DNA from: Bacteroidetes bacterium 2013_40CM_41_45
GTDB taxonomy: Bacteria > Bacteroidota > Bacteroidia > AKYH767-A > 2013-40CM-41-45
Direction: 5' to 3'
Length of the DNA stretch: 64,000 bases
Assembly: GCA_002215675.1 (NCBI GenBank)
Contig: NGFH01000004.1
Span: 124,001-188,000 of the forward strand
This document shows positions 1 to 64,000 of the stretch, piece after piece (positions within the stretch are counted from its first letter, which is position 1; the number at the start of each line of letters is the position of its first letter). A program made the position numbers and the translations under genes. The notes below the pieces were generated by a model. It saw nothing but the letters and a program-made list of their open reading frames with translations. It was not told where the DNA came from and did no database searches.

Positions 1-546
1 TCCGAAATGCGAAGCTGCATCAGCCCGGTTTGGCGTCAAACCGATTTCAAAAATATAATCAGAAGTAATATGGAAGTATTCAGAGGCAAGTGAGCCGACT
101 TTTGCATCATCCTTCAAAATTAAAATACCATCGTGTGATGTTCCAAGACCAATTTCATCTTCAGCGCAAATCATTCCTTCAGAAATTTCGCCTCTGATTT
201 TTGCATTCTTGATTTCAAACGGAGCCCCTTTAACCGGATGTACAGTGGTACTGACAGGCGCCACAACAACTTTTTGCCCTGCCTTTACATTGGGCGCACC
301 ACAGACGATGTGCTTGGCCGCTCCTGTTCCTATGTTAACAGTTGTGAGCGATAAGCGGTCGGCAGACGGATGCTTTTCACAGGTGAGAACTTCACCCACA
401 ACCAACCCTTTCATTCCACCGGGTATGGAATAATTTTCCTCTAATGATTCGACTTCAAGCCCGCAATTCGTCAGAACAGTCGCGGTATCAGCCGGAGATA
501 AATCAAACTTTAAGTAATCTTTAAGCCAGTTATATGAAATACGCAT
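1..546 (-). CDS. pheT: Phenylalanine-tRNA ligase beta subunit, N-terminal part (runs off the window)
   Basis: This is the first 182 codons of the PheRS beta chain, which joins the alpha chain to charge tRNA-Phe in the cytoplasm. The translation opens MRISYNWLKDYLKFDLSP, followed by the tRNA-binding OB-fold (EMAP-like) domain around residues 40-150 with VGEVLTCEKHPSADRL and IVCGAPN. It continues into the B1/B5 region (IFEIGLTPNRADAASHFG) and leaves the window still open. The ATG at 544-546 gives the family's usual N-terminus. The editing and catalytic-like domains lie outside the window. A TAnnTTTG box sits 18 bases upstream. Identification is from the domain pattern seen in the translation. 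Confidence 0.95.
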   Translation of the reverse strand, partial: MRISYNWLKDYLKFDLSPADTATVLTNCGLEVESLEENYSIPGGMKGLVVGEVLTCEKHPSADRLSLTTVNIGTGAAKHIVCGAPNVKAGQKVVVAPVSTTVHPVKGAPFEIKNAKIRGEISEGMICAEDEIGLGTSHDGILILKDDAKVGSLASEYFHITSDYIFEIGLTPNRADAASHFG

Positions 547-563
547 TGAAAAAATTTATCTGA

Positions 564-571
564 CAAAGATA
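564..571 (-). promoter_or_regulatory. Candidate minus-7 box for pheT
   Basis: On the minus strand the bases read TATCTTTG, a full match to the Bacteroidetes minus-7 consensus TAnnTTTG. No good TTG or TTTG minus-33 element lies at the usual 19-base spacing. A start about 7 bases downstream would leave a leader of only about 10 bases before the pheT ATG. Confidence 0.5.
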
Positions 572-655
572 ATTTTAGTGAGATAATGAGACGAAAAAGG
601 TTTGAAAAAGTAATTGTTGCGGAGACGGGAGATATTTAGTTTTTTTGTTCGCTGA

Positions 656-676
656 ATATAACGGATAACAGGTAAC
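656..676 (+). repeat. Three-unit heptanucleotide array before asnS
   Basis: Three consecutive 7-base units end in TAAC (ATATAAC, GGATAAC, AGGTAAC), finishing six bases before the asnS ATG. The unit resembles the NTATAAC arrays near infB, rpmG and ftsY in this window. No clear minus-7 box is visible in the same gap. Confidence 0.5.
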
Positions 677-682
677 CATTTT

Positions 683-2071
683 ATGCTGTCTCATACACTG
701 ATTAAAAATTTACTCGCGTCCACAACTTTTGGAACTGAAGTTAATGCCCGCGGCTGGGTGCGTACAAGGCGGGGCAATAAGAACATTGCCTTCATTGCTT
801 TGAATGACGGCTCCACTATTCATAGCATACAGGTTGTTGCGGAAATGAGCAAGTTCAGCGAGGACCTTATGAAGAAAATTACTACGGGCTGCTGCCTGAG
901 TGTTACCGGTGATTTGGTTCAATCGCATGGCAAAGGGCAGACCGTGGAGATACAGGCAAAACAGGTTGAAATTCTTGGCGAAGCTGATGCAGAAACATTT
1001 CCGTTACAGAAAAAAGAACACACCATGGAGTTCCTTCGCGAGATTGCTCACCTGCGTCCGCGCACCAATACATTTGGAGCGGTGTTCCGCATACGCCATC
1101 ACCTGGCTTTTGCGATACACAAATTCTTTAACGATAGAAATTTCTACTACCTGCATACGCCTATCATTACCGGTTCGGATGCAGAAGGGGCAGGGGAGAT
1201 GTTCCACGTTTCAACATTAAATGCTGCCAATCCGCCGCGCAACCCGGACGGCTCAGTAAATTTTGCTGAAGATTTTTTTGGCAAAGAAACCAACCTTACG
1301 GTTTCCGGGCAGCTCGAAGGAGAACTTGGCGCTCTTGCGCTGGGATTGATTTATACGTTTGGCCCCACATTCCGTGCAGAGAATTCAAACACACCGCGGC
1401 ATCTTGCAGAATTCTGGATGATTGAACCAGAGATGGCGTTCCATGACATCAACGACAACATGGATTTGGCGGAAGAGATGCTGAAATATCTTGTGAGCTA
1501 TGTTCTTGAGCATGGCGCTGATGATTTGCAGTTCCTCAACGACCGTTACGATAAAGAGCTTCTGGCGCGTCTGCGTTCGGTTACAGAAAAAAAGTTTGCA
1601 CGCATTACATACACAACCGCTGTTGATATGCTTACCACATCAGGGAAAACATTTGAGTATCCTGTAAAGTGGGGAAGTGATTTGCAGAAAGAGCATGAAA
1701 CATTTTTAGTTGAAAAACATAACGCTCCTGTCATTATCACCGATTATCCGAGAGAGATTAAAGCATTTTATATGAAGCAAAACGATGATGGTAAAACGGT
1801 TCGTGGCATGGATATTCTTTTCCCATGGATTGGCGAAATCATTGGCGGCTCTCAACGCGAAGAAAACCTTGAAAAACTTCAACAGAGAATTCGGGAAATG
1901 AAACTCCCCGAAAAAGAATTATGGTGGTATTTGGATACGCGCAAGTTCGGCACGTGCGTTCACAGCGGTTTCGGGCTGGGTTTTGAGCGGCTTGCGCTTT
2001 TTGTTACGGGCATGAGCAACATCCGCGATGTAATACCCTTTCCGCGCACCCCGAAGAATGCCGAGTTTTAG
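683..2071 (+). CDS. asnS: Asparagine-tRNA ligase
   Basis: A class IIb aminoacyl-tRNA synthetase that charges tRNA-Asn with asparagine in the cytoplasm. Its 462 residues match the family's usual length (about 460). An N-terminal OB-fold (residues about 15-100; [20 protein letters not shown]) precedes the catalytic domain. Motif 2 is visible as [21 protein letters not shown] and motif 3 as [15 protein letters not shown] near the C-terminus. The length and the long insertion after motif 1 fit AsnRS rather than AspRS. The ATG at 683 gives the usual short N-terminal arm. Its TAG stop overlaps the stop of the convergent deacetylase gene on the other strand, so there is no room for a separate terminator. 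Confidence 0.97.
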
Positions 2072-2706
2072 TTCGGCAAGGAATTAAAAGAAAAATTTCT
2101 CTCCGAAAAATATTCAAGCACGCCCGGCAAAACATAGTGCAGGTTTTTTTCGGCTTTTATGCTGTCATGAAAAACAATAACCGAGCCGGGTTTTGATTTT
2201 GTAATCACGCGTTCCAAACATTTTTGAGAAGAAAAATTTTTATCATAGTCGCGGCTTAATACATCCCACATTACAATGCGGTGATTTTTTTTCACGGAAA
2301 AATATTGTGACGGAGTAATTCTGCCGTAGGGAGGGCGAAATAAGAACGTTTGTTGTTTGTTGTTTGTTGTTTGTTGTTGAAAGGAATTCAAAACAGAATT
2401 ACATTCTGCAACGTCATCCAGATATTTTTTTGTTCCTGTTTTCCATCCGTTCAGGTGATGCATGGTGTGGTTACCCACAGAATGACTTTGCTCAATTATT
2501 TTGTGATACAATGAGGAATTTTTTTCAATGTTGTCGCCAATGCAAAAAAAGGTTGCCCTGGCATTATGCTTTTTCAACTCATCAAGAACCCAGTGAGTAA
2601 TTTCTGTCGGCCCGTCATCAAAAGTGAGATATAAAACTTTTTCAGAGGTATTTATTCTGAAAATAATTTCAGGGAATACCGAAGAAAGAAAATGTCGTGC
2701 AAACAT
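2068..2706 (-). CDS. NodB-type polysaccharide deacetylase
   Basis: A carbohydrate esterase 4 family deacetylase, expected to remove N-acetyl groups from peptidoglycan or another polysaccharide. The metal-binding motifs are clear: [18 protein letters not shown] and LFRPPYGR, and FHDS near the end. I use the ATG at 2706, where [18 protein letters not shown] leads into the domain; the open frame extends further upstream but enters a palindrome and the preceding gene. No clear signal peptide is present. A 7-base unit repeated four times (2349-2376) encodes a Gln/Thr/Asn-rich loop just before LFRPPYG, where relatives have a short turn. Four units are 28 bases, so gain or loss of one would shift the frame. 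The substrate cannot be told from sequence. Confidence 0.85.
2349..2376 (+). repeat. Perfect (TTTGTTG)x4 array inside the deacetylase gene
   Basis: Four exact copies of the heptamer TTTGTTG lie back to back, followed by a partial unit. On the coding (minus) strand they read CAACAAA and give a Gln, Thr, Asn, Lys-rich stretch. The unit length is not a multiple of three, so slippage by one unit would break the frame. Confidence 0.9.
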
Positions 2707-2708
2707 AC

Positions 2709-2777
2709 GGTTACTAGTAACGAATGAATTACGAATATACGAATTCGCATATTCGTATAGATTAGTTATTGGTAACC
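2709..2777. repeat. 69-bp nested palindrome between the DUF2723 and deacetylase genes
   Basis: The outer arms GGTTACTAGTAAC (2709-2721) and GTTATTGGTAACC (2765-2777) pair at 11 of 13 positions. Inside them, TACGAATAT and ATATTCGTA form a perfect 9-bp pair around the palindrome CGAATTCG. The element fills the whole gap and touches the stop codon of the upstream gene and nearly the start of the next. The GTTACTAGT-ACGAAT words recur near 34091. Confidence 0.8.
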
Positions 2778-5700
2778 TACATGCCGCTCTGCTGGTAAAT
2801 ATGCTGGAAATTTTTAGCCAGCGAATCACTCAGTTCTTTAAGTCCGGCGGTGCGCACCATGGTGGGCAGCGACTGAAGCACATACAGCGATTGATTAACA
2901 TCCGATTCCACCGACTTATAATAATCCGTTCCTTTCAAAGAGAGATAATAGTCCATATTATCCTCGTTGATTTGGGCAAGGCGTTTTACAATCATGACTC
3001 CCTTTTCCTGGCATTCTTTTCGTTTGTCAAGCTCAAAATCAGAGTTAGAAATACCCGCACTGTCAGAAAGATTTCCGGAAAGGCGGAGATATTGTTCGGC
3101 AACGCGCGTCATAAAAATATTATACGGCACATTATAATCAGGCATTTCTTCCATGCACTTGTCGAGCACAGCCATTGCCGAATCATTTTTTCCGGCATTA
3201 ATAAGCGCATCGGTAAGGCGTATGGTATTGATGCGCATGTTGGTGGTCATCCTTAAATTATTTTCATCCAGGTACACACGCTTGTCTTTCATGTTTCCCC
3301 AAAGGAATTTATTCATCACGTTGTCGTACATAATATCGGTAGCAACCGATCCGCGGAACGATTCATCCCGCTTTTCAAGTTTTATCGGAACAAGACGGTA
3401 TGCAAGCCCTTCGAGCTGGAAATAATCATCGAGATTCAGGAAGTTTTCGGAGCCGACGGTTGTAGCAAAGTAAACCGGGCGCTTCCAGTTGTTGTTTGCC
3501 AACAAGTCAATGATCATGATATCGTTCTTCATAAGATAGTTCTGCGAAATCGTCCATTCAATTTTGTCTACAATCTTAGCAGAGTCGGCAAGAGCCACGG
3601 TCCCGTTTTCAAGAACTTTTTTCTTGTCAATAGTAATTTTAAAATTCTTTGTAGGGTAATAATTCAGTTGTTCTCCCCCTCCCGCTCTCACTTTGGCGCG
3701 AGGGTCTTCACTTGCAATAAAAAGTTTCATCAAGTCCGACAGCTCAATAGCACCGCTGAGCTTTTTGTCGACAAACGGCATATAATCACGTGTACCCTGT
3801 ACGTACTGGTCAAAAGTTAGTGAGAAGGGAACAGCATCAGAGTCATAAGCTTTGCGTTTAAGCTGGTCAATATACCAGTCGGTATTGAGCAAACTCAGGT
3901 TCACGACGCGCACATCGGTACGGACATTTTCTACTTCCTGAGCATACCAAAGAGGGAAAGTGTCGTTATCGCCATTCGTGAAAAGAATCGCGTCCTGGGC
4001 GCAGGAGTTGAGATAATCGTAAGCAAAATCCCGGGAGGTAAAACGGTGCGAGCGGTCGTGGTCGTCCCAATTTTCTTTTGCCATTACATATGGAACAGCA
4101 ATAAGGCAAATGAGCGATACGCCAACTGTTGCGACCATTGCAGGAATTTTTTTCCTGGCAGCTTCAATCAAAGAAGGCACACCCAAGCCTACCCAAATAG
4201 CAAATGCATAGAAAGAACCAACATAAGCGTAATCCCTTTCGCGAGGCTGCAGAGGAGGGCCATTCAGGTAAAGAACAATGGCAATTCCTGTAAAGAAAAA
4301 AAGAAGCATCACTACCCATGCATCGTATTTATTGCGGTTGAATTGAAATATAAGGCCAATTATACCGAGGATAAACGGGAGGAAGTAATAATGATTTCTA
4401 CCCCTGTTGCTTGTTAAGCTCTCGGGCAGCTTATCCTGGGGGCCAAGACGTATAGCATCAATAAAATTTATGCCGCTTGCCCAGTTACCTTTGGTGATTC
4501 CACCCGGCCCCTGGATATCATTTTGCCTGCCGGCAAAATTCCACATAAAATATCGCCAGTACATTTCGCCAAGCTGATAGACAAAAAGAAATTTCATGTT
4601 CTCAAAGAAAGTCGGCTTGCGGTCTCCCTTAATGCCCGCCCATTTTTTATATTCTGTAATATGGTTTGCCTGGTTGCTGTACATGCGCGGAAATAAAGCG
4701 GACTGTGCATCATCGTAAACCGGTACGACACGGTTGCCGGTGAAGCGGTATTTATTTTCTCCCGGAATGCGTGTATAGGTGGCAGAGCCTTCCTTCTGGT
4801 CGACAAGGCGGGCGGTATAATATTGCCCGTAGAAAAGCGGGCGGTCGCCATATTGCTCCCGGTTGAGATAAGAAAGAAAGTTAAAAATGTTTTCGGGATT
4901 ATTTTCATCTAAAGGAGGATTAGCCGCTGAGCGGATAACAATCATGGCAAAAGAAGAATAACCAATCACCACGAAAGAAAAGCACAGCAGCACCGTATTC
5001 CACAATGGCTTATTTTTCTTCTTGGTATAGAGCAATCCCCATACAACCAAACCAATGATAAGCAGCGTGTAAAAAATTATTCCCGAATTAAAAGGCAGCC
5101 CGAAGGAGTTGACAAAAAGCAACTCGAACTCGGCAGCCAATTCAATCAGGTAGGTAATAATTCCATATTGGATTGCTGCGAGTATGACTACCGAGATAAT
5201 AAATGTGTAAATAATTCCCTTGCGTGTAACGGGATATTTTTTGAAGTAATATATAAAAGCAAGAGCCGGAATGGTAAGCAGGCTGAGCAGGTGGACACCT
5301 ATGGAAAGCCCCATGAGGTATGCAATCAGCACAAGCCACTTTGCCGAATGTTTTTCATCGGCCGCATTTTCCCATTTCAGCATGGCCCAGAAAACGATGG
5401 CAGTAAAAAATGAAGACGAAGCATATACTTCACCTTCAACACCTGAAAACCAGAACGAATCGCTGAAGTTGTAGCACAGTGCACCCACCATTCCCGCGCC
5501 CATCACAGCCATAATCTGCGGCATTGCGAACTCCTGCCCTCTGATAACAATTTTTCTTGCCACATGCGTAATGGTCCAGAACAAAAACAAGATGGTAAAC
5601 GCGCTCATAAGCGCTGATAAAATATTAACCATAATGGGAATCATCCTCACATTGTTTCCGGCAAAGAATATGAAGATTCTGCCTAACATTATAAAGAGCG

Positions 5701-5863
5701 GTGCGCCCGGCGGATGTCCTACTTCCAGCTTGTTGGCTGTGGCAATAAATTCACCGCAATCCCAGAAGCTGCCGGTCGGCTCTATGGTGCTTAGGTATGT
5801 ATAAGCGGCAATGGCAAAGACAATCCATCCGGTGATGTTATTTATTTTCCGATAAGCGTTCAT
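2777..5863 (-). CDS. DUF2723 multi-pass membrane protein (GT-C-like)
   Basis: A large inner-membrane protein of about 1028 residues from the ATG at 5861-5863. The DUF2723 family is typical of Bacteroidetes and resembles protein O-mannosyltransferases, so a role in glycan transfer to exported proteins is possible but unproven here. The N-terminal half carries about a dozen hydrophobic segments. The signature TGSFWDCGEFIATANKLEVG with nearby HPPGAPLF holds the acidic residues expected in the first outer loop. The C-terminal 400 residues are soluble and rich in helices, resembling TPRs. The frame extends 26 codons upstream to 5941, but MNAYRKINNITGWIVF is the natural start. The deacetylase follows downstream, so the pair could act together on cell-surface glycans. 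Confidence 0.85.
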   Translation of the reverse strand: MNAYRKINNITGWIVFAIAAYTYLSTIEPTGSFWDCGEFIATANKLEVGHPPGAPLFIMLGRIFIFFAGNNVRMIPIMVNILSALMSAFTILFLFWTITHVARKIVIRGQEFAMPQIMAVMGAGMVGALCYNFSDSFWFSGVEGEVYASSSFFTAIVFWAMLKWENAADEKHSAKWLVLIAYLMGLSIGVHLLSLLTIPALAFIYYFKKYPVTRKGIIYTFIISVVILAAIQYGIITYLIELAAEFELLFVNSFGLPFNSGIIFYTLLIIGLVVWGLLYTKKKNKPLWNTVLLCFSFVVIGYSSFAMIVIRSAANPPLDENNPENIFNFLSYLNREQYGDRPLFYGQYYTARLVDQKEGSATYTRIPGENKYRFTGNRVVPVYDDAQSALFPRMYSNQANHITEYKKWAGIKGDRKPTFFENMKFLFVYQLGEMYWRYFMWNFAGRQNDIQGPGGITKGNWASGINFIDAIRLGPQDKLPESLTSNRGRNHYYFLPFILGIIGLIFQFNRNKYDAWVVMLLFFFTGIAIVLYLNGPPLQPRERDYAYVGSFYAFAIWVGLGVPSLIEAARKKIPAMVATVGVSLICLIAVPYVMAKENWDDHDRSHRFTSRDFAYDYLNSCAQDAILFTNGDNDTFPLWYAQEVENVRTDVRVVNLSLLNTDWYIDQLKRKAYDSDAVPFSLTFDQYVQGTRDYMPFVDKKLSGAIELSDLMKLFIASEDPRAKVRAGGGEQLNYYPTKNFKITIDKKKVLENGTVALADSAKIVDKIEWTISQNYLMKNDIMIIDLLANNNWKRPVYFATTVGSENFLNLDDYFQLEGLAYRLVPIKLEKRDESFRGSVATDIMYDNVMNKFLWGNMKDKRVYLDENNLRMTTNMRINTIRLTDALINAGKNDSAMAVLDKCMEEMPDYNVPYNIFMTRVAEQYLRLSGNLSDSAGISNSDFELDKRKECQEKGVMIVKRLAQINEDNMDYYLSLKGTDYYKSVESDVNQSLYVLQSLPTMVRTAGLKELSDSLAKNFQHIYQQSGM

Positions 5864-5934
5864 CGCATAAAAGTGTATGTGAAGTGGCGAAGATAGAAAA
5901 GGATGTGTTATAAGGATTATGAAGATTTTTGGAG

Positions 5935-5970
5935 AAAACAAAAAACCCTCCGAAGTATTCAGAGGGTTTT
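5935..5970 (-). terminator. Intrinsic terminator after infB
   Basis: A perfect 9-bp stem (5942-5950 with 5962-5970; GAGGGTTTT on the minus strand) with a further GAA/TTC pair in the loop is followed on the minus strand by a run of T. It lies 20 bases past the infB stop and separates infB from the DUF2723 gene. Confidence 0.85.
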
Positions 5971-5989
5971 ATAAAATCAATAATAGCGC

Positions 5990-8764
5990 TTACTTCCTCG
6001 GCACGAGCACCTGCTCGTAGCCTTCAATAATGTCGCCCGTTTTAATATCGTTGAAGTTGAGGATACCGAGTCCGCATTCATAACCCGCTGCAACTTCTTT
6101 AACATCATCTTTAAAACGCTTGAGGGAAGCAAGTTCACCGGTGAAAGCGACAATGCCATCACGTATGATACGAACTTTAGTATTTCGGGTAATTTTTCCG
6201 TCGAGCACCATGCATCCTGCAATGGTGCCTCCTTTTGAAATCTTAAATACTTCGCGCACCTCAACATTGCAGACAATTTTTTCTTCATACTCCGGAGCCA
6301 ACATGCCGGTGATAGCATCTTTCACTTCATTGATGGCATTGTAGATGATGCTGTAGAGGCGGATGTCAATTTGTTCCTTCTCCGCCAGCTTGCGTGCATT
6401 CAGCGATGGACGCACCTGGAAACCGATAATCACGGCATTGGAAGCACTCGCAAGCAGCACATCGCTTTCTGTAATCTGCCCCACCGACTTGTGAATGACA
6501 TTGACTTGTATTTGCGGGTTAGTGAGTTTCAGCAACTGGTCAGTGAGCGCTTCGATAGAACCGTCCACATCACCTTTAACAATAAGGTTGAGTTCTTTGA
6601 AATTGCCCACGGCGAGACGTCTTCCTATTTCATCCAGTGTAATGTGTTTTGTAGTACGTATGCCCTGTTCGCGCTGAAGCTGCAAACGCCTCGTTGCAAT
6701 CTCGCGCGCTTCGCGCTCGTCATCCATCACCGTAAATAAATCACCTGCCTGGGGTGCACCATCTAAACCGAGCATCTGTGCAGGCACAGAGGGGCCGGCT
6801 TCTTTTATCCTCTGGTTGCGCTCATTAAACATGGCCTTTACTCTTCCGCTGTGGCAGCCGGCAAGAACCACATCGCCAGCTTTAAGTGTTCCCCTCTGAA
6901 CCAGGATAGTGGTAATATACCCGCGTCCTTTATCAAGAGCAGCTTCAATGATAGTACCGCCTGCATTACGATTCGGGTTTGCTTTCAGGTCAAGGATATC
7001 TGCTTCGAGTAAAACTTTTTCCAGAAGCAAATCAACATTTTTTCCGGTCTTGGCAGAAATTTCCTGGCTCTGGAATTTTCCTCCCCAGTCTTCAACCAAT
7101 ATATTCATTTTAGAAAGCTGCTCGCGTATGCGCTCAGAATTCGCTTCGGGCTTATCCGTTTTATTTATGGCAAAGACAATAGGCACGGCTGCTGCCTGTG
7201 CGTGGTTAATGGCTTCAATCGTCTGGGGCATCACGCTGTCATCGGCTGCAATTACAATGATGGCCACGTCTGTAACTTTTGCTCCGCGTGCGCGCATAGC
7301 AGTGAATGCTTCGTGACCGGGAGTATCGAGGAACGTAATAGCTTTCCCGTTTTCAAGCGTTACTTCATAAGCACCTATGTGTTGTGTAATGCCACCCGCT
7401 TCGCCTGCAATTACGTTTGCTTTACGAATGTGATCGAGCAGAGAAGTTTTTCCGTGGTCAACGTGCCCCATTACCGTAACAATGGGTGGGCGCGGCACTA
7501 AATCTTCGGGGTCATCGGTTACATCATCGCGGATGGCTTCCTGCACATCGGCAGAAACAAATTCTACGTCATGGTCAAACGCATCGGCAACAACGGTGAG
7601 CGTTTCCGCATCGAGCCGCTGGTTGATGGAAACAAACATACCGAGCGACATACAAGCCGAAATGATTTCCGTTACAGGAACATTTATGAGCTTGGCTAAT
7701 TCGCTTACCGTAACAAACTCTGTTACTTTAATGGTTTTGCGCTGCGATGTTTGTACATCCGATGCCGCTTCTTCTGCTTCCGATGCAATGTTCCTGAGGC
7801 GGGCTGCCTTGGATGTCTTTCTGCTGCCACCCTTCAGGCGGTTCAGAGTTTGACGGATGCGTTCGTCAATATCCTTGCTGGTTATTTCTGTAGGTCCCTT
7901 TTCTGCCGGCCGTGCTCTGCGCTGCGACTGACCTGAACGGAATGGCCTTTCAAATCTGCCGGTAGTTATTTCCTTTTTGACATCTACTTTCTTTTTGTCT
8001 TTGCGTTTGCGCTTTCGTTTAGCTTCATCGCCTCCCGCTTCAGGTGCAGCTTTTTTACGCTCCGGTTCTGCAGGCAATTCTATTTTACCGCGAATAACCG
8101 GACCGGCAAACTTTTCTCTTTTTATCCTGTACAATTCTTCGGCACTCTGAAGGTCCGTTATTTGTTCAGGAGCAGGAGTTGATGCAACAGGAGGGACTTC
8201 TGCTTTTGCTTCCGCTACCGGTTCATCTGCCGGTTTCTTTTTGGATGATTTTTTCTTTGCATCCTTAATTTCTTCCTCTTTTTCTTCGTCTTTCTTTTTC
8301 TTTTTAGATGCGCGCTTTGCTTCCTCGGTTTCGCCAACTTCAATCTTATCAATAATTTTAGGCCCTTCAATTTTTGCCTTTGCCCTTATGACTTCTTTTT
8401 CTTCTTTTTTCTCAACGGGCTTTTCCTCTTCTGCTTTCTTCTTTGTTATGACCGTTTCTTTAATCAGGAAATCTTTTTTCTCTTCCGGCACACGCGGCTT
8501 TACGGCCTGCGCATGAGAATCAACCACAACGGTAGCGTCCTTCTTGATTCTGCTGTCGGTGATTTTCTTAGCTTCCTCCTTCAGTTCGCGCTCCGGCTGA
8601 TACTCCTGCAAAAGCAACTCGTACCCCTCACCGCTTATTTTGGTGTTCGGGTCTTTGGAAATGACAATGCCCCTCGAGGCAAGAAACTCAACAATGTGCT
8701 CGGTGCTCACATTGAATTCCTTGCTCGCTTTGCTCAGCCGTATAAAAGTCAGTGTTTCGGACAT
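5990..8764 (-). CDS. infB: Translation initiation factor IF-2
   Basis: The GTPase that brings initiator tRNA to the 30S subunit and promotes subunit joining. The 924-residue protein has an N-terminal IF2N-like start ([20 protein letters not shown]), then a long Lys/Glu-rich, low-complexity linker to about residue 320. A second IF2N module ([16 protein letters not shown]) precedes the G domain near residue 430, with [19 protein letters not shown] (G1), [15 protein letters not shown] (G3) and NKTDKP (G4). Domains II to IV follow. It is the last gene of the rimP-DUF1801-nusA-infB run and is followed by a strong terminator. The gap to nusA holds inverted heptamer arrays. The ATG at 8764 gives the conserved N-terminus. 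Confidence 0.97.
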
Positions 8765-8771
8765 CTTAAAA

Positions 8772-8848
8772 GTTATATGTTATACGTTATAAGTCATACG
8801 TAGGTAATATACTATTTTTCTAATAACATATAACGTGTAACGTATAAC
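8772..8848. repeat. Inverted heptamer arrays between nusA and infB
   Basis: The left arm (8772-8799) holds four units of the form GTTATAN (one is GTCATAC). The right arm (8828-8848) holds three units of the complementary form NTATAAC (one is GTGTAAC). The arms can pair across a 28-base loop. The structure lies just 5' of infB in the transcript, with the right arm 8 bases past the nusA stop. Confidence 0.8.
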
Positions 8849-8856
8849 GATTTTCA

Positions 8857-10095
8857 TTATTCAAACTCTGCATTCAGAATGCGTATTACTTCAAGAACCG
8901 TTTCCTCTTCAAGATCGGTGCGCTTTACCAAATCTTCCACGCCAAGATTAAGAACAGACTTAGCTGTATCGCAGCCAATGGCTTTGAGCTGGTCAAGTAT
9001 CCATGCTTCAATTTCATCTGAGAATTCATCCAGGTCGACATCTTCCTCGGTGTCGTCTTCCACATCGCGGTAAACATCTATTTCAAGCTCGGTAAGTTTG
9101 CTGGCAAGGCGGATGTTGTATCCCCCTTTTCCGATGGCAAGAGAAACCTGGTCAGGCTTCAGGTATACGAGCGCGCGTTTTGCCTCTTCGTCAATCTTAA
9201 TTGATGTAATTTTTGCAGGACTAAGCGAACGCGAAATAAGCAACGGCAGATTATTGGTGTAGTTGATGACATCAATATTCTCATTGCGCAACTCGCGCAC
9301 AATACCATGTATGCGCGAACCTTTCATTCCCACACATGCGCCTACCGGGTCAATACGGTCGTCATACGATTCTACTGCAACTTTTGCCCGCTCTCCCGGC
9401 TCACGAACAATTTTGCGAATGGTGATAAGGCCGTCAAAAATTTCAGGTACTTCGGCTTCAAAAAGTTTTTCGAGGAATAGCGGAGCCGTACGAGATAAAA
9501 TAATACGCGGACTTCCGTTCACCATTTCTACGCGCAGCACAACGGCACGTACCGTATCTCCTTTTTTGAAAAAGTCGGCAGAGATTTGTTCGTTCTTGGG
9601 CAGAAGCAATTCGTTGCCTTCATCATCAAGCACCAGCGTTTCTTTTTTCCATACCTGGTAAACCTCACCGGTTACAATTTCGCCTACGCGGTTTTCATAT
9701 TTGCGGAACAAAGCATCCTTCTCCAGCTCTGTGACTTTACCCATCAGGTTCTGCCGCGCGGCAAGAATGGCTCTGCGCCCGAAATCAGAAAGCTTTATCG
9801 ATTCCGAAACCTCCTCACCGATTTCAAAATCCGGAGAAATTTTTACGGCTTCAGAATACTCAATCTGCCTTGCAGGGTCTTCCACTTTTCCGTCTTCCAC
9901 AATTACGCGGTTGCGGAATGCTTCCAGGTCACCCTTTTCGGTGTTGATGATGATATCGAAATTTTCATCTGTCTCATACTTTTTCTTGAGCATGCCGCGG
10001 AATACATCTTCCAGTATGCTCATCATGCTGGCGCGGTCAATGTTTTTTTGCTCCTTGAATTCAGAGAATGCGTCAATTAATTCTTTGGGTTCCAT
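8857..10095 (-). CDS. nusA: Transcription termination/antitermination factor NusA
   Basis: NusA binds RNA polymerase and nascent RNA and modulates pausing, termination and antitermination. The 412 residues show the N-terminal polymerase-binding domain (about 1-125; MEPKELIDAFSEFKEQKNID), the S1 domain (about 130-200; GEIVTGEVYQVWKKE), and two KH domains with EPGERAKVAVESYDDRIDPVGACVGMKG (KH1) and DQVSLAIGKGGYNIRLASKL (KH2). A short acidic tail with a helix-hairpin-helix-like end follows. There are no E. coli-type AR repeats, as usual in this phylum. It is usually next to rimP; here a DUF1801 gene sits between them. Confidence 0.97.
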   Translation of the reverse strand: MEPKELIDAFSEFKEQKNIDRASMMSILEDVFRGMLKKKYETDENFDIIINTEKGDLEAFRNRVIVEDGKVEDPARQIEYSEAVKISPDFEIGEEVSESIKLSDFGRRAILAARQNLMGKVTELEKDALFRKYENRVGEIVTGEVYQVWKKETLVLDDEGNELLLPKNEQISADFFKKGDTVRAVVLRVEMVNGSPRIILSRTAPLFLEKLFEAEVPEIFDGLITIRKIVREPGERAKVAVESYDDRIDPVGACVGMKGSRIHGIVRELRNENIDVINYTNNLPLLISRSLSPAKITSIKIDEEAKRALVYLKPDQVSLAIGKGGYNIRLASKLTELEIDVYRDVEDDTEEDVDLDEFSDEIEAWILDQLKAIGCDTAKSVLNLGVEDLVKRTDLEEETVLEVIRILNAEFE

Positions 10096-10106
10096 TTGTT
10101 TAAACT

Positions 10107-10147
10107 GATTGTTGATTATTGTTTATTGATTTATTGATTTATTGATT
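10107..10147. repeat. TTGAT-type 7/8-base array between nusA and DUF1801
   Basis: The gap is almost entirely made of TGATTGT/TGATTAT/TGTTTAT heptamers that pass into repeated 8-base TGATTTAT units. The TTGAT core is shared, in the same orientation, with the perfect TTGATAA array on the other side of the DUF1801 gene. Confidence 0.65.
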
Positions 10148-10148
10148 T

Positions 10149-10580
10149 TTAAGCGTTCTGTAATTTTTCTTTTCCATAAAAACTTCCTGCATATCCTTTC
10201 TCAATAATTTTCTTCAGCACATTCGTATCAACTTCAGAAAGCTTGTTGATATACAGACACGACTGCCCCGTTTTATGCTTACCCAGTTTCTTCAGTAATT
10301 CTCCTTGTTCTTTTGAATTGCATAAAACATACAGCGTTAAATTTTGCTTGCGTGGTGAAAAACCAATCTTCATCCAGTCAAGTTCGCGTCCCGAAGGGTA
10401 TTTTAAATGAACATTTCCGAAACCGATAATACTTGGTCCCCACATCGCCGGATTCTCTCCCGTTACTTTTTTCATCAACTCAAGAACCGAAAAGCTGTCA
10501 TCGCGTTTCTGCTTATCCTTTATGGCACTCAGAAACCCTTCAACACTTGCCGTATTCTGTTTTGTTTTTAGTTCAGCCAC
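10149..10580 (-). CDS. DUF1801 domain protein
   Basis: A small cytoplasmic protein of 143 residues, similar in pattern to DUF1801 (YdhG-like) proteins. MWGPSIIGFGN, a Tyr/Pro stretch and DWMKIGFSPRKQNLTLYVLC are the recognisable core. The biochemical role of the family is unknown; related folds bind small ligands or metals. It sits between rimP and nusA, which are normally adjacent, in the same orientation, and both of its gaps consist of TTGAT-type tandem arrays. This suggests it was inserted into the operon. No toxin or nuclease motif is visible. The ATG at 10580 starts MAELKTKQNTASVEGFL, a normal family beginning. Confidence 0.8.
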   Translation of the reverse strand: MAELKTKQNTASVEGFLSAIKDKQKRDDSFSVLELMKKVTGENPAMWGPSIIGFGNVHLKYPSGRELDWMKIGFSPRKQNLTLYVLCNSKEQGELLKKLGKHKTGQSCLYINKLSEVDTNVLKKIIEKGYAGSFYGKEKLQNA

Positions 10581-10587
10581 TTTTTAA

Positions 10588-10629
10588 TTGATAATTGATA
10601 ATTGATAATTGATAATTGATAATTGATAA
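10588..10629 (+). repeat. Perfect (TTGATAA)x6 array between DUF1801 and rimP
   Basis: Six exact copies of TTGATAA occupy the gap completely. The last unit ends one base before the rimP stop codon and the first begins eight bases before the DUF1801 start. Perfect identity of the units suggests recent expansion. Confidence 0.95.
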
Positions 10630-10630
10630 T

Positions 10631-11113
10631 TTAAAATCTAAACACAACTTTTGTTTCCTTCACTTCATTCATCGGTATCCTTCTGTAATGCACTTGCGAA
10701 GATTTTTTCCCGTTGTCTCTCACCGAAACGGTTTCTTCAATCACTACTTCGTTTTCGTCAGCGCTTTTTAATATTCCTTCTCTTCTTAAACCGTCTTTAG
10801 TAATAATACCCACTAACTTTCCGATTCTTCGCTGGTATTGAGGCAGCACTTTCAGCGGTTCATCCATTCCGGGTGATGAAACTTCTATCCCGAATTTTTC
10901 CAGCACACCTCTTCCTTCCAGTTTATTAATCAGCTCCTTGTTAACCTCGGCACATTCTTCTATCTGTATACCTGAAGGTTTGTCGAGAAGCACCTTAATT
11001 TTTCCCGGGCTCACTTTAATATCAACAATAAAACAATCGCTTCCCGCCAGCTTGCTGCTTACTATTTCCTTTATTTCTCCTTCCGTAACGTTCATCCCCA
11101 TTGTTTTGAGCAT
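10631..11113 (-). CDS. rimP: Ribosome maturation factor RimP
   Basis: RimP helps assemble the 30S subunit. The 160-residue protein has the alpha/beta N-terminal domain (about 10-85; LLDKPSGIQIEECAEVNKEL, then FGIEVSSPGMDEPLK) and the SH3-like C-terminal domain (KLVGIITKDGLRREGILKSA). The pattern SSPG.D.PLK is diagnostic. The first possible ATG (11113) touches a terminator-like hairpin; the ATG at 11095 (MNVTEGEIKEIV) would clear it and also fits the family start, so the true start may be six codons shorter. It heads the rimP-DUF1801-nusA-infB operon and has its own minus-7 box upstream. Confidence 0.93.
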   Translation of the reverse strand: MLKTMGMNVTEGEIKEIVSSKLAGSDCFIVDIKVSPGKIKVLLDKPSGIQIEECAEVNKELINKLEGRGVLEKFGIEVSSPGMDEPLKVLPQYQRRIGKLVGIITKDGLRREGILKSADENEVVIEETVSVRDNGKKSSQVHYRRIPMNEVKETKVVFRF

Positions 11114-11137
11114 AAAAAAAGGGGCTTATCCCCTTTT
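11114..11137 (-). promoter_or_regulatory. Terminator-like hairpin in the rimP leader (possible attenuator)
   Basis: On the minus strand AAAAGGGG and CCCCTTTT pair around a 5-base loop, and the stem runs straight into seven T and then the first rimP ATG. This is the layout of an intrinsic terminator placed between a promoter and the operon's first gene. The upstream T9SS gene already has its own terminator at 11288-11324. Confidence 0.65.
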
Positions 11138-11164
11138 CATCATTATACCATCAAAAATACTGCG

Positions 11165-11172
11165 CAAAGATA
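11165..11172 (-). promoter_or_regulatory. Candidate minus-7 box for the rimP operon
   Basis: The minus strand reads TATCTTTG, a full match to TAnnTTTG. A TTTG lies 11 bases further upstream, closer than the usual 19. A start near 11158 would give a leader of about 45 bases that contains the hairpin at 11114-11137. Confidence 0.5.
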
Positions 11173-11287
11173 ATCATTTTTTCCAAATTAAGTATGGATA
11201 TTTCATACTGCTAAATCTTCATTTTATACTGCCATCCCATGAACGAAATAATTTGAAATTGCAATAAATTTAAAGCATTTTGCTTAA

Positions 11288-11324
11288 AATAAAAAAAGCC
11301 ACACATCTATTGACGCATGGCTTG
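11288..11324 (-). terminator. Intrinsic terminator after the T9SS cargo gene
   Basis: On the minus strand AAGCCA pairs with TGGCTT around a 15-base loop and is followed by a T-rich run (seven T, A, four T). It starts about 20 bases past the stop of the gene ending at 11345. Confidence 0.8.
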
Positions 11325-11344
11325 AAAAAGCGAGAAACGTGAAA

Positions 11345-12775
11345 TTATTCTTTCACAAACCGGCTGCGGAAAACTCCCGCTGCTCCTGATAGTTCGCTTA
11401 CATAAATACCTGGCTGCAAACCTGAAACATCAAGATGTTCAATGTTGCCTGCCAGATGCAGCAATTTTTCTTTCACAATTCTTCCTGTAATATCATAAAT
11501 CGCTAACCGGATTTCAGAAATAGAATTTTTATCAACTATAACATTGAGAACATTATGAACAGGATTAGGATATGTAAATCCTGTCTGTATTGAATTGGAG
11601 AGGGAATTATTAATTCCTGTCAGCTGCGATTTAAAAGCTATGTTATCCACTTTAAAATCAGAGCCGATAAAAGAAAGTGCTGTGTCGTTCCATGAGGACG
11701 ATTGCAATTGAATGATGACCGTATCAACAGGAGAGCCCATGTTGAATGGAAGTTCTGCATATTGATAGGTAGAAGCAGGAGTGTAAATATTCTTGTTTGT
11801 GCCCGACACGATATTCCCATTGTATTTGAACGTGAGATTTACCTGAGCGGAATCGCTGCCAGAAGGTGCATACTTATACCAGAATGAAAGCGTGTCAAGC
11901 TGGTTAGAAAATGGATATCCGCCCTGCCATGTGCAAGAAGGGCCATTACCACTGCAGTACCCGGTACCAACCTGTCCGGCCTGGGCAGCGGGATTACCAT
12001 TATTGTCACCCAAATACGTTTGTAATTCCATTGCATAAGTCCCTGCATATGCATCGGTGGTCCTGTTAAAGCCCTGTCCGTGCCCGCCGGAAATATACCA
12101 ACTGTTTGGGGTATTTATCGTCTGGCTTAGCCACTGCTCAAAGTCGCCATTGAATGCTGCGGGCTGGCTTGCAGCTGTAAATGAAACGCTGTCAAGCTGG
12201 AGCATGCTTCCGTTTACTGCATAGTTATTGAGGGCATCGCTGGAGATAGCCGCAAAAATCACGGTGTCAGGAGTTGTAAAAAGAGGTGGCGAGAACGTAA
12301 AGGAGAAAGACGTATAGGTATTATGAGTGCCTGCAAATTTATAGCTGTAAAACCCTACAGGACTTCCAGCAGCCCTGAACACAGCGAGAACGCCTCCTGA
12401 ATCACCGGGCATAATATTCGATTTGTAGTATCCTTTCATTCCGGTAGCCATTTGGTTATAAGGTATTCCGCCTGTCCAGGTCAGCGGATTACCGTTTGTA
12501 CTTGTGGCATTCACAATATACCCGAAACACGTATCGGTTGCAGTGGTATGGGTGGTTAGCTGAATGGCATACGCGCCGTGGTAAAAATCGGTGGTCTTCA
12601 CGCAATTAAAAGGAGCATTGCATTTAAAGAACGCTTCGGGATTTGAATTTTGTACATAACCCTGCGGATAGTCATATGTTGCAGATGTCCAGTTTTCAAA
12701 ACCCCCATTGGGAACGGACTGGCCATAAAGCAATGTTTGTGTAAGAAGTGCAATGAAGAATAAAATTTTTTTCAT
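11345..12775 (-). CDS. Secreted protein with type IX sorting tail
   Basis: An exported protein of 476 residues with signal peptide MKKILFFIALLTQTLLYGQS. The mature part holds two similar modules, beginning VPNGGFENWTSATYDYPQGY near residue 21 and AAFNGDFEQWLSQTINTPNSW near 210. Both contain a Tyr-Ala-Xaa-Leu-Gln element, as in carbohydrate-binding-like jelly-roll domains of Bacteroidetes surface proteins. The last 80 residues are a type A T9SS sorting domain (TYPNPVHNVLNVIVD, YDITGRIVKE, LQPGIYVSEL). The protein is therefore expected to cross the outer membrane by the type IX system. No enzyme motif is visible; a binding or adhesive role is an inference from architecture. It has its own promoter and terminator and is probably transcribed alone. 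Confidence 0.85.
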   Translation of the reverse strand: MKKILFFIALLTQTLLYGQSVPNGGFENWTSATYDYPQGYVQNSNPEAFFKCNAPFNCVKTTDFYHGAYAIQLTTHTTATDTCFGYIVNATSTNGNPLTWTGGIPYNQMATGMKGYYKSNIMPGDSGGVLAVFRAAGSPVGFYSYKFAGTHNTYTSFSFTFSPPLFTTPDTVIFAAISSDALNNYAVNGSMLQLDSVSFTAASQPAAFNGDFEQWLSQTINTPNSWYISGGHGQGFNRTTDAYAGTYAMELQTYLGDNNGNPAAQAGQVGTGYCSGNGPSCTWQGGYPFSNQLDTLSFWYKYAPSGSDSAQVNLTFKYNGNIVSGTNKNIYTPASTYQYAELPFNMGSPVDTVIIQLQSSSWNDTALSFIGSDFKVDNIAFKSQLTGINNSLSNSIQTGFTYPNPVHNVLNVIVDKNSISEIRLAIYDITGRIVKEKLLHLAGNIEHLDVSGLQPGIYVSELSGAAGVFRSRFVKE

Positions 12776-12815
12776 GGATATTTGGTTTAAGAGTTAGATA
12801 AAATTTTTGTTGCGC

Positions 12816-12823
12816 CAAAACTA
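12816..12823 (-). promoter_or_regulatory. Candidate minus-7 box for the T9SS cargo gene
   Basis: The minus strand reads TAGTTTTG, a full match to TAnnTTTG, about 40 bases before the ATG at 12775. A perfect 8-bp inverted repeat (TTACTAAA at 12839-12846 with TTTAGTAA at 12858-12865) lies where the minus-33 region would fall and could be an operator. Confidence 0.45.
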
Positions 12824-12924
12824 TGGTGGCCATCTGCCTTACTAAATCCATTCGCCTTTTAGTAATAAACAGACTTGTAAACAGTAAAGAGATTATGGAT
12901 GCGCGGACCGTAAGTTCAAATTTC

Positions 12925-12932
12925 TACATTTG
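12925..12932 (+). promoter_or_regulatory. Candidate minus-7 box for prfB
   Basis: TACATTTG matches TAnnTTTG exactly and ends 6 bases before the prfB ATG at 12939. Transcription from it would start at or next to the ATG, giving a leaderless message. No clear minus-33 element is visible. Confidence 0.5.
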
Positions 12933-12938
12933 CGCCCC

Positions 12939-14025
12939 ATGACGACAGAACAATTAAAAGAGCTTAGAGAGCGCACGGAAGCGCTTAGGAGGCATCTTTG
13001 ACGTACAGGGCAAGCTGAAAAAAATTTCGGTAGAAGAGGAACTTACCCACGAACCCGATTTCTGGAATAACCCCAGGGAGGCGCAGAACGTGATGCGCGC
13101 TATTAAGCAGAAAAAAAATATTACCGAAGCATTCGACAATGTAAATTCATCGGTGGAAGACCTTGCGGTGATGTATGATTTCTTTAAGCAAGGCGAGGCG
13201 AGTGAGGCGGAAGTAGAAAAACATTACCAGGAATCACTGCGAATGGTGGAGGGGCTTGAATTTAAGAGAATGTTGGGGGCGGAAGAAGATGTGATGGGGG
13301 CTGTGCTCAACATCAATTCCGGTGCCGGTGGAACAGAAAGCCAGGACTGGGCTGAAATGCTTATGCGCATGTATATCCGCTGGGGAGAGCAGAATGGCTA
13401 TAAGGTTTCACAACTGGATTACCAGGCAGGCGAGGGCGCAGGAATAAAATCAGCTGCGTTGGAATTCGAAGGCGATTATGCGTACGGTTATTTGAAAGGC
13501 GAGAGCGGTGTGCATCGCTTGGTTCGTATTTCCCCGTTTGATTCCAATGCAAGGCGGCATACTTCATTTGCATCGGTGTTTGCCTATCCGTTAGTAGATG
13601 ATACAATCCATATTGAAATAAATCCTTCTGATATTTCGTGGGATACATTCCGTTCGGGTGGAAAAGGCGGACAGAATGTGAACAAGGTAGAAACCGCCGT
13701 GCGTCTGCATCATGCTCCATCAGGAATCATTATCGAATGTCAGCAGGAACGTTCGCAGACACAGAACAAGGAAAAAGCTTTGAAGATGCTTAAGTCGCAA
13801 TTGTATGAGCTTGAAATCCGCAAGCGCAACGATGCCAAGGCGATAACGGAAGCAGGCAAGCTGAAAATTGAATGGGGTTCGCAAATCCGAAACTATGTAA
13901 TGCATCCCTATAAGCTTGTAAAAGATTTGCGCACGGGAGTGGAAACTTCCAATGTGCAAAGCGTAATGGATGGAGGCCTGATGGATTTTATGAAAGCGTA
14001 CCTGATGAAATTTGGCGCGAATTAA
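12939..14025 (+). CDS. prfB: Peptide chain release factor 2, with programmed +1 frameshift
   Basis: RF2 releases finished proteins at UGA and UAA stop codons. The gene begins [20 protein letters not shown] and hits an in-frame TGA at 12999-13001. A +1 shift on CTT-T continues as [14 protein letters not shown], giving a 361-residue protein of normal length. Reading only the second frame would start falsely at 13090. The stop-codon-recognition tripeptide SPF is at about 198-200, the RF2 form (RF1 has PxT), and the catalytic GGQ is at 243-245. Domain 1 helices, the codon-recognition domain and the GGQ domain are all intact. The frameshift makes RF2 control its own level, because slow UGA termination favours the shift. 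Confidence 0.96.
12987..13002 (+). other. prfB programmed +1 frameshift site
   Basis: The site has the classic layout: a Shine-Dalgarno-like AGGAGG (12987-12992), a three-base spacer, the slippery CTT codon (12996-12998), the stop TGA (12999-13001) and a following C. Genes in this phylum rarely use Shine-Dalgarno sequences for initiation, so an intact AGGAGG here is functionally telling. Confidence 0.93.
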
Positions 14026-14056
14026 AAAAATTGAAACAAAAAGTAAATTACGATAG

Positions 14057-14121
14057 AGACACAAAGGCACGGAGTTAATATTTCCCTGTGCCACTGTGCC
14101 TCCGTGGTGAAAACTTTTATA
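14057..14121. repeat. 8-base-period inverted repeat after prfB
   Basis: The left arm has CACAAAGG and CACGGAGT, and the right arm has GTGCCACTGTGC and CTCCGTGG, so the arms pair as CACGGAG with CTCCGTG and similar words. The right arm has an 8-base period. CACGGAGGCACAG-type repeats are common in intergenic DNA of many environmental bacteria. It could also act as a bidirectional terminator. Confidence 0.7.
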
Positions 14122-14173
14122 ACGAACAGAGTTCCAATTTCTTTTCTTTGTAACCAATAACCTAAAAATAAAA

Positions 14174-14431
14174 ATGAAAAAACACATTCTCCTTTTTGCT
14201 ACAGGTATCATTATGCTGGTCGCGTGTAAACCTTCTACTAAAAGCAATGATAATAAAGATGCAAAAGTTCGGGCAACATCGGATTCAACACAGATTTTTA
14301 ATCTTGATACTGCAGCACTTGCCGCGGGTACGGTATATTATCAGTGCCCGATGGACCCTGAAGAAATTTCTGACAAACCCGGTGTCTGTCCAAAGTGTGG
14401 AATGGATTTAGAGCAAGTGGTAAAACATTAA
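14174..14431 (+). CDS. Small lipoprotein with heavy-metal-binding domain
   Basis: An 85-residue exported lipoprotein. The signal peptide ends in a lipobox (MLVAC, Cys about 18), so it should be anchored to a membrane. The C-terminal 30 residues form the heavy-metal-binding domain often found in CusB-type efflux adaptors and P-type ATPases: YYQCPMDPEEISDKPGVCPK followed by CGMDL. The three Cys and neighbouring Met are the likely ligands, for copper or another soft metal. As a stand-alone lipoprotein it may be a periplasmic metal sponge or chaperone. No metal transporter is next to it. The ATG at 14174 gives the complete signal peptide. Confidence 0.85.
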   Translation: MKKHILLFATGIIMLVACKPSTKSNDNKDAKVRATSDSTQIFNLDTAALAAGTVYYQCPMDPEEISDKPGVCPKCGMDLEQVVKH

Positions 14432-14477
14432 ATTTATTTTTTCATTGTACATTATGCTTAATACATAATACTTTTTT

Positions 14478-15641
14478 ATGCCTCGAATTTTAATTATAGA
14501 TGACGAGAAAGCCATCCGCAATACGCTGAAAGATATTCTTACGTATGAAAAGTTTGAAGTGGACGAAGCGGCAGATGGTGCGGAAGGTGTGAAGAAAGTT
14601 GAGACGCAACACTATGATGTTGTGTTGTGCGATATAAAAATGTCGAGGATGGATGGTATGGAAGCGCTTTCAAAAATTCTTGCTGCAAAACCAGACATGC
14701 CTGTGGTTATGATATCAGGTCACGGGAATATTGAAACAGCAGTTGAAGCGCTCAAGAAGGGCGCGTATGATTACATTGCCAAGCCGCCCGATTTAAACCG
14801 GCTTCTTGTAACGGTCCGCAATGCGCTCGACCGCACATCGCTGGTCACGGAAACAAAAACACTGAAGAAAAAAATCTTCAAAACCCGTGATATGGTAGGC
14901 GATTCTGTGGAGATGAAAAAAATCAAAGAGCTTATTGAAAAAGTAGCTCCAACCGATGCGCGTGTGCTTATTACCGGTGATAACGGAACGGGAAAAGAAT
15001 TAGTTGCTAGATGGATTCATGAGAAAAGCAAAAGAGGAAATGCAGCACTGGTAGAAGTGAACTGCGCAGCGATACCATCTGAATTAATTGAGAGCGAATT
15101 GTTCGGGCATGAGAAGGGTTCGTTCACTTCTGCTATTAAGCAGCGCATCGGAAAATTTGAACTGGCAAACGACAGCACACTTTTCCTGGATGAAGTAGGG
15201 GATATGAGCTTATCAGCACAGGCGAAGGTATTGCGGGCTTTACAGGAAAATAAAATTACCCGCGTAGGCGGAGAAAAAGATATAACGGTTAACCCGCGCG
15301 TGATTGCCGCTACCAACAAAGACCTTAAAAAAGAAATAGAGAAAGGAGCGTTCCGCGAAGACTTATATCACCGCCTTAGTGTGATTGTGATTCACGTCCC
15401 TTCATTGAGCGAACGCAAGGAAGATATTCCTCTTATTGCTGAAACATTTTTGAAAGAAATCTGCACTGATTATGGCATGGCGCAAAAGTCATTTACTACC
15501 GATGCGCTTAAAGAGCTGCAAAAACTACCCTGGACCGGCAATATCCGCGAGTTGCACAACGTGATAGAGCGCCTCGTAATCCTCAGCGACAAAAAAATCA
15601 CTGACACGGATGTGAAAGCGCATGCAGTAGCGGTAAGCTAA
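14478..15641 (+). CDS. Response regulator with sigma-54-type AAA+ domain, no DNA-binding domain
   Basis: An NtrC-like protein of 387 residues. The receiver domain (1-120) has the acidic pair D8/D9 and the phospho-acceptor D52 in VVLCDIKMSRMDG. The AAA+ domain (about 140-370) has Walker A GDNGTGKE, Walker B TLFLDEVGDM and the R-finger region. The sigma-54-contacting loop reads GSFTSA instead of the usual GAFTGA. The chain stops just after the AAA+ lid, so the Fis-type helix-turn-helix of most relatives is missing. It may act without binding an enhancer, or by contacting another protein. No sensor kinase gene is adjacent. Its stop lies 3 bases from the convergent alaS stop. Confidence 0.88.
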   Translation: MPRILIIDDEKAIRNTLKDILTYEKFEVDEAADGAEGVKKVETQHYDVVLCDIKMSRMDGMEALSKILAAKPDMPVVMISGHGNIETAVEALKKGAYDYIAKPPDLNRLLVTVRNALDRTSLVTETKTLKKKIFKTRDMVGDSVEMKKIKELIEKVAPTDARVLITGDNGTGKELVARWIHEKSKRGNAALVEVNCAAIPSELIESELFGHEKGSFTSAIKQRIGKFELANDSTLFLDEVGDMSLSAQAKVLRALQENKITRVGGEKDITVNPRVIAATNKDLKKEIEKGAFREDLYHRLSVIVIHVPSLSERKEDIPLIAETFLKEICTDYGMAQKSFTTDALKELQKLPWTGNIRELHNVIERLVILSDKKITDTDVKAHAVAVS

Positions 15642-15644
15642 AGT

Positions 15645-18437
15645 TCACCTAAGTAAACTCTGCCCTTTTTCTAATGCCTTGCTGATTCCTTCAGAATTTT
15701 TTCCTCCTGCCGTTGCATAAAACGGTTGTCCGCCACCACCTCCCTGTATTTCTTTGGCAAGCTCGCGGATTATTTTAGAAGCATCGTAGTTTTTTTCCTT
15801 CACAAGGTTGTCGCTGATGATAAGCGAAAGGTGTGGCTTACCGCTTACTTCCGCTGCCAGCAAGCCAAAAAGATTGTTCACTTCTTTTTTCAGCTCGAAC
15901 GAAATTCCTTTAATGGCATCAGCATTACTGATATCAATTTTTTCGGCAAGGAAATTTATCCCGTTTATCTCTTTCACTTTTTTCAGCAAATCATTCTTAA
16001 TGGCATGAGCAATTTCTTTCGTCAGCTTTTCAGTTGCATCTTGTAACATAACTTCTGATTCCTTTGATATTTCCTGGCGACCCAACAATAGTTTAGCTTC
16101 TTCTTTTGCCGGGCTTGCTGAGGGATTTAATTTTTCCGACTGCTCCAGCAATTTTTTTAGCTCTTCCTTATGCAATTCAATTTTTTCTTTCATAGCATGT
16201 TCAGCAGCTTTGGCTTTTTCTTCCTGTTCTTTATAATATTTATCAACCAGCTCGCCTGTAATCGCTTCAACCCTTCTGACTCCTGCTGCAATGGAGCTTT
16301 CAGAAATGATTTTGAATTTACCTATCTGTTCGGTTGACTTAACATGCGTTCCCCCGCAGAGTTCCATAGAATATTTCGGGTCGAAGGTGATGACACGTAC
16401 AAACTCTCCATACTTCTCTCCGAATAAAGCTGTTGCGCCCATTTCCTGTGCCTGCTTAATGGGAACATTTCTTTTTTCATCGAGAGGAATATTTTCCTTA
16501 ATTTTTTCATTCACCATTATTTCAATTTTCTGAATCTCTTCATCCGTAACTTTTGCAAAATGAGAAAAATCAAAACGGGTAACATGCTCATTTACCAGTG
16601 AGCCCTTCTGATTAACATGACTACCCAACACCCGCTTTAACGCGGATTGCATAAGATGCGTAGCAGAGTGGTTGCTTGTGATTATTTTTCTCCTGTCTTT
16701 ATCAACTACTGCATGAAAAGTTGCGTTTAGATTTCTCGGCAGCTTATCAGCAAAATGAATGATAAGGGTATTTTCTTTTTGAGTATCGGTTATAAAATTT
16801 TTTTCATCACCTGATTCAATATATCCTGTGTCTCCAACCTGCCCGCCACTCTCTGCATAAAATGGAGTCGGATCTAATACTAGCTGAAACTGCTCCTTTC
16901 CTTTTATTTTTACTCTTCTGTAACGGAGAATTTCGCAGTCACATTCGAGCATATCATAGCCAACAAAATGAGAACCTCCCAAAAAGAAATCTGCCGGTTT
17001 ATCAGAAACAGGAATCCAGTCTTCCGTGTCAATTTCAGCCGCAGCACGCGAACGTTCTTTTTGTTCCGCAAGAAGTTCATTAAATCCATCTATATCTAAT
17101 TTAATATTTTTTTCCTTAGCCATTAATTCAATAAGGTCAATCGGGAATCCATAAGTATCATAAAGCTTAAAAATTGTATCCCCATTCATATATGATGTAT
17201 ACTTTTTAAAAAACTCTAGTACATTTTCACCCTCATTGGTTGAAACAGGTGTAACCCTTAGTTCAAAAAGTTTTATTCCATTCTCCAATGTTCTCAAAAA
17301 AGAAATTTCTTCTTCCTGAATCACTCTCATAATAAAATCCTGCTGTGTTTTTACCTCGGGGAAAACATCTTTGAATTGTTCCGAAAGAATCGGGACAAGC
17401 TTATGCAGGAACGGTTCGCTCAGTTTGAGAAAAGTAAAAGCATACCGTACTGCCCTGCGCAGAATTCTGCGGATTACGTAGCCGGCTTTATTGTTGGAAG
17501 GAAGCTGCCCGTCTGCAACTGCAAAAGTGATGGCGCGGATGTGGTCTGCCATAACGCGCATAGCGATGTCTTGCCTCACCCCCAGCCCCTCTCCCAAGGA
17601 GAGGGGAGTAACGCCTGAATATTTAATTCCGGTGCGGGCGGAAATAAATTGAATCAGCGGTTGAAAAACATCTGTATCATAGTTGGATGTTTTTCCCTGC
17701 AGCACCATGCAAAGTCGTTCAAAACCCATCCCGGTATCGACATGCCTTGAAGGAAGCGGCTCAAGCGTTCCATCAGCTTTGCTGTTGAATTCAATAAAGA
17801 CGTTATTCCACAGTTCAATAACCTGCGCATCACCCTTATTAACTAAAGTTTTTCCATCAATCTTTTTACGTTCTTCATCGCTGCGCAAGTCAATATGTAT
17901 TTCAGAGCACGGCCCGCACGGCCCGGTGTCACCCATCTCCCAAAAATTATCTTTCTTTTTCCCTTTCAGAATCCGGTCTTCAGCAATATGATTTTTCCAG
18001 CAGTCGAAACTTTCTTTATCAAAAGCCAGCTTTTGTTTTTCATCGCCTTCAAAAACGGTAACATACAATCTGTCTTCGGGAATTTTATAAACTTCAGTAA
18101 GTAATTCCCAGCTCCATTCAATAGCTTCTTTTTTAAAATAGTCGCCAAAGCTCCAGTTGCCAAGCATTTCAAACATGGTATGATGATACGTGTCGATGCC
18201 TACTTCTTCCAAATCATTATGCTTGCCCGAAACACGAAGACATTTCTGGGTGTCTGCAACACGCTTATATTTTGCAGAAACATTTCCAAGAAAAATATCC
18301 TTAAACTGGTTCATGCCAGCATTGGTGAACATGAGCGTAGGGTCGTTTTTTATAACCATAGGCGCAGAAGGAACAATTTCATGCCCTTTGGAAGCAAAAA
18401 AATCGAGGAATGTTTTGCGAATTTTTGTTGATATCAT
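15645..18437 (-). CDS. alaS: Alanine-tRNA ligase, with an in-frame palindromic insertion
   Basis: A class II synthetase that charges tRNA-Ala and clears mischarged Ser/Gly. The 930 residues contain the catalytic domain (about 1-240; FASKGHEIVPSAPMVIKNDP, GDTGPCGPCSEIH), the tRNA-recognition helices, the editing domain with NHSATHLMQSAL and the Cys-His site CGGTHVKSTEQIG, a coiled coil, and the C-Ala domain ending in GGGGGQPFYATAGG. It is longer than most bacterial AlaRS (about 875). Residues 275-288 (GVTPLSLGEGLGVR) are encoded by a GC-rich palindrome, inserted just before the conserved D-I-A-M-R-V-M-A-D-H-I-R-A element. The reading frame is kept, and everything else looks functional. Confidence 0.96.
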   Translation of the reverse strand: MISTKIRKTFLDFFASKGHEIVPSAPMVIKNDPTLMFTNAGMNQFKDIFLGNVSAKYKRVADTQKCLRVSGKHNDLEEVGIDTYHHTMFEMLGNWSFGDYFKKEAIEWSWELLTEVYKIPEDRLYVTVFEGDEKQKLAFDKESFDCWKNHIAEDRILKGKKKDNFWEMGDTGPCGPCSEIHIDLRSDEERKKIDGKTLVNKGDAQVIELWNNVFIEFNSKADGTLEPLPSRHVDTGMGFERLCMVLQGKTSNYDTDVFQPLIQFISARTGIKYSGVTPLSLGEGLGVRQDIAMRVMADHIRAITFAVADGQLPSNNKAGYVIRRILRRAVRYAFTFLKLSEPFLHKLVPILSEQFKDVFPEVKTQQDFIMRVIQEEEISFLRTLENGIKLFELRVTPVSTNEGENVLEFFKKYTSYMNGDTIFKLYDTYGFPIDLIELMAKEKNIKLDIDGFNELLAEQKERSRAAAEIDTEDWIPVSDKPADFFLGGSHFVGYDMLECDCEILRYRRVKIKGKEQFQLVLDPTPFYAESGGQVGDTGYIESGDEKNFITDTQKENTLIIHFADKLPRNLNATFHAVVDKDRRKIITSNHSATHLMQSALKRVLGSHVNQKGSLVNEHVTRFDFSHFAKVTDEEIQKIEIMVNEKIKENIPLDEKRNVPIKQAQEMGATALFGEKYGEFVRVITFDPKYSMELCGGTHVKSTEQIGKFKIISESSIAAGVRRVEAITGELVDKYYKEQEEKAKAAEHAMKEKIELHKEELKKLLEQSEKLNPSASPAKEEAKLLLGRQEISKESEVMLQDATEKLTKEIAHAIKNDLLKKVKEINGINFLAEKIDISNADAIKGISFELKKEVNNLFGLLAAEVSGKPHLSLIISDNLVKEKNYDASKIIRELAKEIQGGGGGQPFYATAGGKNSEGISKALEKGQSLLR
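17574..17608. repeat. Palindromic element inside alaS (copy 1)
   Basis: CCCCTCTCC (17586-17594) and GGAGAGGGG (17598-17606) form a perfect 9-bp stem with a 3-base loop, preceded by CCTCACCCCCAG. The same layout occurs at 49154-49188 inside another gene, in the same reading frame and orientation relative to the gene. The stem differs at one base pair (C-G here, T-A there), so pairing is kept. Confidence 0.85.
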
Positions 18438-18486
18438 TCTGTAATAAAAAGTTGCAGTCTGCCTGCTTTAGTTGTATGAAAAAATT

Positions 18487-18494
18487 ATCTTTGC
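18487..18494 (+). promoter_or_regulatory. Candidate minus-7 box for the M23 peptidase gene
   Basis: TATCTTTG matches TAnnTTTG exactly, about 30 bases before the GTG start. It lies in the 88-bp gap between divergent alaS and the peptidase gene. Confidence 0.5.
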
Positions 18495-18525
18495 CTTCAT
18501 CGCAGACAAAATTAAATTTTAATTA

Positions 18526-19497
18526 GTGCCCAAAACAAAATATCATTTTAATACACATTCTCTCAAGTATGAGAAGGTGGTTGTAAGCCTGCGAAAAAAG
18601 ATACTCCGTATTTTCGGATTTCTTTCCACTTCGCTCGTGTTTGCTACGGCTATTGTATTTGCCGCATACATTTATTTCCCTTCTCCGAATGAGAAACGCC
18701 TGAGACGGCAGCTGGAGGAAAGCACCTTTCAGCTCGAATACCTTAACAAACGTTTGGAGAAAGTAGAGAAGGTGCTGGGGAACATACAGGAAAAAGATAA
18801 CACGATTTACCGCGTGATTTTTGAAGCAGACCCTATTCCGCAATCGGTGCGCGAAGCAGGATACGGAGGCGCTGATAAGTATTCGGAACTCTCTAATTAT
18901 TACAACGCTGACCTGCTTATTGAAACGACAAAAAAAATTGACAAGCTTTCAAAGCAATTGTATATACAAAGTAAATCGTTTGATGAAGTTTTTAATTTGG
19001 CCAAGAATAAATCAGAAATGCTGGCGTGCATTCCTGCTATACAACCGGTATCAAACAAAGACCTTAAACGGCTTGCTTCCGGTTTTGGATGGAGAGTCCA
19101 TCCGGTTTATAAAACTGAAATGTTCCACTCGGGAATTGATTTCACTTCGCCTACCGGGACAGAAATTTTTGCAACAGGAAACGGAGTGGTGGAACGGGTT
19201 GAAATCAACGGGCACGGTTATGGCAATAACGTTATCATTAACCATGGCTTCGGATACCAGACACTATATGGCCACATGAGCAGAATCAAAGTGTACCAGG
19301 GGCAAAAAATTTCGCGCGGAGAATTAATCGGATATGTAGGGAGCACGGGAACTTCCATCGGTCCGCATTTGCATTATGAGGTGATTAAGAACGGAGAGAA
19401 GGTGAATCCAGTAAACTTTTTCTTTAATGATTTAAACCCTGAAGAATACAGGCTTACCCTGGAAATTGCCGCAACCAAAAATCAATCGTTTGATTAA
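18526..19497 (+). CDS. Membrane-anchored M23 family peptidase
   Basis: A cell-wall endopeptidase of the lysostaphin/LytM type, 323 residues from a GTG start. One transmembrane segment (about 30-50; GFLSTSLVFATAIVFAAYIY) follows a basic cytoplasmic tail. A coiled coil (about 58-85; LRRQLEESTFQLEYLNKRLE) precedes the M23 domain (about 185-305). The zinc-binding motifs HSGIDF and HLHYE are intact, with GHGYGNNVIINHG between, so it is probably catalytic rather than a NlpD/EnvC-type dead regulator. Layout and neighbours (a small MerR protein just downstream, 39-bp gap) are common in this phylum. Its role in peptidoglycan remodelling during growth or division is inferred from the family. Confidence 0.9.
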   Translation: MPKTKYHFNTHSLKYEKVVVSLRKKILRIFGFLSTSLVFATAIVFAAYIYFPSPNEKRLRRQLEESTFQLEYLNKRLEKVEKVLGNIQEKDNTIYRVIFEADPIPQSVREAGYGGADKYSELSNYYNADLLIETTKKIDKLSKQLYIQSKSFDEVFNLAKNKSEMLACIPAIQPVSNKDLKRLASGFGWRVHPVYKTEMFHSGIDFTSPTGTEIFATGNGVVERVEINGHGYGNNVIINHGFGYQTLYGHMSRIKVYQGQKISRGELIGYVGSTGTSIGPHLHYEVIKNGEKVNPVNFFFNDLNPEEYRLTLEIAATKNQSFD

Positions 19498-19528
19498 TTC
19501 TTAATTCTACATTCTTAATTTTTAATTC
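19494..19528 (+). repeat. Five-unit heptamer array after the M23 gene
   Basis: Five 7-base units of the form TTAATTC (two exact, then TACATTC, TTAATTT, TTAATTC) begin at the stop codon of the M23 gene and end 8 bases before the MerR start. Confidence 0.75.
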
Positions 19529-19536
19529 CACCAGCA

Positions 19537-19893
19537 ATGCCGTACAAGGAAAAAGAAATCAAAAAACTTTTTTACACCATTGGTGAAGTTGCAGAAATGT
19601 TTGATTTGGAGGTGTCGCACATTCGTTTCTGGACCAATGAGTTTACAACTCTTAAACCTTCTAAGAATAACAAGGGCAACCGCCTCTACACCGGCGAGGA
19701 TATAGAAAAGCTGAAGAAGATACACGAACTGGTGAAAGTGCAGGGCTATACGCTGAAAGGCGCGCGCGCCAAGCTGAAAGAGGAAAAGAAAGTTGTAAAA
19801 AGCAACGAACCGCTTATCAAATCGCTTCAAAAAATACGCAAGTCATTGCTCGAAGTTCACAGCAAACTTGAGACGGCAGAAAAGAAGCGCTAA
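19537..19893 (+). CDS. Small MerR-family DNA-binding protein
   Basis: A 118-residue transcriptional regulator with the MerR winged helix at about 10-80: FYTIGEVAEMFDLEVSHIRF, then GNRLYTGEDIEKLKKIHELV. The rest is a short basic helix, with no Cys-rich or other effector-binding domain, so it does not look like a metal or drug sensor. Compact MerR proteins of this kind directly downstream of an M23 peptidase are frequent in Bacteroidetes. The gene is probably co-transcribed with the peptidase. Its stop codon abuts the stop of the convergent recX gene with no base between. Confidence 0.87.
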   Translation: MPYKEKEIKKLFYTIGEVAEMFDLEVSHIRFWTNEFTTLKPSKNNKGNRLYTGEDIEKLKKIHELVKVQGYTLKGARAKLKEEKKVVKSNEPLIKSLQKIRKSLLEVHSKLETAEKKR

Positions 19894-20355
19894 TCAATCT
19901 CCGGTTAGTTCATTCAATACTTCCCAAACCAGTTCGGGCTCAAATCCTCTGCTTAAAGCAAAGCGGGCGGCTTTATTTTTTTTAAGAAGGATATTTTTTT
20001 CCATTCCGGTATTTAGTTTTTGTGAAAGGATTTTTTTCAGCGAAGCGGAATAATCTCTCTCGTCAATCCCGTCTAATCCCAGGTTTATACATTGGGGCGA
20101 AACCTTTTTATGAATCAACGCATTCCTGATTTTTATCTTTCCCCATCCGTTGATTCTGAACTTGCCACCCGCAAAAGCGCGCGCAAAGCGTTCTTCATTA
20201 ATGAAACCTTTTGTAATTAAATCCGCAATAGTTTTTTCAACATCATTGCGATGTAACCCCATACTGTAAAGCTTATCGCGCACTTCCTGCTGGCTGCGCT
20301 CCTGGTAAGCGCAATAGTGTTGTATTGCTTGTAAAATTTCTTCCGGTGACTTCAT
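19894..20355 (-). CDS. recX: Regulatory protein RecX
   Basis: RecX binds RecA filaments and limits recombination and the SOS response. The 153 residues consist of three tandem three-helix repeats, seen in YCAYQERSQQEVRDKLYSMG, FINEERFARAFAGGKFRING and the following GKIKIRNALIHK, and AARFALSRGFEPELVWEVLN. The length is normal. recA is not in the window, as is usual for this phylum. The ATG at 20355 gives the expected start with an N-terminal helix. Confidence 0.92.
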   Translation of the reverse strand: MKSPEEILQAIQHYCAYQERSQQEVRDKLYSMGLHRNDVEKTIADLITKGFINEERFARAFAGGKFRINGWGKIKIRNALIHKKVSPQCINLGLDGIDERDYSASLKKILSQKLNTGMEKNILLKKNKAARFALSRGFEPELVWEVLNELTGD

Positions 20356-20376
20356 TTGATTTCCGGAAATAAGCAG

Positions 20377-20571
20377 CTAGGTCCCTGGTTTTTCTTTCGG
20401 CATCACCGCAGCAAGAATCAGGTACAGTAAGAGACCGGAACCGTAGGCCACCAATGCAAAAAGAAATATGCCTCGAACAATAACCGGGTCTATGTCAAAA
20501 TATTTTGCAAGACCTCCGCATACCCCGAAGATTTTTGCATCTGCTTTGACTAGTCTTTTCTTTTCGGCCAT
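20377..20571 (-). CDS. PspC-domain small membrane protein
   Basis: A 64-residue protein with one PspC domain: KIFGVCGGLAKYFDIDPVIV followed by a hydrophobic segment (GIFLFALVAYGSGLLLYLIL) that ends in the typical VMPKE. In other bacteria PspC takes part in the response to membrane stress; here there is no PspA/B neighbour. I use the ATG at 20569-20571. It lies between recX and the reductase gene, in the same direction as both, with gaps of about 20 bases, so the three may share a transcript. Confidence 0.88.
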   Translation of the reverse strand: MAEKKRLVKADAKIFGVCGGLAKYFDIDPVIVRGIFLFALVAYGSGLLLYLILAAVMPKEKPGT

Positions 20572-20592
20572 CAAAAACTAAAAGATATTGGT

Positions 20593-21309
20593 TTAATCGT
20601 ACGATTCGAACCGGATTCTCTTCTTGTCGTAACCCATTGCTTCCAGGCGGGTACGTGCTTCCTTAAGCATGTCGCTCCATCCGCAAATATAGAAATACGC
20701 CGGGCGTTTATCAGCAAAAATTTCCTCGTAAATCGGGTGCACATATCCTTTTCTTCCTGTCCAGTCCGCGTTATCGCGGGAAAGCACCGGCAGGAATTTG
20801 AATTCGGGATGCTTTGCTTCCATTTCTTCCATTTCTTTCCTGTAGAGAACATCTTTTGTCCAGCGGTTACCGAAAACCATGTAAAGATTTTTATGCGCTT
20901 TATTTGCATTGAATATCTCCCACAATTGCGCCCGAAGCGGTGCAATACCGGTTCCGGTGGAGATAAAGCAAATGTCGTCCTCGATAACTTCGGGAAGCGT
21001 GAACTTGCCCAGTATTTTGGAAACCTTAATAGTATCTCCGACTTTAACCTTGTCGAAAAGATACGGAGTTCCTGCTCCTTTAGGATTCAGCACGATACAC
21101 AGTTCAAAGATATTATCATCAGAAGGTGCTGAAGCAATTGAATAGCTGCGATTAGTAACCTTTGATTCAATCGGAAGGTCGAGCATAATGAATTGCCCTG
21201 CTTTGTGCTTGAATGGAATTTCATCGGGAACTTTGATAAAAAATCTTTTCACGACATCGTTTTCGTCCTGGATGTCAACCATTTTGCAATCAAAAAATTG
21301 ATAAGCCAT
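20593..21309 (-). CDS. Ferredoxin-NADP reductase-like flavoprotein
   Basis: A 238-residue FAD/NAD(P)-binding oxidoreductase. The FAD-binding barrel (about 1-105) shows the diagnostic RSYSIAS and GQFIMLDLP. The nucleotide-binding domain (about 110-238) has STGTGIAPLRAQLWEIF and FYICGWSDMLKEAR. No [2Fe-2S] ferredoxin domain is fused, so it should pass electrons between NAD(P)H and a separate ferredoxin or flavodoxin. The C-terminus ends FESYD; the family often ends in an aromatic residue stacked on FAD. The exact partner and direction of electron flow are not visible. A heptamer array lies directly upstream. Confidence 0.88.
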   Translation of the reverse strand: MAYQFFDCKMVDIQDENDVVKRFFIKVPDEIPFKHKAGQFIMLDLPIESKVTNRSYSIASAPSDDNIFELCIVLNPKGAGTPYLFDKVKVGDTIKVSKILGKFTLPEVIEDDICFISTGTGIAPLRAQLWEIFNANKAHKNLYMVFGNRWTKDVLYRKEMEEMEAKHPEFKFLPVLSRDNADWTGRKGYVHPIYEEIFADKRPAYFYICGWSDMLKEARTRLEAMGYDKKRIRFESYD

Positions 21310-21313
21310 ATAA

Positions 21314-21340
21314 GTTTGAGGTTTGGAGTTTGAGTTTGAG
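21314..21340 (+). repeat. GTTTGAG-type heptamer array
   Basis: Units GTTTGAG, GTTTGGA, GTTTGA and GTTTGAG follow each other (spacing 7, 7, 6, 7) and fill the gap between the reductase start and the end of the pyrophosphohydrolase gene. Confidence 0.7.
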
Positions 21341-21342
21341 GT

Positions 21343-21738
21343 TTATTTTTCAAGTATTGATTTTATATCAGGAAGGAAATAATTATTGCTTTTCAGCACC
21401 TTGCCGTCTTCGCGGTAAATGGGTTTCCGGTTATCATCGAGCTTCGACATATTGCTGCGGTGGATTTCATCAAACACCTCTTCTATTTTATGCTGAAGTC
21501 CATGCGAAATAATTGTTCCGAATAAAATATAAAGCTGGTCGCCAAGTGCGTCAGCAATCAGGGTAATATCTTCTTTTTTGCAGGCATCAAGATATTCATC
21601 GTTTTCTTCCTGCATAAGGCGGTGCCTAAGCTCGGCAAGTTCATTTCTTAACACAGCCGTAGGATTTTCATTTGCAGGAATCCCGAATACGGTATGAAAT
21701 TCACGCACTTTTCCGATTTTTTCTTTTAACGTCTGCAT
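21343..21738 (-). CDS. MazG-like / PRA-PH-like nucleotide pyrophosphohydrolase
   Basis: A 131-residue all-alpha NTP pyrophosphohydrolase-type protein from the ATG at 21736-21738 (MQTLKEKIGKVREFHTVFGI). The metal-binding acidic residues are seen as RNELAELRHRLMQEENDEYL and, one helix later, LIADALGDQLYILFGTII. The tail with SKLDDNRKPIYREDGKVLKS is typical of the phosphoribosyl-ATP-pyrophosphatase-like subfamily. Such enzymes hydrolyse nucleoside triphosphates or related compounds; the true substrate is unknown, perhaps house-cleaning. The frame extends 13 codons further upstream, but without a family-like start. Confidence 0.85.
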   Translation of the reverse strand: MQTLKEKIGKVREFHTVFGIPANENPTAVLRNELAELRHRLMQEENDEYLDACKKEDITLIADALGDQLYILFGTIISHGLQHKIEEVFDEIHRSNMSKLDDNRKPIYREDGKVLKSNNYFLPDIKSILEK

Positions 21739-21898
21739 TAAATAAATTTTTTTAAACGCGGCAAAAATAAAAAACATTCAATACGATGAACATAGTTTTT
21801 TATTGACGCTTAACGGAGCACAAATACATTTTTAAGGCGAATTATTAGCCCCAATTCCGGTATGAAATCTCTATCTTCGGGGCCGAAAATTTTTTCAG

Positions 21899-22552
21899 AT
21901 GACGATTCACCGCGAAGGATACAGAATCATTTTTTTTGTGATTATCATACTTGTTCTTATCAATTCTTTTGCCTTTGGTTTTTTTGAGAAATGGTTTGAA
22001 GTACGTATTGGAATTTTTATTCTATCTCTTTTAGGGTTAATAATGGTTCTTCAATTCTTCCGCCATCCGAACCGTTCTATCGAAATCAACCCCTCTAATG
22101 TATTATCGCCGGCAGACGGAACAATTGTGGCTATTGAAGAAGTAACCGAGGATGAATTCTACCACGAAAAAAGAATTCAGCTTTCTATTTTTATGTCTCC
22201 GCTTAATGTACACCTCAATCGCTTTCCTATCAGCGGCAACGTAGATTACTTTAAATACCATCCCGGAAAATATTTAGTGGCGTGGCATCCCAAATCATCG
22301 CAGCTCAATGAGCGGACCACTGTGGTTATCCGCAATCATACCAAATCAGTTCTTGTAAGGCAGATTGCAGGGTATGTTGCCCGCAGAATTGTTTGTTATG
22401 CAAGGGAAAATATGACTACCGTGCAGGGAGAAGAGCTCGGGTTCATCAAATTCGGCTCGCGGGTGGATGTTTTTCTTCCGCTGAATTCAAAACTTAAAGT
22501 AAAACTGCACCAGAAAGTAACGGGCGGAAAAACAGTGCTGGCAGAAATCTGA
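21899..22552 (+). CDS. psd: Phosphatidylserine decarboxylase (short form)
   Basis: It makes phosphatidylethanolamine from phosphatidylserine at the inner membrane. The 217-residue protein has two hydrophobic segments near the N-terminus (about 8-26 and 34-52), then the decarboxylase core with VLSPADGTIVAIEEV, RIQLSIFMSPLNVHLNRFPI and GYVARRIVCYAR. The self-cleavage site that creates the pyruvoyl group is the Gly-Ser in IKFGSRVDVFLP near the C-terminus. This is the short archaeal/Bacteroidetes-type PSD. pssA is not adjacent. A TATCTTCG (one mismatch to the minus-7 consensus) lies about 25 bases upstream. Confidence 0.95.
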   Translation: MTIHREGYRIIFFVIIILVLINSFAFGFFEKWFEVRIGIFILSLLGLIMVLQFFRHPNRSIEINPSNVLSPADGTIVAIEEVTEDEFYHEKRIQLSIFMSPLNVHLNRFPISGNVDYFKYHPGKYLVAWHPKSSQLNERTTVVIRNHTKSVLVRQIAGYVARRIVCYARENMTTVQGEELGFIKFGSRVDVFLPLNSKLKVKLHQKVTGGKTVLAEI

Positions 22553-22558
22553 TTTCCG

Positions 22559-22975
22559 TTAATGATGTGCGTTGACGGTCACATGGTCAACAGTTTGTCC
22601 GTCATCGGCCGAAAAACTAATGGTAAGGTTAGCATTGCTGTATGAGCCGGTGCCACTCAACGTATTTCCTGAAACAAGCTGGGTTTGAATGGTCATGTTA
22701 TTTCCGTCAATAACAATCACCGTATTGGTGGAATTTCCAAGCCCGTAAAAATTTTTTGCAATAACCTGGTTTGCCGAGGTAACATCTTTGTTTATCGTCA
22801 TGGTATAGGTTGAATTGCCATGCACCTGGCTCGTTTCATTGCAGGTCCATGAGCCGGTAAATTTATCCCGCGCATCGCCTGTGCCTGATGGACTGCTATC
22901 ATCTTTGGCACAAGACGAAAGAAAAACCGTTGCCCCGATGGTCATTACAGCGATAATATTCCGAATTGTTTTCAT
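22559..22975 (-). CDS. Lipocalin-like lipoprotein coupled to hutU
   Basis: A 138-residue exported lipoprotein. The signal peptide ends in a lipobox (FLSSC), followed by a Ser/Gly linker and a small beta-rich domain ([20 protein letters not shown], then alternating strands), as in the lipocalin-like proteins common in Bacteroidetes. Its function is unknown. The ATG overlaps the hutU stop (ATGA, 22972-22975), so translation is probably coupled to urocanate hydratase. Whether the protein has any link to histidine use is open; it may simply share the transcript. The gene converges on psd with a 6-bp gap. Confidence 0.8.
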
Positions 22976-24654
22976 TTGTTTTTCAATCTTTCATTCAAAT
23001 CAAGGCGGTGCTTTCGTGCTGTATCTTTTGCAATGTCATAACCCGCATCTGCATGGCGGATTACTCCCATTGCCGGGTCGTTATGTAAAACTCTTTTAAG
23101 TCGCCTGTCTGCATCATCAGTTCCGTCACAAACAATCACCATGCCAGCGTGAATGGAGTAACCGATTCCAACCCCTCCACCATGATGCACTGAAACCCAG
23201 CTTGCTCCGCTGGCGGTATTGATAAGGGCATTTAAAATGGGCCAGTCGGCAATGGCATCGCTGCCGTCTTTCATAGCTTCGGTTTCGCGGTTGGGTGAGG
23301 CAACACTGCCCGTATCCAAATGGTCTCTGCCTATAACAAGAGGAGCTTTTACTTTTTTGGTTTTGACTAATTCATTGAAAGCCAGGCCTGCTTTTTCACG
23401 CTCTCCCTGTCCCAGCCAGCAGATACGTGCAGGTAATCCCTGGAATGCAATTCTCTTTTGTGCCATGCGAATCCAACGCTCCAGTCCTTTATTCTCAGGA
23501 AATAGTTTTAAGATAGTTTCATCGGTTGTGTAAATATCCTGCGGGTCACCTGAAAGAGCAGCCCACCGGAACGGGCCCTTCCCTTCACAGAACAATGGGC
23601 GTATATATGCCGGAACAAACCCCTGAAAATCAAAAGCATTTTTTACACCGCGCGCCAATGCCTGTCCTCGTATGTTGTTACCGTAATCAAAAGTAACAGC
23701 CCCGCGTTTTTGCAATTCAAGCATGCAGTTAACATGCGCTTTCATGCTGTCAAGCGACTTCTCAATATATTTTTTAGGATTTGTTTCGCGGAGCACTTTT
23801 CCTTCTTCAACAGAAATTCCCTGCGGAAGATATCCAACTAATGCATCGTGTGCAGAGGTTTGGTCGGTGAGAATATCGGGTGTAATGTTCCTTTCAATCA
23901 TCCGTTGCAGCAAATCCACTGCATTGCAAAGAACACCGATGGAAATTGCTTTTCCCTCGTTGCGGTATTTCCAGGCGCGGTCAATCGCTTTATCAATATC
24001 GGTTTCCATCTCGTCCAGGTACTTTGTTTCCAGCCGTTTGCGGATTCTCCATTCTTCCACTTCAGCAATCAACACTGTACCTTCATTCATGGTAACTGCC
24101 AGCGGCTGGGCTCCACCCATGCCTCCAAGTCCTGCCGTAACGGTTAGAGTGCTTTTGAGTGAGCCGCCAAAACTCTGGCGCGCCACTTCACCGAATGTCT
24201 CATACGTTCCCTGCACAATACCCTGCGAGCCGATGTAAATCCACGAGCCGGCAGTCATCTGCCCGAACATGGTTAAACCCTTCGCTTCCAAATCGCGAAA
24301 CACATCCCACGTTGCCCAATGCGGAACCAGCATGGAATTTGAAATCACGACACGTGGGGCATCTTTGTGGGTGGGTAAAATTCCGACCGCCTTGCCCGAC
24401 TGAACAATAAGTGTTTCATCATCATTTAAATCCTTGAGCGCTTTTACAATCATGTGAAAAGACTCAGGATTGCGTGCCGCTTTACCTGTACCACCATATA
24501 CAATTAAATCTTCAGGCCGCTCGGCTACGGCAGGGTCAAGGTTATTGTGAAGCATGCGCAGCGCAGCTTCCTGAATCCACCCTTTGCAATTAAGCGTTGT
24601 GCCGGTTGGAGTTTTTAGTTTAGAGATGTCGAGTTTATCAGTTGTAGTGAGCAT
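22972..24654 (-). CDS. hutU: Urocanate hydratase
   Basis: The second enzyme of histidine breakdown: it hydrates urocanate to imidazolone propionate using bound NAD+. The 560 residues match the family. Recognisable parts are [20 protein letters not shown], the NAD-binding [18 protein letters not shown], and the signature [17 protein letters not shown] near residue 415 with the conserved Cys. The end (HYSIHAG-like [16 protein letters not shown]) is also typical. hutH, hutI and hutG are not next to it; an arginase/formimidoylglutamase-type gene lies 8 kb away. Upstream are heptamer arrays and a DUF5522 gene. Confidence 0.96.
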
Positions 24655-24665
24655 GTATGTTTAAA

Positions 24666-24693
24666 GTTTGACGTTAGATGTTAGACGTTTGAT
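24666..24693 (+). repeat. GTTWGAY heptamer array upstream of hutU
   Basis: Four units (GTTTGAC, GTTAGAT, GTTAGAC, GTTTGAT) lie just upstream of the hutU start. The same GTTAGAC word, on the other strand, forms the array inside the BtuF-like gene at 60448-60468. Confidence 0.85.
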
Positions 24694-24713
24694 ATTTTTT
24701 ACTCCGAACTAAA

Positions 24714-24775
24714 TACTGATTACTGATTACTCCTTTTTCCCTTGTCACTTGCCCTTTGACCCTTGTCCCTGTTCC
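24714..24775 (+). repeat. Heptamer arrays forming the 3' end of the DUF5522 gene
   Basis: Two TACTGAT units plus a partial one (24714-24734) are followed by five CTTGTCM/CTTGCCC-like 7-base units (24741-24775). On the minus strand these encode the charged tail and supply the stop codon of the DUF5522 protein. Confidence 0.8.
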
Positions 24776-24908
24776 TCCACGGACAATGCTTACAATTACT
24801 TTCACAGCAGTATCCTCTTTTCAGGTGGTATGCTTCGGTGAAAACAATATAACCGTCTTCTGAGAAGTAATAATCCTCTTTGTCGAATTTATCGGTGAAA
24901 GAATTCAT
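24720..24908 (-). CDS. DUF5522 protein with repeat-encoded tail
   Basis: A 62-residue protein from the ATG at 24906-24908; a TTG four codons upstream is possible. The core resembles DUF5522: EDYYFSEDGYIVFTEAYHLK followed by RGYCCESNCKHCPW, whose Cys and His residues suggest a metal site. The function of the family is unknown. The remaining 17 residues (RNRDKGQRASDKGKRSNQ-like) are basic and low-complexity and come from a heptanucleotide array. They read DKGQRAS then DKGKRS, a 7-residue echo of the 7-base unit. The family normally ends near the CPW motif, so the tail looks added. Confidence 0.75.
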   Translation of the reverse strand: MNSFTDKFDKEDYYFSEDGYIVFTEAYHLKRGYCCESNCKHCPWRNRDKGQRASDKGKRSNQ

Positions 24909-24992
24909 TTTCACAGGCAAAGTTGAGAAAAAATATTCAGTCGCTTATTTAGCTGGCTAAGTCCGATTACTTTAGCAGCAAACTTCAGGAAA

Positions 24993-25556
24993 TTGACTTT
25001 AGTTAAGGAAAAAATAATCCTAGGCATCGACCCCGGCACCAATGTAATGGGCTATGGGCTGCTTTCTGTTAAAGGAACAAAGCTTGAGTGCCTTGTCATG
25101 GATGTCCACGTCTTTAGCGGAAAAGACCATGCTATGAAACTGAAAAGAATTTTTGAAACCACGCTCGCAATTATAGAGGAACACAAACCCGATGAGCTTG
25201 CCATTGAAGCGCCTTTCTTCGGAAAAAATATCCAGTCGATGCTGAAGCTGGGACGGGCGCAAGGTGTTGCTATGGCAGCTGCACTTTATCGTTCCATTCC
25301 TATTTTTGAATATTCGCCCAAGAAGATTAAGCAAGCTGTTAGCGGTAATGGAAACGCATCGAAAGAGCAGGTGGCAGCAATGATTTCAACGCTGCTGAAA
25401 ATAAAAGTGGGTGAGAAAAAGCTGGACGCTACCGATGCCATGGCCACCGCGCTTTGCCATTATTTTCAGAAGTCGCCCTCGAGTGTTTCGGGCACAAAAT
25501 TCAATGGCTGGAAAAGCTTTATCCGCGAAAATGCGGGTAGAGTTTTGCAAGGCTGA
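24993..25556 (+). CDS. ruvC: Crossover junction endodeoxyribonuclease RuvC
   Basis: RuvC cuts Holliday junctions during recombination, working with RuvAB. The 187 residues carry the four acidic catalytic positions: D13 in ILGIDPGTNVMGYGLL, E in DELAIEAPFFGKNI, and the DATDAMATALCH pair. The family helix GRAQGVAMAAALYRSIPIFE is also present. The start is TTG at 24993; no ATG fits, and the next Met codons are inside the domain. ruvA and ruvB are not adjacent. The gene is followed by an 80-bp palindromic element. Confidence 0.94.
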   Translation: MTLVKEKIILGIDPGTNVMGYGLLSVKGTKLECLVMDVHVFSGKDHAMKLKRIFETTLAIIEEHKPDELAIEAPFFGKNIQSMLKLGRAQGVAMAAALYRSIPIFEYSPKKIKQAVSGNGNASKEQVAAMISTLLKIKVGEKKLDATDAMATALCHYFQKSPSSVSGTKFNGWKSFIRENAGRVLQG

Positions 25557-25568
25557 ATAGAGTATTAA

Positions 25569-25648
25569 TTACCCTCTGACTCCCTAAAGGGAGAACTGCT
25601 CACTGTGCTGTAAAGCGTAGATTCCCCTTTAGGGGACAGGGGTAAGCG
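25569..25648 (+). repeat. 80-bp double-palindrome element (copy 1)
   Basis: Both ends carry a hairpin: CTCCC-TAAA-GGGAG near 25580 and CCCC-TTTA-GGGG near 25624. The outer words TTACCCTCTGAC and GGGGTAAGCG are imperfect inverted repeats of each other. The middle 26 bases are unlike copy 2. The element starts 12 bases after the ruvC stop and resembles, in opposite orientation, 63185-63263. It carries no gene. Confidence 0.88.
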
Positions 25649-25736
25649 ATGGAAAATGAACTAAAATCACTTACATCCTATCTTAATTAAATTATTGTCA
25701 CTTTTGTTGAAGGGACGAATCATCCATAACTTCCGT

Positions 25737-27161
25737 ATGAATAAATTATTTAAAATTTTACTGGTTCTATTAATCTCTTCGACTGCCATAGCACAGGATA
25801 TAAAGTACCTGCGTTACGACACAGATTTGCTTTCATCGCAATTCCACAAGAACAGAAGGGGAGAAGTGAGAAAGCAAATGCCTGAAAATTCTGTGGCTGT
25901 GCTTTTTGCTGCGCCCGTTCGCAACCGTTCCAACGATAACGATTATGCATACCATCAGTCGCCCGATTTTTATTATCTAACCGGCAATACAGAGCCAAAT
26001 TCCATGCTCGTCATCGCAAAAAATGAAATTGAGATTGATGGAAAAAAGAGTAATGAATTTTTGTTTGTTCAAAGACGTAATCCCTTTGCAGAAATCTGGA
26101 CAGGAAGACGGTTAGGCATAAAAGGAGCTGAGCAGCTGCTGGGTTTTGATGCTGTTTTTATTTCAGGTGATTTTGAAAACACGAATATTGATTTCAGAAA
26201 TTTTTCTTCTGTGCTTATCCTCCGGGAGCCAACGGGGGTGGTAAGTGACCGCAATGCCCAAGATGATTTGTGGATGCTCATAGATAATTTCAGAAGCAAG
26301 GTGAACGCAAATGCTGTGCCCGACCTTCATGGAAAAGCGACTGTGCTGGATTCGGTTCAACTTGATGATATTTTGAAAGAGCTTCGGGAAATAAAGCAAC
26401 CTGAAGAAATGACGCTGATGCGCAAAGCCGTTGACATAAGCTGCGATGGACATATTGAAATGATGCGCAAAACAAAACCGGGCATGCATGAATATGAAGT
26501 GCAGGCGGTAGGGCAGTACGTTTTTGAAAAGAACGGCTCCGAGTATGTGGGTTATCCCTCTATTTGTGGTGGAGGTGAAAACTCAGTTATACTGCATTAT
26601 CAAACCAACCGCAAAAAACTTTCTGACAAAGATTTAATCCTTCTGGATATGGCTGCGGAATATCACGGCTATACGGCAGATATAACGCGAACTCTTCCGG
26701 TAAACGGAAAATTCTCGCCCGAGCAAAAAATAATTTACGACCTGGTGTTGCAGGCGCAGGATTCCGGAATTGCAAACTGCTTGCCTGGAAATTCTTTTAT
26801 GGCTCCGCATAATGCAGCGGTAAGAGTTATTTCACGCGGGCTTAAAGAGCTTGGCATTATTAAATCTGAAAGTGAATACCGGAAATATTTCATGCATGGC
26901 ACCTCGCACTACCTGGGATTGGATGTGCATGATGCGGGCACACGGGGTAACCTGAAGACGGGAAGTATAATTACTGTAGAACCCGGTATTTACATTGCAG
27001 AGGGAAGCGACTGCGATAAAAAATGGTGGAATATCGGGGTGCGTATTGAAGACGATATCTTGATCACCGAAACCGGCCGGGAAAATTTATCTGCAAAAGC
27101 TCCCCGCACCACAGCCGATATTGAGAAGAAAATGGAGGAAACAAGCCCCATATTCAAGTAG
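25737..27161 (+). CDS. Exported Xaa-Pro aminopeptidase (M24B)
   Basis: An aminopeptidase P-like metalloenzyme that removes the N-terminal residue before a proline. From the ATG at 25737 the protein (474 residues) starts with a signal peptide (MNKLFKILLVLLISSTAIAQ), so it should act in the periplasm or outside the cell. The N-terminal AMP_N domain includes FAAPVRNRSNDNDYAYHQSP. The M24 catalytic domain has the five metal ligands: Asp in LILLDMAAEYHGYTADITRT (two), His in FMHGTSHYLGLDVHDAG, Glu in ITVEPGIYI and Glu in GVRIEDDILIT. The frame begins 14 codons earlier, but that part has no signal features. Confidence 0.92.
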   Translation: MNKLFKILLVLLISSTAIAQDIKYLRYDTDLLSSQFHKNRRGEVRKQMPENSVAVLFAAPVRNRSNDNDYAYHQSPDFYYLTGNTEPNSMLVIAKNEIEIDGKKSNEFLFVQRRNPFAEIWTGRRLGIKGAEQLLGFDAVFISGDFENTNIDFRNFSSVLILREPTGVVSDRNAQDDLWMLIDNFRSKVNANAVPDLHGKATVLDSVQLDDILKELREIKQPEEMTLMRKAVDISCDGHIEMMRKTKPGMHEYEVQAVGQYVFEKNGSEYVGYPSICGGGENSVILHYQTNRKKLSDKDLILLDMAAEYHGYTADITRTLPVNGKFSPEQKIIYDLVLQAQDSGIANCLPGNSFMAPHNAAVRVISRGLKELGIIKSESEYRKYFMHGTSHYLGLDVHDAGTRGNLKTGSIITVEPGIYIAEGSDCDKKWWNIGVRIEDDILITETGRENLSAKAPRTTADIEKKMEETSPIFK

Positions 27162-27171
27162 AAAACAAGCA

Positions 27172-27201
27172 TTGTATAATTAAGTTTTTGATATATATTT
27201 G
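27172..27201 (+). promoter_or_regulatory. Promoter of the rpmG-DUF4295-ftsY run
   Basis: TTG at 27172-27174, a 19-base spacer and TATATTTG at 27194-27201 match the Bacteroidetes promoter pattern in both elements and spacing. A start near 27208 gives a leader of about 114 bases containing the heptamer hairpin at 27219-27309. Confidence 0.75.
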
Positions 27202-27218
27202 CGTCCCCCAAAAAGGGA

Positions 27219-27309
27219 GTTATACGTTATTAGTTATTGGTTATAAAATAGGCGGTTTCACATAATAATTAATATTTAAGCGTATAACGTATAACATATA
27301 ACTTATAAC
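27219..27309. repeat. Inverted four-by-four heptamer arrays in the rpmG leader
   Basis: The left arm (27219-27246) is four GTTATNN units; the right arm (27282-27309) is four NTATAAC units. The arms pair imperfectly (5-6 of 7 bases per unit) over a 35-base loop, ending 12 bases before the rpmG ATG. The same unit types and arm order flank the nusA-infB gap. Confidence 0.88.
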
Positions 27310-27321
27310 GTTTTTCAGAAA

Positions 27322-27504
27322 ATGGCAAAAAAAGGAAACAGGATACAGGTAATTCTTGAGTGCACCGAGCATAAGGCAAGCGGCATGCCCGGTATGTCGC
27401 GCTATATAACTACCAAGAATAAAAAGAATACCACAGAGCGTCTTGAGCTAAAGAAGTACAATCCGATTCTCAAGAAAATGACGCTTCATAAGGAGATAAA
27501 ATAA
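27322..27504 (+). CDS. rpmG: Large ribosomal subunit protein bL33
   Basis: A 60-residue 50S ribosomal protein near the E-site: [20 protein letters not shown], then [20 protein letters not shown] and the basic end. Only one Cys remains, so this is the zinc-free form. In many Bacteroidetes rpmB (bL28) lies directly upstream; here an aminopeptidase gene takes that place. The DUF4295 gene, ftsY and rimO follow in the same direction, which is a conserved order. The transcript leader carries the paired heptamer arrays. Confidence 0.96.
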
Positions 27505-27505
27505 A

Positions 27506-27588
27506 TTTAAAAATTTGAGGATGTGTCAATTTGAAAATTAAAAGAGACCATTTTCAAATCTTCAGATCAACTAATTTTCAAATTAAAA
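27506..27588. repeat. 8-base-period inverted repeat between rpmG and DUF4295
   Basis: The left arm has AATTTAAA, AATTTGAG, GATGTGTC, AATTTGAA; the right arm has CATTTTCA, AATCTTCA, GATCAACT, AATTTTCA, each 8 bases. AATTTGAA-type words pair with TTTTCAAA-type words. The gap holds little else. Confidence 0.65.
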
Positions 27589-27592
27589 AAAC

Positions 27593-27748
27593 ATGGCAAA
27601 GAAAGTTGTTGCAACATTAAAGAGTGGAAAGGGAAAGGAATTTTCCCGCGTTATCAAGATGGTGAAGTCAGAGACCGGATCTTATTCTTTCCGCGAAGCG
27701 GTGGTTCATAATGACCACATCAAGGATTTTCTCAAGCAGAAAGAATAA
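27593..27748 (+). CDS. DUF4295 small basic protein (Bacteroidetes ribosome-linked)
   Basis: A 51-residue basic protein, too short to be noticed easily: MAKKVVATLKSGKGKEFSRV, then a middle with SETGSYSFREAVVHNDHIKD and the end FLKQKE. It matches the DUF4295 family, which sits between rpmG and ftsY in this phylum. I recall a report of an extra large-subunit protein of this size in a Flavobacterium ribosome structure (called bL38), which may be this family; I am not certain. ATG, length and neighbours are all as expected. A strong terminator follows, so ftsY probably has additional promoter input. Confidence 0.88.
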   Translation: MAKKVVATLKSGKGKEFSRVIKMVKSETGSYSFREAVVHNDHIKDFLKQKE

Positions 27749-27768
27749 TATTTTTCTATGCATGGATG

Positions 27769-27806
27769 AAGCTTCTTCTTTTTGCGGAGGAAGCTTTTTT
27801 TATTTT
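27769..27806 (+). terminator. Intrinsic terminator after DUF4295
   Basis: AAGCTTC (27769-27775) pairs with GAAGCTT (27790-27796), with further inner pairs, and is followed by seven T and ATTTT. It ends the ribosomal-protein pair and precedes ftsY. Confidence 0.85.
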
Positions 27807-27820
27807 CATTTCCGTAGAAC

Positions 27821-27841
27821 ATATAACCTATAACGTATAAC
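27821..27841 (+). repeat. Three-unit NTATAAC heptamer array before ftsY
   Basis: ATATAAC, CTATAAC and GTATAAC end 8 bases before the ftsY ATG. This looks like a single right arm of the paired arrays seen before rpmG and infB. Confidence 0.8.
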
Positions 27842-27849
27842 TTTTTTTC

Positions 27850-28797
27850 ATGGGACTGCTGAGTTTTTTAACGAGGGAGAAAAAAGAAAAGCTCAATGAA
27901 GGGCTGTCCAAAACCCGTGAAAGTTTTTTTTCAAAGCTGGTACGGATTATTTCGGGCAAGCCGAAGATTGATGATGACGTTCTTGCTGAACTGGAAGAAA
28001 CGTTAATCCTCTCTGATGTAGGTGTAAACACCACGCTGAAAATTATAGAGCGGATGAAAAAAAGAGTTTCGGATGAAAAAAATTCAGATACATCGCGTCT
28101 AATTGAAATCCTTAAAGAAGAAATTGTTTTTGTGTTGGGAGAAGATAACCAGGCGGAATCAGAACCGGCAGTTTATTCCAATCCTCATGTGATTATGATT
28201 GTAGGCGTGAACGGTGTCGGTAAAACAACCACCATCGGCAAGCTTGCATATAATTTTAAGCAGGAAGGAAAAAAAATTATGCTGGGTGCTGCGGATACAT
28301 TTCGTGCAGCGGCCATCGAGCAGTTGAAAGTGTGGGCGCAAAGAGCAGGAGCGGATATTGTAAGCCGGCAGATGGGTGCAGACCCTGCGTCTGTTGCGTT
28401 TGACACGGTGCAATCAGCCGTTGCGCATAAGTCAAATATTGTTTTGATTGACACTGCGGGACGTTTGCACAATAAAGTAAACCTGATGAACGAACTTTCC
28501 AAAGTGAGAAGGGTGATGGAGAAAGTTATTCCTTCGGCACCTCATGAAGTTTTGCTTGTGCTCGATGCTTCAACAGGGCAAAATGCCATTGAGCAGGCGC
28601 GCCAGTTTACAAAAGTGACTCACGTTACCGGAATTGTTCTCACCAAGCTTGATGGCACTGCCAAAGGCGGAGTGGTCATTGCCATTGCTGATGAGTTTAA
28701 AATTCCTGTTAAATATATTGGCGTGGGAGAAAAGATGGACGACCTGCAGGTGTTCAGCAAAAATGAATTTGTAGATTCACTTTTTCAGTCAGCATAA
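27850..28797 (+). CDS. ftsY: Signal recognition particle receptor FtsY
   Basis: The SRP GTPase receptor that brings ribosomes making membrane proteins to the translocon. The 315 residues include the N domain (about 20-100; SFFSKLVRIISGKPKIDDDV) and the G domain with GVNGVGKTTTIGKLAYNF (P loop), DTFRAAAIEQLKVWAQR, LIDTAGRLHNK and TKLDGTAKGG. The short basic N-terminus without an acidic A domain is usual in this phylum. Its TAA is followed immediately by the rimO ATG, so the two are co-translated from one message. Confidence 0.96.
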   Translation: MGLLSFLTREKKEKLNEGLSKTRESFFSKLVRIISGKPKIDDDVLAELEETLILSDVGVNTTLKIIERMKKRVSDEKNSDTSRLIEILKEEIVFVLGEDNQAESEPAVYSNPHVIMIVGVNGVGKTTTIGKLAYNFKQEGKKIMLGAADTFRAAAIEQLKVWAQRAGADIVSRQMGADPASVAFDTVQSAVAHKSNIVLIDTAGRLHNKVNLMNELSKVRRVMEKVIPSAPHEVLLVLDASTGQNAIEQARQFTKVTHVTGIVLTKLDGTAKGGVVIAIADEFKIPVKYIGVGEKMDDLQVFSKNEFVDSLFQSA

Positions 28798-30111
28798 ATG
28801 AAAACAAAATCATTGACAAGACCTAAAGTGAATGTCATTACGTTAGGATGTTCCAAAAATATTTATGACAGTGAAATATTAATGGGACAATTGAAAGCAA
28901 ACGAGTTTGATGTTGCTCATGAAAAAGAAAACGGAGCCGGTGGAATTGTTATCATCAACACGTGCGGGTTCATTGACAATGCAAAACAGGAAAGTATAGA
29001 TACTATTCTGCGTTATGCAAAAGCCAAAAAGGAAGGAACTATTGAACAGCTTTATGTTACCGGCTGCCTTAGTGAACGTTATAAACCTGAACTGAAAAAA
29101 GATATTCCCGAAGTGGATGAATATTTCGGCACAAGGGATTTAATTCCGCTTCTCAAAACACTTGGCGCTGATTATAAACATGAGCTGATAGGGGAGAGGC
29201 TGCTAACAACACCATCGCACTATGCATACCTGAAAATTTCAGAGGGTTGCGACCGGCCTTGTTCCTTTTGTGCCATACCCCTGATGCGCGGAAAGCATAT
29301 TTCTGTCCCTGTTGAGTCACTGATAGCACAGGCAAAATCGCTCGCTGCAAAAGGCGTGAAAGAATTAATTCTCATCGCGCAGGATTTGACTTATTACGGG
29401 CTAGATATTTATGGCAAGAGAAATCTTACAGAACTGCTTAATCGCTTTTGCGAAGTAGATGGCATTGAATGGATTCGGCTGCATTATGCTTATCCAAGCG
29501 GGTTTCCGTTGGAAATCCTGGACGTGATGAAAAATCAAGATAAAATTTGCAATTATCTCGATATTCCGCTTCAGCATATTTCAGATAAAATGCTGACGAG
29601 CATGCGCAGAGGAATTACGAAAGAGAAAACAATTCAACTTGTAAATACAATCCGGGAAAAAGTTCCGGGAATTGCTGTGCGTACGACATTGATTGCCGGC
29701 TACCCGGGTGAAACAGAAAAAGATTTTGAAGAAATGAAAGAATGGGTTGCAGAAACAAAGTTCGACCGGCTTGGAATTTTTACATACTCTCACGAAGAGA
29801 ACACGCACGCTTTTTCTTTGAATGACGATGTTCCTGCAGAAGTAAAACAGCAACGCGCAGAAGAGATTATGGGGATTCAGCAAAAAATTTCTGAAGAGAT
29901 CAATGCAAAAAAAACAGGAAGCATTGTGAAAGTTTTATTTGACCGGAAAGAAGGAGATTATTTTGTGGGCAGAACAGAACACGATTCTCCTGAAGTGGAT
30001 AATGAAGTTTTAGTGGATGCTAAAAATAATTATGTGCGCATCGGTGATTTTGCTGATGTGGAAATTACAGACGCCGGCGAATTTGATTTATTCGGAAAAA
30101 TAGTTTCCTGA
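28798..30111 (+). CDS. rimO: Ribosomal protein uS12 methylthiotransferase RimO
   Basis: A radical-SAM enzyme that adds a methylthio group to an Asp of ribosomal protein S12. The 437 residues have the UPF0004 domain (VNVITLGCSKNIYDSEILMG) with its Cys ligands, the radical-SAM triad C151, C155, C158 in SEGCDRPCSFCAIP, and a C-terminal TRAM domain. LIAQDLTYYGLDIYGKRNL and YPSGFPLEIL separate RimO from MiaB. The start codon directly abuts the ftsY stop. The gene converges on argS with one base between the stops. Confidence 0.96.
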   Translation: MKTKSLTRPKVNVITLGCSKNIYDSEILMGQLKANEFDVAHEKENGAGGIVIINTCGFIDNAKQESIDTILRYAKAKKEGTIEQLYVTGCLSERYKPELKKDIPEVDEYFGTRDLIPLLKTLGADYKHELIGERLLTTPSHYAYLKISEGCDRPCSFCAIPLMRGKHISVPVESLIAQAKSLAAKGVKELILIAQDLTYYGLDIYGKRNLTELLNRFCEVDGIEWIRLHYAYPSGFPLEILDVMKNQDKICNYLDIPLQHISDKMLTSMRRGITKEKTIQLVNTIREKVPGIAVRTTLIAGYPGETEKDFEEMKEWVAETKFDRLGIFTYSHEENTHAFSLNDDVPAEVKQQRAEEIMGIQQKISEEINAKKTGSIVKVLFDRKEGDYFVGRTEHDSPEVDNEVLVDAKNNYVRIGDFADVEITDAGEFDLFGKIVS

Positions 30112-30112
30112 A

Positions 30113-31900
30113 CTACATCCTTACAGGCACTTCAATGCCGAGCACCGCCATAGACTGACGGATAATTTGTGCCGTTAATCCTGAAAGCTTTAACCTGAAA
30201 AATGACAGCGGAATATTTTCTGCATCGGCAATGGTGTGCAAATGATAAAAATGATTGAACGCCTTTGCAAGTTCGTAAACATAATTGGCAATAGCAGCAG
30301 GGCTGAACTCTCTGCCCGCTTCCTGTAACGTCTCGGGGAAACGGTGAATGATTTTTATGATTTCTTTTTCTTCTGCATTCAGTTCAGGAATTTCAAGTCC
30401 GGTTTTATTTTCCGAAAGAATCTTTTTCCCTTTTTCAAGCACAGAATAAATTCTTGCATGAGTATATTGAATGAACGGCCCGGTGTTTCCGTTGAAGTCA
30501 ATGGAATCGGCAGGATTAAACAACATCCGCTTTTTCGGGTCCACTTTAAGAATGAAATATTTCAAAGCACCCATAGCAAGAGTATGATATAATTTTTCTG
30601 CTTCCTCTTTGCTTAGTCCCTCTACTTTACCGAGCTGCTCTGTGGTTGTTTTGGCGGTCTCGTTCATTTCATGAATCAAATCATCCGCATCCACAACGGT
30701 ACCTTCGCGCGATTTCATTTTACCCGAAGGCAAATCTACCATGCCATACGAAAGATGGAACAAACCATAAGCCCATGGGCGTTCCAGCTTTTTGAAAATT
30801 TCTTTCAGAACTTTAAAATGATAGTCCTGCTCATTGCCTACAACATAAATCAATTGTTCCAGTTCACGATAATCATCAAAGCGAAGTTGAGCGGTTCCTA
30901 AATCCTGGGTAATGTAAATCGAAGTTCCGTCCGAGCGAAGCAGAACTTTTTCATCAAGTCCGACATCGGTAAGATTAACCCAAACAGAACCGTCTTCCTT
31001 TTTATAAAAGATTTTTTTGCTCAATCCTTCTTCGACAATTTTTTTTCCCAGCAAATACGTTTCTGATTCATAATATATTTTATCAAAATCGATGCCGAGA
31101 TTTTTATACGTCACATCAAATCCTTCATATGCCCAGCTGTTCATCATTTTCCATAACGCAATGGTTTCCTTATCTCCTGCTTCCCAGTTGCGAAGCATCT
31201 GCTGGACTTCTTTCATCAACGCAGAATTTTTTTCAGCCTCTTCTGTATTTTCCTCGGTGCTTGGAACAGGATTGATTTCTTCTTTCAATTTTTTATCGAA
31301 CAGCACATAGTATTTTCCAATAAGATGGTCTCCCTTAATGCCGGATGACTGGGGCGTCTCGCCATTGCCCCATTTTGCCCATGCCAGCATGCTCTTACAG
31401 ATATGAATTCCCCTGTCATTAACCATGTTCACTTTAACAACTCGGTTTCCGGTTGCCTTCAGGATTTCCGCAACAGAATAGCCAAGCAGGTTATTCCTGA
31501 TATGACCGAGATGCAGCGGCTTGTTGGTATTGGGCGATGAATACTCCACCATCACCTGCGGGCTTTTTTCAGTCGGTGGCGTAAAACCAAAATTTTCTTT
31601 CGGCAGTGTTTCAATAATAAAATTCTTCCAGTAAGAATCTGTTATCGTCAGGTTGAGAAATCCTTTAACAACTTCAAACGAAGAGACAAGCTTTGAATTT
31701 TTTTTCAGATACTCTCCAATGAGCGTTCCGGTCTCCTCAGGTTTTTTTTTCGAAAGTTTTGTGAGAGAAAACGTAACAAGCGTAGTATCGCCCGTGTATT
31801 CCTTGTTGGTGGGCTGGAGAATAATATCCTTTTCCGTAACCTGTGCAGAAAACAATTCCTGTACGGCATGACGTATCTCCTGAAGCAGCTGTTCCTTCAT
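30113..31900 (-). CDS. argS: Arginine-tRNA ligase
   Basis: A class I synthetase that charges tRNA-Arg. The 595 residues include the N-terminal Add-1 domain (about 1-105), the HIGH-type site in NTNKPLHLGHIRNNLLGYS, and a KMSKS-region variant SGKMKSREGTVVDADDLIHE. The C-terminal DALR anticodon-binding domain (about 470-595) ends LTAQIIRQSMAVLGIEVPVR. Length and domains are normal. It is transcribed away from the arginase-family gene's region in the same direction, with a 24-bp gap, so the two arginine-linked genes may form an operon. Confidence 0.96.
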   Translation of the reverse strand: MKEQLLQEIRHAVQELFSAQVTEKDIILQPTNKEYTGDTTLVTFSLTKLSKKKPEETGTLIGEYLKKNSKLVSSFEVVKGFLNLTITDSYWKNFIIETLPKENFGFTPPTEKSPQVMVEYSSPNTNKPLHLGHIRNNLLGYSVAEILKATGNRVVKVNMVNDRGIHICKSMLAWAKWGNGETPQSSGIKGDHLIGKYYVLFDKKLKEEINPVPSTEENTEEAEKNSALMKEVQQMLRNWEAGDKETIALWKMMNSWAYEGFDVTYKNLGIDFDKIYYESETYLLGKKIVEEGLSKKIFYKKEDGSVWVNLTDVGLDEKVLLRSDGTSIYITQDLGTAQLRFDDYRELEQLIYVVGNEQDYHFKVLKEIFKKLERPWAYGLFHLSYGMVDLPSGKMKSREGTVVDADDLIHEMNETAKTTTEQLGKVEGLSKEEAEKLYHTLAMGALKYFILKVDPKKRMLFNPADSIDFNGNTGPFIQYTHARIYSVLEKGKKILSENKTGLEIPELNAEEKEIIKIIHRFPETLQEAGREFSPAAIANYVYELAKAFNHFYHLHTIADAENIPLSFFRLKLSGLTAQIIRQSMAVLGIEVPVRM

Positions 31901-31924
31901 TGCGGAAAAGTAAGCAAGAAATTG

Positions 31925-32869
31925 TTAGTACGTAAGCTGGCTTACGGCGCGCTGAAGAATTTCAAACGTATTTTCAGCCATTAGATTCTCCTTGTCGAGG
32001 GTAGGATTTACCTCGGCAATTTCAAAACAGCAAACTCTTTCATTCTGAATCAGGCGCACAATCAAGCTTCCGGCTTCTTTCTCGGTGATTCCATGCCGCA
32101 CCGGCGTCCCTGTTCCTTTCGAGATGGAAGAATCCATGGAGTCAACATCAAAAGAAATATAAATAAGGTTGCAGTGATTGAGATAAGCCAGGGCATCGCG
32201 TGCAATTTTCTCTACTCCATTCCGCTTGACTTCAGCAGAAGAAAACACTTTTACCTTATGTTTCTTGAACAGGTACGATTCTTCCGGCTCTACGTCACGA
32301 AGGGAGATATACACAAGGTCGCTGTATCCAATTTTCGGGGAAATGTTTCCTAGTTTTTTTAAACGGCTCCAAAGCTCCAGCGTTTCCTTATCGGGCTTGT
32401 TCATTTTGTTGGAAGCATTATCCTCGGCAAGAAAAGCAGCCACGCACATGCCATGCATATTTCCAGACGGAGTAGTGTAAGGCGAATGCAAATCGGCATG
32501 GGCGTCAATCCAGATAACTCCGAGCTTTTTATTAGGATACGCCATGCGGATTCCTGCTACTGTACCAATGGAAGTACTGTGGTCGCCGGCAAGCACTATA
32601 GGAAACTCATTATTTTTCAAGGGGTTTTTAATTGCAACTGCAACTTTTTCACACATCGAAATAATCCCCCTGATTCTTTTCGCATACGGGCTTCCGGGCG
32701 ATTCAAATAATAACTGATTTTCCGTAGGCACTTCTACCGACTCAAACTGGCGGAAGAGGGTGCTTCCGTAATCGAGCGCTGCTATTTTTATGGCGTCAAC
32801 ACCCAGGCTTGCCCCCCGGGTGCCTGCACCGATTTCTGATTTTACCTCGATTAATTTTACTTTTTTCAT
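31925..32869 (-). CDS. Arginase / formimidoylglutamase family hydrolase
   Basis: A ureohydrolase-fold enzyme of 314 residues with a binuclear manganese site. The ligands are visible in LAGDHSTSIGT, VIWIDAHADLHSPYTTPSG and YISFDVDSMDSS. GTGTPVRHGITEKEAGSLIV and NMHGM point to arginase or a close relative; formimidoylglutamase (HutG) is an alternative, given hutU 7 kb away. The gene is upstream of argS, which fits an arginine link but does not prove it. Cytoplasmic; no signal peptide. A TATATTTG minus-7 box lies 17 bases upstream, so the leader is short. Confidence 0.85.
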   Translation of the reverse strand: MKKVKLIEVKSEIGAGTRGASLGVDAIKIAALDYGSTLFRQFESVEVPTENQLLFESPGSPYAKRIRGIISMCEKVAVAIKNPLKNNEFPIVLAGDHSTSIGTVAGIRMAYPNKKLGVIWIDAHADLHSPYTTPSGNMHGMCVAAFLAEDNASNKMNKPDKETLELWSRLKKLGNISPKIGYSDLVYISLRDVEPEESYLFKKHKVKVFSSAEVKRNGVEKIARDALAYLNHCNLIYISFDVDSMDSSISKGTGTPVRHGITEKEAGSLIVRLIQNERVCCFEIAEVNPTLDKENLMAENTFEILQRAVSQLTY

Positions 32870-32885
32870 AATCCTTGCTGTCGGT

Positions 32886-32893
32886 CAAATATA
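32886..32893 (-). promoter_or_regulatory. Candidate minus-7 box for the arginase-family gene
   Basis: The minus strand reads TATATTTG, a full match to TAnnTTTG, 17 bases before the ATG at 32869. The start would be near 32880. No minus-33 element at normal spacing is evident. Confidence 0.5.
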
Positions 32894-33009
32894 CGGGGGT
32901 GAAGCCCAAGAACAGAGCAAATTCAGGATTAAATTTTTTACTTAATAATTTTATGATTTTCAATGGTTTAACGAGAAGAGTATTCGTAATTTTCCTGTGT
33001 CTTGGAAGA

Positions 33010-33028
33010 GAATATCTATCAGATATTC
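33010..33028. promoter_or_regulatory. Perfect dyad upstream of trxB (candidate operator)
   Basis: GAATATCT and AGATATTC form a perfect 8-bp inverted repeat around ATC. It lies 26 bases upstream of the TATTTTTG box, overlapping the place where the minus-33 element should be, which is a good position for a regulator. Confidence 0.4.
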
Positions 33029-33053
33029 ATTCAATCTACCACCATTTAATTCC

Positions 33054-33061
33054 TATTTTTG
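33054..33061 (+). promoter_or_regulatory. Candidate minus-7 box for trxB
   Basis: TATTTTTG matches TAnnTTTG and ends 10 bases before the ATG at 33072, giving a leader of only a few bases. Confidence 0.5.
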
Positions 33062-33071
33062 CTCCTGTTTT

Positions 33072-34016
33072 ATGAATAATTTCCCTGACAAAGTCCGTTG
33101 TCTGATTATAGGTTCTGGCCCTGCGGGCTATACGGCAGCCATTTATGCAGCGCGTGCCGATTTAAAGCCCCTTATGATTCAGGGTTTGCAACCGGGTGGT
33201 CAACTTACCATTACCACCGATGTTGAAAATTATCCCGGCTACCCCAAAGGAATTATGGGACCGGAAATGATGGAGGATTTTAAGAAGCAGGCAGAGCGTT
33301 TTGGTACAGATATACGATTCGGCTACGTTTCTTCGGTGGATTTTAAAAATGGCCTTCCTCACAAAGTAATCGTGGACGATTTATATACCATCCTTGCCGA
33401 CACGGTAATTATTTCCACGGGCGCATCGGCAAAGTGGCTGGGCTTGGAATCTGAGCAGCGGCTTAATGGTTTTGGCGTTTCGGCCTGTGCCGTATGTGAT
33501 GGATTTTTCTTCCGCGGGCAGGATGTCGCGATTGTAGGAGGAGGTGACACCGCTTGTGAAGAAGCCAGCTATCTTGCCAAGCTATGCAAAAAGGTTTATA
33601 TGCTGGTTCGTAAAGATGCTCTCCGCGCTTCCAAAGCCATGCAGCATCGTGTAGAGAATACACCGAACATTGAAATTTTTTACAACACCGAAACCAAAGA
33701 AATCCTGGGAGAGAAAACCACCAGCGGGGTACGGATTTTCAATACAGAAACCAACGAGGAAAAAATACTTAATGTCACCGGATTTTTTGTTGCTATAGGG
33801 CACCAACCCAATACAGAAATTTTTAAAGGGCAGGTTGATATGGACGGGGCCGGATATATAAAAACCATTCCCGGCTCATCGCGCACCAACGTGGAAGGCG
33901 TGTTTGCCTCAGGCGATGTGCAGGACCATATTTACCGGCAGGCAGTAACAGCTGCGGGCAGCGGTTGCATGGCTGCTATGGATGCCGAAAGATTTCTGGC
34001 ACATAAGGGGCACTGA
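33072..34016 (+). CDS. trxB: Thioredoxin reductase
   Basis: An FAD/NADPH flavoprotein that reduces thioredoxin. From the ATG at 33072 the protein has 314 residues, the usual length; the open frame starts 25 codons earlier but that part overlaps the promoter. The FAD-binding motif is CLIIGSGPAGYTAAIYAARA, the NADPH motif is DVAIVGGGDTACEEASYLAK, and the redox-active pair is C139 and C142 in SACAVCDGFFF. The end has GVFASGDVQDHIYRQAVTAAG. A perfect dyad overlaps the minus-33 region, so redox or stress control is possible. The gene is probably transcribed alone. Confidence 0.94.
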   Translation: MNNFPDKVRCLIIGSGPAGYTAAIYAARADLKPLMIQGLQPGGQLTITTDVENYPGYPKGIMGPEMMEDFKKQAERFGTDIRFGYVSSVDFKNGLPHKVIVDDLYTILADTVIISTGASAKWLGLESEQRLNGFGVSACAVCDGFFFRGQDVAIVGGGDTACEEASYLAKLCKKVYMLVRKDALRASKAMQHRVENTPNIEIFYNTETKEILGEKTTSGVRIFNTETNEEKILNVTGFFVAIGHQPNTEIFKGQVDMDGAGYIKTIPGSSRTNVEGVFASGDVQDHIYRQAVTAAGSGCMAAMDAERFLAHKGH

Positions 34017-34038
34017 AATTTTCTTCCCCAAGTTTAAT

Positions 34039-34046
34039 TATATTTG
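34039..34046 (+). promoter_or_regulatory. Candidate minus-7 box before the YCII-like remnant and ChrB-domain gene
   Basis: TATATTTG matches TAnnTTTG exactly in the 201-bp gap after trxB. It would drive the remnant at 34121 and the ChrB-domain gene behind it. Confidence 0.5.
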
Positions 34047-34120
34047 TTTCTCTTTTTAGTTATGTCAGTCCTGGTAACAATATTATTGTGTTACTAGTCA
34101 CGAATAAGAAATAAAACCAA

Positions 34121-34186
34121 ATGAAAGAATTTATGTTTTACATCCGCAATGAAGAAAAAGAAACAGGTTTTGCTTATCCAAAATAA
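34121..34186 (+). pseudogene. Possible truncated YCII-related gene start
   Basis: A 21-codon frame, MKEFMFYIRNEEKETGFAYP and Lys, ends in TAA. Its first ten residues look like the start of YCII-related (YciI-like) proteins of about 115-145 residues, after which the similarity stops. It may be the remains of a gene lost by deletion, or a tiny peptide by chance. The words GTTACTAGT-ACGAAT just upstream (34091) match the palindrome at 2709, so a repeat may have been involved in the loss. Confidence 0.4.
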
Positions 34187-34217
34187 ATGACAGTACTAAT
34201 TTTAAATTGATTATAAA

Positions 34218-34676
34218 ATGAAATGGATAACACGAGAACGGCCAAAGATTGACCGCATTGCGTGTCCATGGTTAATCAAGAATTTTATAGATAAGGACGC
34301 GCAATTTATTTACGTTCCCACAGAGCAGGTGCTGGCTAAAGCACAGGAACTGGATGCAATTCCCTATGACATTCCTAAAGTGGAGTACTCGCACGAAGGT
34401 GAGTTTTGCACCTTTGATACCCTCATTAAAAAACATAAGCTTACTGACCCTGCATTATTGCAGATGGCGGTAATTATTCGCGGAGCAGATACTGACCGTT
34501 TCGACTTGACAAAACAATCGGCAGGACTCTGGGCCATCTCTGCAGGGCTTTCTTTTAATTACAAAAACGATTTTGAAATGTTGGAGATAGGAATGAAAAT
34601 TTATGATGCGCTCTACAGTTGGGCGAAGTACGTTTCGGACGAACGCCACACATGGAATCCGAATTTGAAAGTTTGA
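34218..34676 (+). CDS. ChrB C-terminal-domain protein (chromate resistance family)
   Basis: A 152-residue cytoplasmic protein of the family formed by the C-terminal domain of ChrB: MKWITRERPKIDRIACPWLI, then FIYVPTEQVLAKAQELDAIP and SHEGEFCTFDTLIKKHKL. The motif RPKIDRIACPWLI is typical. In proteobacteria ChrB regulates or aids chromate efflux by ChrA, but the stand-alone domain is widespread and its activity is unknown. No chrA is nearby, so a chromate role should not be assumed. The last residues WNPNLK are near the end of the family's normal length. The 34695 membrane protein follows at 18 bp. Confidence 0.8.
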   Translation: MKWITRERPKIDRIACPWLIKNFIDKDAQFIYVPTEQVLAKAQELDAIPYDIPKVEYSHEGEFCTFDTLIKKHKLTDPALLQMAVIIRGADTDRFDLTKQSAGLWAISAGLSFNYKNDFEMLEIGMKIYDALYSWAKYVSDERHTWNPNLKV

Positions 34677-34694
34677 CTTTTTTAAAATAAACCT

Positions 34695-34889
34695 ATGAAA
34701 CCTTTTACAAAAATTGCAGCCGTAATATTCGGTATTGCCGCAGCTGTGCACATTTACCGTCTTGTTTCACCTTTTTCCATTGTAATTGGCGGCAATGCAA
34801 TACCGCAGGGTGCAAGCTTTGTAATAATTATTATAGCCTTTGTACTTTGTATTGGTTTGTGGAGAGAATCAAAAAAAATAATCACTTAA
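34695..34889 (+). CDS. Small two-helix membrane protein
   Basis: A 64-residue protein with two hydrophobic segments (about 5-22 and 38-57; GASFVIIIIAFVLCIGLW) joined by a short polar loop with an N-terminal Lys and a basic C-terminus. I do not recognise the family. It follows the ChrB-domain gene at 18 bp and may share its transcript. Short gaps, a normal ATG and plausible topology support a real gene. Confidence 0.6.
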   Translation: MKPFTKIAAVIFGIAAAVHIYRLVSPFSIVIGGNAIPQGASFVIIIIAFVLCIGLWRESKKIIT

Positions 34890-34935
34890 TACAGCCCTGT
34901 TCTGACAATTAAAACTTTTTCTGTTTCTTTGAAGG

Positions 34936-36819
34936 GTGCGCCAGATAAGCAGAATAGGTTCAGCAGCTTTTATATTTGTTTTATTTTTTGTGCGGGGTTC
35001 AGGGGCATTACCTGAGGATTTGCTGTTCAAAAAATATGCGCTACAGCGCCTTACGCTTGACTCGGCTGTAAATTCAACCCGGGATAATCCTCTGCAAACC
35101 ATTTCTGAATTAAGTAACATAGAAAACCTTGCGAATCAAAAAAGTGATGCACAGCTTGAGAATATTGCCCGCATAGTGCATTACCGCTACCTGTTGCAAA
35201 GAGAAGAATTCAATTCTGAACATGAAATCAAAACGCTTGAGATTGCACAAAGTCAGGAAGGTTATTTGAAGGCTGATGCCCTTCAGCTCCTGGCAGATTA
35301 TTATTGGAGAAAAAAAAGTTATACGCCAGCGCTTGAGAATTACATCAATGCCTATAACCTTTATTCGAAATACGATACAACAGATTTTCCTTCCAAATCG
35401 GAGTATGTTACTGATTATGGAGGCAAGTATTATTACTTCGGTGATTATGCTACGGCCAAAAAATATTTCCTCGAAGCGCTTCAATCTATGCGTGTAGAAA
35501 ATATCCAGATTTCCCGCATCAATACAGTTGCGCTGTGTTATGATTTTTTAGGACAGTATGACTCGGCGGTATTTTATTTCGACAAAGCGATGGATGTTGC
35601 TGTAAAGAAAAATGATGAAACATGGATAGGTATTTTAAGCGGCAATATTGCAGACATTTTTTATAAACGAAAAGAATTTGCAAAGGCCCGGGAGCTGATG
35701 GAAAAAAGTATTCAGCTTTGCCTTAAATATAACGTGCTTCAAAATGCAGCATACTCACTTTCTCTGCTGGGCGATATTTACCTGGCAGGCGGTGACAAGA
35801 AAAAGGCGCTTGAGCTTGAATTGCAGGCATACGAAATTATAAAGAAAAAAAATAAATGGAACAGTTATATTGTTGTGAAACGAGTGTACCCTTACATTGC
35901 CCGGGCATACGCTGCAAACGGAAATACGACTCTCGCTTATACGTTTCTCGATTCAGCCGCTGCAGCCAAAGACAGTGTTGCCGCAGAACGCAGCTTGCTT
36001 TATGTTTCCGGAGCTCAGCATAAGGCAGAAGTGCAGAAACACATGGCAGAAATGCTGGAAAAAGAATCAGCATTGAAAAGACAGACTGTTATTCGCGACA
36101 GTTTTATTGGCGGCTTTGCGATTGTTGCACTTTTTTCGATAGTAGTATTCAGGCAGAAAAAACGCATAACAGCGGAAAAAAAACGGAGTGATGAATTGCT
36201 GCTTAATATTCTTCCTGAAGAAACGGCTGAAGAGTTGAAAGACAAGGGAAGCGCGGAAGCTAAAAGCTATGATTTGGTAACGGTGATGTTTACCGATTTC
36301 AAGGACTTTACGCAGGTAAGTGAAAAGATGGATGCCAAAGAGTTGGTTAAGGAAATTAATTATTGTTACAGCGAGTTCGATAAAATAATTGAAAACCATA
36401 ACATAGAAAAAATAAAAACCATTGGTGACAGCTACATGTGCGCGGGCGGATTACCGGTAGTCAATAAAACTAATGCCGAAGATGTTGTTAAGGCAGCGAT
36501 GGCCATTCAGCAGTTCATGCAAAAGCATAAAGAAGAAAGAGAAAAAACGAACCGCTCATTTTTCCAAATCCGTATCGGCATACATACCGGCTCGGTGGTT
36601 GCCGGAATTGTAGGCATCCGCAAATTCGCTTATGACATCTGGGGCGATACGGTAAACATTGCTTCACGCATGGAAAGCAGCGGTGAAGAAGGAAAGATTA
36701 ATATATCCGGAAGCACCTATGAATTGGTTAAGGAAAAATTCAGTTGCGTTCACCGGGGAAAAATAGTAGCCAAAAACAAAGGGGAGATAGAAATGTATTT
36801 TGTTGAAGGCGCTTTGTAA
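34936..36819 (+). CDS. TPR-containing adenylate cyclase (class III)
   Basis: A 627-residue membrane protein from a GTG start. A signal or anchor segment (IGSAAFIFVLFFVRGSG, about 7-23) precedes a TPR-like helical region to about residue 375 and a second membrane segment (about 388-407; SFIGGFAIVALFSIVVFR). The cyclase domain (about 440-625) follows in the cytoplasm. The catalytic residues are present: metal-binding D454 (FTDFKDFT) and D498 (TIGDSYMC), and N574 and R578. K494 and D567 are the pair that selects ATP over GTP, so cAMP is the expected product. The TPR region, placed outside the inner membrane, may sense a protein or wall signal. Signal and target are unknown. Confidence 0.88.
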   Translation: MRQISRIGSAAFIFVLFFVRGSGALPEDLLFKKYALQRLTLDSAVNSTRDNPLQTISELSNIENLANQKSDAQLENIARIVHYRYLLQREEFNSEHEIKTLEIAQSQEGYLKADALQLLADYYWRKKSYTPALENYINAYNLYSKYDTTDFPSKSEYVTDYGGKYYYFGDYATAKKYFLEALQSMRVENIQISRINTVALCYDFLGQYDSAVFYFDKAMDVAVKKNDETWIGILSGNIADIFYKRKEFAKARELMEKSIQLCLKYNVLQNAAYSLSLLGDIYLAGGDKKKALELELQAYEIIKKKNKWNSYIVVKRVYPYIARAYAANGNTTLAYTFLDSAAAAKDSVAAERSLLYVSGAQHKAEVQKHMAEMLEKESALKRQTVIRDSFIGGFAIVALFSIVVFRQKKRITAEKKRSDELLLNILPEETAEELKDKGSAEAKSYDLVTVMFTDFKDFTQVSEKMDAKELVKEINYCYSEFDKIIENHNIEKIKTIGDSYMCAGGLPVVNKTNAEDVVKAAMAIQQFMQKHKEEREKTNRSFFQIRIGIHTGSVVAGIVGIRKFAYDIWGDTVNIASRMESSGEEGKINISGSTYELVKEKFSCVHRGKIVAKNKGEIEMYFVEGAL

Positions 36820-36830
36820 CGACCCTATTA

Positions 36831-38006
36831 TTATTTTTTCAGCAGCTTTGCCACAAACAGACTATCCGCCCTGGTATCGTAGCCTTTAATGTATGCTGAA
36901 GTTTCGGTATGCAATCCAAAAGTTTCCGAAAAATACTTTACATTTTCCTCATTCTCTTTGCCGAAAACAGAACAGGTGATGTAAACCAGCGGAGCATTTA
37001 TTTTCAGATTTCTTAAAACATTTTTGACAATTTTTTTTTGCTTCTCAGAATATTCATCAATCATTTTTTCATCGAAAGCGGAAAGCTGCTCGGGTGAGCG
37101 CGCCCACGTGCCCGAACCGCTGCACGGTGTGTCCATAATGATTCCGTCAAACATGTCACTCGAATTCAACGCCCGTTTTTCAAGGTCCAGAATTTTAGTT
37201 CTGTAATTTTTGATTCCTGCCCGCGTAAAACGTTTCTTAAGGTTCAGCAAGCTTTTTTCCCGGTTATCAGTTGCAAATATTTGTATGGAATTTGATTTTT
37301 CATTCAACAGTAATGATTTACCACCGCTGCCCGCACAGGCATCCCACCAGTTACTTCCGGCAGAAGGTTCAAAATAATTTCCTGTTTGCTGCGAAGACAA
37401 ATCCTGGATTTCAATATATCCTTTATGGAAGGACTGAAAATCTTCGAGGAGGGATGAAGTGAGAATTTCAACTGCATCGGTTTCTTCAACCAGTTTATAT
37501 AAAATTTTTTTTTCCGCCAGTTCTTTTAAAACTTCTTTCCTGAATTTTTTCCGCATGCGAATAAAAATTCCCGGCTTGTTTAATAAAGACAGTGTGTACA
37601 CTTCGAAATCAATTTCAGGAGACAAATATTCTTTGAAGGGAAAAATATCTTCCAATGTAAAGGCAGGATAAATGGCTTTTAATTTTTCCGTCTTTTGTTT
37701 TAGTGGAAGTGAAACATCTTCATGATGCAGAGAAGAATTATTTTGAATGCACCATGCATTGAACTCATTATCTTCTTTGGAGCAAAGAAATAATCCAATG
37801 GCAATTCTTTCAGAAAGTGGGAGGGAAGCCAGCAACTTACCGAGCCGAAAAAACGAATAAATGCTTTGCGTTACAATTCTCCTGTCGCGCGAGCCCATAT
37901 TGCGATGCGAGCGGAAATGCTCACGCAGAAATAATGCAAGCGGTTTTTGAAAATGATATGATTCTATCAGGGAAATAACGGTACCAAGGCGCTGTTCTTC
38001 GTGCAT
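36831..38006 (-). CDS. RsmB/NOP-family RNA cytosine-5 methyltransferase
   Basis: A SAM-dependent RNA m5C methyltransferase of 391 residues. The N-terminal part (about 1-150) resembles the NusB/RsmB-type helical domain. The catalytic domain has the SAM-binding WWDACAGSGGKSLLLNE, motif IV IIMDTPCSGSGTWARSPEQL with one Cys, and motif VI VYITCSVFGKENEENV with the catalytic Cys. Both Cys are present, as needed for methyl transfer and release. 16S rRNA is the probable substrate, but which cytosine is not clear. It is the last gene of the parE-parC run (26-bp gap). Confidence 0.88.
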   Translation of the reverse strand: MHEEQRLGTVISLIESYHFQKPLALFLREHFRSHRNMGSRDRRIVTQSIYSFFRLGKLLASLPLSERIAIGLFLCSKEDNEFNAWCIQNNSSLHHEDVSLPLKQKTEKLKAIYPAFTLEDIFPFKEYLSPEIDFEVYTLSLLNKPGIFIRMRKKFRKEVLKELAEKKILYKLVEETDAVEILTSSLLEDFQSFHKGYIEIQDLSSQQTGNYFEPSAGSNWWDACAGSGGKSLLLNEKSNSIQIFATDNREKSLLNLKKRFTRAGIKNYRTKILDLEKRALNSSDMFDGIIMDTPCSGSGTWARSPEQLSAFDEKMIDEYSEKQKKIVKNVLRNLKINAPLVYITCSVFGKENEENVKYFSETFGLHTETSAYIKGYDTRADSLFVAKLLKK

Positions 38007-38032
38007 GAATTAAAAGAATAGCAATGTTCCCC

Positions 38033-40369
38033 TCACAGGTTCATTTTAAGCTGGTCGTTTTTATTTCCGGCTTTTTTATCCTGTTCCATTAAAACTTTAG
38101 CTCTTTCGCTCCGGATTTTTGTGTCAGATTTAAAATCCCATTCCATGGTTACCGGTTTTTCTTCTTTCAAAGTGTTTATTTTTTTTTGTTGAATTTTGAT
38201 TTTTGATGCCGGCTTCTGTTTTATGACCTCTGATTTTTTGCCTTTGATTTTTGTAATTTTTAATTTCTGAGCTGCGACTTTTTTCGGATTTCGTTTTTCG
38301 AATTTTTGATTTTCCATTTTCGCCTTCTCTTTTATTTCAAGCTGCTGGGTCACTACTGGCTTCGATTTAACAGATTCGGTAAGTTTCACAATTTTGCTTA
38401 TGATATTTTTCGAAACGATGACCCCCTTTGTATCTCTTCCCTTTACTTCAAAGTCGTTGAAGTTTGCATCCTGGAAAAATACTTTCATCTTCGGCTTGGG
38501 TCTGAAATTTATACGAACACTCTCAGCATCTTTTTCTCCGCTCAGCGAAAACCAAAGAATTTTACTTCCTTCTTTACCTCTTGTTAAAATATATTCTTTA
38601 TCTCTCGTGGTACCGGCAACTGTGAATCGTTTGAGCATGCAACTGCCACCCCTGCCGTCCTGGTAAATCATATTGTATACCGGCTGTGGTTCGGTTTTCC
38701 GGTATATGGCAATATGTTCTATATTCTTACCTACATACTTTTTCTCGTCCACCTTGGTAACTATCATAGTGCCGTCATTGCGGAACACCATAATTTCATC
38801 CAGGTCTGAGCAGTCGCTTATGAACTCATCTTTCTTCAACCCGAAACCGGCAAATCCTTCTTCACGGTTCACATAAAGTTTTTGGTTGCTGATGGTAACT
38901 TCGCTGGCAACTACCTGTTCAAACGAATCAATTTTTGTTTTGCGTTCTCTGCCTTTACCATATTTTTTCAATAACTCTTTGAAATAATTTATAGTGTATT
39001 GCTTGATGTGTGCAAGGTTGTCTTCTGTTTCCGCAATATGCACTTCAAGCGATTTTATTTTTTCATCCTGCTCTTTTACATCATACTTCGAGATGCGCTT
39101 AATTTTAATTTCTGTGAGTGCTATAATGTCATCGCGTGTTATTTCGCGAAGGAGTTTTTTTCGGTAGGGCTTCAGTCCTTTGTCAATCGTTTCAATAACA
39201 CTTTCCCATGTAGTGCAATCTTCAATACTGCGGTAAATTCTTTTTTCAATAAAAATTTTTATAAGTGAACTGAAATGCCATTCTTCTTCAAGCTCTGCCT
39301 TCCTTATTTCCAACTCACGTTTTAGCAGGTTGAGCGTCTGCTCGGCATTGTATTTAAGGATTTCATTTACGCCAAGGAACTGCGGCTTGTCGTCCATGAT
39401 GACGCAAGCGTTCGGAGAAATGGTCACTTCGCAATCCGTGAAGGCGTACAAGGCGTCAATGGTTTTGTCAACGTCTTCCGATGAATCGGGATGAAGATGA
39501 ATTACAATTTCAACTTTTGCCGAAGTGTTGTCTTCAACTTTTTTGATTTTAATTTTCCCTTTTTCATTGGCGGCAAGAATAGATTCAATGAGTGATGTGG
39601 TCGTGGTGCCGAACGGGACTTCACGAATCACCAGGATCTTTTTATCCTTTTGCTCAATTTTTGCCCGTATGCGGATTCTGCCCCCACGTAAACCTTCGTT
39701 ATATTTGGAAAAGTCGGCAATGCCACCTGCGGGAAAATCAGGAAGCAAGTTGATTTTATTTTTTCTCAGCGCATCGATGCTTGCTTCAATCAGTTCGCAG
39801 AAATTGTGAGGGAGAATTTTGCAGGCGAGCCCTACGGCAATTCCTTCTACTCCTTGTGCAAGAAGCAGAGGAAATTTTACAGGCAATGTAATGGGTTCTT
39901 TATTTCTTCCGTCATAACTCAACTGCCACTCGGTAGTTTTTGGATTGAACACCACCTCGAGAGCAAACTTGCTCAGGCGCGCTTCAATATATCGGGCAGC
40001 AGCAGCGCTGTCCCCGGTAAAAATATTTCCCCAGTTTCCCTGAGCGTCAATCAGCAAATCTTTTTGTCCCAGCTGAACCAGCGCATCGCCTATGCTTGCA
40101 TCACCATGGGGATGATATTTCATGCTATGACCGATAATGTTTGCCACCTTGTTATACCGCCCGTCCTCCATCTCCCACATAGAGTGAAGGATTCTGCGCT
40201 GCACCGGTTTCAATCCGTCATTGATATGGGGAACAGCCCGCTCAAGAATTACGTATGACGCATAGTCCAGGAACCAGTTCTGGTACATATCATTCAGGTG
40301 AATGATTTTGACGGGCTCCTGAACCGGAGCCGATTCCTGTTTAGGTATTTCTTTTTTCTTCCTCGACAT
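38033..40369 (-). CDS. parC: DNA topoisomerase IV / gyrase-type subunit A with a repeat-encoded tail
   Basis: The DNA-cleaving subunit of a type IIA topoisomerase. The 778 residues include the conserved LERAVPHINDGLKPVQRRIL, the winged helix with IIGHSMKYHPHGDASIG, and the active-site Tyr in AAARYIEARLSKFALEV, followed by PDFPAGGIADFSKYNEG and the coiled coil. A reduced C-terminal DNA-wrapping part follows. The last hundred residues are Lys-rich and low in complexity; about residues 682-729 are encoded by DNA with a 7-base period (38183-38325). It sits 17 bp after the B subunit. Bacteroidetes have both gyrase and topo IV; the short form here fits topo IV. Confidence 0.88.
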   Translation of the reverse strand: MSRKKKEIPKQESAPVQEPVKIIHLNDMYQNWFLDYASYVILERAVPHINDGLKPVQRRILHSMWEMEDGRYNKVANIIGHSMKYHPHGDASIGDALVQLGQKDLLIDAQGNWGNIFTGDSAAAARYIEARLSKFALEVVFNPKTTEWQLSYDGRNKEPITLPVKFPLLLAQGVEGIAVGLACKILPHNFCELIEASIDALRKNKINLLPDFPAGGIADFSKYNEGLRGGRIRIRAKIEQKDKKILVIREVPFGTTTTSLIESILAANEKGKIKIKKVEDNTSAKVEIVIHLHPDSSEDVDKTIDALYAFTDCEVTISPNACVIMDDKPQFLGVNEILKYNAEQTLNLLKRELEIRKAELEEEWHFSSLIKIFIEKRIYRSIEDCTTWESVIETIDKGLKPYRKKLLREITRDDIIALTEIKIKRISKYDVKEQDEKIKSLEVHIAETEDNLAHIKQYTINYFKELLKKYGKGRERKTKIDSFEQVVASEVTISNQKLYVNREEGFAGFGLKKDEFISDCSDLDEIMVFRNDGTMIVTKVDEKKYVGKNIEHIAIYRKTEPQPVYNMIYQDGRGGSCMLKRFTVAGTTRDKEYILTRGKEGSKILWFSLSGEKDAESVRINFRPKPKMKVFFQDANFNDFEVKGRDTKGVIVSKNIISKIVKLTESVKSKPVVTQQLEIKEKAKMENQKFEKRNPKKVAAQKLKITKIKGKKSEVIKQKPASKIKIQQKKINTLKEEKPVTMEWDFKSDTKIRSERAKVLMEQDKKAGNKNDQLKMNL
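38183..38325. repeat. Low-complexity stretch with 7-base period in the parC tail
   Basis: T-rich words such as TTTGATT, TTTGATG, TTTCGTT and ATTTTCG recur at 7-base steps with one 8-base step, continuing over about 140 bases. On the coding strand they make AAAATCA-like units and a Lys-rich tail. The periodicity is weaker than in the intergenic arrays and A-richness alone could contribute. Confidence 0.5.
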
Positions 40370-40386
40370 TATTCAAAATTTCGTTA

Positions 40387-42252
40387 TCAGTTTACTGATT
40401 CCTCTACTACATTTTTTTCAACCTTCAGCCGTTCAATAATAAACTTCTGACGTTCCTCTGAATTCTTTCCCATATAATATTCAAGCAGGTTATGTATGGT
40501 TTCTTCCTGCCCTAAGGTTACAGGTTCAAGGTGCATATCCTTACCAATAAAGTTTGAAAATTCATCGGGAGAAATTTCACCGAGTCCTTTAAAACGGGTT
40601 ATCTCCGGCTTGGGCCCAAGCTTTTGCACGGCACCTGCCCGCTCAGGTTCACTGTAACAATAGATAGTTTCTTTTTTATTGCGCACGCGGAATAGAGGTG
40701 TTTGCAGAATAAAAACGTGACCACTTTTTACAAGCTCCGGAAAAAACTGCAGGAAAAATGTCATCAGTAAAAGACGGATGTGCATTCCGTCAACATCGGC
40801 ATCAGTGGCAATCACAATTTTATTGTAGCGCAGCTCTTCCATTCCTTCTTCAATGTTGAGAGCATTCTGCAAGAGGTTGAATTCCTCGTTCTCATACACA
40901 ACTTTTTTCGTCATGCCGAAACAGTTGAGGGGTTTTCCCTTTAGTGAGAAGACTGCCTGTGTATTTACATCTCTTGCTTTAGTGATGGAGCCGCTTGCTG
41001 AATCTCCTTCGGTAATAAATATGCTTGAGTCAAGGCGTTGTATATGTTTTGTATTGAAGTGTGCCCGGCAATCGCGCAGCTTTTTATTATGAAGATTTGC
41101 TTTGCGCGCGCGCTCATTGGCAAGCTTTTTTATCCCCGCAATTTCTTTTCGCTCTTTTTCACTTTGCAGTATTTTTTGTTCCAGCGACTTTGCAATGTCA
41201 GGATGTTTGTGCAGGTAATTATCGAGTTCTGTTTTTACAAAATCATTGAGCCATGTGCGTATCTGAACACCATTCGGTTCACGCGTAAGCGAGCCGAGTT
41301 TTGTTTTAGTCTGCGATTCAAATATAGGTTCCTGTACCCTGACGCTTATCGCTGCAATAATGGAAGTGCGTATGTCATTGGCATCGAATTCCTTTTTATA
41401 AAATTCGCGGATGGTTTTTACAATCGCCTCGCGGAATGACGCCTGGTGCGTGCCACCTTGTGTGGTATGCTGACCGTTTACGAATGAATAATAATCTTCT
41501 CCGTAACCGGTTGTATGTGTAAAAGCAATTTCAATATCGTCACCTTTAAGATGAATGACCGGGTACAAGAGCTCATCACTGAGGTTATGTTCCAGCAAAT
41601 CTTTCAGCCCGTTCTCCGAATAAAATTTCTGCCCGTTATAATTAATGGTTAACCCTTTGTTCAGGTAAACGTAATACATAAGCATACTCTGAACATGGTC
41701 GGAGTTGAAACGGAAATTATGGAAAACGCTGTCGTCAGGAACAAATGCAATCATGGTTCCGTTTTTCTCTCCCGAACTTTTTTCCTTTTCGTTCTCGGTA
41801 ATTTTCCCTTTGCAAAATTCAGCGGCTTTCATCCTGCCTTCCCTGAATGATGCAACACGAAAAAAATCAGACAGCGCATTCACGGCCTTGGTCCCCACTC
41901 CGTTCAAGCCCACACTTTTTTGAAATGCCTTGCTATCGTACTTGCCGCCCGTATTTATTTTGCTCACGCATTCTATCACTTTTCCCAGCGGAATTCCTCT
42001 TCCGTAGTCGCGTACTTCTGCCCGGCCGCCGGCAATGTTTATCTCTATAGTTTTGCCGTACCCCATCACATATTCATCAATGCAGTTATCTATGACTTCT
42101 TTGAGCATCACGTAAATGCCGTCATCGCGCGAGGAGCCGTCACCCAGCTTGCCGATGTACATTCCGGGGCGAGTGCGGATGTGTTCCTTCCAGTCGAGGG
42201 ATTTAATGCTCTCCTCGGTATAGCCGTGCTCGGGTATATTTTTCCCTTTCAT
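40387..42252 (-). CDS. parE: DNA topoisomerase IV subunit B
   Basis: The ATPase subunit of a type IIA topoisomerase, 621 residues. The GHKL fold is seen in [34 protein letters not shown] and [17 protein letters not shown]. The TOPRIM domain has [17 protein letters not shown] and [16 protein letters not shown] with the magnesium-binding acids. [18 protein letters not shown] is the N-terminal signature. The length fits ParE rather than the longer GyrB forms. The ATG at 42252 is preceded by a minus-7 box and by GTTATTTC/GTTATTGG octamers. parC and rsmB follow as one operon. Confidence 0.92.
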
Positions 42253-42296
42253 ATTAAATTAAGCGTTCTCGTTATTTCGTTATTGGAAAAGCTGCG

Positions 42297-42304
42297 CAAA
42301 GGTA
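42297..42304 (-). promoter_or_regulatory. Candidate minus-7 box for parE-parC-rsmB
   Basis: The minus strand reads TACCTTTG, a full match to TAnnTTTG, about 45 bases before the parE ATG. The leader holds two to three 8-base GTTATTTC-like units. Confidence 0.5.
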
Positions 42305-42390
42305 GCAACACCCTGCAAAGACCTGAAATCAGTATCACCTATAGATATGCACAAAGAAATGTGAATGAAAGGAAGGAAAAATGAAACCTT

Positions 42391-42648
42391 TCAGGTTATG
42401 GTTTTCAATCCATCCAAAACAAGGCCTTCTGAATGCCTTATTTCAAGCGTCTTGTAGGGAGATGTATGCCCTCTCATAATTTCTATTTTACTTTTAGGAA
42501 TGTTCAATGCTTCGGAAAGGAATTCTATCAGCCGTGCGTTTGCCTTTCCTTCGGTAGCAGGAGCATTGATGCTGATGATCCACTGCCCGTTTTTCAGTTC
42601 TGCTTTCTCGCTTCGTTTCCCTGCTTTAACCCGTATATGCAGAATCAT
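42391..42648 (-). CDS. DUF167 (YggU-like) protein
   Basis: An 85-residue cytoplasmic protein of the DUF167/YggU family: MILHIRVKAGKRSEKAELKN, then INAPATEGKANARLIEFLSE and SKIEIMRGHTSPYKTLEI. The element PATEGKAN and the basic region are diagnostic. The function is unknown; a structure of a relative suggests RNA or nucleotide binding. Its ATG overlaps the stop of the DUF1028 gene upstream (ATGA, 42645-42648), so the two are probably translationally coupled although their products look unrelated. Confidence 0.88.
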   Translation of the reverse strand: MILHIRVKAGKRSEKAELKNGQWIISINAPATEGKANARLIEFLSEALNIPKSKIEIMRGHTSPYKTLEIRHSEGLVLDGLKTIT

Positions 42649-43670
42649 TTTTCAAGCACAATAATTTTTTTGGTAACTGATGTTTTATAATCTGCAGAGC
42701 ATATATTAATAGAATAAATTCCTGCAGGAAAATTTCTGACATTAATAGTCATCACATTCAGTGCCGGGCTGAATTTTCTTTCAAACACTTTTCTGCCCGT
42801 CATGTTATAAACTGAAACCAGCTCCATTCCTGTCAATGGATGACGGATAACGGATAATTCTTCTCTGACCGGATTCGGAAATATGCTTACTGAAAAATTA
42901 TTTACCAGCGGATGGTCAGTAACAGCAGTAAAATTACATCCGCCAATATTATTTAACATTGCCTGAAGCGTATCAATAGGCTCTATGTTTCCCGGATAAG
43001 TATTCACGGTTAAATCGAGAATGTATGTTCCGGTGGTATCCTGTGGGCGCGCTACGCGGATAAATGCAGAGTATGAAGAGATTCCGTAATTGGTGCAACG
43101 AGTGTCAGCGCCAACAACTTTTGCACCTTGCAGAGCAGCCATCAGTTTGCAGGCAAGTGTTCCCGTAGTGTTCAGGTATCCTGCCTTCATGGAATCAAGT
43201 ATCTGCTGACCTAACAAGATATTTCCCTGTATGGAATAGCCCGGGCCGGTAATGTGGTTTTTATAATCAAGACAACTCACTCCTGTGAAAGCGGCAGAAC
43301 GTGGGGACCCATTGTTTAAATCCACCACCCCGTATTGCCTGATGGTTGGATCAGCGCCATCATCGTTAGCCGTAACAGAAGCGATAATTTGTTGGGGAGA
43401 TAATCCTGCATCCATTAAACTGCTCGCATAATTTTGGTTTGCAGCAAGCCAGGATGCCTGTGTATGAATAACCCCTACTCCGGGATGAACATCGCTGATG
43501 ATGATAGCGCTGATGGAGGAACTTGTGATGCATGTAGCGCCTGCACTTCCTACTTCACCCGTAACTGAATCCACAGCACAAATGGAAAATGTATCCTGCG
43601 CCGGCAACCTGCCGGATATTAAGATTATTGAAAGTGCAAGAAAAGGTATGCCTGTAATTTTATTTTTCAT
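42645..43670 (-). CDS. Secreted DUF1028 protein with type IX sorting tail
   Basis: An exported protein of 341 residues. After a signal peptide (LALSIILISGRLPAQ) comes the DUF1028 domain (about 25-240) with TFSICAVDSVTGEVGSAGAT, the GVGVIHTQASWLAANQNYAS element and GADTRC near 190. DUF1028 belongs to the Ntn-hydrolase-like group, with no proven substrate. The last 80 residues are a T9SS sorting domain (SIFPNPVREELSV, YNMTGRKVFERK, FPAGIYSINI), so it is expected to reach the cell surface. Within this tail, SVIRHPL is encoded by three GGATNAC-type heptamers (42838-42858). Confidence 0.87.
   Translation of the reverse strand: MKNKITGIPFLALSIILISGRLPAQDTFSICAVDSVTGEVGSAGATCITSSSISAIIISDVHPGVGVIHTQASWLAANQNYASSLMDAGLSPQQIIASVTANDDGADPTIRQYGVVDLNNGSPRSAAFTGVSCLDYKNHITGPGYSIQGNILLGQQILDSMKAGYLNTTGTLACKLMAALQGAKVVGADTRCTNYGISSYSAFIRVARPQDTTGTYILDLTVNTYPGNIEPIDTLQAMLNNIGGCNFTAVTDHPLVNNFSVSIFPNPVREELSVIRHPLTGMELVSVYNMTGRKVFERKFSPALNVMTINVRNFPAGIYSINICSADYKTSVTKKIIVLEK
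42838..42858 (+). repeat. Three-unit GGATRAC heptamer array inside the DUF1028 gene
   Basis: GGATGAC, GGATAAC and GGATAAT follow one another inside the sorting-domain coding region and encode SVIRHP on the minus strand. Twenty-one bases keep the reading frame. Confidence 0.75.
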
Positions 43671-43721
43671 GGGAATATAGATTTATGAGGATATAAAATT
43701 AAGAGAAAAATTATAAATGCT

Positions 43722-44732
43722 TTAAAGCAATACTTCTGTAGCGCCAAAGCCAAACCTGCTTGTGTCCGCATCTTTATATTTCAGGTTCATTGCGTCAAGC
43801 TCATTGCGGATGCGCTTCCTGAGAACACCATTGCCTTTTCCATGAATAAAAATAATGCGGTAATAATGTTTCAACATGGCTGTATCAAGCTCTTTGTGGA
43901 AATGGTTTAGCTGTAATGAAATAATTTCTGCGTTGCTCATGTGCGAATAATCTTCGGTCAGTTCTTCAATATGCAGGTCTACAGTTTTTTCATTCTCGAG
44001 AAGCAGCGGTTCGTTTGTCCTTTTTCTGCTCGGCACTTTTTCTTTTCGAACTTTTTTTTCAACTGGAGAAAAGTGGTCTATCAGCTTGGTAATGTCTTTA
44101 TCGGGAATTTGTATTTCATCTTTTGCAAAGCAGTCAAACGAAAGAATATGTTTCCTGAAAAGCTCCCGTGAATGAAAGAGTTTCTCATCCGTAAAATCTT
44201 CAGGCGATACTAAAAGCTCACGCGTTGCGATTTTGCTTTCAGGGGAATGAACAATGAAATTTAACTTCAGGAATACGGAGGATGATTTTTTTAAAGGAGA
44301 AAAAATTCCTCCAAAAATTTCCTTTCCTGCATTCAGAACACCATAGGAAGATGCTTCAGCATTCGATTGGAATAATGAATAAAGAATAATTTCTTCCGAA
44401 GAATTTACGAGGTATATTTTGTACGGGGTGTTGAGAAGAGAATCAAAATTTTCGGGAACAGCGCATAAAAACAAAGATGCCGTATTACTAAAAAATTGTA
44501 TAAGCGGCTCGGGTTTGTTTTGAATAATACTTTCCGTTGGGGAGTCCGTTTTTTCTTCCGCAGAATAAGCTCCTCCCTCAAACAGCGGAACAATTTCACC
44601 AATGTTTACTGTGTATTTAAAACCGTTTTCGTCATGAATTTCAACAAGCTTGTCGGAAATAATTCTGCTGACTTCACATGCTACGGCTTCATCCATCAGC
44701 CGCACTTTATCTCCAACCCTGAAACGATTCAC
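43722..44732 (-). CDS. DUF2027 protein with C-terminal Smr domain
   Basis: A 336-residue protein. The N-terminal part resembles DUF2027 (VNRFRVGDKVRLMDEAVACE, an SH3-like start), the middle is a beta-rich domain, and the last 85 residues are an Smr domain: TVDLHIEELTEDYSHMSNAE, then YRIIFIHGKGNGVLRKRIRN. The DLH and HGKG motifs of Smr nucleases are intact, so it may cut nicked or branched DNA or RNA. The upstream frame continues 18 codons but would overlap the DUF2279 gene by 50 bases; the GTG at 44730-44732 directly after that stop gives a family-like start. Cytoplasmic. Confidence 0.82.
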   Translation of the reverse strand: MNRFRVGDKVRLMDEAVACEVSRIISDKLVEIHDENGFKYTVNIGEIVPLFEGGAYSAEEKTDSPTESIIQNKPEPLIQFFSNTASLFLCAVPENFDSLLNTPYKIYLVNSSEEIILYSLFQSNAEASSYGVLNAGKEIFGGIFSPLKKSSSVFLKLNFIVHSPESKIATRELLVSPEDFTDEKLFHSRELFRKHILSFDCFAKDEIQIPDKDITKLIDHFSPVEKKVRKEKVPSRKRTNEPLLLENEKTVDLHIEELTEDYSHMSNAEIISLQLNHFHKELDTAMLKHYYRIIFIHGKGNGVLRKRIRNELDAMNLKYKDADTSRFGFGATEVLL

Positions 44733-44736
44733 AGCA

Positions 44737-45657
44737 CTAAAAATATAAAAAATAAAAATGTGTTTTGCCTCCTTCATTAAATTCAACGGTAGGAGCGGGA
44801 ATTTTTATAAACCCGAAAACTTTAAAAAAGCCATTGAGCAATGGAAGTGATGTTTTGATTTTTGTTACATCAACATCAAGCGATGTATAGTATTGCCTGT
44901 ATCTTCTGAATTCTGGAACAGGATTTCCGTTAACAACAGTGGGATTGCTGCTGCCTCCCGTCATCCCTTCGGCTCCGTAACCAAAAGCAATATTAAGCCA
45001 TGAAGGAAAAATATTTTTTTGCCTGGCAAATGAGGCAAGGTTTATACTGAGCCAATACGTCTGCCCGTTATAGTCCTTCAATGCTGTTGCCGGAAACTGT
45101 TCTCCGAGCAATGACGGGCGGTACTTTCTGTATTCCGAATTATGAAAGGAATATTTCAGAATGATTCTTTGCTCTTGCCATCCCAATTGCTGACTAAGAA
45201 GAATAGCAGTTCCGGTAAGATTTGTTGCGACATCGGCAACAGAAAATCCCCACTGAGGAGAGAATCCATCGAACGTTTCTATAGTTAGCTGATAGATAAA
45301 GCCGATGGCCGCTCCTCGCCAAGATGCTTTTTTATTTTCCATTCCCGCCCAGCGGTATGCACCAATGCAAACTTTGCCGATATAATAAGCTGTAACCATA
45401 TGTCCCGCCTTATCCATCTGTAACCATTCATCAGCATCATTAAAGAAATGAAATGATTCTAACGGATAATCTTTGTACCATAACTGGTACAACCCGAACA
45501 TCGTTGTGGGATAAAGTGTTACAGCTACAGTGTTAACAAGGCGCACCCGCTTCGGGGTTAAGGAGGTTGCATTTTCAAAAAAATTCAGCGAATCTTTTTG
45601 AGCAAGACAAAAATTAAAGCAACAAAAAAAAACTGCAATGCATACTATTCTTTGCAT
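44737..45657 (-). CDS. DUF2279 exported protein
   Basis: A 306-residue protein with a signal peptide (MQRIVCIAVFFCCFNFCLAQ). It matches DUF2279, a Bacteroidetes family of unknown function: FFNDADEWLQMDKAGHMVTA, then IGFIYQLTIETFDGFSPQWG and FSVADVATNLTGTAILLSQ. The mix of short hydrophobic stretches and aromatic-rich strands suggests an outer-membrane or periplasmic protein, perhaps a VanZ-like fold; this is an inference. It lies 9 bp after the phosphohexomutase gene and overlaps or abuts DUF2027-Smr, so it is probably in the same operon. Confidence 0.85.
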   Translation of the reverse strand: MQRIVCIAVFFCCFNFCLAQKDSLNFFENATSLTPKRVRLVNTVAVTLYPTTMFGLYQLWYKDYPLESFHFFNDADEWLQMDKAGHMVTAYYIGKVCIGAYRWAGMENKKASWRGAAIGFIYQLTIETFDGFSPQWGFSVADVATNLTGTAILLSQQLGWQEQRIILKYSFHNSEYRKYRPSLLGEQFPATALKDYNGQTYWLSINLASFARQKNIFPSWLNIAFGYGAEGMTGGSSNPTVVNGNPVPEFRRYRQYYTSLDVDVTKIKTSLPLLNGFFKVFGFIKIPAPTVEFNEGGKTHFYFLYF

Positions 45658-45666
45658 GCACTTACG

Positions 45667-47073
45667 TCAGTTAAGAAAAGTTTTTTTTGCGGCTTCCAGG
45701 ATAGCGAGGGCGCCATCGCGGGTGGATGATTCGGCATACGTTCTCAACACCGGCTCCGTGCCCGAAGCGCGGATAAGCAGCCACTGTTCATTGTCGAAAA
45801 AATATTTGTATCCGTCCATGTCTTCAATTTTGCGGACAGAAAAATTTCCGAACGATTTGTAAACGTTGTTTGCGCAGTTGGCAATAATTTGCTGCTTGAT
45901 GTTTTCTTCTATGTACAAATCATTTCTTTCAAATGCGAATTCACCGGTGATGGAATATACTTCGTTAATAAGTTCATGCAGAGATTTTCCGCTCTTTGCC
46001 ATAAACTCCCAAATCACAAGGCCTATCCAGATCCCGTCACGTTCAGGGATGTGACCTTTAATGGCAATGCCTCCTGATTCCTCTCCGCCCAATAGAACAT
46101 CTTCTTTGTCCATTATTTCGCTTATGTATTTGAAACCGATTTTTACCGTTTCAAGAGGCAAGCCATAGTGTTTGCACAGCTTTGCCACGCGCGGTGTTGT
46201 GGAAAAGGCACAGCACACTTTTCCTTTCATGTTTTTATATTTCACCAGGTAGTGAATCAGCAGCAGGATGATGTGATGGGAGTCGATAAAATTTCCCTTA
46301 TTGTCGAATAGGCCCAGGCGGTCGGCATCTCCATCTGTGGCGAGCCCGCAATCAATTTTTCCATCCTCTTTAATCATGGAAGAAAATTCAGTAAGATTTT
46401 TCAGAATGGGTTCGGGTGCTGTTCCATTAAAGCCGGGATTGTTTTCAGAATGAAGAAAAGATATGCCGGGCAGTAATTTTTTCATCACATTTTGCCCCGC
46501 GCCATACATGGCATCGTATGCAAAGTGAAGCTTGGAATTGCGGATTAAATTCAAATCGAAATTTTTTTCTGCCTGCTGCAGGTACATTTTCTCAAGGTCA
46601 ACGTATTCAAGAAGTTTTTTATTCTCAAATTCCTCTAAAGAAAAACTTTCAGCGCGTGCAGAAGCAACGGCAGGAATAAGCTCTTCTATTTCGCTTACAA
46701 GTTTTGGAAAGAGCGGACCCCCATGCGGGCCCTTCAGCTTGAAGCCGTTGTAAGACGGAGGATTATGACTTGCCGTTATTACGATTCCCAAATCACATTT
46801 GAGAAAAAGTGTTCCCATAGAAAGCATGGGCGTAGAAACAAATCCTTTTGAAAGCAAAACTTTTATTCCTTTCGAGCATAACACTTGCGCCACCGTTTGA
46901 GCAAACATTTCTCCTCCAAAACGGGTATCGTACCCGATAATGGCAACAGGTGCAGATTTTTTTTTGAACAGCCATGCAGCCACGCCTTCGGCAACACGTG
47001 ACACATTCTCCACCGTGAATTCGCGACCTATGATGGCTCTCCACCCGTCTGTTCCAAATTTTATTTCATACAT
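45667..47073 (-). CDS. Phosphoglucomutase / phosphomannomutase family protein
   Basis: An alpha-D-phosphohexomutase of 468 residues that moves phosphate between C1 and C6 of a hexose. The active-site phosphoserine is in GIVITASHNPPSYNGFKLKG, the metal-binding loop is LATDGDADRLGLFD, the sugar-recognition loop is VLLGGEESGGIAIKGH and the phosphate-binding loop is LIRASGTEPVLRTYAESS. All four domains are present. Substrate preference (glucose or mannose) cannot be told safely; the Bacteroidetes form with GGEESGG is often glucose/mannose dual. The gene lies between an unknown exported protein and DUF2279 in one minus-strand run. Confidence 0.92.
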   Translation of the reverse strand: MYEIKFGTDGWRAIIGREFTVENVSRVAEGVAAWLFKKKSAPVAIIGYDTRFGGEMFAQTVAQVLCSKGIKVLLSKGFVSTPMLSMGTLFLKCDLGIVITASHNPPSYNGFKLKGPHGGPLFPKLVSEIEELIPAVASARAESFSLEEFENKKLLEYVDLEKMYLQQAEKNFDLNLIRNSKLHFAYDAMYGAGQNVMKKLLPGISFLHSENNPGFNGTAPEPILKNLTEFSSMIKEDGKIDCGLATDGDADRLGLFDNKGNFIDSHHIILLLIHYLVKYKNMKGKVCCAFSTTPRVAKLCKHYGLPLETVKIGFKYISEIMDKEDVLLGGEESGGIAIKGHIPERDGIWIGLVIWEFMAKSGKSLHELINEVYSITGEFAFERNDLYIEENIKQQIIANCANNVYKSFGNFSVRKIEDMDGYKYFFDNEQWLLIRASGTEPVLRTYAESSTRDGALAILEAAKKTFLN

Positions 47074-47085
47074 CTTTAAAAACTC

Positions 47086-48198
47086 TTAATCATATTTTAC
47101 AAATTCTGTAAGTGCATTCCATTTATATTTTTTCAAAGCCGAGTAGTATGAGTTAGCATATGGGTAAGGAATCTCGTTACCATTGATGTTCAAAATACGG
47201 AATGAAAATTCTTTTTCCTTCAGTATGTCGTAAGCAGACTTAAAATCTATAATGATTCCGAGGTCGATAAATTCTCTCAGGGAAAGTTCTTTCATGGGTT
47301 TCCTGTTGATATAAAATATTACGCTCTCCGGCTCTTCAGCAATGATTCCGTTTTCTTTTTTCCACGTTTCGTTTACAATTACCGAAGTAACATCAATGGT
47401 TCTTTTCTTCTTAAGCTCGGCAGCGTAATCACCGGCAATGGAATAGAGGGTTTCCTTTTTATCTATAAAAAAATCTTCCATGATGTCGAGCATCGTTGCC
47501 GTTTTCTTAGCGCCGGCAGCATTAAACATTGAATCATTCCTGCTTATGGAATACCTTATCTTCTTGATTTCTTTCAACGGGGGACATTCAATAAATTTCA
47601 TCAGCGGCTTCAGCTTGCGGCTTTTAAGTTCAAGAGCTTGCGAGGTTTCAGTAATTTTTTCTCCGCCATACTGCACAATATTAAAGTAGTATAGTTTGCA
47701 ACGTAACACCCTTGCAATGGTGAGCGGCTCGTTTCCGTTCGTGTTAAGTTTTACAGAGGTGCCCAGCGCAATATCAGGCAGTTCCTTTGCATCCACGTAA
47801 CCAAACGAAACGGTTTGACCTGCTTTGTCCTGGGTTGAGAAATAAAATCCGAGCAGCTCGGAAGAAGAAAGTTTCTTTTCCATAGTCCACGATTCATAAA
47901 TAAAAAGATGGGCGCAACCCGCAAACGTTACTCCCGATGACTTCTCTATTTTCTGCAACGATGCAGGCAATATCTGCAGCTCTTTTTTCTGCGAGTCCCA
48001 CAAGCGTGTAGTTCCATTTATGATATTTGAATAAACAACCGAGGAAATATCGTTGACAATATTATAACCCAGTGTATCGCTCTGCGATGCATTGCCTGCA
48101 TATAGCATTACTAAAGCTTTTTCGGCACGAGTGCAATACGAAATATGCAGTAGACAAAACGCGAGGGCTAGAGATTTATAAGACATATTCTTAAACAT
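47086..48198 (-). CDS. Exported protein of unknown function
   Basis: A 370-residue protein with a short signal-like start (YKSLALAFCLLHISYCTRAE). I do not recognise a family. It has mostly soluble mixed alpha/beta character, no repeats, no enzyme motif and no sorting tail. Two clusters stand out: DTLGYNIVNDISSVVYSNII near residue 42, and a C-terminal half rich in Lys/Glu with MKELSLREFIDLGIIIDFKS. It may act in the periplasm. It is 12 bp upstream of the phosphohexomutase gene and 52 bp after the cytochrome gene. Confidence 0.65.
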   Translation of the reverse strand: MFKNMSYKSLALAFCLLHISYCTRAEKALVMLYAGNASQSDTLGYNIVNDISSVVYSNIINGTTRLWDSQKKELQILPASLQKIEKSSGVTFAGCAHLFIYESWTMEKKLSSSELLGFYFSTQDKAGQTVSFGYVDAKELPDIALGTSVKLNTNGNEPLTIARVLRCKLYYFNIVQYGGEKITETSQALELKSRKLKPLMKFIECPPLKEIKKIRYSISRNDSMFNAAGAKKTATMLDIMEDFFIDKKETLYSIAGDYAAELKKKRTIDVTSVIVNETWKKENGIIAEEPESVIFYINRKPMKELSLREFIDLGIIIDFKSAYDILKEKEFSFRILNINGNEIPYPYANSYYSALKKYKWNALTEFVKYD

Positions 48199-48250
48199 TG
48201 TGAGCGAAAATAATACCTATTTTATGATGCAAAGCGAAGCGATAGAGTTT

Positions 48251-50284
48251 TCAATTCACATTATTCAATGCATCAATTTGTTTCAATACATGCTTTGCCT
48301 GTACGTTGCTCGGCACTTTTTTCAGCAGAGATTCAAGAATTTGTTTTGCTCTCCTGAAATCTTTCCGGTAAATATATAAACCGGCCATGTTAAGCAGCGC
48401 CTGCTCATTGTCAGGGTCAAGTGCAAGTGCATCCCGGTAAAAACGTTCCGCCTTTCCTGCATTACCTTCTACGGACAAATAATAATAACCCAGGTTAGTA
48501 AGTGACGGAACATATTTGGGGTTTTCGTTATAGATGAATGAAAAGTTTTCTGCCGCTTCTTTTTCTTTACCCGTGCTCATTTGCAATGCGCCAAGCTTAT
48601 TTCTGAATTCTGAATTATATGGCTCAAGTATTACAGCTTTAGAGAAATAGATAAATGCATCGTTATTATCATTCAACGCAAGAAACGATTCGCCTATCCG
48701 GTATGCGGTCCAAGCAGCATCATTATTGTATTTAACTTTTTTAAATACTGCATCAGTGTTTCCATATTGGCGCACATAATCAACAACTTTTTTATAATCG
48801 CTTCTTAAAAACGCCCACCGCACCAGCAATGGAAAATTCTTTTTCACATTTTCTTCCGAGTCATCCGGCAGGTATTTTTTTGCCGAGTCAAGCGCCAGCG
48901 GATTGGGAGTAAACTTTTCATATAACGAAAGATAACCTTCTGCAACGGCTTCCTGAGGAGGCGAGGGATTATTAATACAAGCAATGCCGATAAACTCCCG
49001 GATGTCATTCACCGTTTCTTCCTTCATCGGCTTACGGATAAAATGGTCTGTGGTAATTACGTGGGGAATATCAGTGGTTTTATTTTGAGGCATGTGGCAG
49101 AAGACGCAATTATCCTGCACCTTATTCCTGACTTCTATCTTCTCGGTGCAAGACCTCATCCCTAGCCCTTCTCCTGGAGGAGAAGGGGACGCGGCATCAC
49201 CGTGACAATTTTTGCATACATTATTAAAGACATTTATGTCAGTCACCCTCACGCTCACATGCGGGTTGTGACAGGTGATGCAGGTGAATGATGCCTGCGA
49301 TGAAAACAAATTTCCGGGATTATTCTCATTGTGTTTTGCATTTGTGACGAGAAAGCACCGGCTCATTTTCAACCTCTCGGCATGAGACGCCATAATGTGC
49401 TCTTTATTTTCTCCTGAAAAGCGGGGCATAAACACATTCATCACTTCAGAAAGTTTCATGCCGGGATGGAAATCAAAAAATGATTTCCCCTGTTTCAGTA
49501 CGGCATTTCCCTGGATATGGCATCGCTGGCAAACATCAAGCTGCAAATCCACGGGAAGCTTGGCGGGATTCACGATGCTGTAATCAATTTCCTTAGTCAC
49601 GTCAACCACCTTGCCTGCCATTTTATCTTTCACATGCTGCTCTCCCGGCCCATGACAACGCTCGCAGTCAATACCATTTGGCACCTGCGTGTATTTATTT
49701 TCAGAGCCGTCAACCATTTGGGGATAAGCGTTGTGGCATGAAATGCATTCCAGCTCAATCTTTCTGCTGAAGCGGCTGTTATTTCCGTTTTCAAAACCGG
49801 GAGGTAAATCCCATTTTGCCCGCTGGGTGTAAAACGTAACGGGCGCCTGGTGCAGGTAACCATTTACATTCATGATGTGCGAATTGGTATGCTGCCCTGA
49901 ACCAACGATGTAATTAATTTGTTCTGTTCTTGAATGAACGGTGTCTTTTCCATCTAAGCGGTATTCACGAACAAAAAGAGAATCATTCCTGAAGTAAGGG
50001 TGATAATAAAAATCCTTGTACCGGTCATAAATAATTTCCTTGTTCCCGAAACGTGCCGAACTTTTTTCCTGAGATGCTTTATCAAAAGACAGCCCCATGC
50101 CTGTATGCATAAATGTTTCAAACTTATCCTGGTGGCATTGCCGGCACATCTGCATGCCCACATACTTCACCGTGTCATTCAGCGAGGCATATGAGGGAGA
50201 AGAAATATTTTTTTTGTTGTTGCAGTTGGTAATAGCGGCAGCAATAAAGATGAGAATAGCTGCTGAAAAAAATATTCTCTTCAA
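48251..50284 (-). CDS. Seven-haem c-type cytochrome lipoprotein with TPR tail
   Basis: An exported redox protein of 678 residues, read from a TTG at 50282-50284 just after the GNAT stop. The start LKRIFFSAAILIFIAAAITN and a following Cys form a lipoprotein signal. Seven CxxCH haem sites follow: CRQCH, CISCH, CERCH, CQRCH, CITCH, CKNCH and CVFCH. Extra His residues (HVITTDHF) can serve as distal ligands. The C-terminal third (about 480-678) has TPR repeats (YVPSLTNLGYYYLSVEGNAG, ALDPDNEQALLNMAGLYIY). Residues 366-378 (SPSPPGEGLGMRS), between the sixth and seventh haem, come from a palindromic element. Electron partner and substrate are unknown; relatives of this layout are uncharacterised. Confidence 0.82.
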   Translation of the reverse strand: MKRIFFSAAILIFIAAAITNCNNKKNISSPSYASLNDTVKYVGMQMCRQCHQDKFETFMHTGMGLSFDKASQEKSSARFGNKEIIYDRYKDFYYHPYFRNDSLFVREYRLDGKDTVHSRTEQINYIVGSGQHTNSHIMNVNGYLHQAPVTFYTQRAKWDLPPGFENGNNSRFSRKIELECISCHNAYPQMVDGSENKYTQVPNGIDCERCHGPGEQHVKDKMAGKVVDVTKEIDYSIVNPAKLPVDLQLDVCQRCHIQGNAVLKQGKSFFDFHPGMKLSEVMNVFMPRFSGENKEHIMASHAERLKMSRCFLVTNAKHNENNPGNLFSSQASFTCITCHNPHVSVRVTDINVFNNVCKNCHGDAASPSPPGEGLGMRSCTEKIEVRNKVQDNCVFCHMPQNKTTDIPHVITTDHFIRKPMKEETVNDIREFIGIACINNPSPPQEAVAEGYLSLYEKFTPNPLALDSAKKYLPDDSEENVKKNFPLLVRWAFLRSDYKKVVDYVRQYGNTDAVFKKVKYNNDAAWTAYRIGESFLALNDNNDAFIYFSKAVILEPYNSEFRNKLGALQMSTGKEKEAAENFSFIYNENPKYVPSLTNLGYYYLSVEGNAGKAERFYRDALALDPDNEQALLNMAGLYIYRKDFRRAKQILESLLKKVPSNVQAKHVLKQIDALNNVN
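49154..49188. repeat. Palindromic element inside the cytochrome gene (copy 2)
   Basis: CCCTTCTCC (49166-49174) pairs perfectly with GGAGAAGGG (49179-49187) around a 4-base loop, preceded by CCTCATCCCTAG. It is the counterpart of 17574-17608, inserted in the same frame and giving the same GEGLG-x-R peptide. One stem pair has changed from C-G to T-A on both sides. Confidence 0.85.
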
Positions 50285-50294
50285 AGTGAAAAAA

Positions 50295-50819
50295 TTATTT
50301 GCGGATAAACTGCAGGAAATATTCGTCCACGAACTGGCCTTTGTTGTGATTCCAGTCCTTGCGCGTGCCTGTAGTTTCAAAATTCAGTTTGCGGAATAAT
50401 GAAAGGCTATCCTGGTTGTCGGCAATCACAGAGCAATACACCTGGTGCAAGTCAAGAGTCGTAAAGCAATATTCAATTACAATTTCAACTGCCTCTGCAG
50501 CATATCCTTTTCTTCTTTCGCCCTCATCGCCAATCAGGATGCCGATGCCAGCTCTTTTATTTTTCGGGTCAAAGTCAAACAGGTCAATGCAGCCGATGCT
50601 TTTTGTACTTCCGGACAAATCAATCATCAGCCGGAGTTCTTTCGAAGAATAGATGTCGTGATGAGAAACGGTGAGATACTGTTCAATAACAAACCGTGAA
50701 AACGGAGCAAGTGTTCCACTCACAGGCCATACTTCAGGATTATTTTCCCATTTGTAAAGAAGCTCAAGGTCTTTAGGCTCAAGCGCACGCAGTTGTAATT
50801 TTTTTCCCTGAAGAAGCAT
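50295..50819 (-). CDS. GNAT-family N-acetyltransferase
   Basis: A 174-residue acetyltransferase of the RimJ/RimL-like GNAT group: KKLQLRALEPKDLELLYKWE at the start, the acetyl-CoA loop GIGILIGDEGERRKGYAAEA, and VYCSVIADNQDSLSLFRKLN near the end. The substrate may be a protein N-terminus, an amine or spermidine-like compound; the family does not decide. Cytoplasmic. It starts the minus-strand run that includes the cytochrome, with 10 bp between. A minus-7 box lies 26 bases upstream. Confidence 0.88.
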   Translation of the reverse strand: MLLQGKKLQLRALEPKDLELLYKWENNPEVWPVSGTLAPFSRFVIEQYLTVSHHDIYSSKELRLMIDLSGSTKSIGCIDLFDFDPKNKRAGIGILIGDEGERRKGYAAEAVEIVIEYCFTTLDLHQVYCSVIADNQDSLSLFRKLNFETTGTRKDWNHNKGQFVDEYFLQFIRK

Positions 50820-50844
50820 GATAAAAAATTGAGTGAATCTTTTG

Positions 50845-50852
50845 CAAATTTA
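50845..50852 (-). promoter_or_regulatory. Candidate minus-7 box for the GNAT-cytochrome run
   Basis: The minus strand reads TAAATTTG, a full match to TAnnTTTG, between dapF and the GNAT gene. The leader would be about 20 bases. Confidence 0.5.
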
Positions 50853-50877
50853 CGAATGAATTATTTGGAGCTTGAAA

Positions 50878-51678
50878 TCAAATACCAATCTCTCCCTGGT
50901 ACACAATTACAGCAGGCCCTTCGAGAAATATGTCTGTGAACTTTTTATGGTCATAGTTGAAATGAACTTTCAAATTACCGCCCGGAGTCTTTATCCTCAC
51001 TGTTTTTTCGCCGGTTGTTTTACCATTTAAAACAGATGTCAGCGCAGAGGCAACTACACCGGTCCCGCAGGATAATGTTTCGTCTTCCACACCCCGCTCA
51101 TAGGTTCTTACATAAAGCGTATCTCTTTCCTTCAAAACAAAATTCACATTAGCTCCACCGGGAGCAAACCGTTTGTCATAACGCAGTTTTCTTCCTTTGC
51201 CAATTACATCCATTTTGTCAACATCATTAACAAAACATACGCAATGAGGTGAACCGGTATCTATAAAGATACAATCGCTGAACTTTTTTATGCGGCTTAC
51301 ATCGCCCATAGATATTCTCACGGTGAAATTTTCTTTTGCATTATCGCTGGAAAGAATTTCTGCTTTATGAATTCCATCAATAGTCGCCAGCATGGATTTT
51401 TTCTCTGCAATACCCAGCTTATATGCCAATGCTGCAGCACATCTGCCTCCGTTACCGCACATGCTGCCAATTTTTCCATCTGCATTATAATAAAGCATTT
51501 CAAAATCTGTTTTAGAATGGTTGCGAAGCAGAATCAGTCCGTCAGCGCCTATTCCGGTCCTCCGGTTGCATAGTCCCGAAATAAGGTTCACATTTTTTGA
51601 CGGAAACTTCTTTCTCCTGTCATCAAGGATAATAAAATCATTTCCTGTACCGTGGCACTTGTAAAAAGTAAAAGGCAT
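50878..51678 (-). CDS. dapF: Diaminopimelate epimerase
   Basis: It converts LL- to meso-diaminopimelate for lysine and peptidoglycan synthesis. The 266 residues form two mirror domains, each with a catalytic Cys: C74 in GSMCGNGGRCAA and C203 in ETLSCGTGVVASALTS. The start MPFTFYKCHGTGNDFIILDD is the classic N-terminus. Other conserved pieces are RTGIGADGLIL and DTGSPHCVCFVND. Length is normal. The minus-7 box ends only a few bases before the ATG, so the message is probably leaderless. Confidence 0.96.
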   Translation of the reverse strand: MPFTFYKCHGTGNDFIILDDRRKKFPSKNVNLISGLCNRRTGIGADGLILLRNHSKTDFEMLYYNADGKIGSMCGNGGRCAAALAYKLGIAEKKSMLATIDGIHKAEILSSDNAKENFTVRISMGDVSRIKKFSDCIFIDTGSPHCVCFVNDVDKMDVIGKGRKLRYDKRFAPGGANVNFVLKERDTLYVRTYERGVEDETLSCGTGVVASALTSVLNGKTTGEKTVRIKTPGGNLKVHFNYDHKKFTDIFLEGPAVIVYQGEIGI

Positions 51679-51682
51679 GCAG

Positions 51683-51690
51683 CAAAATTA
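51683..51690 (-). promoter_or_regulatory. Candidate minus-7 box for dapF
   Basis: The minus strand reads TAATTTTG, a full match to TAnnTTTG, ending 5 bases before the dapF ATG (51678). The transcript would start at about the ATG itself. Confidence 0.45.
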
Positions 51691-51930
51691 GCTTTCTGAA
51701 AATATATAGGGGATAAAATAATTGCCGGCTTATTTCGTTCAGAAAGTGTTAATGAAACGTTAAACCACGGGCATAAAAAAACTGTCATAGTTTATTATGC
51801 AAAAGTTATCATAATTCATCCATTCTTAATGACACCTTTTCATTCCTGATTCATTTCTGTCACGATAGTTTTACGGCATCATTTTTGAAAAGAAATAACG
51901 AACAAATAAAATTATTAAATATAAAAACAC

Positions 51931-53379
51931 ATGAGAAGCTTCAGAGCAAAAATATGGATTGTACTGTTTGCATTGGCGGGCGGTTTTGCCGGTGCGTATA
52001 TATTGCAGCAAGTAAGCCCGCAAAAAACACAGTTGATTTCTGCCGGACAGGCGCCTGTGCGGCTTGCAAATTATAATTTATCGACCCCTGAAAATGCGAT
52101 TGACTTTACGACGGCAGCCGAAATGTCAATTCATGCCGTAGTACACGTTAAAACTGTGGTACGGCAGGAGGTGCCTCTCTTCAATGACCCTTGGGGTTTT
52201 TGGGGAGGAAAACAACTTAACCAGGAGCGCATTCAGCAAGGGAGTGGTTCGGGAGTTATTATTACCGATAACGGATACATTGTTACCAATAACCATGTAG
52301 TGGATGGAGCTGAGCAGGTTGAAGTTACGTTGAATGATAATCGTACGTTCCGTGCAAAGGTTGTTGCGGCAGACCCTTCGACTGATATAGCTCTTCTTAA
52401 AGTTGACGAGAAAAATCTTCCCTTCATTATGTATGGAAATTCTGATGATTTGAAAATAGGGCAGTGGGTGCTTGCCGTTGGTAATCCTTTTAATCTTACC
52501 TCAACAGTAACAGCTGGCATCGTGAGCGCCAAAGCGCGTAACATCGGCATACTTCCGGGCAATTATAAAATTGAATCTTATATCCAAACCGATGCAGCCG
52601 TTAATCCGGGCAACAGCGGTGGAGCTCTTGTAAACACACGTGGAGAACTGGTAGGTATTAATGCTGCCATCGCGTCCAATACGGGTTCCTACACCGGCTA
52701 TTCTTTTGCTATCCCTGTAAATCTTGTCAAGAAAGTTATCGCTGATATGATTGAATTCGGAACGGTGCAGAGGGCGTTCCTTGGAACTACCCTTCGCGAG
52801 ATTGATTCTGAACTGGCTACAGAAAAAAACCTGAAGGAGATAAAAGGCGTTTATGTAAATGATATTGTCAAAGGGGGAGCGGCTGAAGAAGCAGGCATTG
52901 CAAAAGGAGATGTCATTCTTAAGGTTGATGATGTTCCCGTAAACTCCACCCCGATGCTACAGGAACAAATAGCCAAACACCGTCCCGGCGACAAGGTTAC
53001 TATTACTGCTTTGCATGACGGAAAGGAAAAGATTTATAATGCTACGTTGGAAAATAAAGACGGTAATACCAATGTGGTTCGAAATGCTCCAGATAAAGTC
53101 AATGAAAGTGTGTCCATGTTCGGTGCAACTTTTAGCGAGGTCAGCAGCACTGAAAAGGATAAACTCGGTATTGAAGGGGGTGCAAAAATCACTAAACTTT
53201 CAAACGGAAAGCTCAGCGGGGCGGGTATAAGAGAAGGGTTTATTATAACCTTGGTTGATAAAAAACCCGTGTATTCGGTTGAGGATGTGATGAATGCGCT
53301 GAAAGATAAAAAAGGCGGAACGCTTATTGAAGGGGTTTATCCCAACGGAATGAAAGCATATTATGGTTTTGGTATCTAA
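51931..53379 (+). CDS. HtrA/DegP-like serine protease with two PDZ domains
   Basis: A periplasmic quality-control protease. The 482 residues begin with a signal/anchor (AKIWIVLFALAGGFAGAYIL), then the trypsin-like domain with H122 (TNNHVVDGAEQ), D152 (DPSTDIALLKV) and S229 (NPGNSGGALVN). Two PDZ domains follow (about 285-370 and 385-480). All three catalytic residues are intact, so both protease and chaperone activity are possible. The 252-bp upstream gap has no perfect minus-7 box; TAGTTTTA (one mismatch) lies about 65 bases upstream, so another sigma factor, such as an envelope-stress ECF, is possible. A short hairpin with T-run follows the gene. Confidence 0.93.
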   Translation: MRSFRAKIWIVLFALAGGFAGAYILQQVSPQKTQLISAGQAPVRLANYNLSTPENAIDFTTAAEMSIHAVVHVKTVVRQEVPLFNDPWGFWGGKQLNQERIQQGSGSGVIITDNGYIVTNNHVVDGAEQVEVTLNDNRTFRAKVVAADPSTDIALLKVDEKNLPFIMYGNSDDLKIGQWVLAVGNPFNLTSTVTAGIVSAKARNIGILPGNYKIESYIQTDAAVNPGNSGGALVNTRGELVGINAAIASNTGSYTGYSFAIPVNLVKKVIADMIEFGTVQRAFLGTTLREIDSELATEKNLKEIKGVYVNDIVKGGAAEEAGIAKGDVILKVDDVPVNSTPMLQEQIAKHRPGDKVTITALHDGKEKIYNATLENKDGNTNVVRNAPDKVNESVSMFGATFSEVSSTEKDKLGIEGGAKITKLSNGKLSGAGIREGFIITLVDKKPVYSVEDVMNALKDKKGGTLIEGVYPNGMKAYYGFGI

Positions 53380-53387
53380 AGGCAAGG

Positions 53388-53407
53388 GCGAAAACGCCTC
53401 TTTTTGG
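53388..53407 (+). terminator. Weak intrinsic terminator after htrA
   Basis: GGCG-AAAA-CGCC (with one further wobble pair) is followed by TCTTTTT, 9 bases past the htrA stop. Confidence 0.6.
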
Positions 53408-53445
53408 TTTAAGAATTGATGTTTGAAAAATTGTATCCGGAACTC

Positions 53446-53476
53446 TTGCTTGGTATTAACAATACCCGTAATTTTG
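53446..53476 (+). promoter_or_regulatory. Promoter of rpoD
   Basis: TTG at 53446-53448, a 20-base spacer and TAATTTTG at 53469-53476 fit the Bacteroidetes pattern. The start near 53483 gives a leader of about 47 bases. Confidence 0.6.
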
Positions 53477-53529
53477 CTTATTCAGTTTTGCGACCTTTTT
53501 TCTCACTTTTTAAATAAATTTCACTGTCC

Positions 53530-54393
53530 ATGCGTCAGCTAAAAATAACTAAATCTATTACCAACCGCGAAAGCCAGTCTCTTGAAAAATACTTGCAGGA
53601 AATAGGGAGAGAAGGACTGATAACCGCGGAAGACGAGGTAAAACTCGCGGCCAAAATCCGTGAGGGCGACCAGTCTGCGCTCGATAAACTAACTAAGGCA
53701 AACCTTCGGTTTGTTGTGTCGGTTGCAAAACAATATCAAAACCAGGGATTAAGCTTGCCCGACCTTATTAATGAAGGAAATCTGGGTCTCATTAAAGCGG
53801 CAAAACGTTTCGATGAAACGCGCGGGTTTAAATTTATTTCTTATGCTGTTTGGTGGATTCGTCAAAGTATTCTCCAGGCATTGGCAGAACAAAGCAGAAT
53901 TGTACGCCTGCCTTTAAACCAGGTAGGTTCTTTAAATAAAATTTCAAAAGCATATTCCAAGCTGGAACAGGAATACCAGCGCGAACCTTCTCCCGAAGAG
54001 CTTTCAAAACTTCTTGAGCTTCCGCAGGAAAAAATTGCCGACACCATGAAAGTAAGTGGTAAGCATATTTCTATGGATGCTCCTTTTGTTCAGGGCGAAG
54101 AAAACAGCTTGCTCGATGTGCTTGTAAATCCTGATTCGCCACGTGCAGATAATACACTGATGACCGAATCGCTTCAGCATGAAATCAACCGTTCGCTGAG
54201 CACTCTTACCGAAAGAGAAAGAGAAGTCATTACACTTTTCTTCGGTATAGGAATGAATCATGGGCTAACACTTGAAGAAATTGGCGCTAAGTTCGACCTT
54301 ACCCGCGAGCGCGTAAGACAAATAAAAGAAAAAGCGATCCGCAGGTTGCGCCATAAATCACGCAGTAAATTGCTTAAGGCATATCTTGGCTGA
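53530..54393 (+). CDS. rpoD: Primary RNA polymerase sigma factor (Bacteroidetes RpoD/SigA)
   Basis: The housekeeping sigma factor, 287 residues and lacking region 1.1, as in this phylum. It has region 1.2 ([20 protein letters not shown]), region 2 with [20 protein letters not shown] and the promoter-melting/minus-10 element [15 protein letters not shown], region 3 and region 4 with the helix-turn-helix [20 protein letters not shown]. The group-2/1 signature RIVRLPLNQ is present. The Bacteroidetes factor is the one that reads TTTG and TAnnTTTG promoters, which are abundant in this window. It is followed by a strong terminator. Confidence 0.97.
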
Positions 54394-54424
54394 TATTTTA
54401 TTCTTTGTTCATTGTTTAAACGAG

Positions 54425-54459
54425 TACCGTCCGCTGTTGCAGGACGGTATTTGTTTTTT
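54425..54459 (+). terminator. Intrinsic terminator after rpoD
   Basis: TACCGTCC (54425-54432) pairs perfectly with GGACGGTA (54442-54449) around a 9-base loop and is followed by TTTGTTTTTT. It lies 32 bases past the rpoD stop. Confidence 0.9.
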
Positions 54460-54494
54460 ATGGTAGCGTGAAACCCCTGTAACCGCTTGCTGTT

Positions 54495-54579
54495 GTACGA
54501 ATAACGAATCCGTCAGCTGACGGATTAATTTACTAATTACGATTTTTTTCGCAAATTCGTAACGATTCGCTATTCGTAC
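54495..54579. repeat. Long inverted repeat between rpoD and gap
   Basis: GTACGAATAACGAATC (54495-54510) and GATTCGCTATTCGTAC (54564-54579) pair at 15 of 16 positions across a 53-base loop. The loop itself has a perfect 14-bp palindrome, CCGTCAGCTGACGG (54510-54523). The right arm ends 4 bases before the minus-7 box of gap. ACGAAT words link it to the palindrome at 2709. Confidence 0.88.
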
Positions 54580-54583
54580 TTTA

Positions 54584-54591
54584 TATATTTG
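54584..54591 (+). promoter_or_regulatory. Candidate minus-7 box for gap
   Basis: TATATTTG matches TAnnTTTG exactly, 20 bases before the ATG at 54612. Its minus-33 region falls within the right arm of the long inverted repeat. Confidence 0.6.
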
Positions 54592-54611
54592 CTCTCGTAA
54601 ATCATCGCACA

Positions 54612-56093
54612 ATGGAAACAGAAGTAACGACAAAAAAACCGTCTCCTACAAAAAGTAAATACGAAAACGAACTCAATGACTGGGTAGCGCTTGAGAAAGC
54701 CGCCATAGAATTGATTCATGTTACAGGAAATTTATGGTTTGATAAATCGGTGGAACTAATCCTGTTCCGAAACCAGTTGGTTGACCGCAGTTCCAGTGAA
54801 ATTCTTAACCTGCATCATTATGCAAAAAATGTGGTGAAGAAACCAATCAACGTAAGCGACACGCTGATGCTTGCCCGCGAAATGCAGAAGCTTGACCTGG
54901 CGCCTTCGCGTATTGATATAGGTCGGTTAGGAGCGGAGTGGCTTGCCGAAAAAAATAATTACAAGAGCGCATCAGAATTTTTAATTGACAAGCTGAACGG
55001 TTTTATCGGCAAGGAAAGACGGGTGATGATTCCACGCGATATAGTGCTGTATGGTTTCGGACGCATAGGCAGGTTAATAGCAAGAGAGCTAATAAGCCAG
55101 GCGGGCAAAGGAGAGCAGCTTCGTTTAAGAGCAATTGTTACACGGAATAATTCGGATACAGATATTATTAAGCGTGCTGAATTGCTCCGCGCCGATTCAG
55201 TTCATGGACCATTTCCGGGAACGGTGATTGAAGACCTGGAGAATAAGTCTTTAATTGTTAACGGGCATACCATTCACATGCTTGCCGCTACAGATCCTTC
55301 TGCAGTTGACTACGAACAATACGGAATACATGATGCTTTGGTAATTGATAACACCGGTGTAGTCCGTGACAGGAATAGTTTGAGTAAACATTTGTTATCG
55401 AAAGGAGTTGGTAAAGTATTATTGACAGCACCGGGTAAGGGTGATATTCCCAATGTAGTATTTGGAGTGAATGAAGAAACATGCAAGCAGGAGGAAAAAG
55501 TTTTCTCTGCCGCATCGTGCACCACCAATGCTATTGTACCCGTTGTAAAAGTGATTAACGATACGCTAGGAATTGCAAGCGGGCATATTGAAACGGTTCA
55601 CGCTTACACCAACGACCAGAACCTGCTTGACAACTACCACAAGAAATTCCGCAGGGGACGTTCTGCTGCTATGAATATGGTGATTACCGAAACCGGTGCG
55701 GCAAAGGCAGTGTCGAAAGTATTGCCTGAACTGGATGGAAAATTAACGGGTAACGCTGTGCGTGTTCCTATTCCTGATGTATCGCTTGCCATTCTTAACC
55801 TGGCTGTTTCGAAAAAAACAGGAAAGGACGAAGTGAATGAAATACTGCGTGATGCTGCGCTGAAAGGAAATCTTGTAGAGCAGATTCAGTATTCTATCTC
55901 AAACGAACTTGTTTCTTCTGACCTTATCGGCAATCCATGCGCCTGCATTTTCGACAGCCCGGCAACCATTGTTTCTGCCGATGGAAAAAACATAGTACTG
56001 TATATTTGGTACGATAATGAATACGGTTACAGCCGGCAGGTGGTGCGCTTTGCAAAGTATATTGCCGAGGTTATCAGGTTGAAGTATTACTGA
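54612..56093 (+). CDS. gap: Glyceraldehyde-3-phosphate dehydrogenase, long form
   Basis: The glycolytic NAD(P)-dependent dehydrogenase that makes 1,3-bisphosphoglycerate. The 493-residue chain is about 150 longer than the classic enzyme. The first 140 residues are a helical N-terminal extension (ALEKAAIELIHVTGNLWFDK, SASEFLIDKLNGFIG) seen in long Gap proteins of this phylum. The Rossmann fold then begins IVLYGFGRIGRLIARELISQ near 145. The catalytic C303 lies in FSAASCTTNAIVPVVKVIND and the conserved ending WYDNEYGYSRQVVRFAKYIA is complete. The start ATG is preceded by a TATATTTG box. Confidence 0.95.
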   Translation: METEVTTKKPSPTKSKYENELNDWVALEKAAIELIHVTGNLWFDKSVELILFRNQLVDRSSSEILNLHHYAKNVVKKPINVSDTLMLAREMQKLDLAPSRIDIGRLGAEWLAEKNNYKSASEFLIDKLNGFIGKERRVMIPRDIVLYGFGRIGRLIARELISQAGKGEQLRLRAIVTRNNSDTDIIKRAELLRADSVHGPFPGTVIEDLENKSLIVNGHTIHMLAATDPSAVDYEQYGIHDALVIDNTGVVRDRNSLSKHLLSKGVGKVLLTAPGKGDIPNVVFGVNEETCKQEEKVFSAASCTTNAIVPVVKVINDTLGIASGHIETVHAYTNDQNLLDNYHKKFRRGRSAAMNMVITETGAAKAVSKVLPELDGKLTGNAVRVPIPDVSLAILNLAVSKKTGKDEVNEILRDAALKGNLVEQIQYSISNELVSSDLIGNPCACIFDSPATIVSADGKNIVLYIWYDNEYGYSRQVVRFAKYIAEVIRLKYY

Positions 56094-56100
56094 GAGCCCG

Positions 56101-56517
56101 TTATCTTTTTTTGATTGTTCCGGTGAAAGAATAAGTGCGAGGGCCGTGGATGTTAGTCCAGACAGCCGTGCCTTTTATAGCGTCCCCCGTTATTGTTCCC
56201 TCCCATATTATATCCGAGCCAAAATTATTTTTATGAGTAGCAGAAAAAGAAACAGTTCTTTCTTCTGAAGCAGTATCAACTTTTATTTCACAAGGCGCAG
56301 GTGGAAAATGCTCATGCTTGCTCATGTATTTTGGTGTAAGGCTGCCTGCTTTAAAAGTTAATTCGTCCTCCAGCCATGTCGAGCCCTCCACTCTTTTTCC
56401 ATCAATCAATTTTAATTTGATGCGGAATGTTTTGCCGTCAAGTTTATTATTCTGAGATGAAGCATAAAAAGATGCTCCGGTAATTAGAGCAATGATTAAC
56501 GCGATGGTTGCTTTCAT
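56101..56517 (-). CDS. Small exported beta-rich protein of unknown function
   Basis: A 138-residue protein with a signal peptide (MKATIALIIALITGASFYAS). The mature part has alternating strands, with GKTFRIKLKLIDGKRVEGST, then IKVDTASEERTVSFSATHKN and GTITGDAIKGTAVWTNIHGP. The layout resembles small lipocalin-like or DUF-type barrels, but I do not recognise a named family and see no catalytic motif. It lies downstream of mfd in the same direction with a 61-bp gap that has its own minus-7 box, and it converges with gap. Confidence 0.72.
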   Translation of the reverse strand: MKATIALIIALITGASFYASSQNNKLDGKTFRIKLKLIDGKRVEGSTWLEDELTFKAGSLTPKYMSKHEHFPPAPCEIKVDTASEERTVSFSATHKNNFGSDIIWEGTITGDAIKGTAVWTNIHGPRTYSFTGTIKKR

Positions 56518-56540
56518 TTTTCAGTGCAAGAAAACAGAAT

Positions 56541-56548
56541 CAAAAGTA
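56541..56548 (-). promoter_or_regulatory. Candidate minus-7 box for the small exported protein
   Basis: The minus strand reads TACTTTTG, a full match to TAnnTTTG, about 24 bases before the ATG at 56517, with a leader of about 18 bases. Confidence 0.45.
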
Positions 56549-56578
56549 CGTATTTCTAAAATTGTTATTCCGATATTT

Positions 56579-59500
56579 TCATACATCCGCTTTTTCCAGC
56601 ACCCTGCTCGTCATTTGTTCCAGGATTCTCACAGCGCTTTTAACATCCGTTATGTTCCGGATTGTTAAAATAAGTTTTTGTTTATCTTCTTTAAGAGAAC
56701 ATTCCGGGTTTTGCTTTACAAAATCAAGCATGGCGGCAAATGCTTTGGAACGGTAATATTCAGATGCGGGATTGCTCACAAAATGCGCGAGCATTATTCC
56801 GTTTTTCAGAATCAGTTTTTCTATACCGAGCTTTTCTGCTGTCCACCGCAAACGTATTACGTTAGTCAGTTCCACTGCCTGCGGAGGTAAAGCGCCAAAG
56901 CGGTCTGTCAAACCCTCCTCAAACTTTTTCAGCTGCTCTTCGTTTTCAATTTCGTCAAGCTCTTTGTAAAGAGAAAGGCGTTCGGTGATGCTGTTTACGT
57001 AATCAGTCGGCAGCATTATTTCCAGGTCGGTATCTACCTGGCAGTCGCTCACAAAGGATTTCTGCTTCAACTCTTCGGCAAACAGGTTTTTGAAATCAGT
57101 TTCTTTGAGTTCCAATACAGCTTCATCTAGGATTTTATGAAACATCTCGTAACCGATTTCAGCAATAAAGCCGCTTTGCTCTGCACCAAGCATATTTCCT
57201 GCACCGCGTATGTCCAAATCGCGCATAGCAATATTGAAACCACTGCCCAGCTCCGAAAATTCTTCAATAGCGCGCAATCTTTGTTTAGCTTCGGATGTAA
57301 GCACCGAATGAGGCGGAGTAAGTAAATAACAAAATGATTTCCGGTTCGAGCGGCCTACTCGTCCGCGCAGCTGGTGCAAATCACTAAGCCCGAAATTTTG
57401 TGCCTGGTTTATGATAATAGTGTTTGCATTGGGAATATCAAGTCCCGATTCAATAATAGTAGTGGAAAGCAATACATCGTATTCTCCTTCTATAAATGCA
57501 ACCATAGTTCTTTCCAGCTCTTCGTTGTCGAGCTGCCCGTGCCCCACTGCAATGCGCACCTGCGGACAAAGTTTGTGCAGCAGGTCTTCTATATCAAGAA
57601 TATCCTTTACACGGTTATGTACAAAGAATACCTGTCCCCCGCGTCCCACCTCATATAAAATTGCTTCGCGGATGATGTCGTTGTTGAATACATGAAGCTC
57701 TGTAGTAACCGGGTAGCGATTGGGTGGTGCAGTGTTGATGATGGAAAGGTCCCGCGCGCCCATGAGTGAAAACTGCAGCGTGCGAGGAATAGGAGTGGCT
57801 GTGAGCGTAAGTGTATCTACATTGACTCGCAGCGCACGAATTTTTTCTTTTGAGGTTACACCGAATTTTTGTTCTTCGTCAATGACAAGCAAGCCGAGAT
57901 TTTTAAATACCACATCCTTTCCCAACAGCCGGTGTGTACCAATGATAATATCAATTTTTCCCTCTGCAAGTTTTTGGAGCGTTTCTTTTTGCTGAGCAGA
58001 ACTTTTAAAGCGGCTCAGGTAACTAACGCTGCATGGAAAATCTTTGAGACGTTCCGTAAATGTTTTATAATGCTGAAGAGCAAGAATAGTGGTGGGAACG
58101 AGCATGGCAACCTGCCTGCCGTCTGTAACTGCTTTGAATGCGGCACGTATGGCAATTTCTGTTTTTCCAAAACCCACATCACCACAGATAAGCCTATCCA
58201 TAGGGATTTCAGCCTCCATATCTTTTTTTACATCGCGTGTAGATTTTACCTGGTCGGGTGTGTCTTCGTAAATGAAGGATGCTTCCAGTTCGTTTTGCAA
58301 ATACGTATCAGGAGTAAAAGCAAATCCTTTTTGTGTTTTTCTTTTTGCATAGAGGGCAATCAAATCGCGCGCAATATCTTTTACTTTCTTTTTGGTGCGC
58401 TGCTTTAAGTTATTCCATGCATTGGTTCCCAGTTTGTTCAGAGAAGGGATAGTTCCTTCCTTACCTGTGTATCGTGCAATGCGGTGCAGCGAGTGAATGC
58501 TTACATAAAGAATATCATTGTCTTTATAAACCAGGCGCACAGCTTCCTGCGGTTTGCTGTTCACTTCAATGGTTTCAAGCCCTGCAAACTTTCCAATGCC
58601 GTGGTCAATATGAGTTACAAAATCGCCCGGTTTTAATGCATAAAGTTCTTTGAGCGTGATTGCCTGGTTGCGGCTGTAGATCTTTTTACCGCGGTAGCGA
58701 TGATAGCGGTCAAAAATCTGGTGGTCGGTATAAAAAGCAATTTTCAGGTCATGGTCAATAAATCCTTCGTGCAAAGTGCAAAGCACCACCTGGAACGAAA
58801 GCTCCGCTTCCTTCAGTAGATTCTTTTTTCTAACGTCATCAATAATAGAAAGAATACGTTCCTGTTGCTTAACATTATCTGCGAGAATAATATTAGAATA
58901 ACCCTTGCGTGTATTTCCGGCAAGGTCTTCAATCAGCATATTAAAATTTTTATTGAATGATGGCTGCGGAGATGTTTTGAAATTAATAACCCCACTCCGG
59001 TTCTCCCAGGAGGGGAGAGATTCACCTCCGGAATTTTTAAAGAGGAAAGTCGTCCCCCACTCAACAATTCGGAATTTTTTTAGAGAAGAATGAATGGACT
59101 CAGTCGGTTCAAAGAAAACGTGCTCCTCCGGTTCCAGGTTTTTTTCTTTATCGAAACGATTTATATATTCATCGGCAGAGCGCAACACTCTTTCTCCATC
59201 TTTAATCCAGAGGATGGTATCATCGGAAATAAAGCTGAATAACGAAATACCTTTTTCTTCCGTCCCTGATTTTTCAATGTCGGGGATAATAGTAATCCTG
59301 TGCATGGGCTGAACACTAAGCTGGTCTGCGGGTTCAAACATCCGGACGGATTCTATCATATCCCCATTGAACTCGATTCGAAACGGAAGCTCACTTGAAA
59401 AAGACCAGACATCAATGATTCCACCACGCACTGAAAACTGCCCGGCCTCATATACAAAATCAGAACTTTCAAATCCATGCTCCAGTAGGAATTCAGTGAT

Positions 59501-59989
59501 GAAATCCATACCGAATTTATCCCCGCGGCTTAGCGAAATGGTATTTAGCTCAAGCTGTTTATTGGAAATAACTTTTTCGCAGATGGCTTCAGGATACGTT
59601 ACTACCATCGCCCTGCTGCCCTGGCGCGAAAGCGCTGAAAGCGTTTCGGCACGCAACAGCACATTGGCTTTGTCTTTCTCGTAAACATTATGGCGCAGGC
59701 GGAATGAGGAAGGAAAAAAGTATGCTTTCTTCTCGCCGAGCAAACTTTCGATGTCATCGAGAAAATATGCCGCAGATTCACTGTCAGGTAAAATGAACAA
59801 CGAGGGTGAAGAAAAATTCCCGTATTGACCGGCAGCAAATACAGATGCCGCCGAACCGGTAAGTCCGGATAAATGTATTACCTCGGAAGTTGAGGTATTG
59901 GTAATAAAAATTTGCCGGGTACTATATAGCCCCGGTATTTCTTCGGCTTTCACAATAATTCGCTCCCTTTGATATGCAGAGCGGTGCAA
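56579..59989 (-). CDS. mfd: Transcription-repair coupling factor Mfd
   Basis: A DNA translocase that removes RNA polymerase stalled at lesions and recruits UvrA. The chain has up to 1136 residues. It has the UvrB-like N-terminal domains, the polymerase-interaction domain (PGDFVTHIDHGIGKFAGLET), and the helicase core with MDRLICGDVGFGKTEIAIRA (Walker A), LLVIDEEQKFGV (DEEQ) and HQLRGRVGRSNRKSFCYLL. The C-terminal D7 domain follows. Residues 324-336 (SLPSWENRSGVIN) look like an in-frame palindromic-repeat insertion. The first frame codon is TTG at 59989; a GTG at 59953 (12 codons later) is an equally good start. Confidence 0.95.
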   Translation of the reverse strand: MHRSAYQRERIIVKAEEIPGLYSTRQIFITNTSTSEVIHLSGLTGSAASVFAAGQYGNFSSPSLFILPDSESAAYFLDDIESLLGEKKAYFFPSSFRLRHNVYEKDKANVLLRAETLSALSRQGSRAMVVTYPEAICEKVISNKQLELNTISLSRGDKFGMDFITEFLLEHGFESSDFVYEAGQFSVRGGIIDVWSFSSELPFRIEFNGDMIESVRMFEPADQLSVQPMHRITIIPDIEKSGTEEKGISLFSFISDDTILWIKDGERVLRSADEYINRFDKEKNLEPEEHVFFEPTESIHSSLKKFRIVEWGTTFLFKNSGGESLPSWENRSGVINFKTSPQPSFNKNFNMLIEDLAGNTRKGYSNIILADNVKQQERILSIIDDVRKKNLLKEAELSFQVVLCTLHEGFIDHDLKIAFYTDHQIFDRYHRYRGKKIYSRNQAITLKELYALKPGDFVTHIDHGIGKFAGLETIEVNSKPQEAVRLVYKDNDILYVSIHSLHRIARYTGKEGTIPSLNKLGTNAWNNLKQRTKKKVKDIARDLIALYAKRKTQKGFAFTPDTYLQNELEASFIYEDTPDQVKSTRDVKKDMEAEIPMDRLICGDVGFGKTEIAIRAAFKAVTDGRQVAMLVPTTILALQHYKTFTERLKDFPCSVSYLSRFKSSAQQKETLQKLAEGKIDIIIGTHRLLGKDVVFKNLGLLVIDEEQKFGVTSKEKIRALRVNVDTLTLTATPIPRTLQFSLMGARDLSIINTAPPNRYPVTTELHVFNNDIIREAILYEVGRGGQVFFVHNRVKDILDIEDLLHKLCPQVRIAVGHGQLDNEELERTMVAFIEGEYDVLLSTTIIESGLDIPNANTIIINQAQNFGLSDLHQLRGRVGRSNRKSFCYLLTPPHSVLTSEAKQRLRAIEEFSELGSGFNIAMRDLDIRGAGNMLGAEQSGFIAEIGYEMFHKILDEAVLELKETDFKNLFAEELKQKSFVSDCQVDTDLEIMLPTDYVNSITERLSLYKELDEIENEEQLKKFEEGLTDRFGALPPQAVELTNVIRLRWTAEKLGIEKLILKNGIMLAHFVSNPASEYYRSKAFAAMLDFVKQNPECSLKEDKQKLILTIRNITDVKSAVRILEQMTSRVLEKADV
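58990..59031. repeat. Possible palindromic element inside mfd
   Basis: TCTCCC (59002-59007) and GGGAGA (59013-59018) form a 6-bp stem around AGGAG, and outer CCGG words (58997-59000 and 59028-59031) also pair. Like the alaS and cytochrome copies it is a CTCCC-type palindrome next to a CCCC stretch, but the outer bases differ. It encodes SLPSWENRSGV. Confidence 0.55.
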
Positions 59990-60026
59990 AAGTCGGAATT
60001 ATTATCTGTGTATCTTTATATTTTTT

Positions 60027-60815
60027 ATGAAAGACCAAACAGGAAGAGATGTACATATTCCGCGAATTCCGTCACGAATTGTATCTGTTGTTCCCTCCCA
60101 GACTGAACTTCTTTTTGATTTAGGGTTGAATGATAAAATCGTTGGAATAACAAAATTCTGCGTTCACCCAAAAGAATTGGTCAAGACAAAAGAGAAAATA
60201 GGAGGAACCAAAAATCTTAACCTGGAAAAAATCCGTTCGCTGAAACCGGATTTAATTATTGCCAACAAAGAAGAAAACAAGCGCAGCGAAATAGAATTAC
60301 TTATGAAAGAATTTCCCGTCTGGATAAGCGATGTAAAGACTCTCGATGATGCACTCGAAATGATTCAGGCAGTGGGTGAGTTGACAGGCCGGAGCGAAGG
60401 GGCACAAAAAATTTCAACAACCATTTCAAACCAGTTCACTGACCTCCAACGTCTAACGTCTAACGTCCAACCTCTTCCTGCCGCATATCTCATCTGGCAT
60501 AGGCCCATGATGACTGCTGGCAATGATACTTTTATCAACAGTATGATAGAATGGTGCAGGTTTAAAAATGTTTTTGGAGAAAGGAAACGTTATCCTGAAA
60601 TAACCGAAAGTGAACTTGCAGAGGCGTCTCCTAAAGTCATTTTGCTTTCCTCCGAGCCATTTCCTTTCAGGCAAAAGCATGTTGATTATTATCAAGGCAT
60701 TTGTCCTGATGCAAAAATACTTCTCGTTGACGGTCAGATGTTTTCGTGGTATGGGTCGCGGCTCCGGCATGCCCCCGGCTATTTTGCAGAGCTCATGCAT
60801 TTATCAGGGGAGTAA
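60027..60815 (+). CDS. Substrate-binding (BtuF-like) protein without signal peptide
   Basis: A 262-residue protein of the helical-backbone metal-receptor fold (periplasmic binding protein type III): SRIVSVVPSQTELLFDLGLN, VGITKFCVHPKELVKTKEKI, SLKPDLIIANKEENKRSEIE and LRHAPGYFAELMHL. Relatives bind cobalamin, haem or iron chelates for ABC importers. Here no signal peptide or lipobox is present, so it may stay in the cytoplasm or have another role; no permease or ATPase gene is adjacent. A three-unit heptamer array (60448-60468) encodes a linker (LQRLTSNVQPLP) between the two lobes. It diverges from mfd by 38-74 bp. Confidence 0.82.
   Translation: MKDQTGRDVHIPRIPSRIVSVVPSQTELLFDLGLNDKIVGITKFCVHPKELVKTKEKIGGTKNLNLEKIRSLKPDLIIANKEENKRSEIELLMKEFPVWISDVKTLDDALEMIQAVGELTGRSEGAQKISTTISNQFTDLQRLTSNVQPLPAAYLIWHRPMMTAGNDTFINSMIEWCRFKNVFGERKRYPEITESELAEASPKVILLSSEPFPFRQKHVDYYQGICPDAKILLVDGQMFSWYGSRLRHAPGYFAELMHLSGE
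60448..60468 (+). repeat. (AACGTCT)x3 array inside the BtuF-like gene
   Basis: AACGTCT, AACGTCT and AACGTCC follow each other, with AACCTCT as a further decayed unit. The complement (AGACGTT) is the GTTAGAC word of the array before hutU. The array encodes part of the inter-lobe linker; 21 bases keep the frame. Confidence 0.85.
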
Positions 60816-60829
60816 ACTCCCAACATTCT

Positions 60830-60837
60830 TACTTTTG
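60830..60837 (+). promoter_or_regulatory. Candidate minus-7 box for the patatin gene
   Basis: TACTTTTG matches TAnnTTTG exactly, 29 bases before the GTG at 60867. No minus-33 element is obvious. Confidence 0.5.
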
Positions 60838-60866
60838 CGTCCACTAAAATTTTTTTAATAAGCGCA

Positions 60867-63161
60867 GTGGATTTTCGATTTGTAAAAATGATATGGCTTC
60901 TCCTGTTAACATCAGGGGTTTACTCTCTATGCCCGGCGCAGAAAGTTGGACTCGTTCTGAGTGGAGGAGGAGCAAGGGGGCTGTCACATATAGGAGTCAT
61001 TAAGCTACTTGAAGAAAATAATATTCCCATCGATTATATCGCAGGAACTTCTGCCGGAGCTGTAGTCGGCTCGCTGTATGCGCAGGGATATTCACCCGAA
61101 GAAATGATACGGCTTGTGAACACGGACGACTTTTATAATTGGGCAACAGGAACTTTTGACGAAGAGCATACTTACTATTTTAAAAAGAAAGACCCGAATG
61201 CATCATGGGTAACGCTGAAATTTTCAATTGACTCTGCCGTGCATACCACGTTTCCCTCGAGCATTATAAGTTCTGTCCCTGTCGATTTTGCCCTGATGGA
61301 AAACAATGCAGGAGCCATTACCAAGGCGCGGTATAATTTCGATAGTTTGTTTGTGCCGTTCAGGTGCGTAGCATCAGACATTGAAAATAAAAAAGCACTG
61401 GTCTTCAGAAAAGGTGACCTGGCGCAGGCCGTACGCGCTTCTATGGCATTTCCGTTTTATTTTTCTCCGGTTATCGTAAATGGAAAAATTTTGTTTGACG
61501 GAGGGCTTTACAATAATTTTCCTGCCGATGTGATGCTGGATGAATTTTACCCCGATATCATTATTGGCGTTAATGCTTCGGGAGCCAATGGCCCCTACGC
61601 AGATGAAAGTATTATTGCGCAGGTGCGCATGATGATGACCACTCCCACCACGTATGCCGTTTATTGTCAGAACGGAATTTTTATTGAGCCGCAGACCGAC
61701 CGTTTTGGGCTGTTTGATTTTCATAACCCAACCCCGTTAATTCAGGCGGGGTATGACGCAGCAAAGTTTAAACTGAAAGAAATCCAAACCTATATTCAAA
61801 GAAGAACAACAAAAGAAGAGTTGAAGGAGCGAAGAGAAAATTTCAGGTCGGGAAGGCCGCAAATATCAATCGATAAAATAGATGTGAAAGGTATCAATGA
61901 GAGCCAGGCGACATACGTAAAGAAAATTCTTAAACCGAAAGATGAACCGCTTTCTATTTACGGGCTGAGAGAATCTTACTTCCGCCTGATTTCTGACGAT
62001 AATATTAAAACAATTTATCCCATGCTCCGGTACGACCCGGCAAGCGGTTATTATAATCTTGCCCTTGATATCAGGAGAGAAAGGGATTTGCGTGTGCAGT
62101 TTGGCGGAAATATTTCTACACGTCCTATCAGTGAAGCTTTTGTAGGAACGCAATATAATTTCTGGGGAAAGCGGTCGCTTAGCATCAATACTTCGTTTTA
62201 TTTCGGCAAGCTCTATAGCTCTGAACAACTAAAGCTTCGCCTCGATGTACCTGCGCGGATACCGTATTACGTTGAACCGGATATCACATTCAGCCAATGG
62301 AACTTTTACAAAAGCAGCACAGAAGTTTTTTCCACGGTGCGGCCGCTTTATATAGTTCGCTCAGATGGATATTTCGGGTTGAACTTCGGAGTGCCTGCAC
62401 GGAACAAAGGAAAGGTGGTTGCCGGGGGAGGATTCTACCGCACGGCTGACGATTATTACCAGACTACGTCCTTCACCCCAAGCGATACGGCAGACCGCAC
62501 AGAATTTAATTCCCTCATTGCCTCCTTATCATTTGAGCGCAACACTCTGAACAGAAAACAATATGCGAGCAGCGGCACATATTTCAGCACCACTGTAAAA
62601 TATTTTAGCGGAAGAGAAAAAACCATTCCCGGCTCCACTTCTCCAAAACTGGTCGAATCAACAGACCACCGTGACTGGTTTCAGCTTAAGATGGTGTACG
62701 ATAACTATTACAAAAAGCGAGGCAGAATACGGCTGGGCTTTTACAACGAAAATGTTTTTTCAAATGAACCATTCTTCGGCAACTATACTTCCACGGTTCT
62801 GATGGCTCCGTATTTTCAGCCGCTGCAGGAGACGCAGACGCTTTTCCTCCCCAACTTTCACGCACACAATTACTTCGGTGCCGGCTCGCGGAATGTAATC
62901 AGCATCGCCGGAAACATTGACTTCAGAATTGAGGGATATGTCTTCCAGCCGTTTCACCAGCTGGTGCAGACGGCAGACCAGAAAGCCAAATACGGAAATG
63001 CATTTGAAAAACGTTACCTGATATTTTCTTCAGGAGTGGTTTACCATACCCCCATCGGTCCGCTGAGTATGTTTGTAAATTATTATGACGACAGGGAAAA
63101 ACCCTACACGTTCCTGTTTCACCTTGGCTATATTATTTTCAATAAAAGCCCGATGAACTGA
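60867..63161 (+). CDS. Patatin-like phospholipase with Omp85-type C-terminal barrel
   Basis: An exported lipase-barrel fusion of 764 residues from a GTG start; the ATG at 60888 would lose the basic residues of the signal peptide. After MIWLLLLTSGVYSLCPAQ the patatin domain (about 24-310) has the oxyanion loop VLSGGGARGLSHIGVIKLLE, the nucleophile in YIAGTSAGAVVGSLYAQGYS and the Asp partner in FDGGLYNNFPADVM. A POTRA-like domain (about 330-400; ISIDKIDVKGINESQATYVK) leads to a C-terminal beta barrel (about 400-764) of the BamA/Omp85 type. Both catalytic residues are intact, so it may hydrolyse phospholipids at the outer membrane, possibly placing the enzyme domain in the periplasm. Confidence 0.92.
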   Translation: MDFRFVKMIWLLLLTSGVYSLCPAQKVGLVLSGGGARGLSHIGVIKLLEENNIPIDYIAGTSAGAVVGSLYAQGYSPEEMIRLVNTDDFYNWATGTFDEEHTYYFKKKDPNASWVTLKFSIDSAVHTTFPSSIISSVPVDFALMENNAGAITKARYNFDSLFVPFRCVASDIENKKALVFRKGDLAQAVRASMAFPFYFSPVIVNGKILFDGGLYNNFPADVMLDEFYPDIIIGVNASGANGPYADESIIAQVRMMMTTPTTYAVYCQNGIFIEPQTDRFGLFDFHNPTPLIQAGYDAAKFKLKEIQTYIQRRTTKEELKERRENFRSGRPQISIDKIDVKGINESQATYVKKILKPKDEPLSIYGLRESYFRLISDDNIKTIYPMLRYDPASGYYNLALDIRRERDLRVQFGGNISTRPISEAFVGTQYNFWGKRSLSINTSFYFGKLYSSEQLKLRLDVPARIPYYVEPDITFSQWNFYKSSTEVFSTVRPLYIVRSDGYFGLNFGVPARNKGKVVAGGGFYRTADDYYQTTSFTPSDTADRTEFNSLIASLSFERNTLNRKQYASSGTYFSTTVKYFSGREKTIPGSTSPKLVESTDHRDWFQLKMVYDNYYKKRGRIRLGFYNENVFSNEPFFGNYTSTVLMAPYFQPLQETQTLFLPNFHAHNYFGAGSRNVISIAGNIDFRIEGYVFQPFHQLVQTADQKAKYGNAFEKRYLIFSSGVVYHTPIGPLSMFVNYYDDREKPYTFLFHLGYIIFNKSPMN

Positions 63162-63184
63162 GCATTTAAAAGTTATTTCCCTTA

Positions 63185-63263
63185 CGCTCACCCCTTACCC
63201 CTAAAGGGGAAACCCTTCGCGCAAAAGCATAGGCGGTTCTCCCTTTAGGGAGTCAGAGGGTAA
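63185..63263 (-). repeat. 79-bp double-palindrome element (copy 2, inverted)
   Basis: Read on the minus strand it begins TTACCCTCTGACTCCCTAAA, as in copy 1, and ends CCCCTTTAGGGGTAAGGGG. The middle differs. It lies between the ends of the patatin gene (plus) and pnp (minus) and could serve as a two-way terminator, but no long T-run follows either side. Confidence 0.88.
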
Positions 63264-63295
63264 CAGGGGGAAGGAAAATATTTTCCTGGCTTCTT

Positions 63296-64000
63296 TTAGT
63301 TTCTTCCGCTCACTTCACCAACGGTATCTTTCTTCGGTTTCTCAGGACGGGGCAGCAACGCCTTCCGTGAGAGTTTCAGCTTGCCGGTTTTTTCGTCAAT
63401 GTCTATAAGTTTCACCTTAACAATTTCTCCGGGTTTGAAAACTCCTTCCATGCTGGCGGTGCGTTCCCAGGAGATTTCTGAAATGTGCAGCAAGCCGTCG
63501 CGATTGGGAAGAATTTCTATGAACGCTCCGAAATCCATGATGTTTTTCACTTTGCCTTCGTATACAGTTCCGATTTCAGGAATAGCGGTAATACCTTTGA
63601 TACGTTTCTTTACTTCTTCGATGGATGCTTTATCGGTAGAACCGATTTCAATCACACCCTGGTTATCTATTTCCTCAATAACGATGGTAGTTCCGGTTTC
63701 GCGTTGCATTTCCTGGATAACTTTTCCGCCCGGTCCAATCACTGCGCCAATAAATTCTTTGGGGATAATCATCTTCTCAATACGGGGTGCATTCGGCTTG
63801 TAGTCCGCTCTCGGTTCACTGATTACTTTCAGCATCTCGCCAAGAATATGCATACGTCCTGCCCGCGCCTGTTCCAGCGCCTCCATTAAAATCTGGTCAC
63901 TCAATCCCTGTATTTTCAAATCCATCTGGCAGGCGCAAATTCCTTTTTCGGTTCCGGTAACCTTAAAATCCATATCACCAAGATGGTCTTCATCGCCAAG
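63296..64000 (-). CDS. pnp: Polyribonucleotide nucleotidyltransferase, C-terminal part (runs off the window)
   Basis: The C-terminal 234 residues of PNPase, a 3'-to-5' exonuclease that degrades mRNA with phosphate. The frame is open to the window edge and enters as [20 protein letters not shown], the conserved second RNase PH core with its Asp residues. The KH domain ([20 protein letters not shown]) and S1 domain ([20 protein letters not shown]) follow, then a short Pro/Lys tail. The inner ATG at 63973 is not the start. No repeat was seen within this part. Confidence 0.95.

Follow-up and report, generated by a model that had tools for sequence, protein, structure and literature searches.

Triplex-hairpin palindromes in Bacteroidota genes as the probable ends of a homing-like element with a DUF559 nuclease

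The closest described relatives of the repeat considered here are the intrastrand triplex motifs (TM/PIT) of Holder et al. 2015 (PMC4666352). They consist of a tag and a hairpin, and the tag is able to lie on the stem as a third strand. There are two types, with a second loop of TTA or CCG on the G-rich strand, and they are often paired in inverted orientation. They reach high copy in cyanobacteria and enterobacteria. E. coli has 23 of them in 4.64 Mb, and its motif has been shown to form a triplex in vitro (CD/NMR). In E. coli they are always intergenic and have no mobile-element association, and endonucleases are never mentioned (PMC4666352). The palindrome described below is this known motif. 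Its tag mirrors its stem with the triplets preserved, and it too has two types and forms inverted pairs. The present copies differ from the E. coli ones in that they lie in genes and bracket genes of the DUF559 family.

Several other systems share part of this picture. The REP/REPIN sequences and their RAYT (TnpA_REP) genes, together called 'REPtrons', are also short imperfect tagged hairpins, solo and in inverted pairs, around a nuclease gene. They too have family-specific ends and a conserved stem irregularity. However, the nuclease here is a PD-(D/E)XK enzyme (DUF559) and not HUH/Y1, and copies of it are found inside genes. The GTAG/CGTC tag of REP/RAYT is absent, the consensus tag here being CCTCAYCC, and this genome has no cognate HUH/Y1 transposase flanked by the repeat. 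Rickettsia palindromic elements (RPE) are likewise inserted in frame in many protein genes, but they are units of ~150 bp that encode a conserved peptide (PMC10969869). The copies here are ~36 bp, use five frames, encode no conserved peptide of that kind and are part of a nuclease element. REPs within genes are also known (PMC3733652), so RPEs and intragenic REPs both indicate that palindromes can enter genes in frame. The EDxHD homing endonucleases, such as I-Bth0305I (PDB 3R3P), resemble the nuclease in fold, by sequence and by structure, and in their recurrent sites in conserved genes. As in homing, we find a homing-family nuclease and a recurrent site with empty alleles in relatives. Unlike I-Bth0305I, the nuclease here has no intron or intein, is fused in frame and has triplex-hairpin ends on both flanks. 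The ShiLan domain is a homing-like insertion in a phage gene that leaves the host frame open without a splicing element, but it is an HNH nuclease in a different frame, in phage, and lacks palindromic ends (PMC11855218).

The DNA analysed, called the window below, is a stretch of 64,000 nucleotides from Bacteroidetes bacterium 2013_40CM_41_45. It is C6:124001-188000 of a genome (G000) of 3.38 Mb in 11 contigs. Two copies of the palindrome lie in it, both on the plus strand and both within minus-strand genes. The first (49154..49189) is a solo end in a gene for a multihaem cytochrome c with TPR repeats (48251..50380), and consists of tag, second loop, hairpin and two flanking bases. Over 49154-49190 it reads CCTCATCC-CTAG-CCCTTCTCC-TGGA-GGAGAAGGG-GAC. 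The tag CCTCATCC (49154..49161) mirrors the 5' stem arm CCCTTCTCC (49166..49174) and is a possible third strand of an intrastrand triplex. The 3' stem arm is GGAGAAGGG (49179..49187), and an outer pair, T at 49163 with A at 49189, lies across a 2x1 internal loop. The second copy (17574..17608) is in a loop of the alaS open frame (15648..18467). Its stem is 17586-17594 / 17598-17606, its outer pair is C 17583 / G 17608, and over 17574-17609 it reads CCTCACCCC-CAG-CCCCTCTCC-CAA-GGAGAGGGG-AGT. In each copy the tag CCTCAYCC is followed by a short second loop and then by a 9-bp hairpin whose own loop is 3-4 nt long, and there is a flanking purine pair. The two copies are real and far above chance: the first part of the motif, CTCATCCCTAGCCCTTCTCC, is found at <=3 mismatches only in these two places in the window, and 0 are expected from 100 shuffles.

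The host-gene frame on the minus strand is open through both copies (...DAASPSPPGEGLGMRSC... in the cytochrome and ...SGVTPLSLGEGLGVRQD... in alaS), and homologues lack both inserts. In the cytochrome the extra residues fall between the haem motif CKNCHG and CTEK, in a loop that is variable. Orthologues of this cytochrome are present in 48 of the 61 genomes searched, this one counted, and the loop was aligned in 26 others. The alaS insert, SGVTPLSLGEGLGVRQ, stands where relatives have about six residues, a net gain of 10 aa, and the protein with its insert scores 884.8 bits against a cut-off of 457 (NCBIfam TIGR00344). The genus represented by G005 (L300) has its own pair of palindrome-like repeats (PSQTLPEGERSKTAGPSLTLPEGKGTQTA) in this cytochrome loop, apparently an independent insertion.

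A sequence-only reading of the window had aligned these two copies over about 35 bases, and this alignment is borne out (49154-49189 against 17574-17608). It also described a single two-sided stem change. That change is there, T-A at 49169/49184 against C-G at 17589/17603, but two further changes were overlooked. The outer pair differs on both sides as well (49163 T / 49189 A against 17583 C / 17608 G), and a tag base varies with the stem (49159 T against 17579 C). The two copies were said to share a frame, on the strength of a common peptide core. They do so on the tag side of the loop only, since the loop is 4 nt in the cytochrome and 3 nt in alaS and the frames part beyond it.

The same reading held that the stem is under selection, and we agree, because stem pair 4 and the outer pair both covary across the family. 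Within this genome's copies pair 4 is C-G, T-A or T-G and is never a mismatch. Their stem pairs were counted by script, MAFFT having misaligned the variable loops. Standard pairs fill 115 of 126 pairing cells, compared to a shuffled mean of 105.8 and maximum of 112, and 115 was never reached in 2000 shuffles. The tag CCTCAYCC is the mirror of the stem CCYTCTCC. A tag T goes with a stem T in 9/9 cases and a tag C with a stem T in 3/26 (p=3e-6). This three-way coupling of tag and stem is the pattern expected of an intrastrand triplex. When all loci are counted, the outer pair reads C-G in 77, T-A in 28 and is mismatched in 7, again across the 2x1 internal loop (p=7e-19; the copies are related by descent, so this p value and the previous one overstate independence). 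Neighbouring offsets beside the outer pair show no significant covariation across all loci.

The ends come in two types, CTAA..AA and CCRR..AG. A third type, TAAAT-stem-ACTT, is found over different stems and also in a cyanobacterium. It retains a non-pairing position, with ACTT in 28 of 33 and the fully pairing ATTT in one. Read on the G-rich strand, this position in L077, L080, L087, L110, L120, L317 and others is a G-T mismatch. T-G mismatches are the sites at which Vsr endonucleases act, so the nuclease described below may read the retained mismatch. Inverted palindrome pairs ~12 bp apart are seen in G019, where many C-type and T-type units are arranged in this REPIN-like way (e.g. C18:12595-12669).

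Genome-wide, 35 hairpins match the arm pattern at <=3 mismatches, against 0 for the reversed control. Tag-bearing matches number 50, a few of them spurious, so the genome holds ~50 copies. Those with an open frame through the element are in alaS, leuS, acs, truB, dusB, tsaD, aroC, aroA, miaB, folC and nnrD, and in genes for an E1 dehydrogenase, an FAD monooxygenase, a phosphoesterase, an amidohydrolase and others. It had been supposed that a single frame is used that avoids stop codons. This does not survive the count. The 23 in-gene copies are distributed over five of the six frames (+0: 3, +1: 9, +2: 3, -0: 3, -1: 5, -2: 0), and the supposed frame accounts for 5 of the 23. The frame common to the two window copies is thus a coincidence. 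The frames in use track whichever lack stops in each variant, and purifying selection on the host gene alone would yield such a pattern. Two genes of this genome hold several copies. The single open frame of folC (C6:376484-377890, L055) contains two palindromes with about 70 bp between them, and in leuS (L071/L069, C7:277719-281192) one open frame of 1158 aa contains four palindromes and a DUF559 insert.

The further suggestion that the element is adapted to coding sequence fails for the frame of the palindrome, but it holds for a larger element. In the full element a DUF559 nuclease frame runs without a stop across both ends and is joined to that of the host protein. All four DUF559 genes of this genome lie between inverted ends or variants of them: one in leuS, one in acs and two intergenic. 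The intergenic copy on C6 has degenerate ends, with an inverted-repeat score of 17 that is no better than chance. Over 46 loci from this genome and its relatives, the upstream flank matches the inverted downstream flank above the shuffled 99% level in 34. Many of these loci have near-perfect inverted repeats of family-specific sequence, and some, this genome's C6 copy among them, have no clear inverted ends. In 79 of 129 domains examined across the Bacteroidota, DUF559 lies within a housekeeping gene, in frame, with more than 60 host residues on both sides; this fraction is not a prevalence, since the set was picked largely by likeness to in-gene copies, its 80 genome loci being those that best matched an in-gene query.

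The nuclease matches DUF559 (PF04480) at 117.6 bits against a curated Pfam cut-off of 20.6. In sequence it also matches PDB 3hrl (E=3e-31) and I-Bth0305I, a homing endonuclease (3r3p, E=6e-6). The AlphaFold model of DUF559 alone is good (mean pLDDT 89.3). The nearest folds are 3hrl and 3r3p (for the latter, Foldseek E=8e-4, prob 1.00), and PvuRTs1I and E. coli Vsr are weaker matches. A model of LeuS with its DUF559 has low confidence (mean pLDDT 64.6), the insert linkers being among the least certain parts, and our conclusions do not use it. The in-gene nucleases are mostly one clade (12 of 14 in-gene rows, plus one free member). The catalytic residues are conserved in the in-gene copies. We predict that the nuclease is active. 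A phage origin was considered and rejected, IMG/VR having given just 23 relatives that are mostly distant.

The solo palindromes and the nuclease go together across genomes as well. DUF559 is present in 15 of 19 genomes with palindromes and in 12 of 42 without (p=3e-4, 61 genomes). Every genome with at least 5 matches to the palindrome pattern carries it. Four genomes (G014, G023, G047, G049) have solo palindromes and no detected DUF559. Extra copies within the 5 kb flanks match the resident element's own ends at 9 of 39 loci, versus 4 of 234 mismatched comparisons. One could instead suppose that these are REP-like repeats moved by a Y1 (RAYT/TnpA_REP) transposase and that the association with DUF559 is incidental. 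The build is indeed REP-like, with a tag, an imperfect hairpin with a conserved irregularity and paired inverted units. Intragenic REPs have the precedent cited above, and the genome has one Y1_Tnp match. However, that gene has an internal stop within the match, and its flanks have neither the tag nor the stem arm of this palindrome family, for which reason RAYT was rejected as the mobiliser. The consensus has no GTAG/CGTC tag, all four DUF559 genes are bracketed by ends and the association at the level of genomes is with DUF559. We consider a Y1 mobiliser very unlikely.

If the palindromes are the ends of a nuclease element, its behavior at its insertion sites should be considered. The nuclease hosts include LeuS, IleS, ValS, MetG, MetH, RecG, IcmF, methylmalonyl-CoA mutase, Acs, guanylate kinase, MazG and others. 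With their inserts the main ones score above the equivalog cut-offs: LeuS 914 vs 548, IleS 962-989 vs 621, MetH 2091 vs 1497, RecG 893 vs 711 and IcmF 1814 vs 1500. The same sites are used repeatedly. Of 29 LeuS insertions, 27 are at QRNWIGRSEGA..F | ..VFTTRPDTIFG (residues ~283|289), and 9 RecG cases are at DEQHRFGV.QR.KLW | PPHILVMTATPIPRT. Recurrent sites are also found in MetH, IleS, ValS, MetG, IcmF and Acs, and they span families and orders. The nucleases group by site, with 39 label changes compared to a shuffled mean of 64.9, and 39 was never reached in 200 shuffles. The LeuS nucleases are not a single clade (12 label changes), several lineages being found on the common site. The site may therefore partly reflect a tolerant loop and not target recognition. 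Two MAGs outside the Bacteroidota, one of Candidatus Paceibacterota (L211) and one of Anaerolineales (L219), have DUF559 within long open frames, that of L211 being in LeuS at the common site. Either horizontal transfer or a binning error would account for them.

Occupied and empty sites can be compared directly. The MetH insert is present in G016 and absent from its congener G023, with DNA 98% identical in the flanks; this is the only near-identical occupied/empty pair. About 24 nt of the loop are replaced in MetH and ~5 residues in LeuS. The MetH pair shows no target-site duplication, which is the mark of DDE-type IS and MITE elements, and protein comparison shows loop replacement in alaS and LeuS. 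Since the insertions replace loop residues, their exact boundaries are blurred. A precise simple insertion with target duplication was rejected on the same comparisons in alaS, LeuS and MetH.

It could be argued that these fusions are domesticated. DUF559 would have been recruited once or a few times in LeuS, MetH, RecG and the like and then inherited vertically, with the palindromes as remnants that code for linkers. Kept catalytic residues in the in-gene copies fit this, and the RecG and Winogradskyella MetH clusters are compatible with vertical descent. Some site clusters, such as RecG in Flavobacteriaceae, may well be vertical. However, the leuS distribution is sporadic: among the leuS genes aligned, only those of the window genome, G046 and G054 have the common site occupied, and it is empty in every aligned genome of the same family. 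The G016/G023 pair is also hard to reconcile with domestication, and the same nuclease clade is found in at least ten unrelated hosts. Domestication as a general account is quite improbable.

One can also imagine an unrecognised intron, intein or translational-bypass element, so that the insert is removed before a working enzyme forms. The host proteins are essential enzymes that carry about 150 additional residues, and the hairpin ends, being inverted, would be able to pair. But removal would not require an open frame, and every mid-gene copy is open and in frame throughout (0 antisense or out-of-frame open spans in 129 DUF559 loci). Only host and DUF559 models were matched by NCBIfam in 17 representative hosts, so no splicing domain was seen in them. 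Rfam gave no match in the window or in three other loci, and on this search a known Rfam RNA was rejected. The sites are in variable loops, consistent with tolerance of the insert. We find removal of the insert the least credible of the explanations weighed here.

The association extends beyond the Bacteroidota. Hairpin ends flank the DUF559 genes of Pseudanabaena, Picosynechococcus and Deinococcus plasmids, and a Neisseria copy has a similar motif upstream. The gene family represented structurally by PDB 3hrl (ngo0050) has a TM-like stretch upstream in Neisseria gonorrhoeae (L315). The ycjD gene of E. coli K-12 (L318 8408-8761), also a DUF559 gene, is followed at a distance of about 165 bp by a TM repeat, and a degenerate TM repeat overlaps its 3' end. 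By our own estimate from 23 repeats in 4.64 Mb, the chance of a TM repeat that near a given E. coli gene is roughly 0.4%. A long palindrome adjoins ycjD upstream.

These E. coli repeats also raise another possibility. The palindromes could be passive hotspots of non-B-DNA (triplex) that are spread by errors of replication or repair, with the nuclease a domesticated repair enzyme that binds them by chance. The repeat is a known intrastrand triplex motif that has been proposed to cause genomic instability (PMC4666352). E. coli genomes have a median of 18 places that match the TM query, and in K-12 ycjD is beside one. Passive hotspots do not explain why nuclease genes are bracketed by ends specific to their own family, why nucleases are fused in frame at identical codons in distant genera, or why nucleases group by site. 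We regard this possibility as unlikely.

We argue instead that the palindrome is probably the terminus of a small selfish homing-like element, in which a PD-(D/E)XK nuclease lies between triplex-hairpin ends, and that the short palindromes are its solo derivatives. The full form is an end hairpin, an open frame for a DUF559 nuclease (PD-(D/E)XK, Vsr/EDxHD-like) and then the end hairpin again, inverted. Its full copies lie in surface loops of housekeeping proteins and are read in frame. The host enzyme would thus include the nuclease as one of its domains, with the ends translated into linkers, for example LTPNPSPKERG and PLSFGEGxGGEA. The most likely targets of the nuclease are the folded ends, each a hairpin with an internal loop and a triplex-forming tag, or a conserved host target, or both. 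The nuclease would then cut or nick, and repair would copy the element in, as in homing. The architecture, the fusion in frame, the recurrent sites, the presence and absence of inserts and the covariation of the structure are observations, whereas nuclease activity, recognition of the ends and this route of movement are predictions. The short copies would be ends, solo or in pairs, that remain after incomplete copying or deletion, or ends moved to new sites by the same nuclease. Within genes, copies would be retained only if their length, frame and position in a loop are compatible with a working protein.

Our literature search, mostly of openly available journal papers, found no link between DUF559 and these repeats, and the titles and abstracts of the literature that mentions DUF559 do not tie the two together. 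The link, the in-frame nuclease fusions and the recurrent sites appear to be new. Triplex-forming repeats are found in hundreds of bacterial genomes with their cause unexplained, and DUF559 is widespread with no assigned function. The link between them gives both a testable role. A broader claim, on which we are evenly balanced, is that this is a new class of mobile element. Its Vsr-like PD-(D/E)XK nuclease would recognise triplex-hairpin ends and home in frame into conserved loops of essential enzymes without splicing. It would also be the long-missing mobiliser of the widespread TM/PIT repeats, in Bacteroidota as well as in cyanobacteria and E. coli (ycjD). If true, essential genes would be invaded without splicing by selfish nucleases that persist as in-frame domains of tRNA synthetases, MetH and RecG, and the recurring Pro/Gly-rich inserts in Bacteroidota proteins would be explained.
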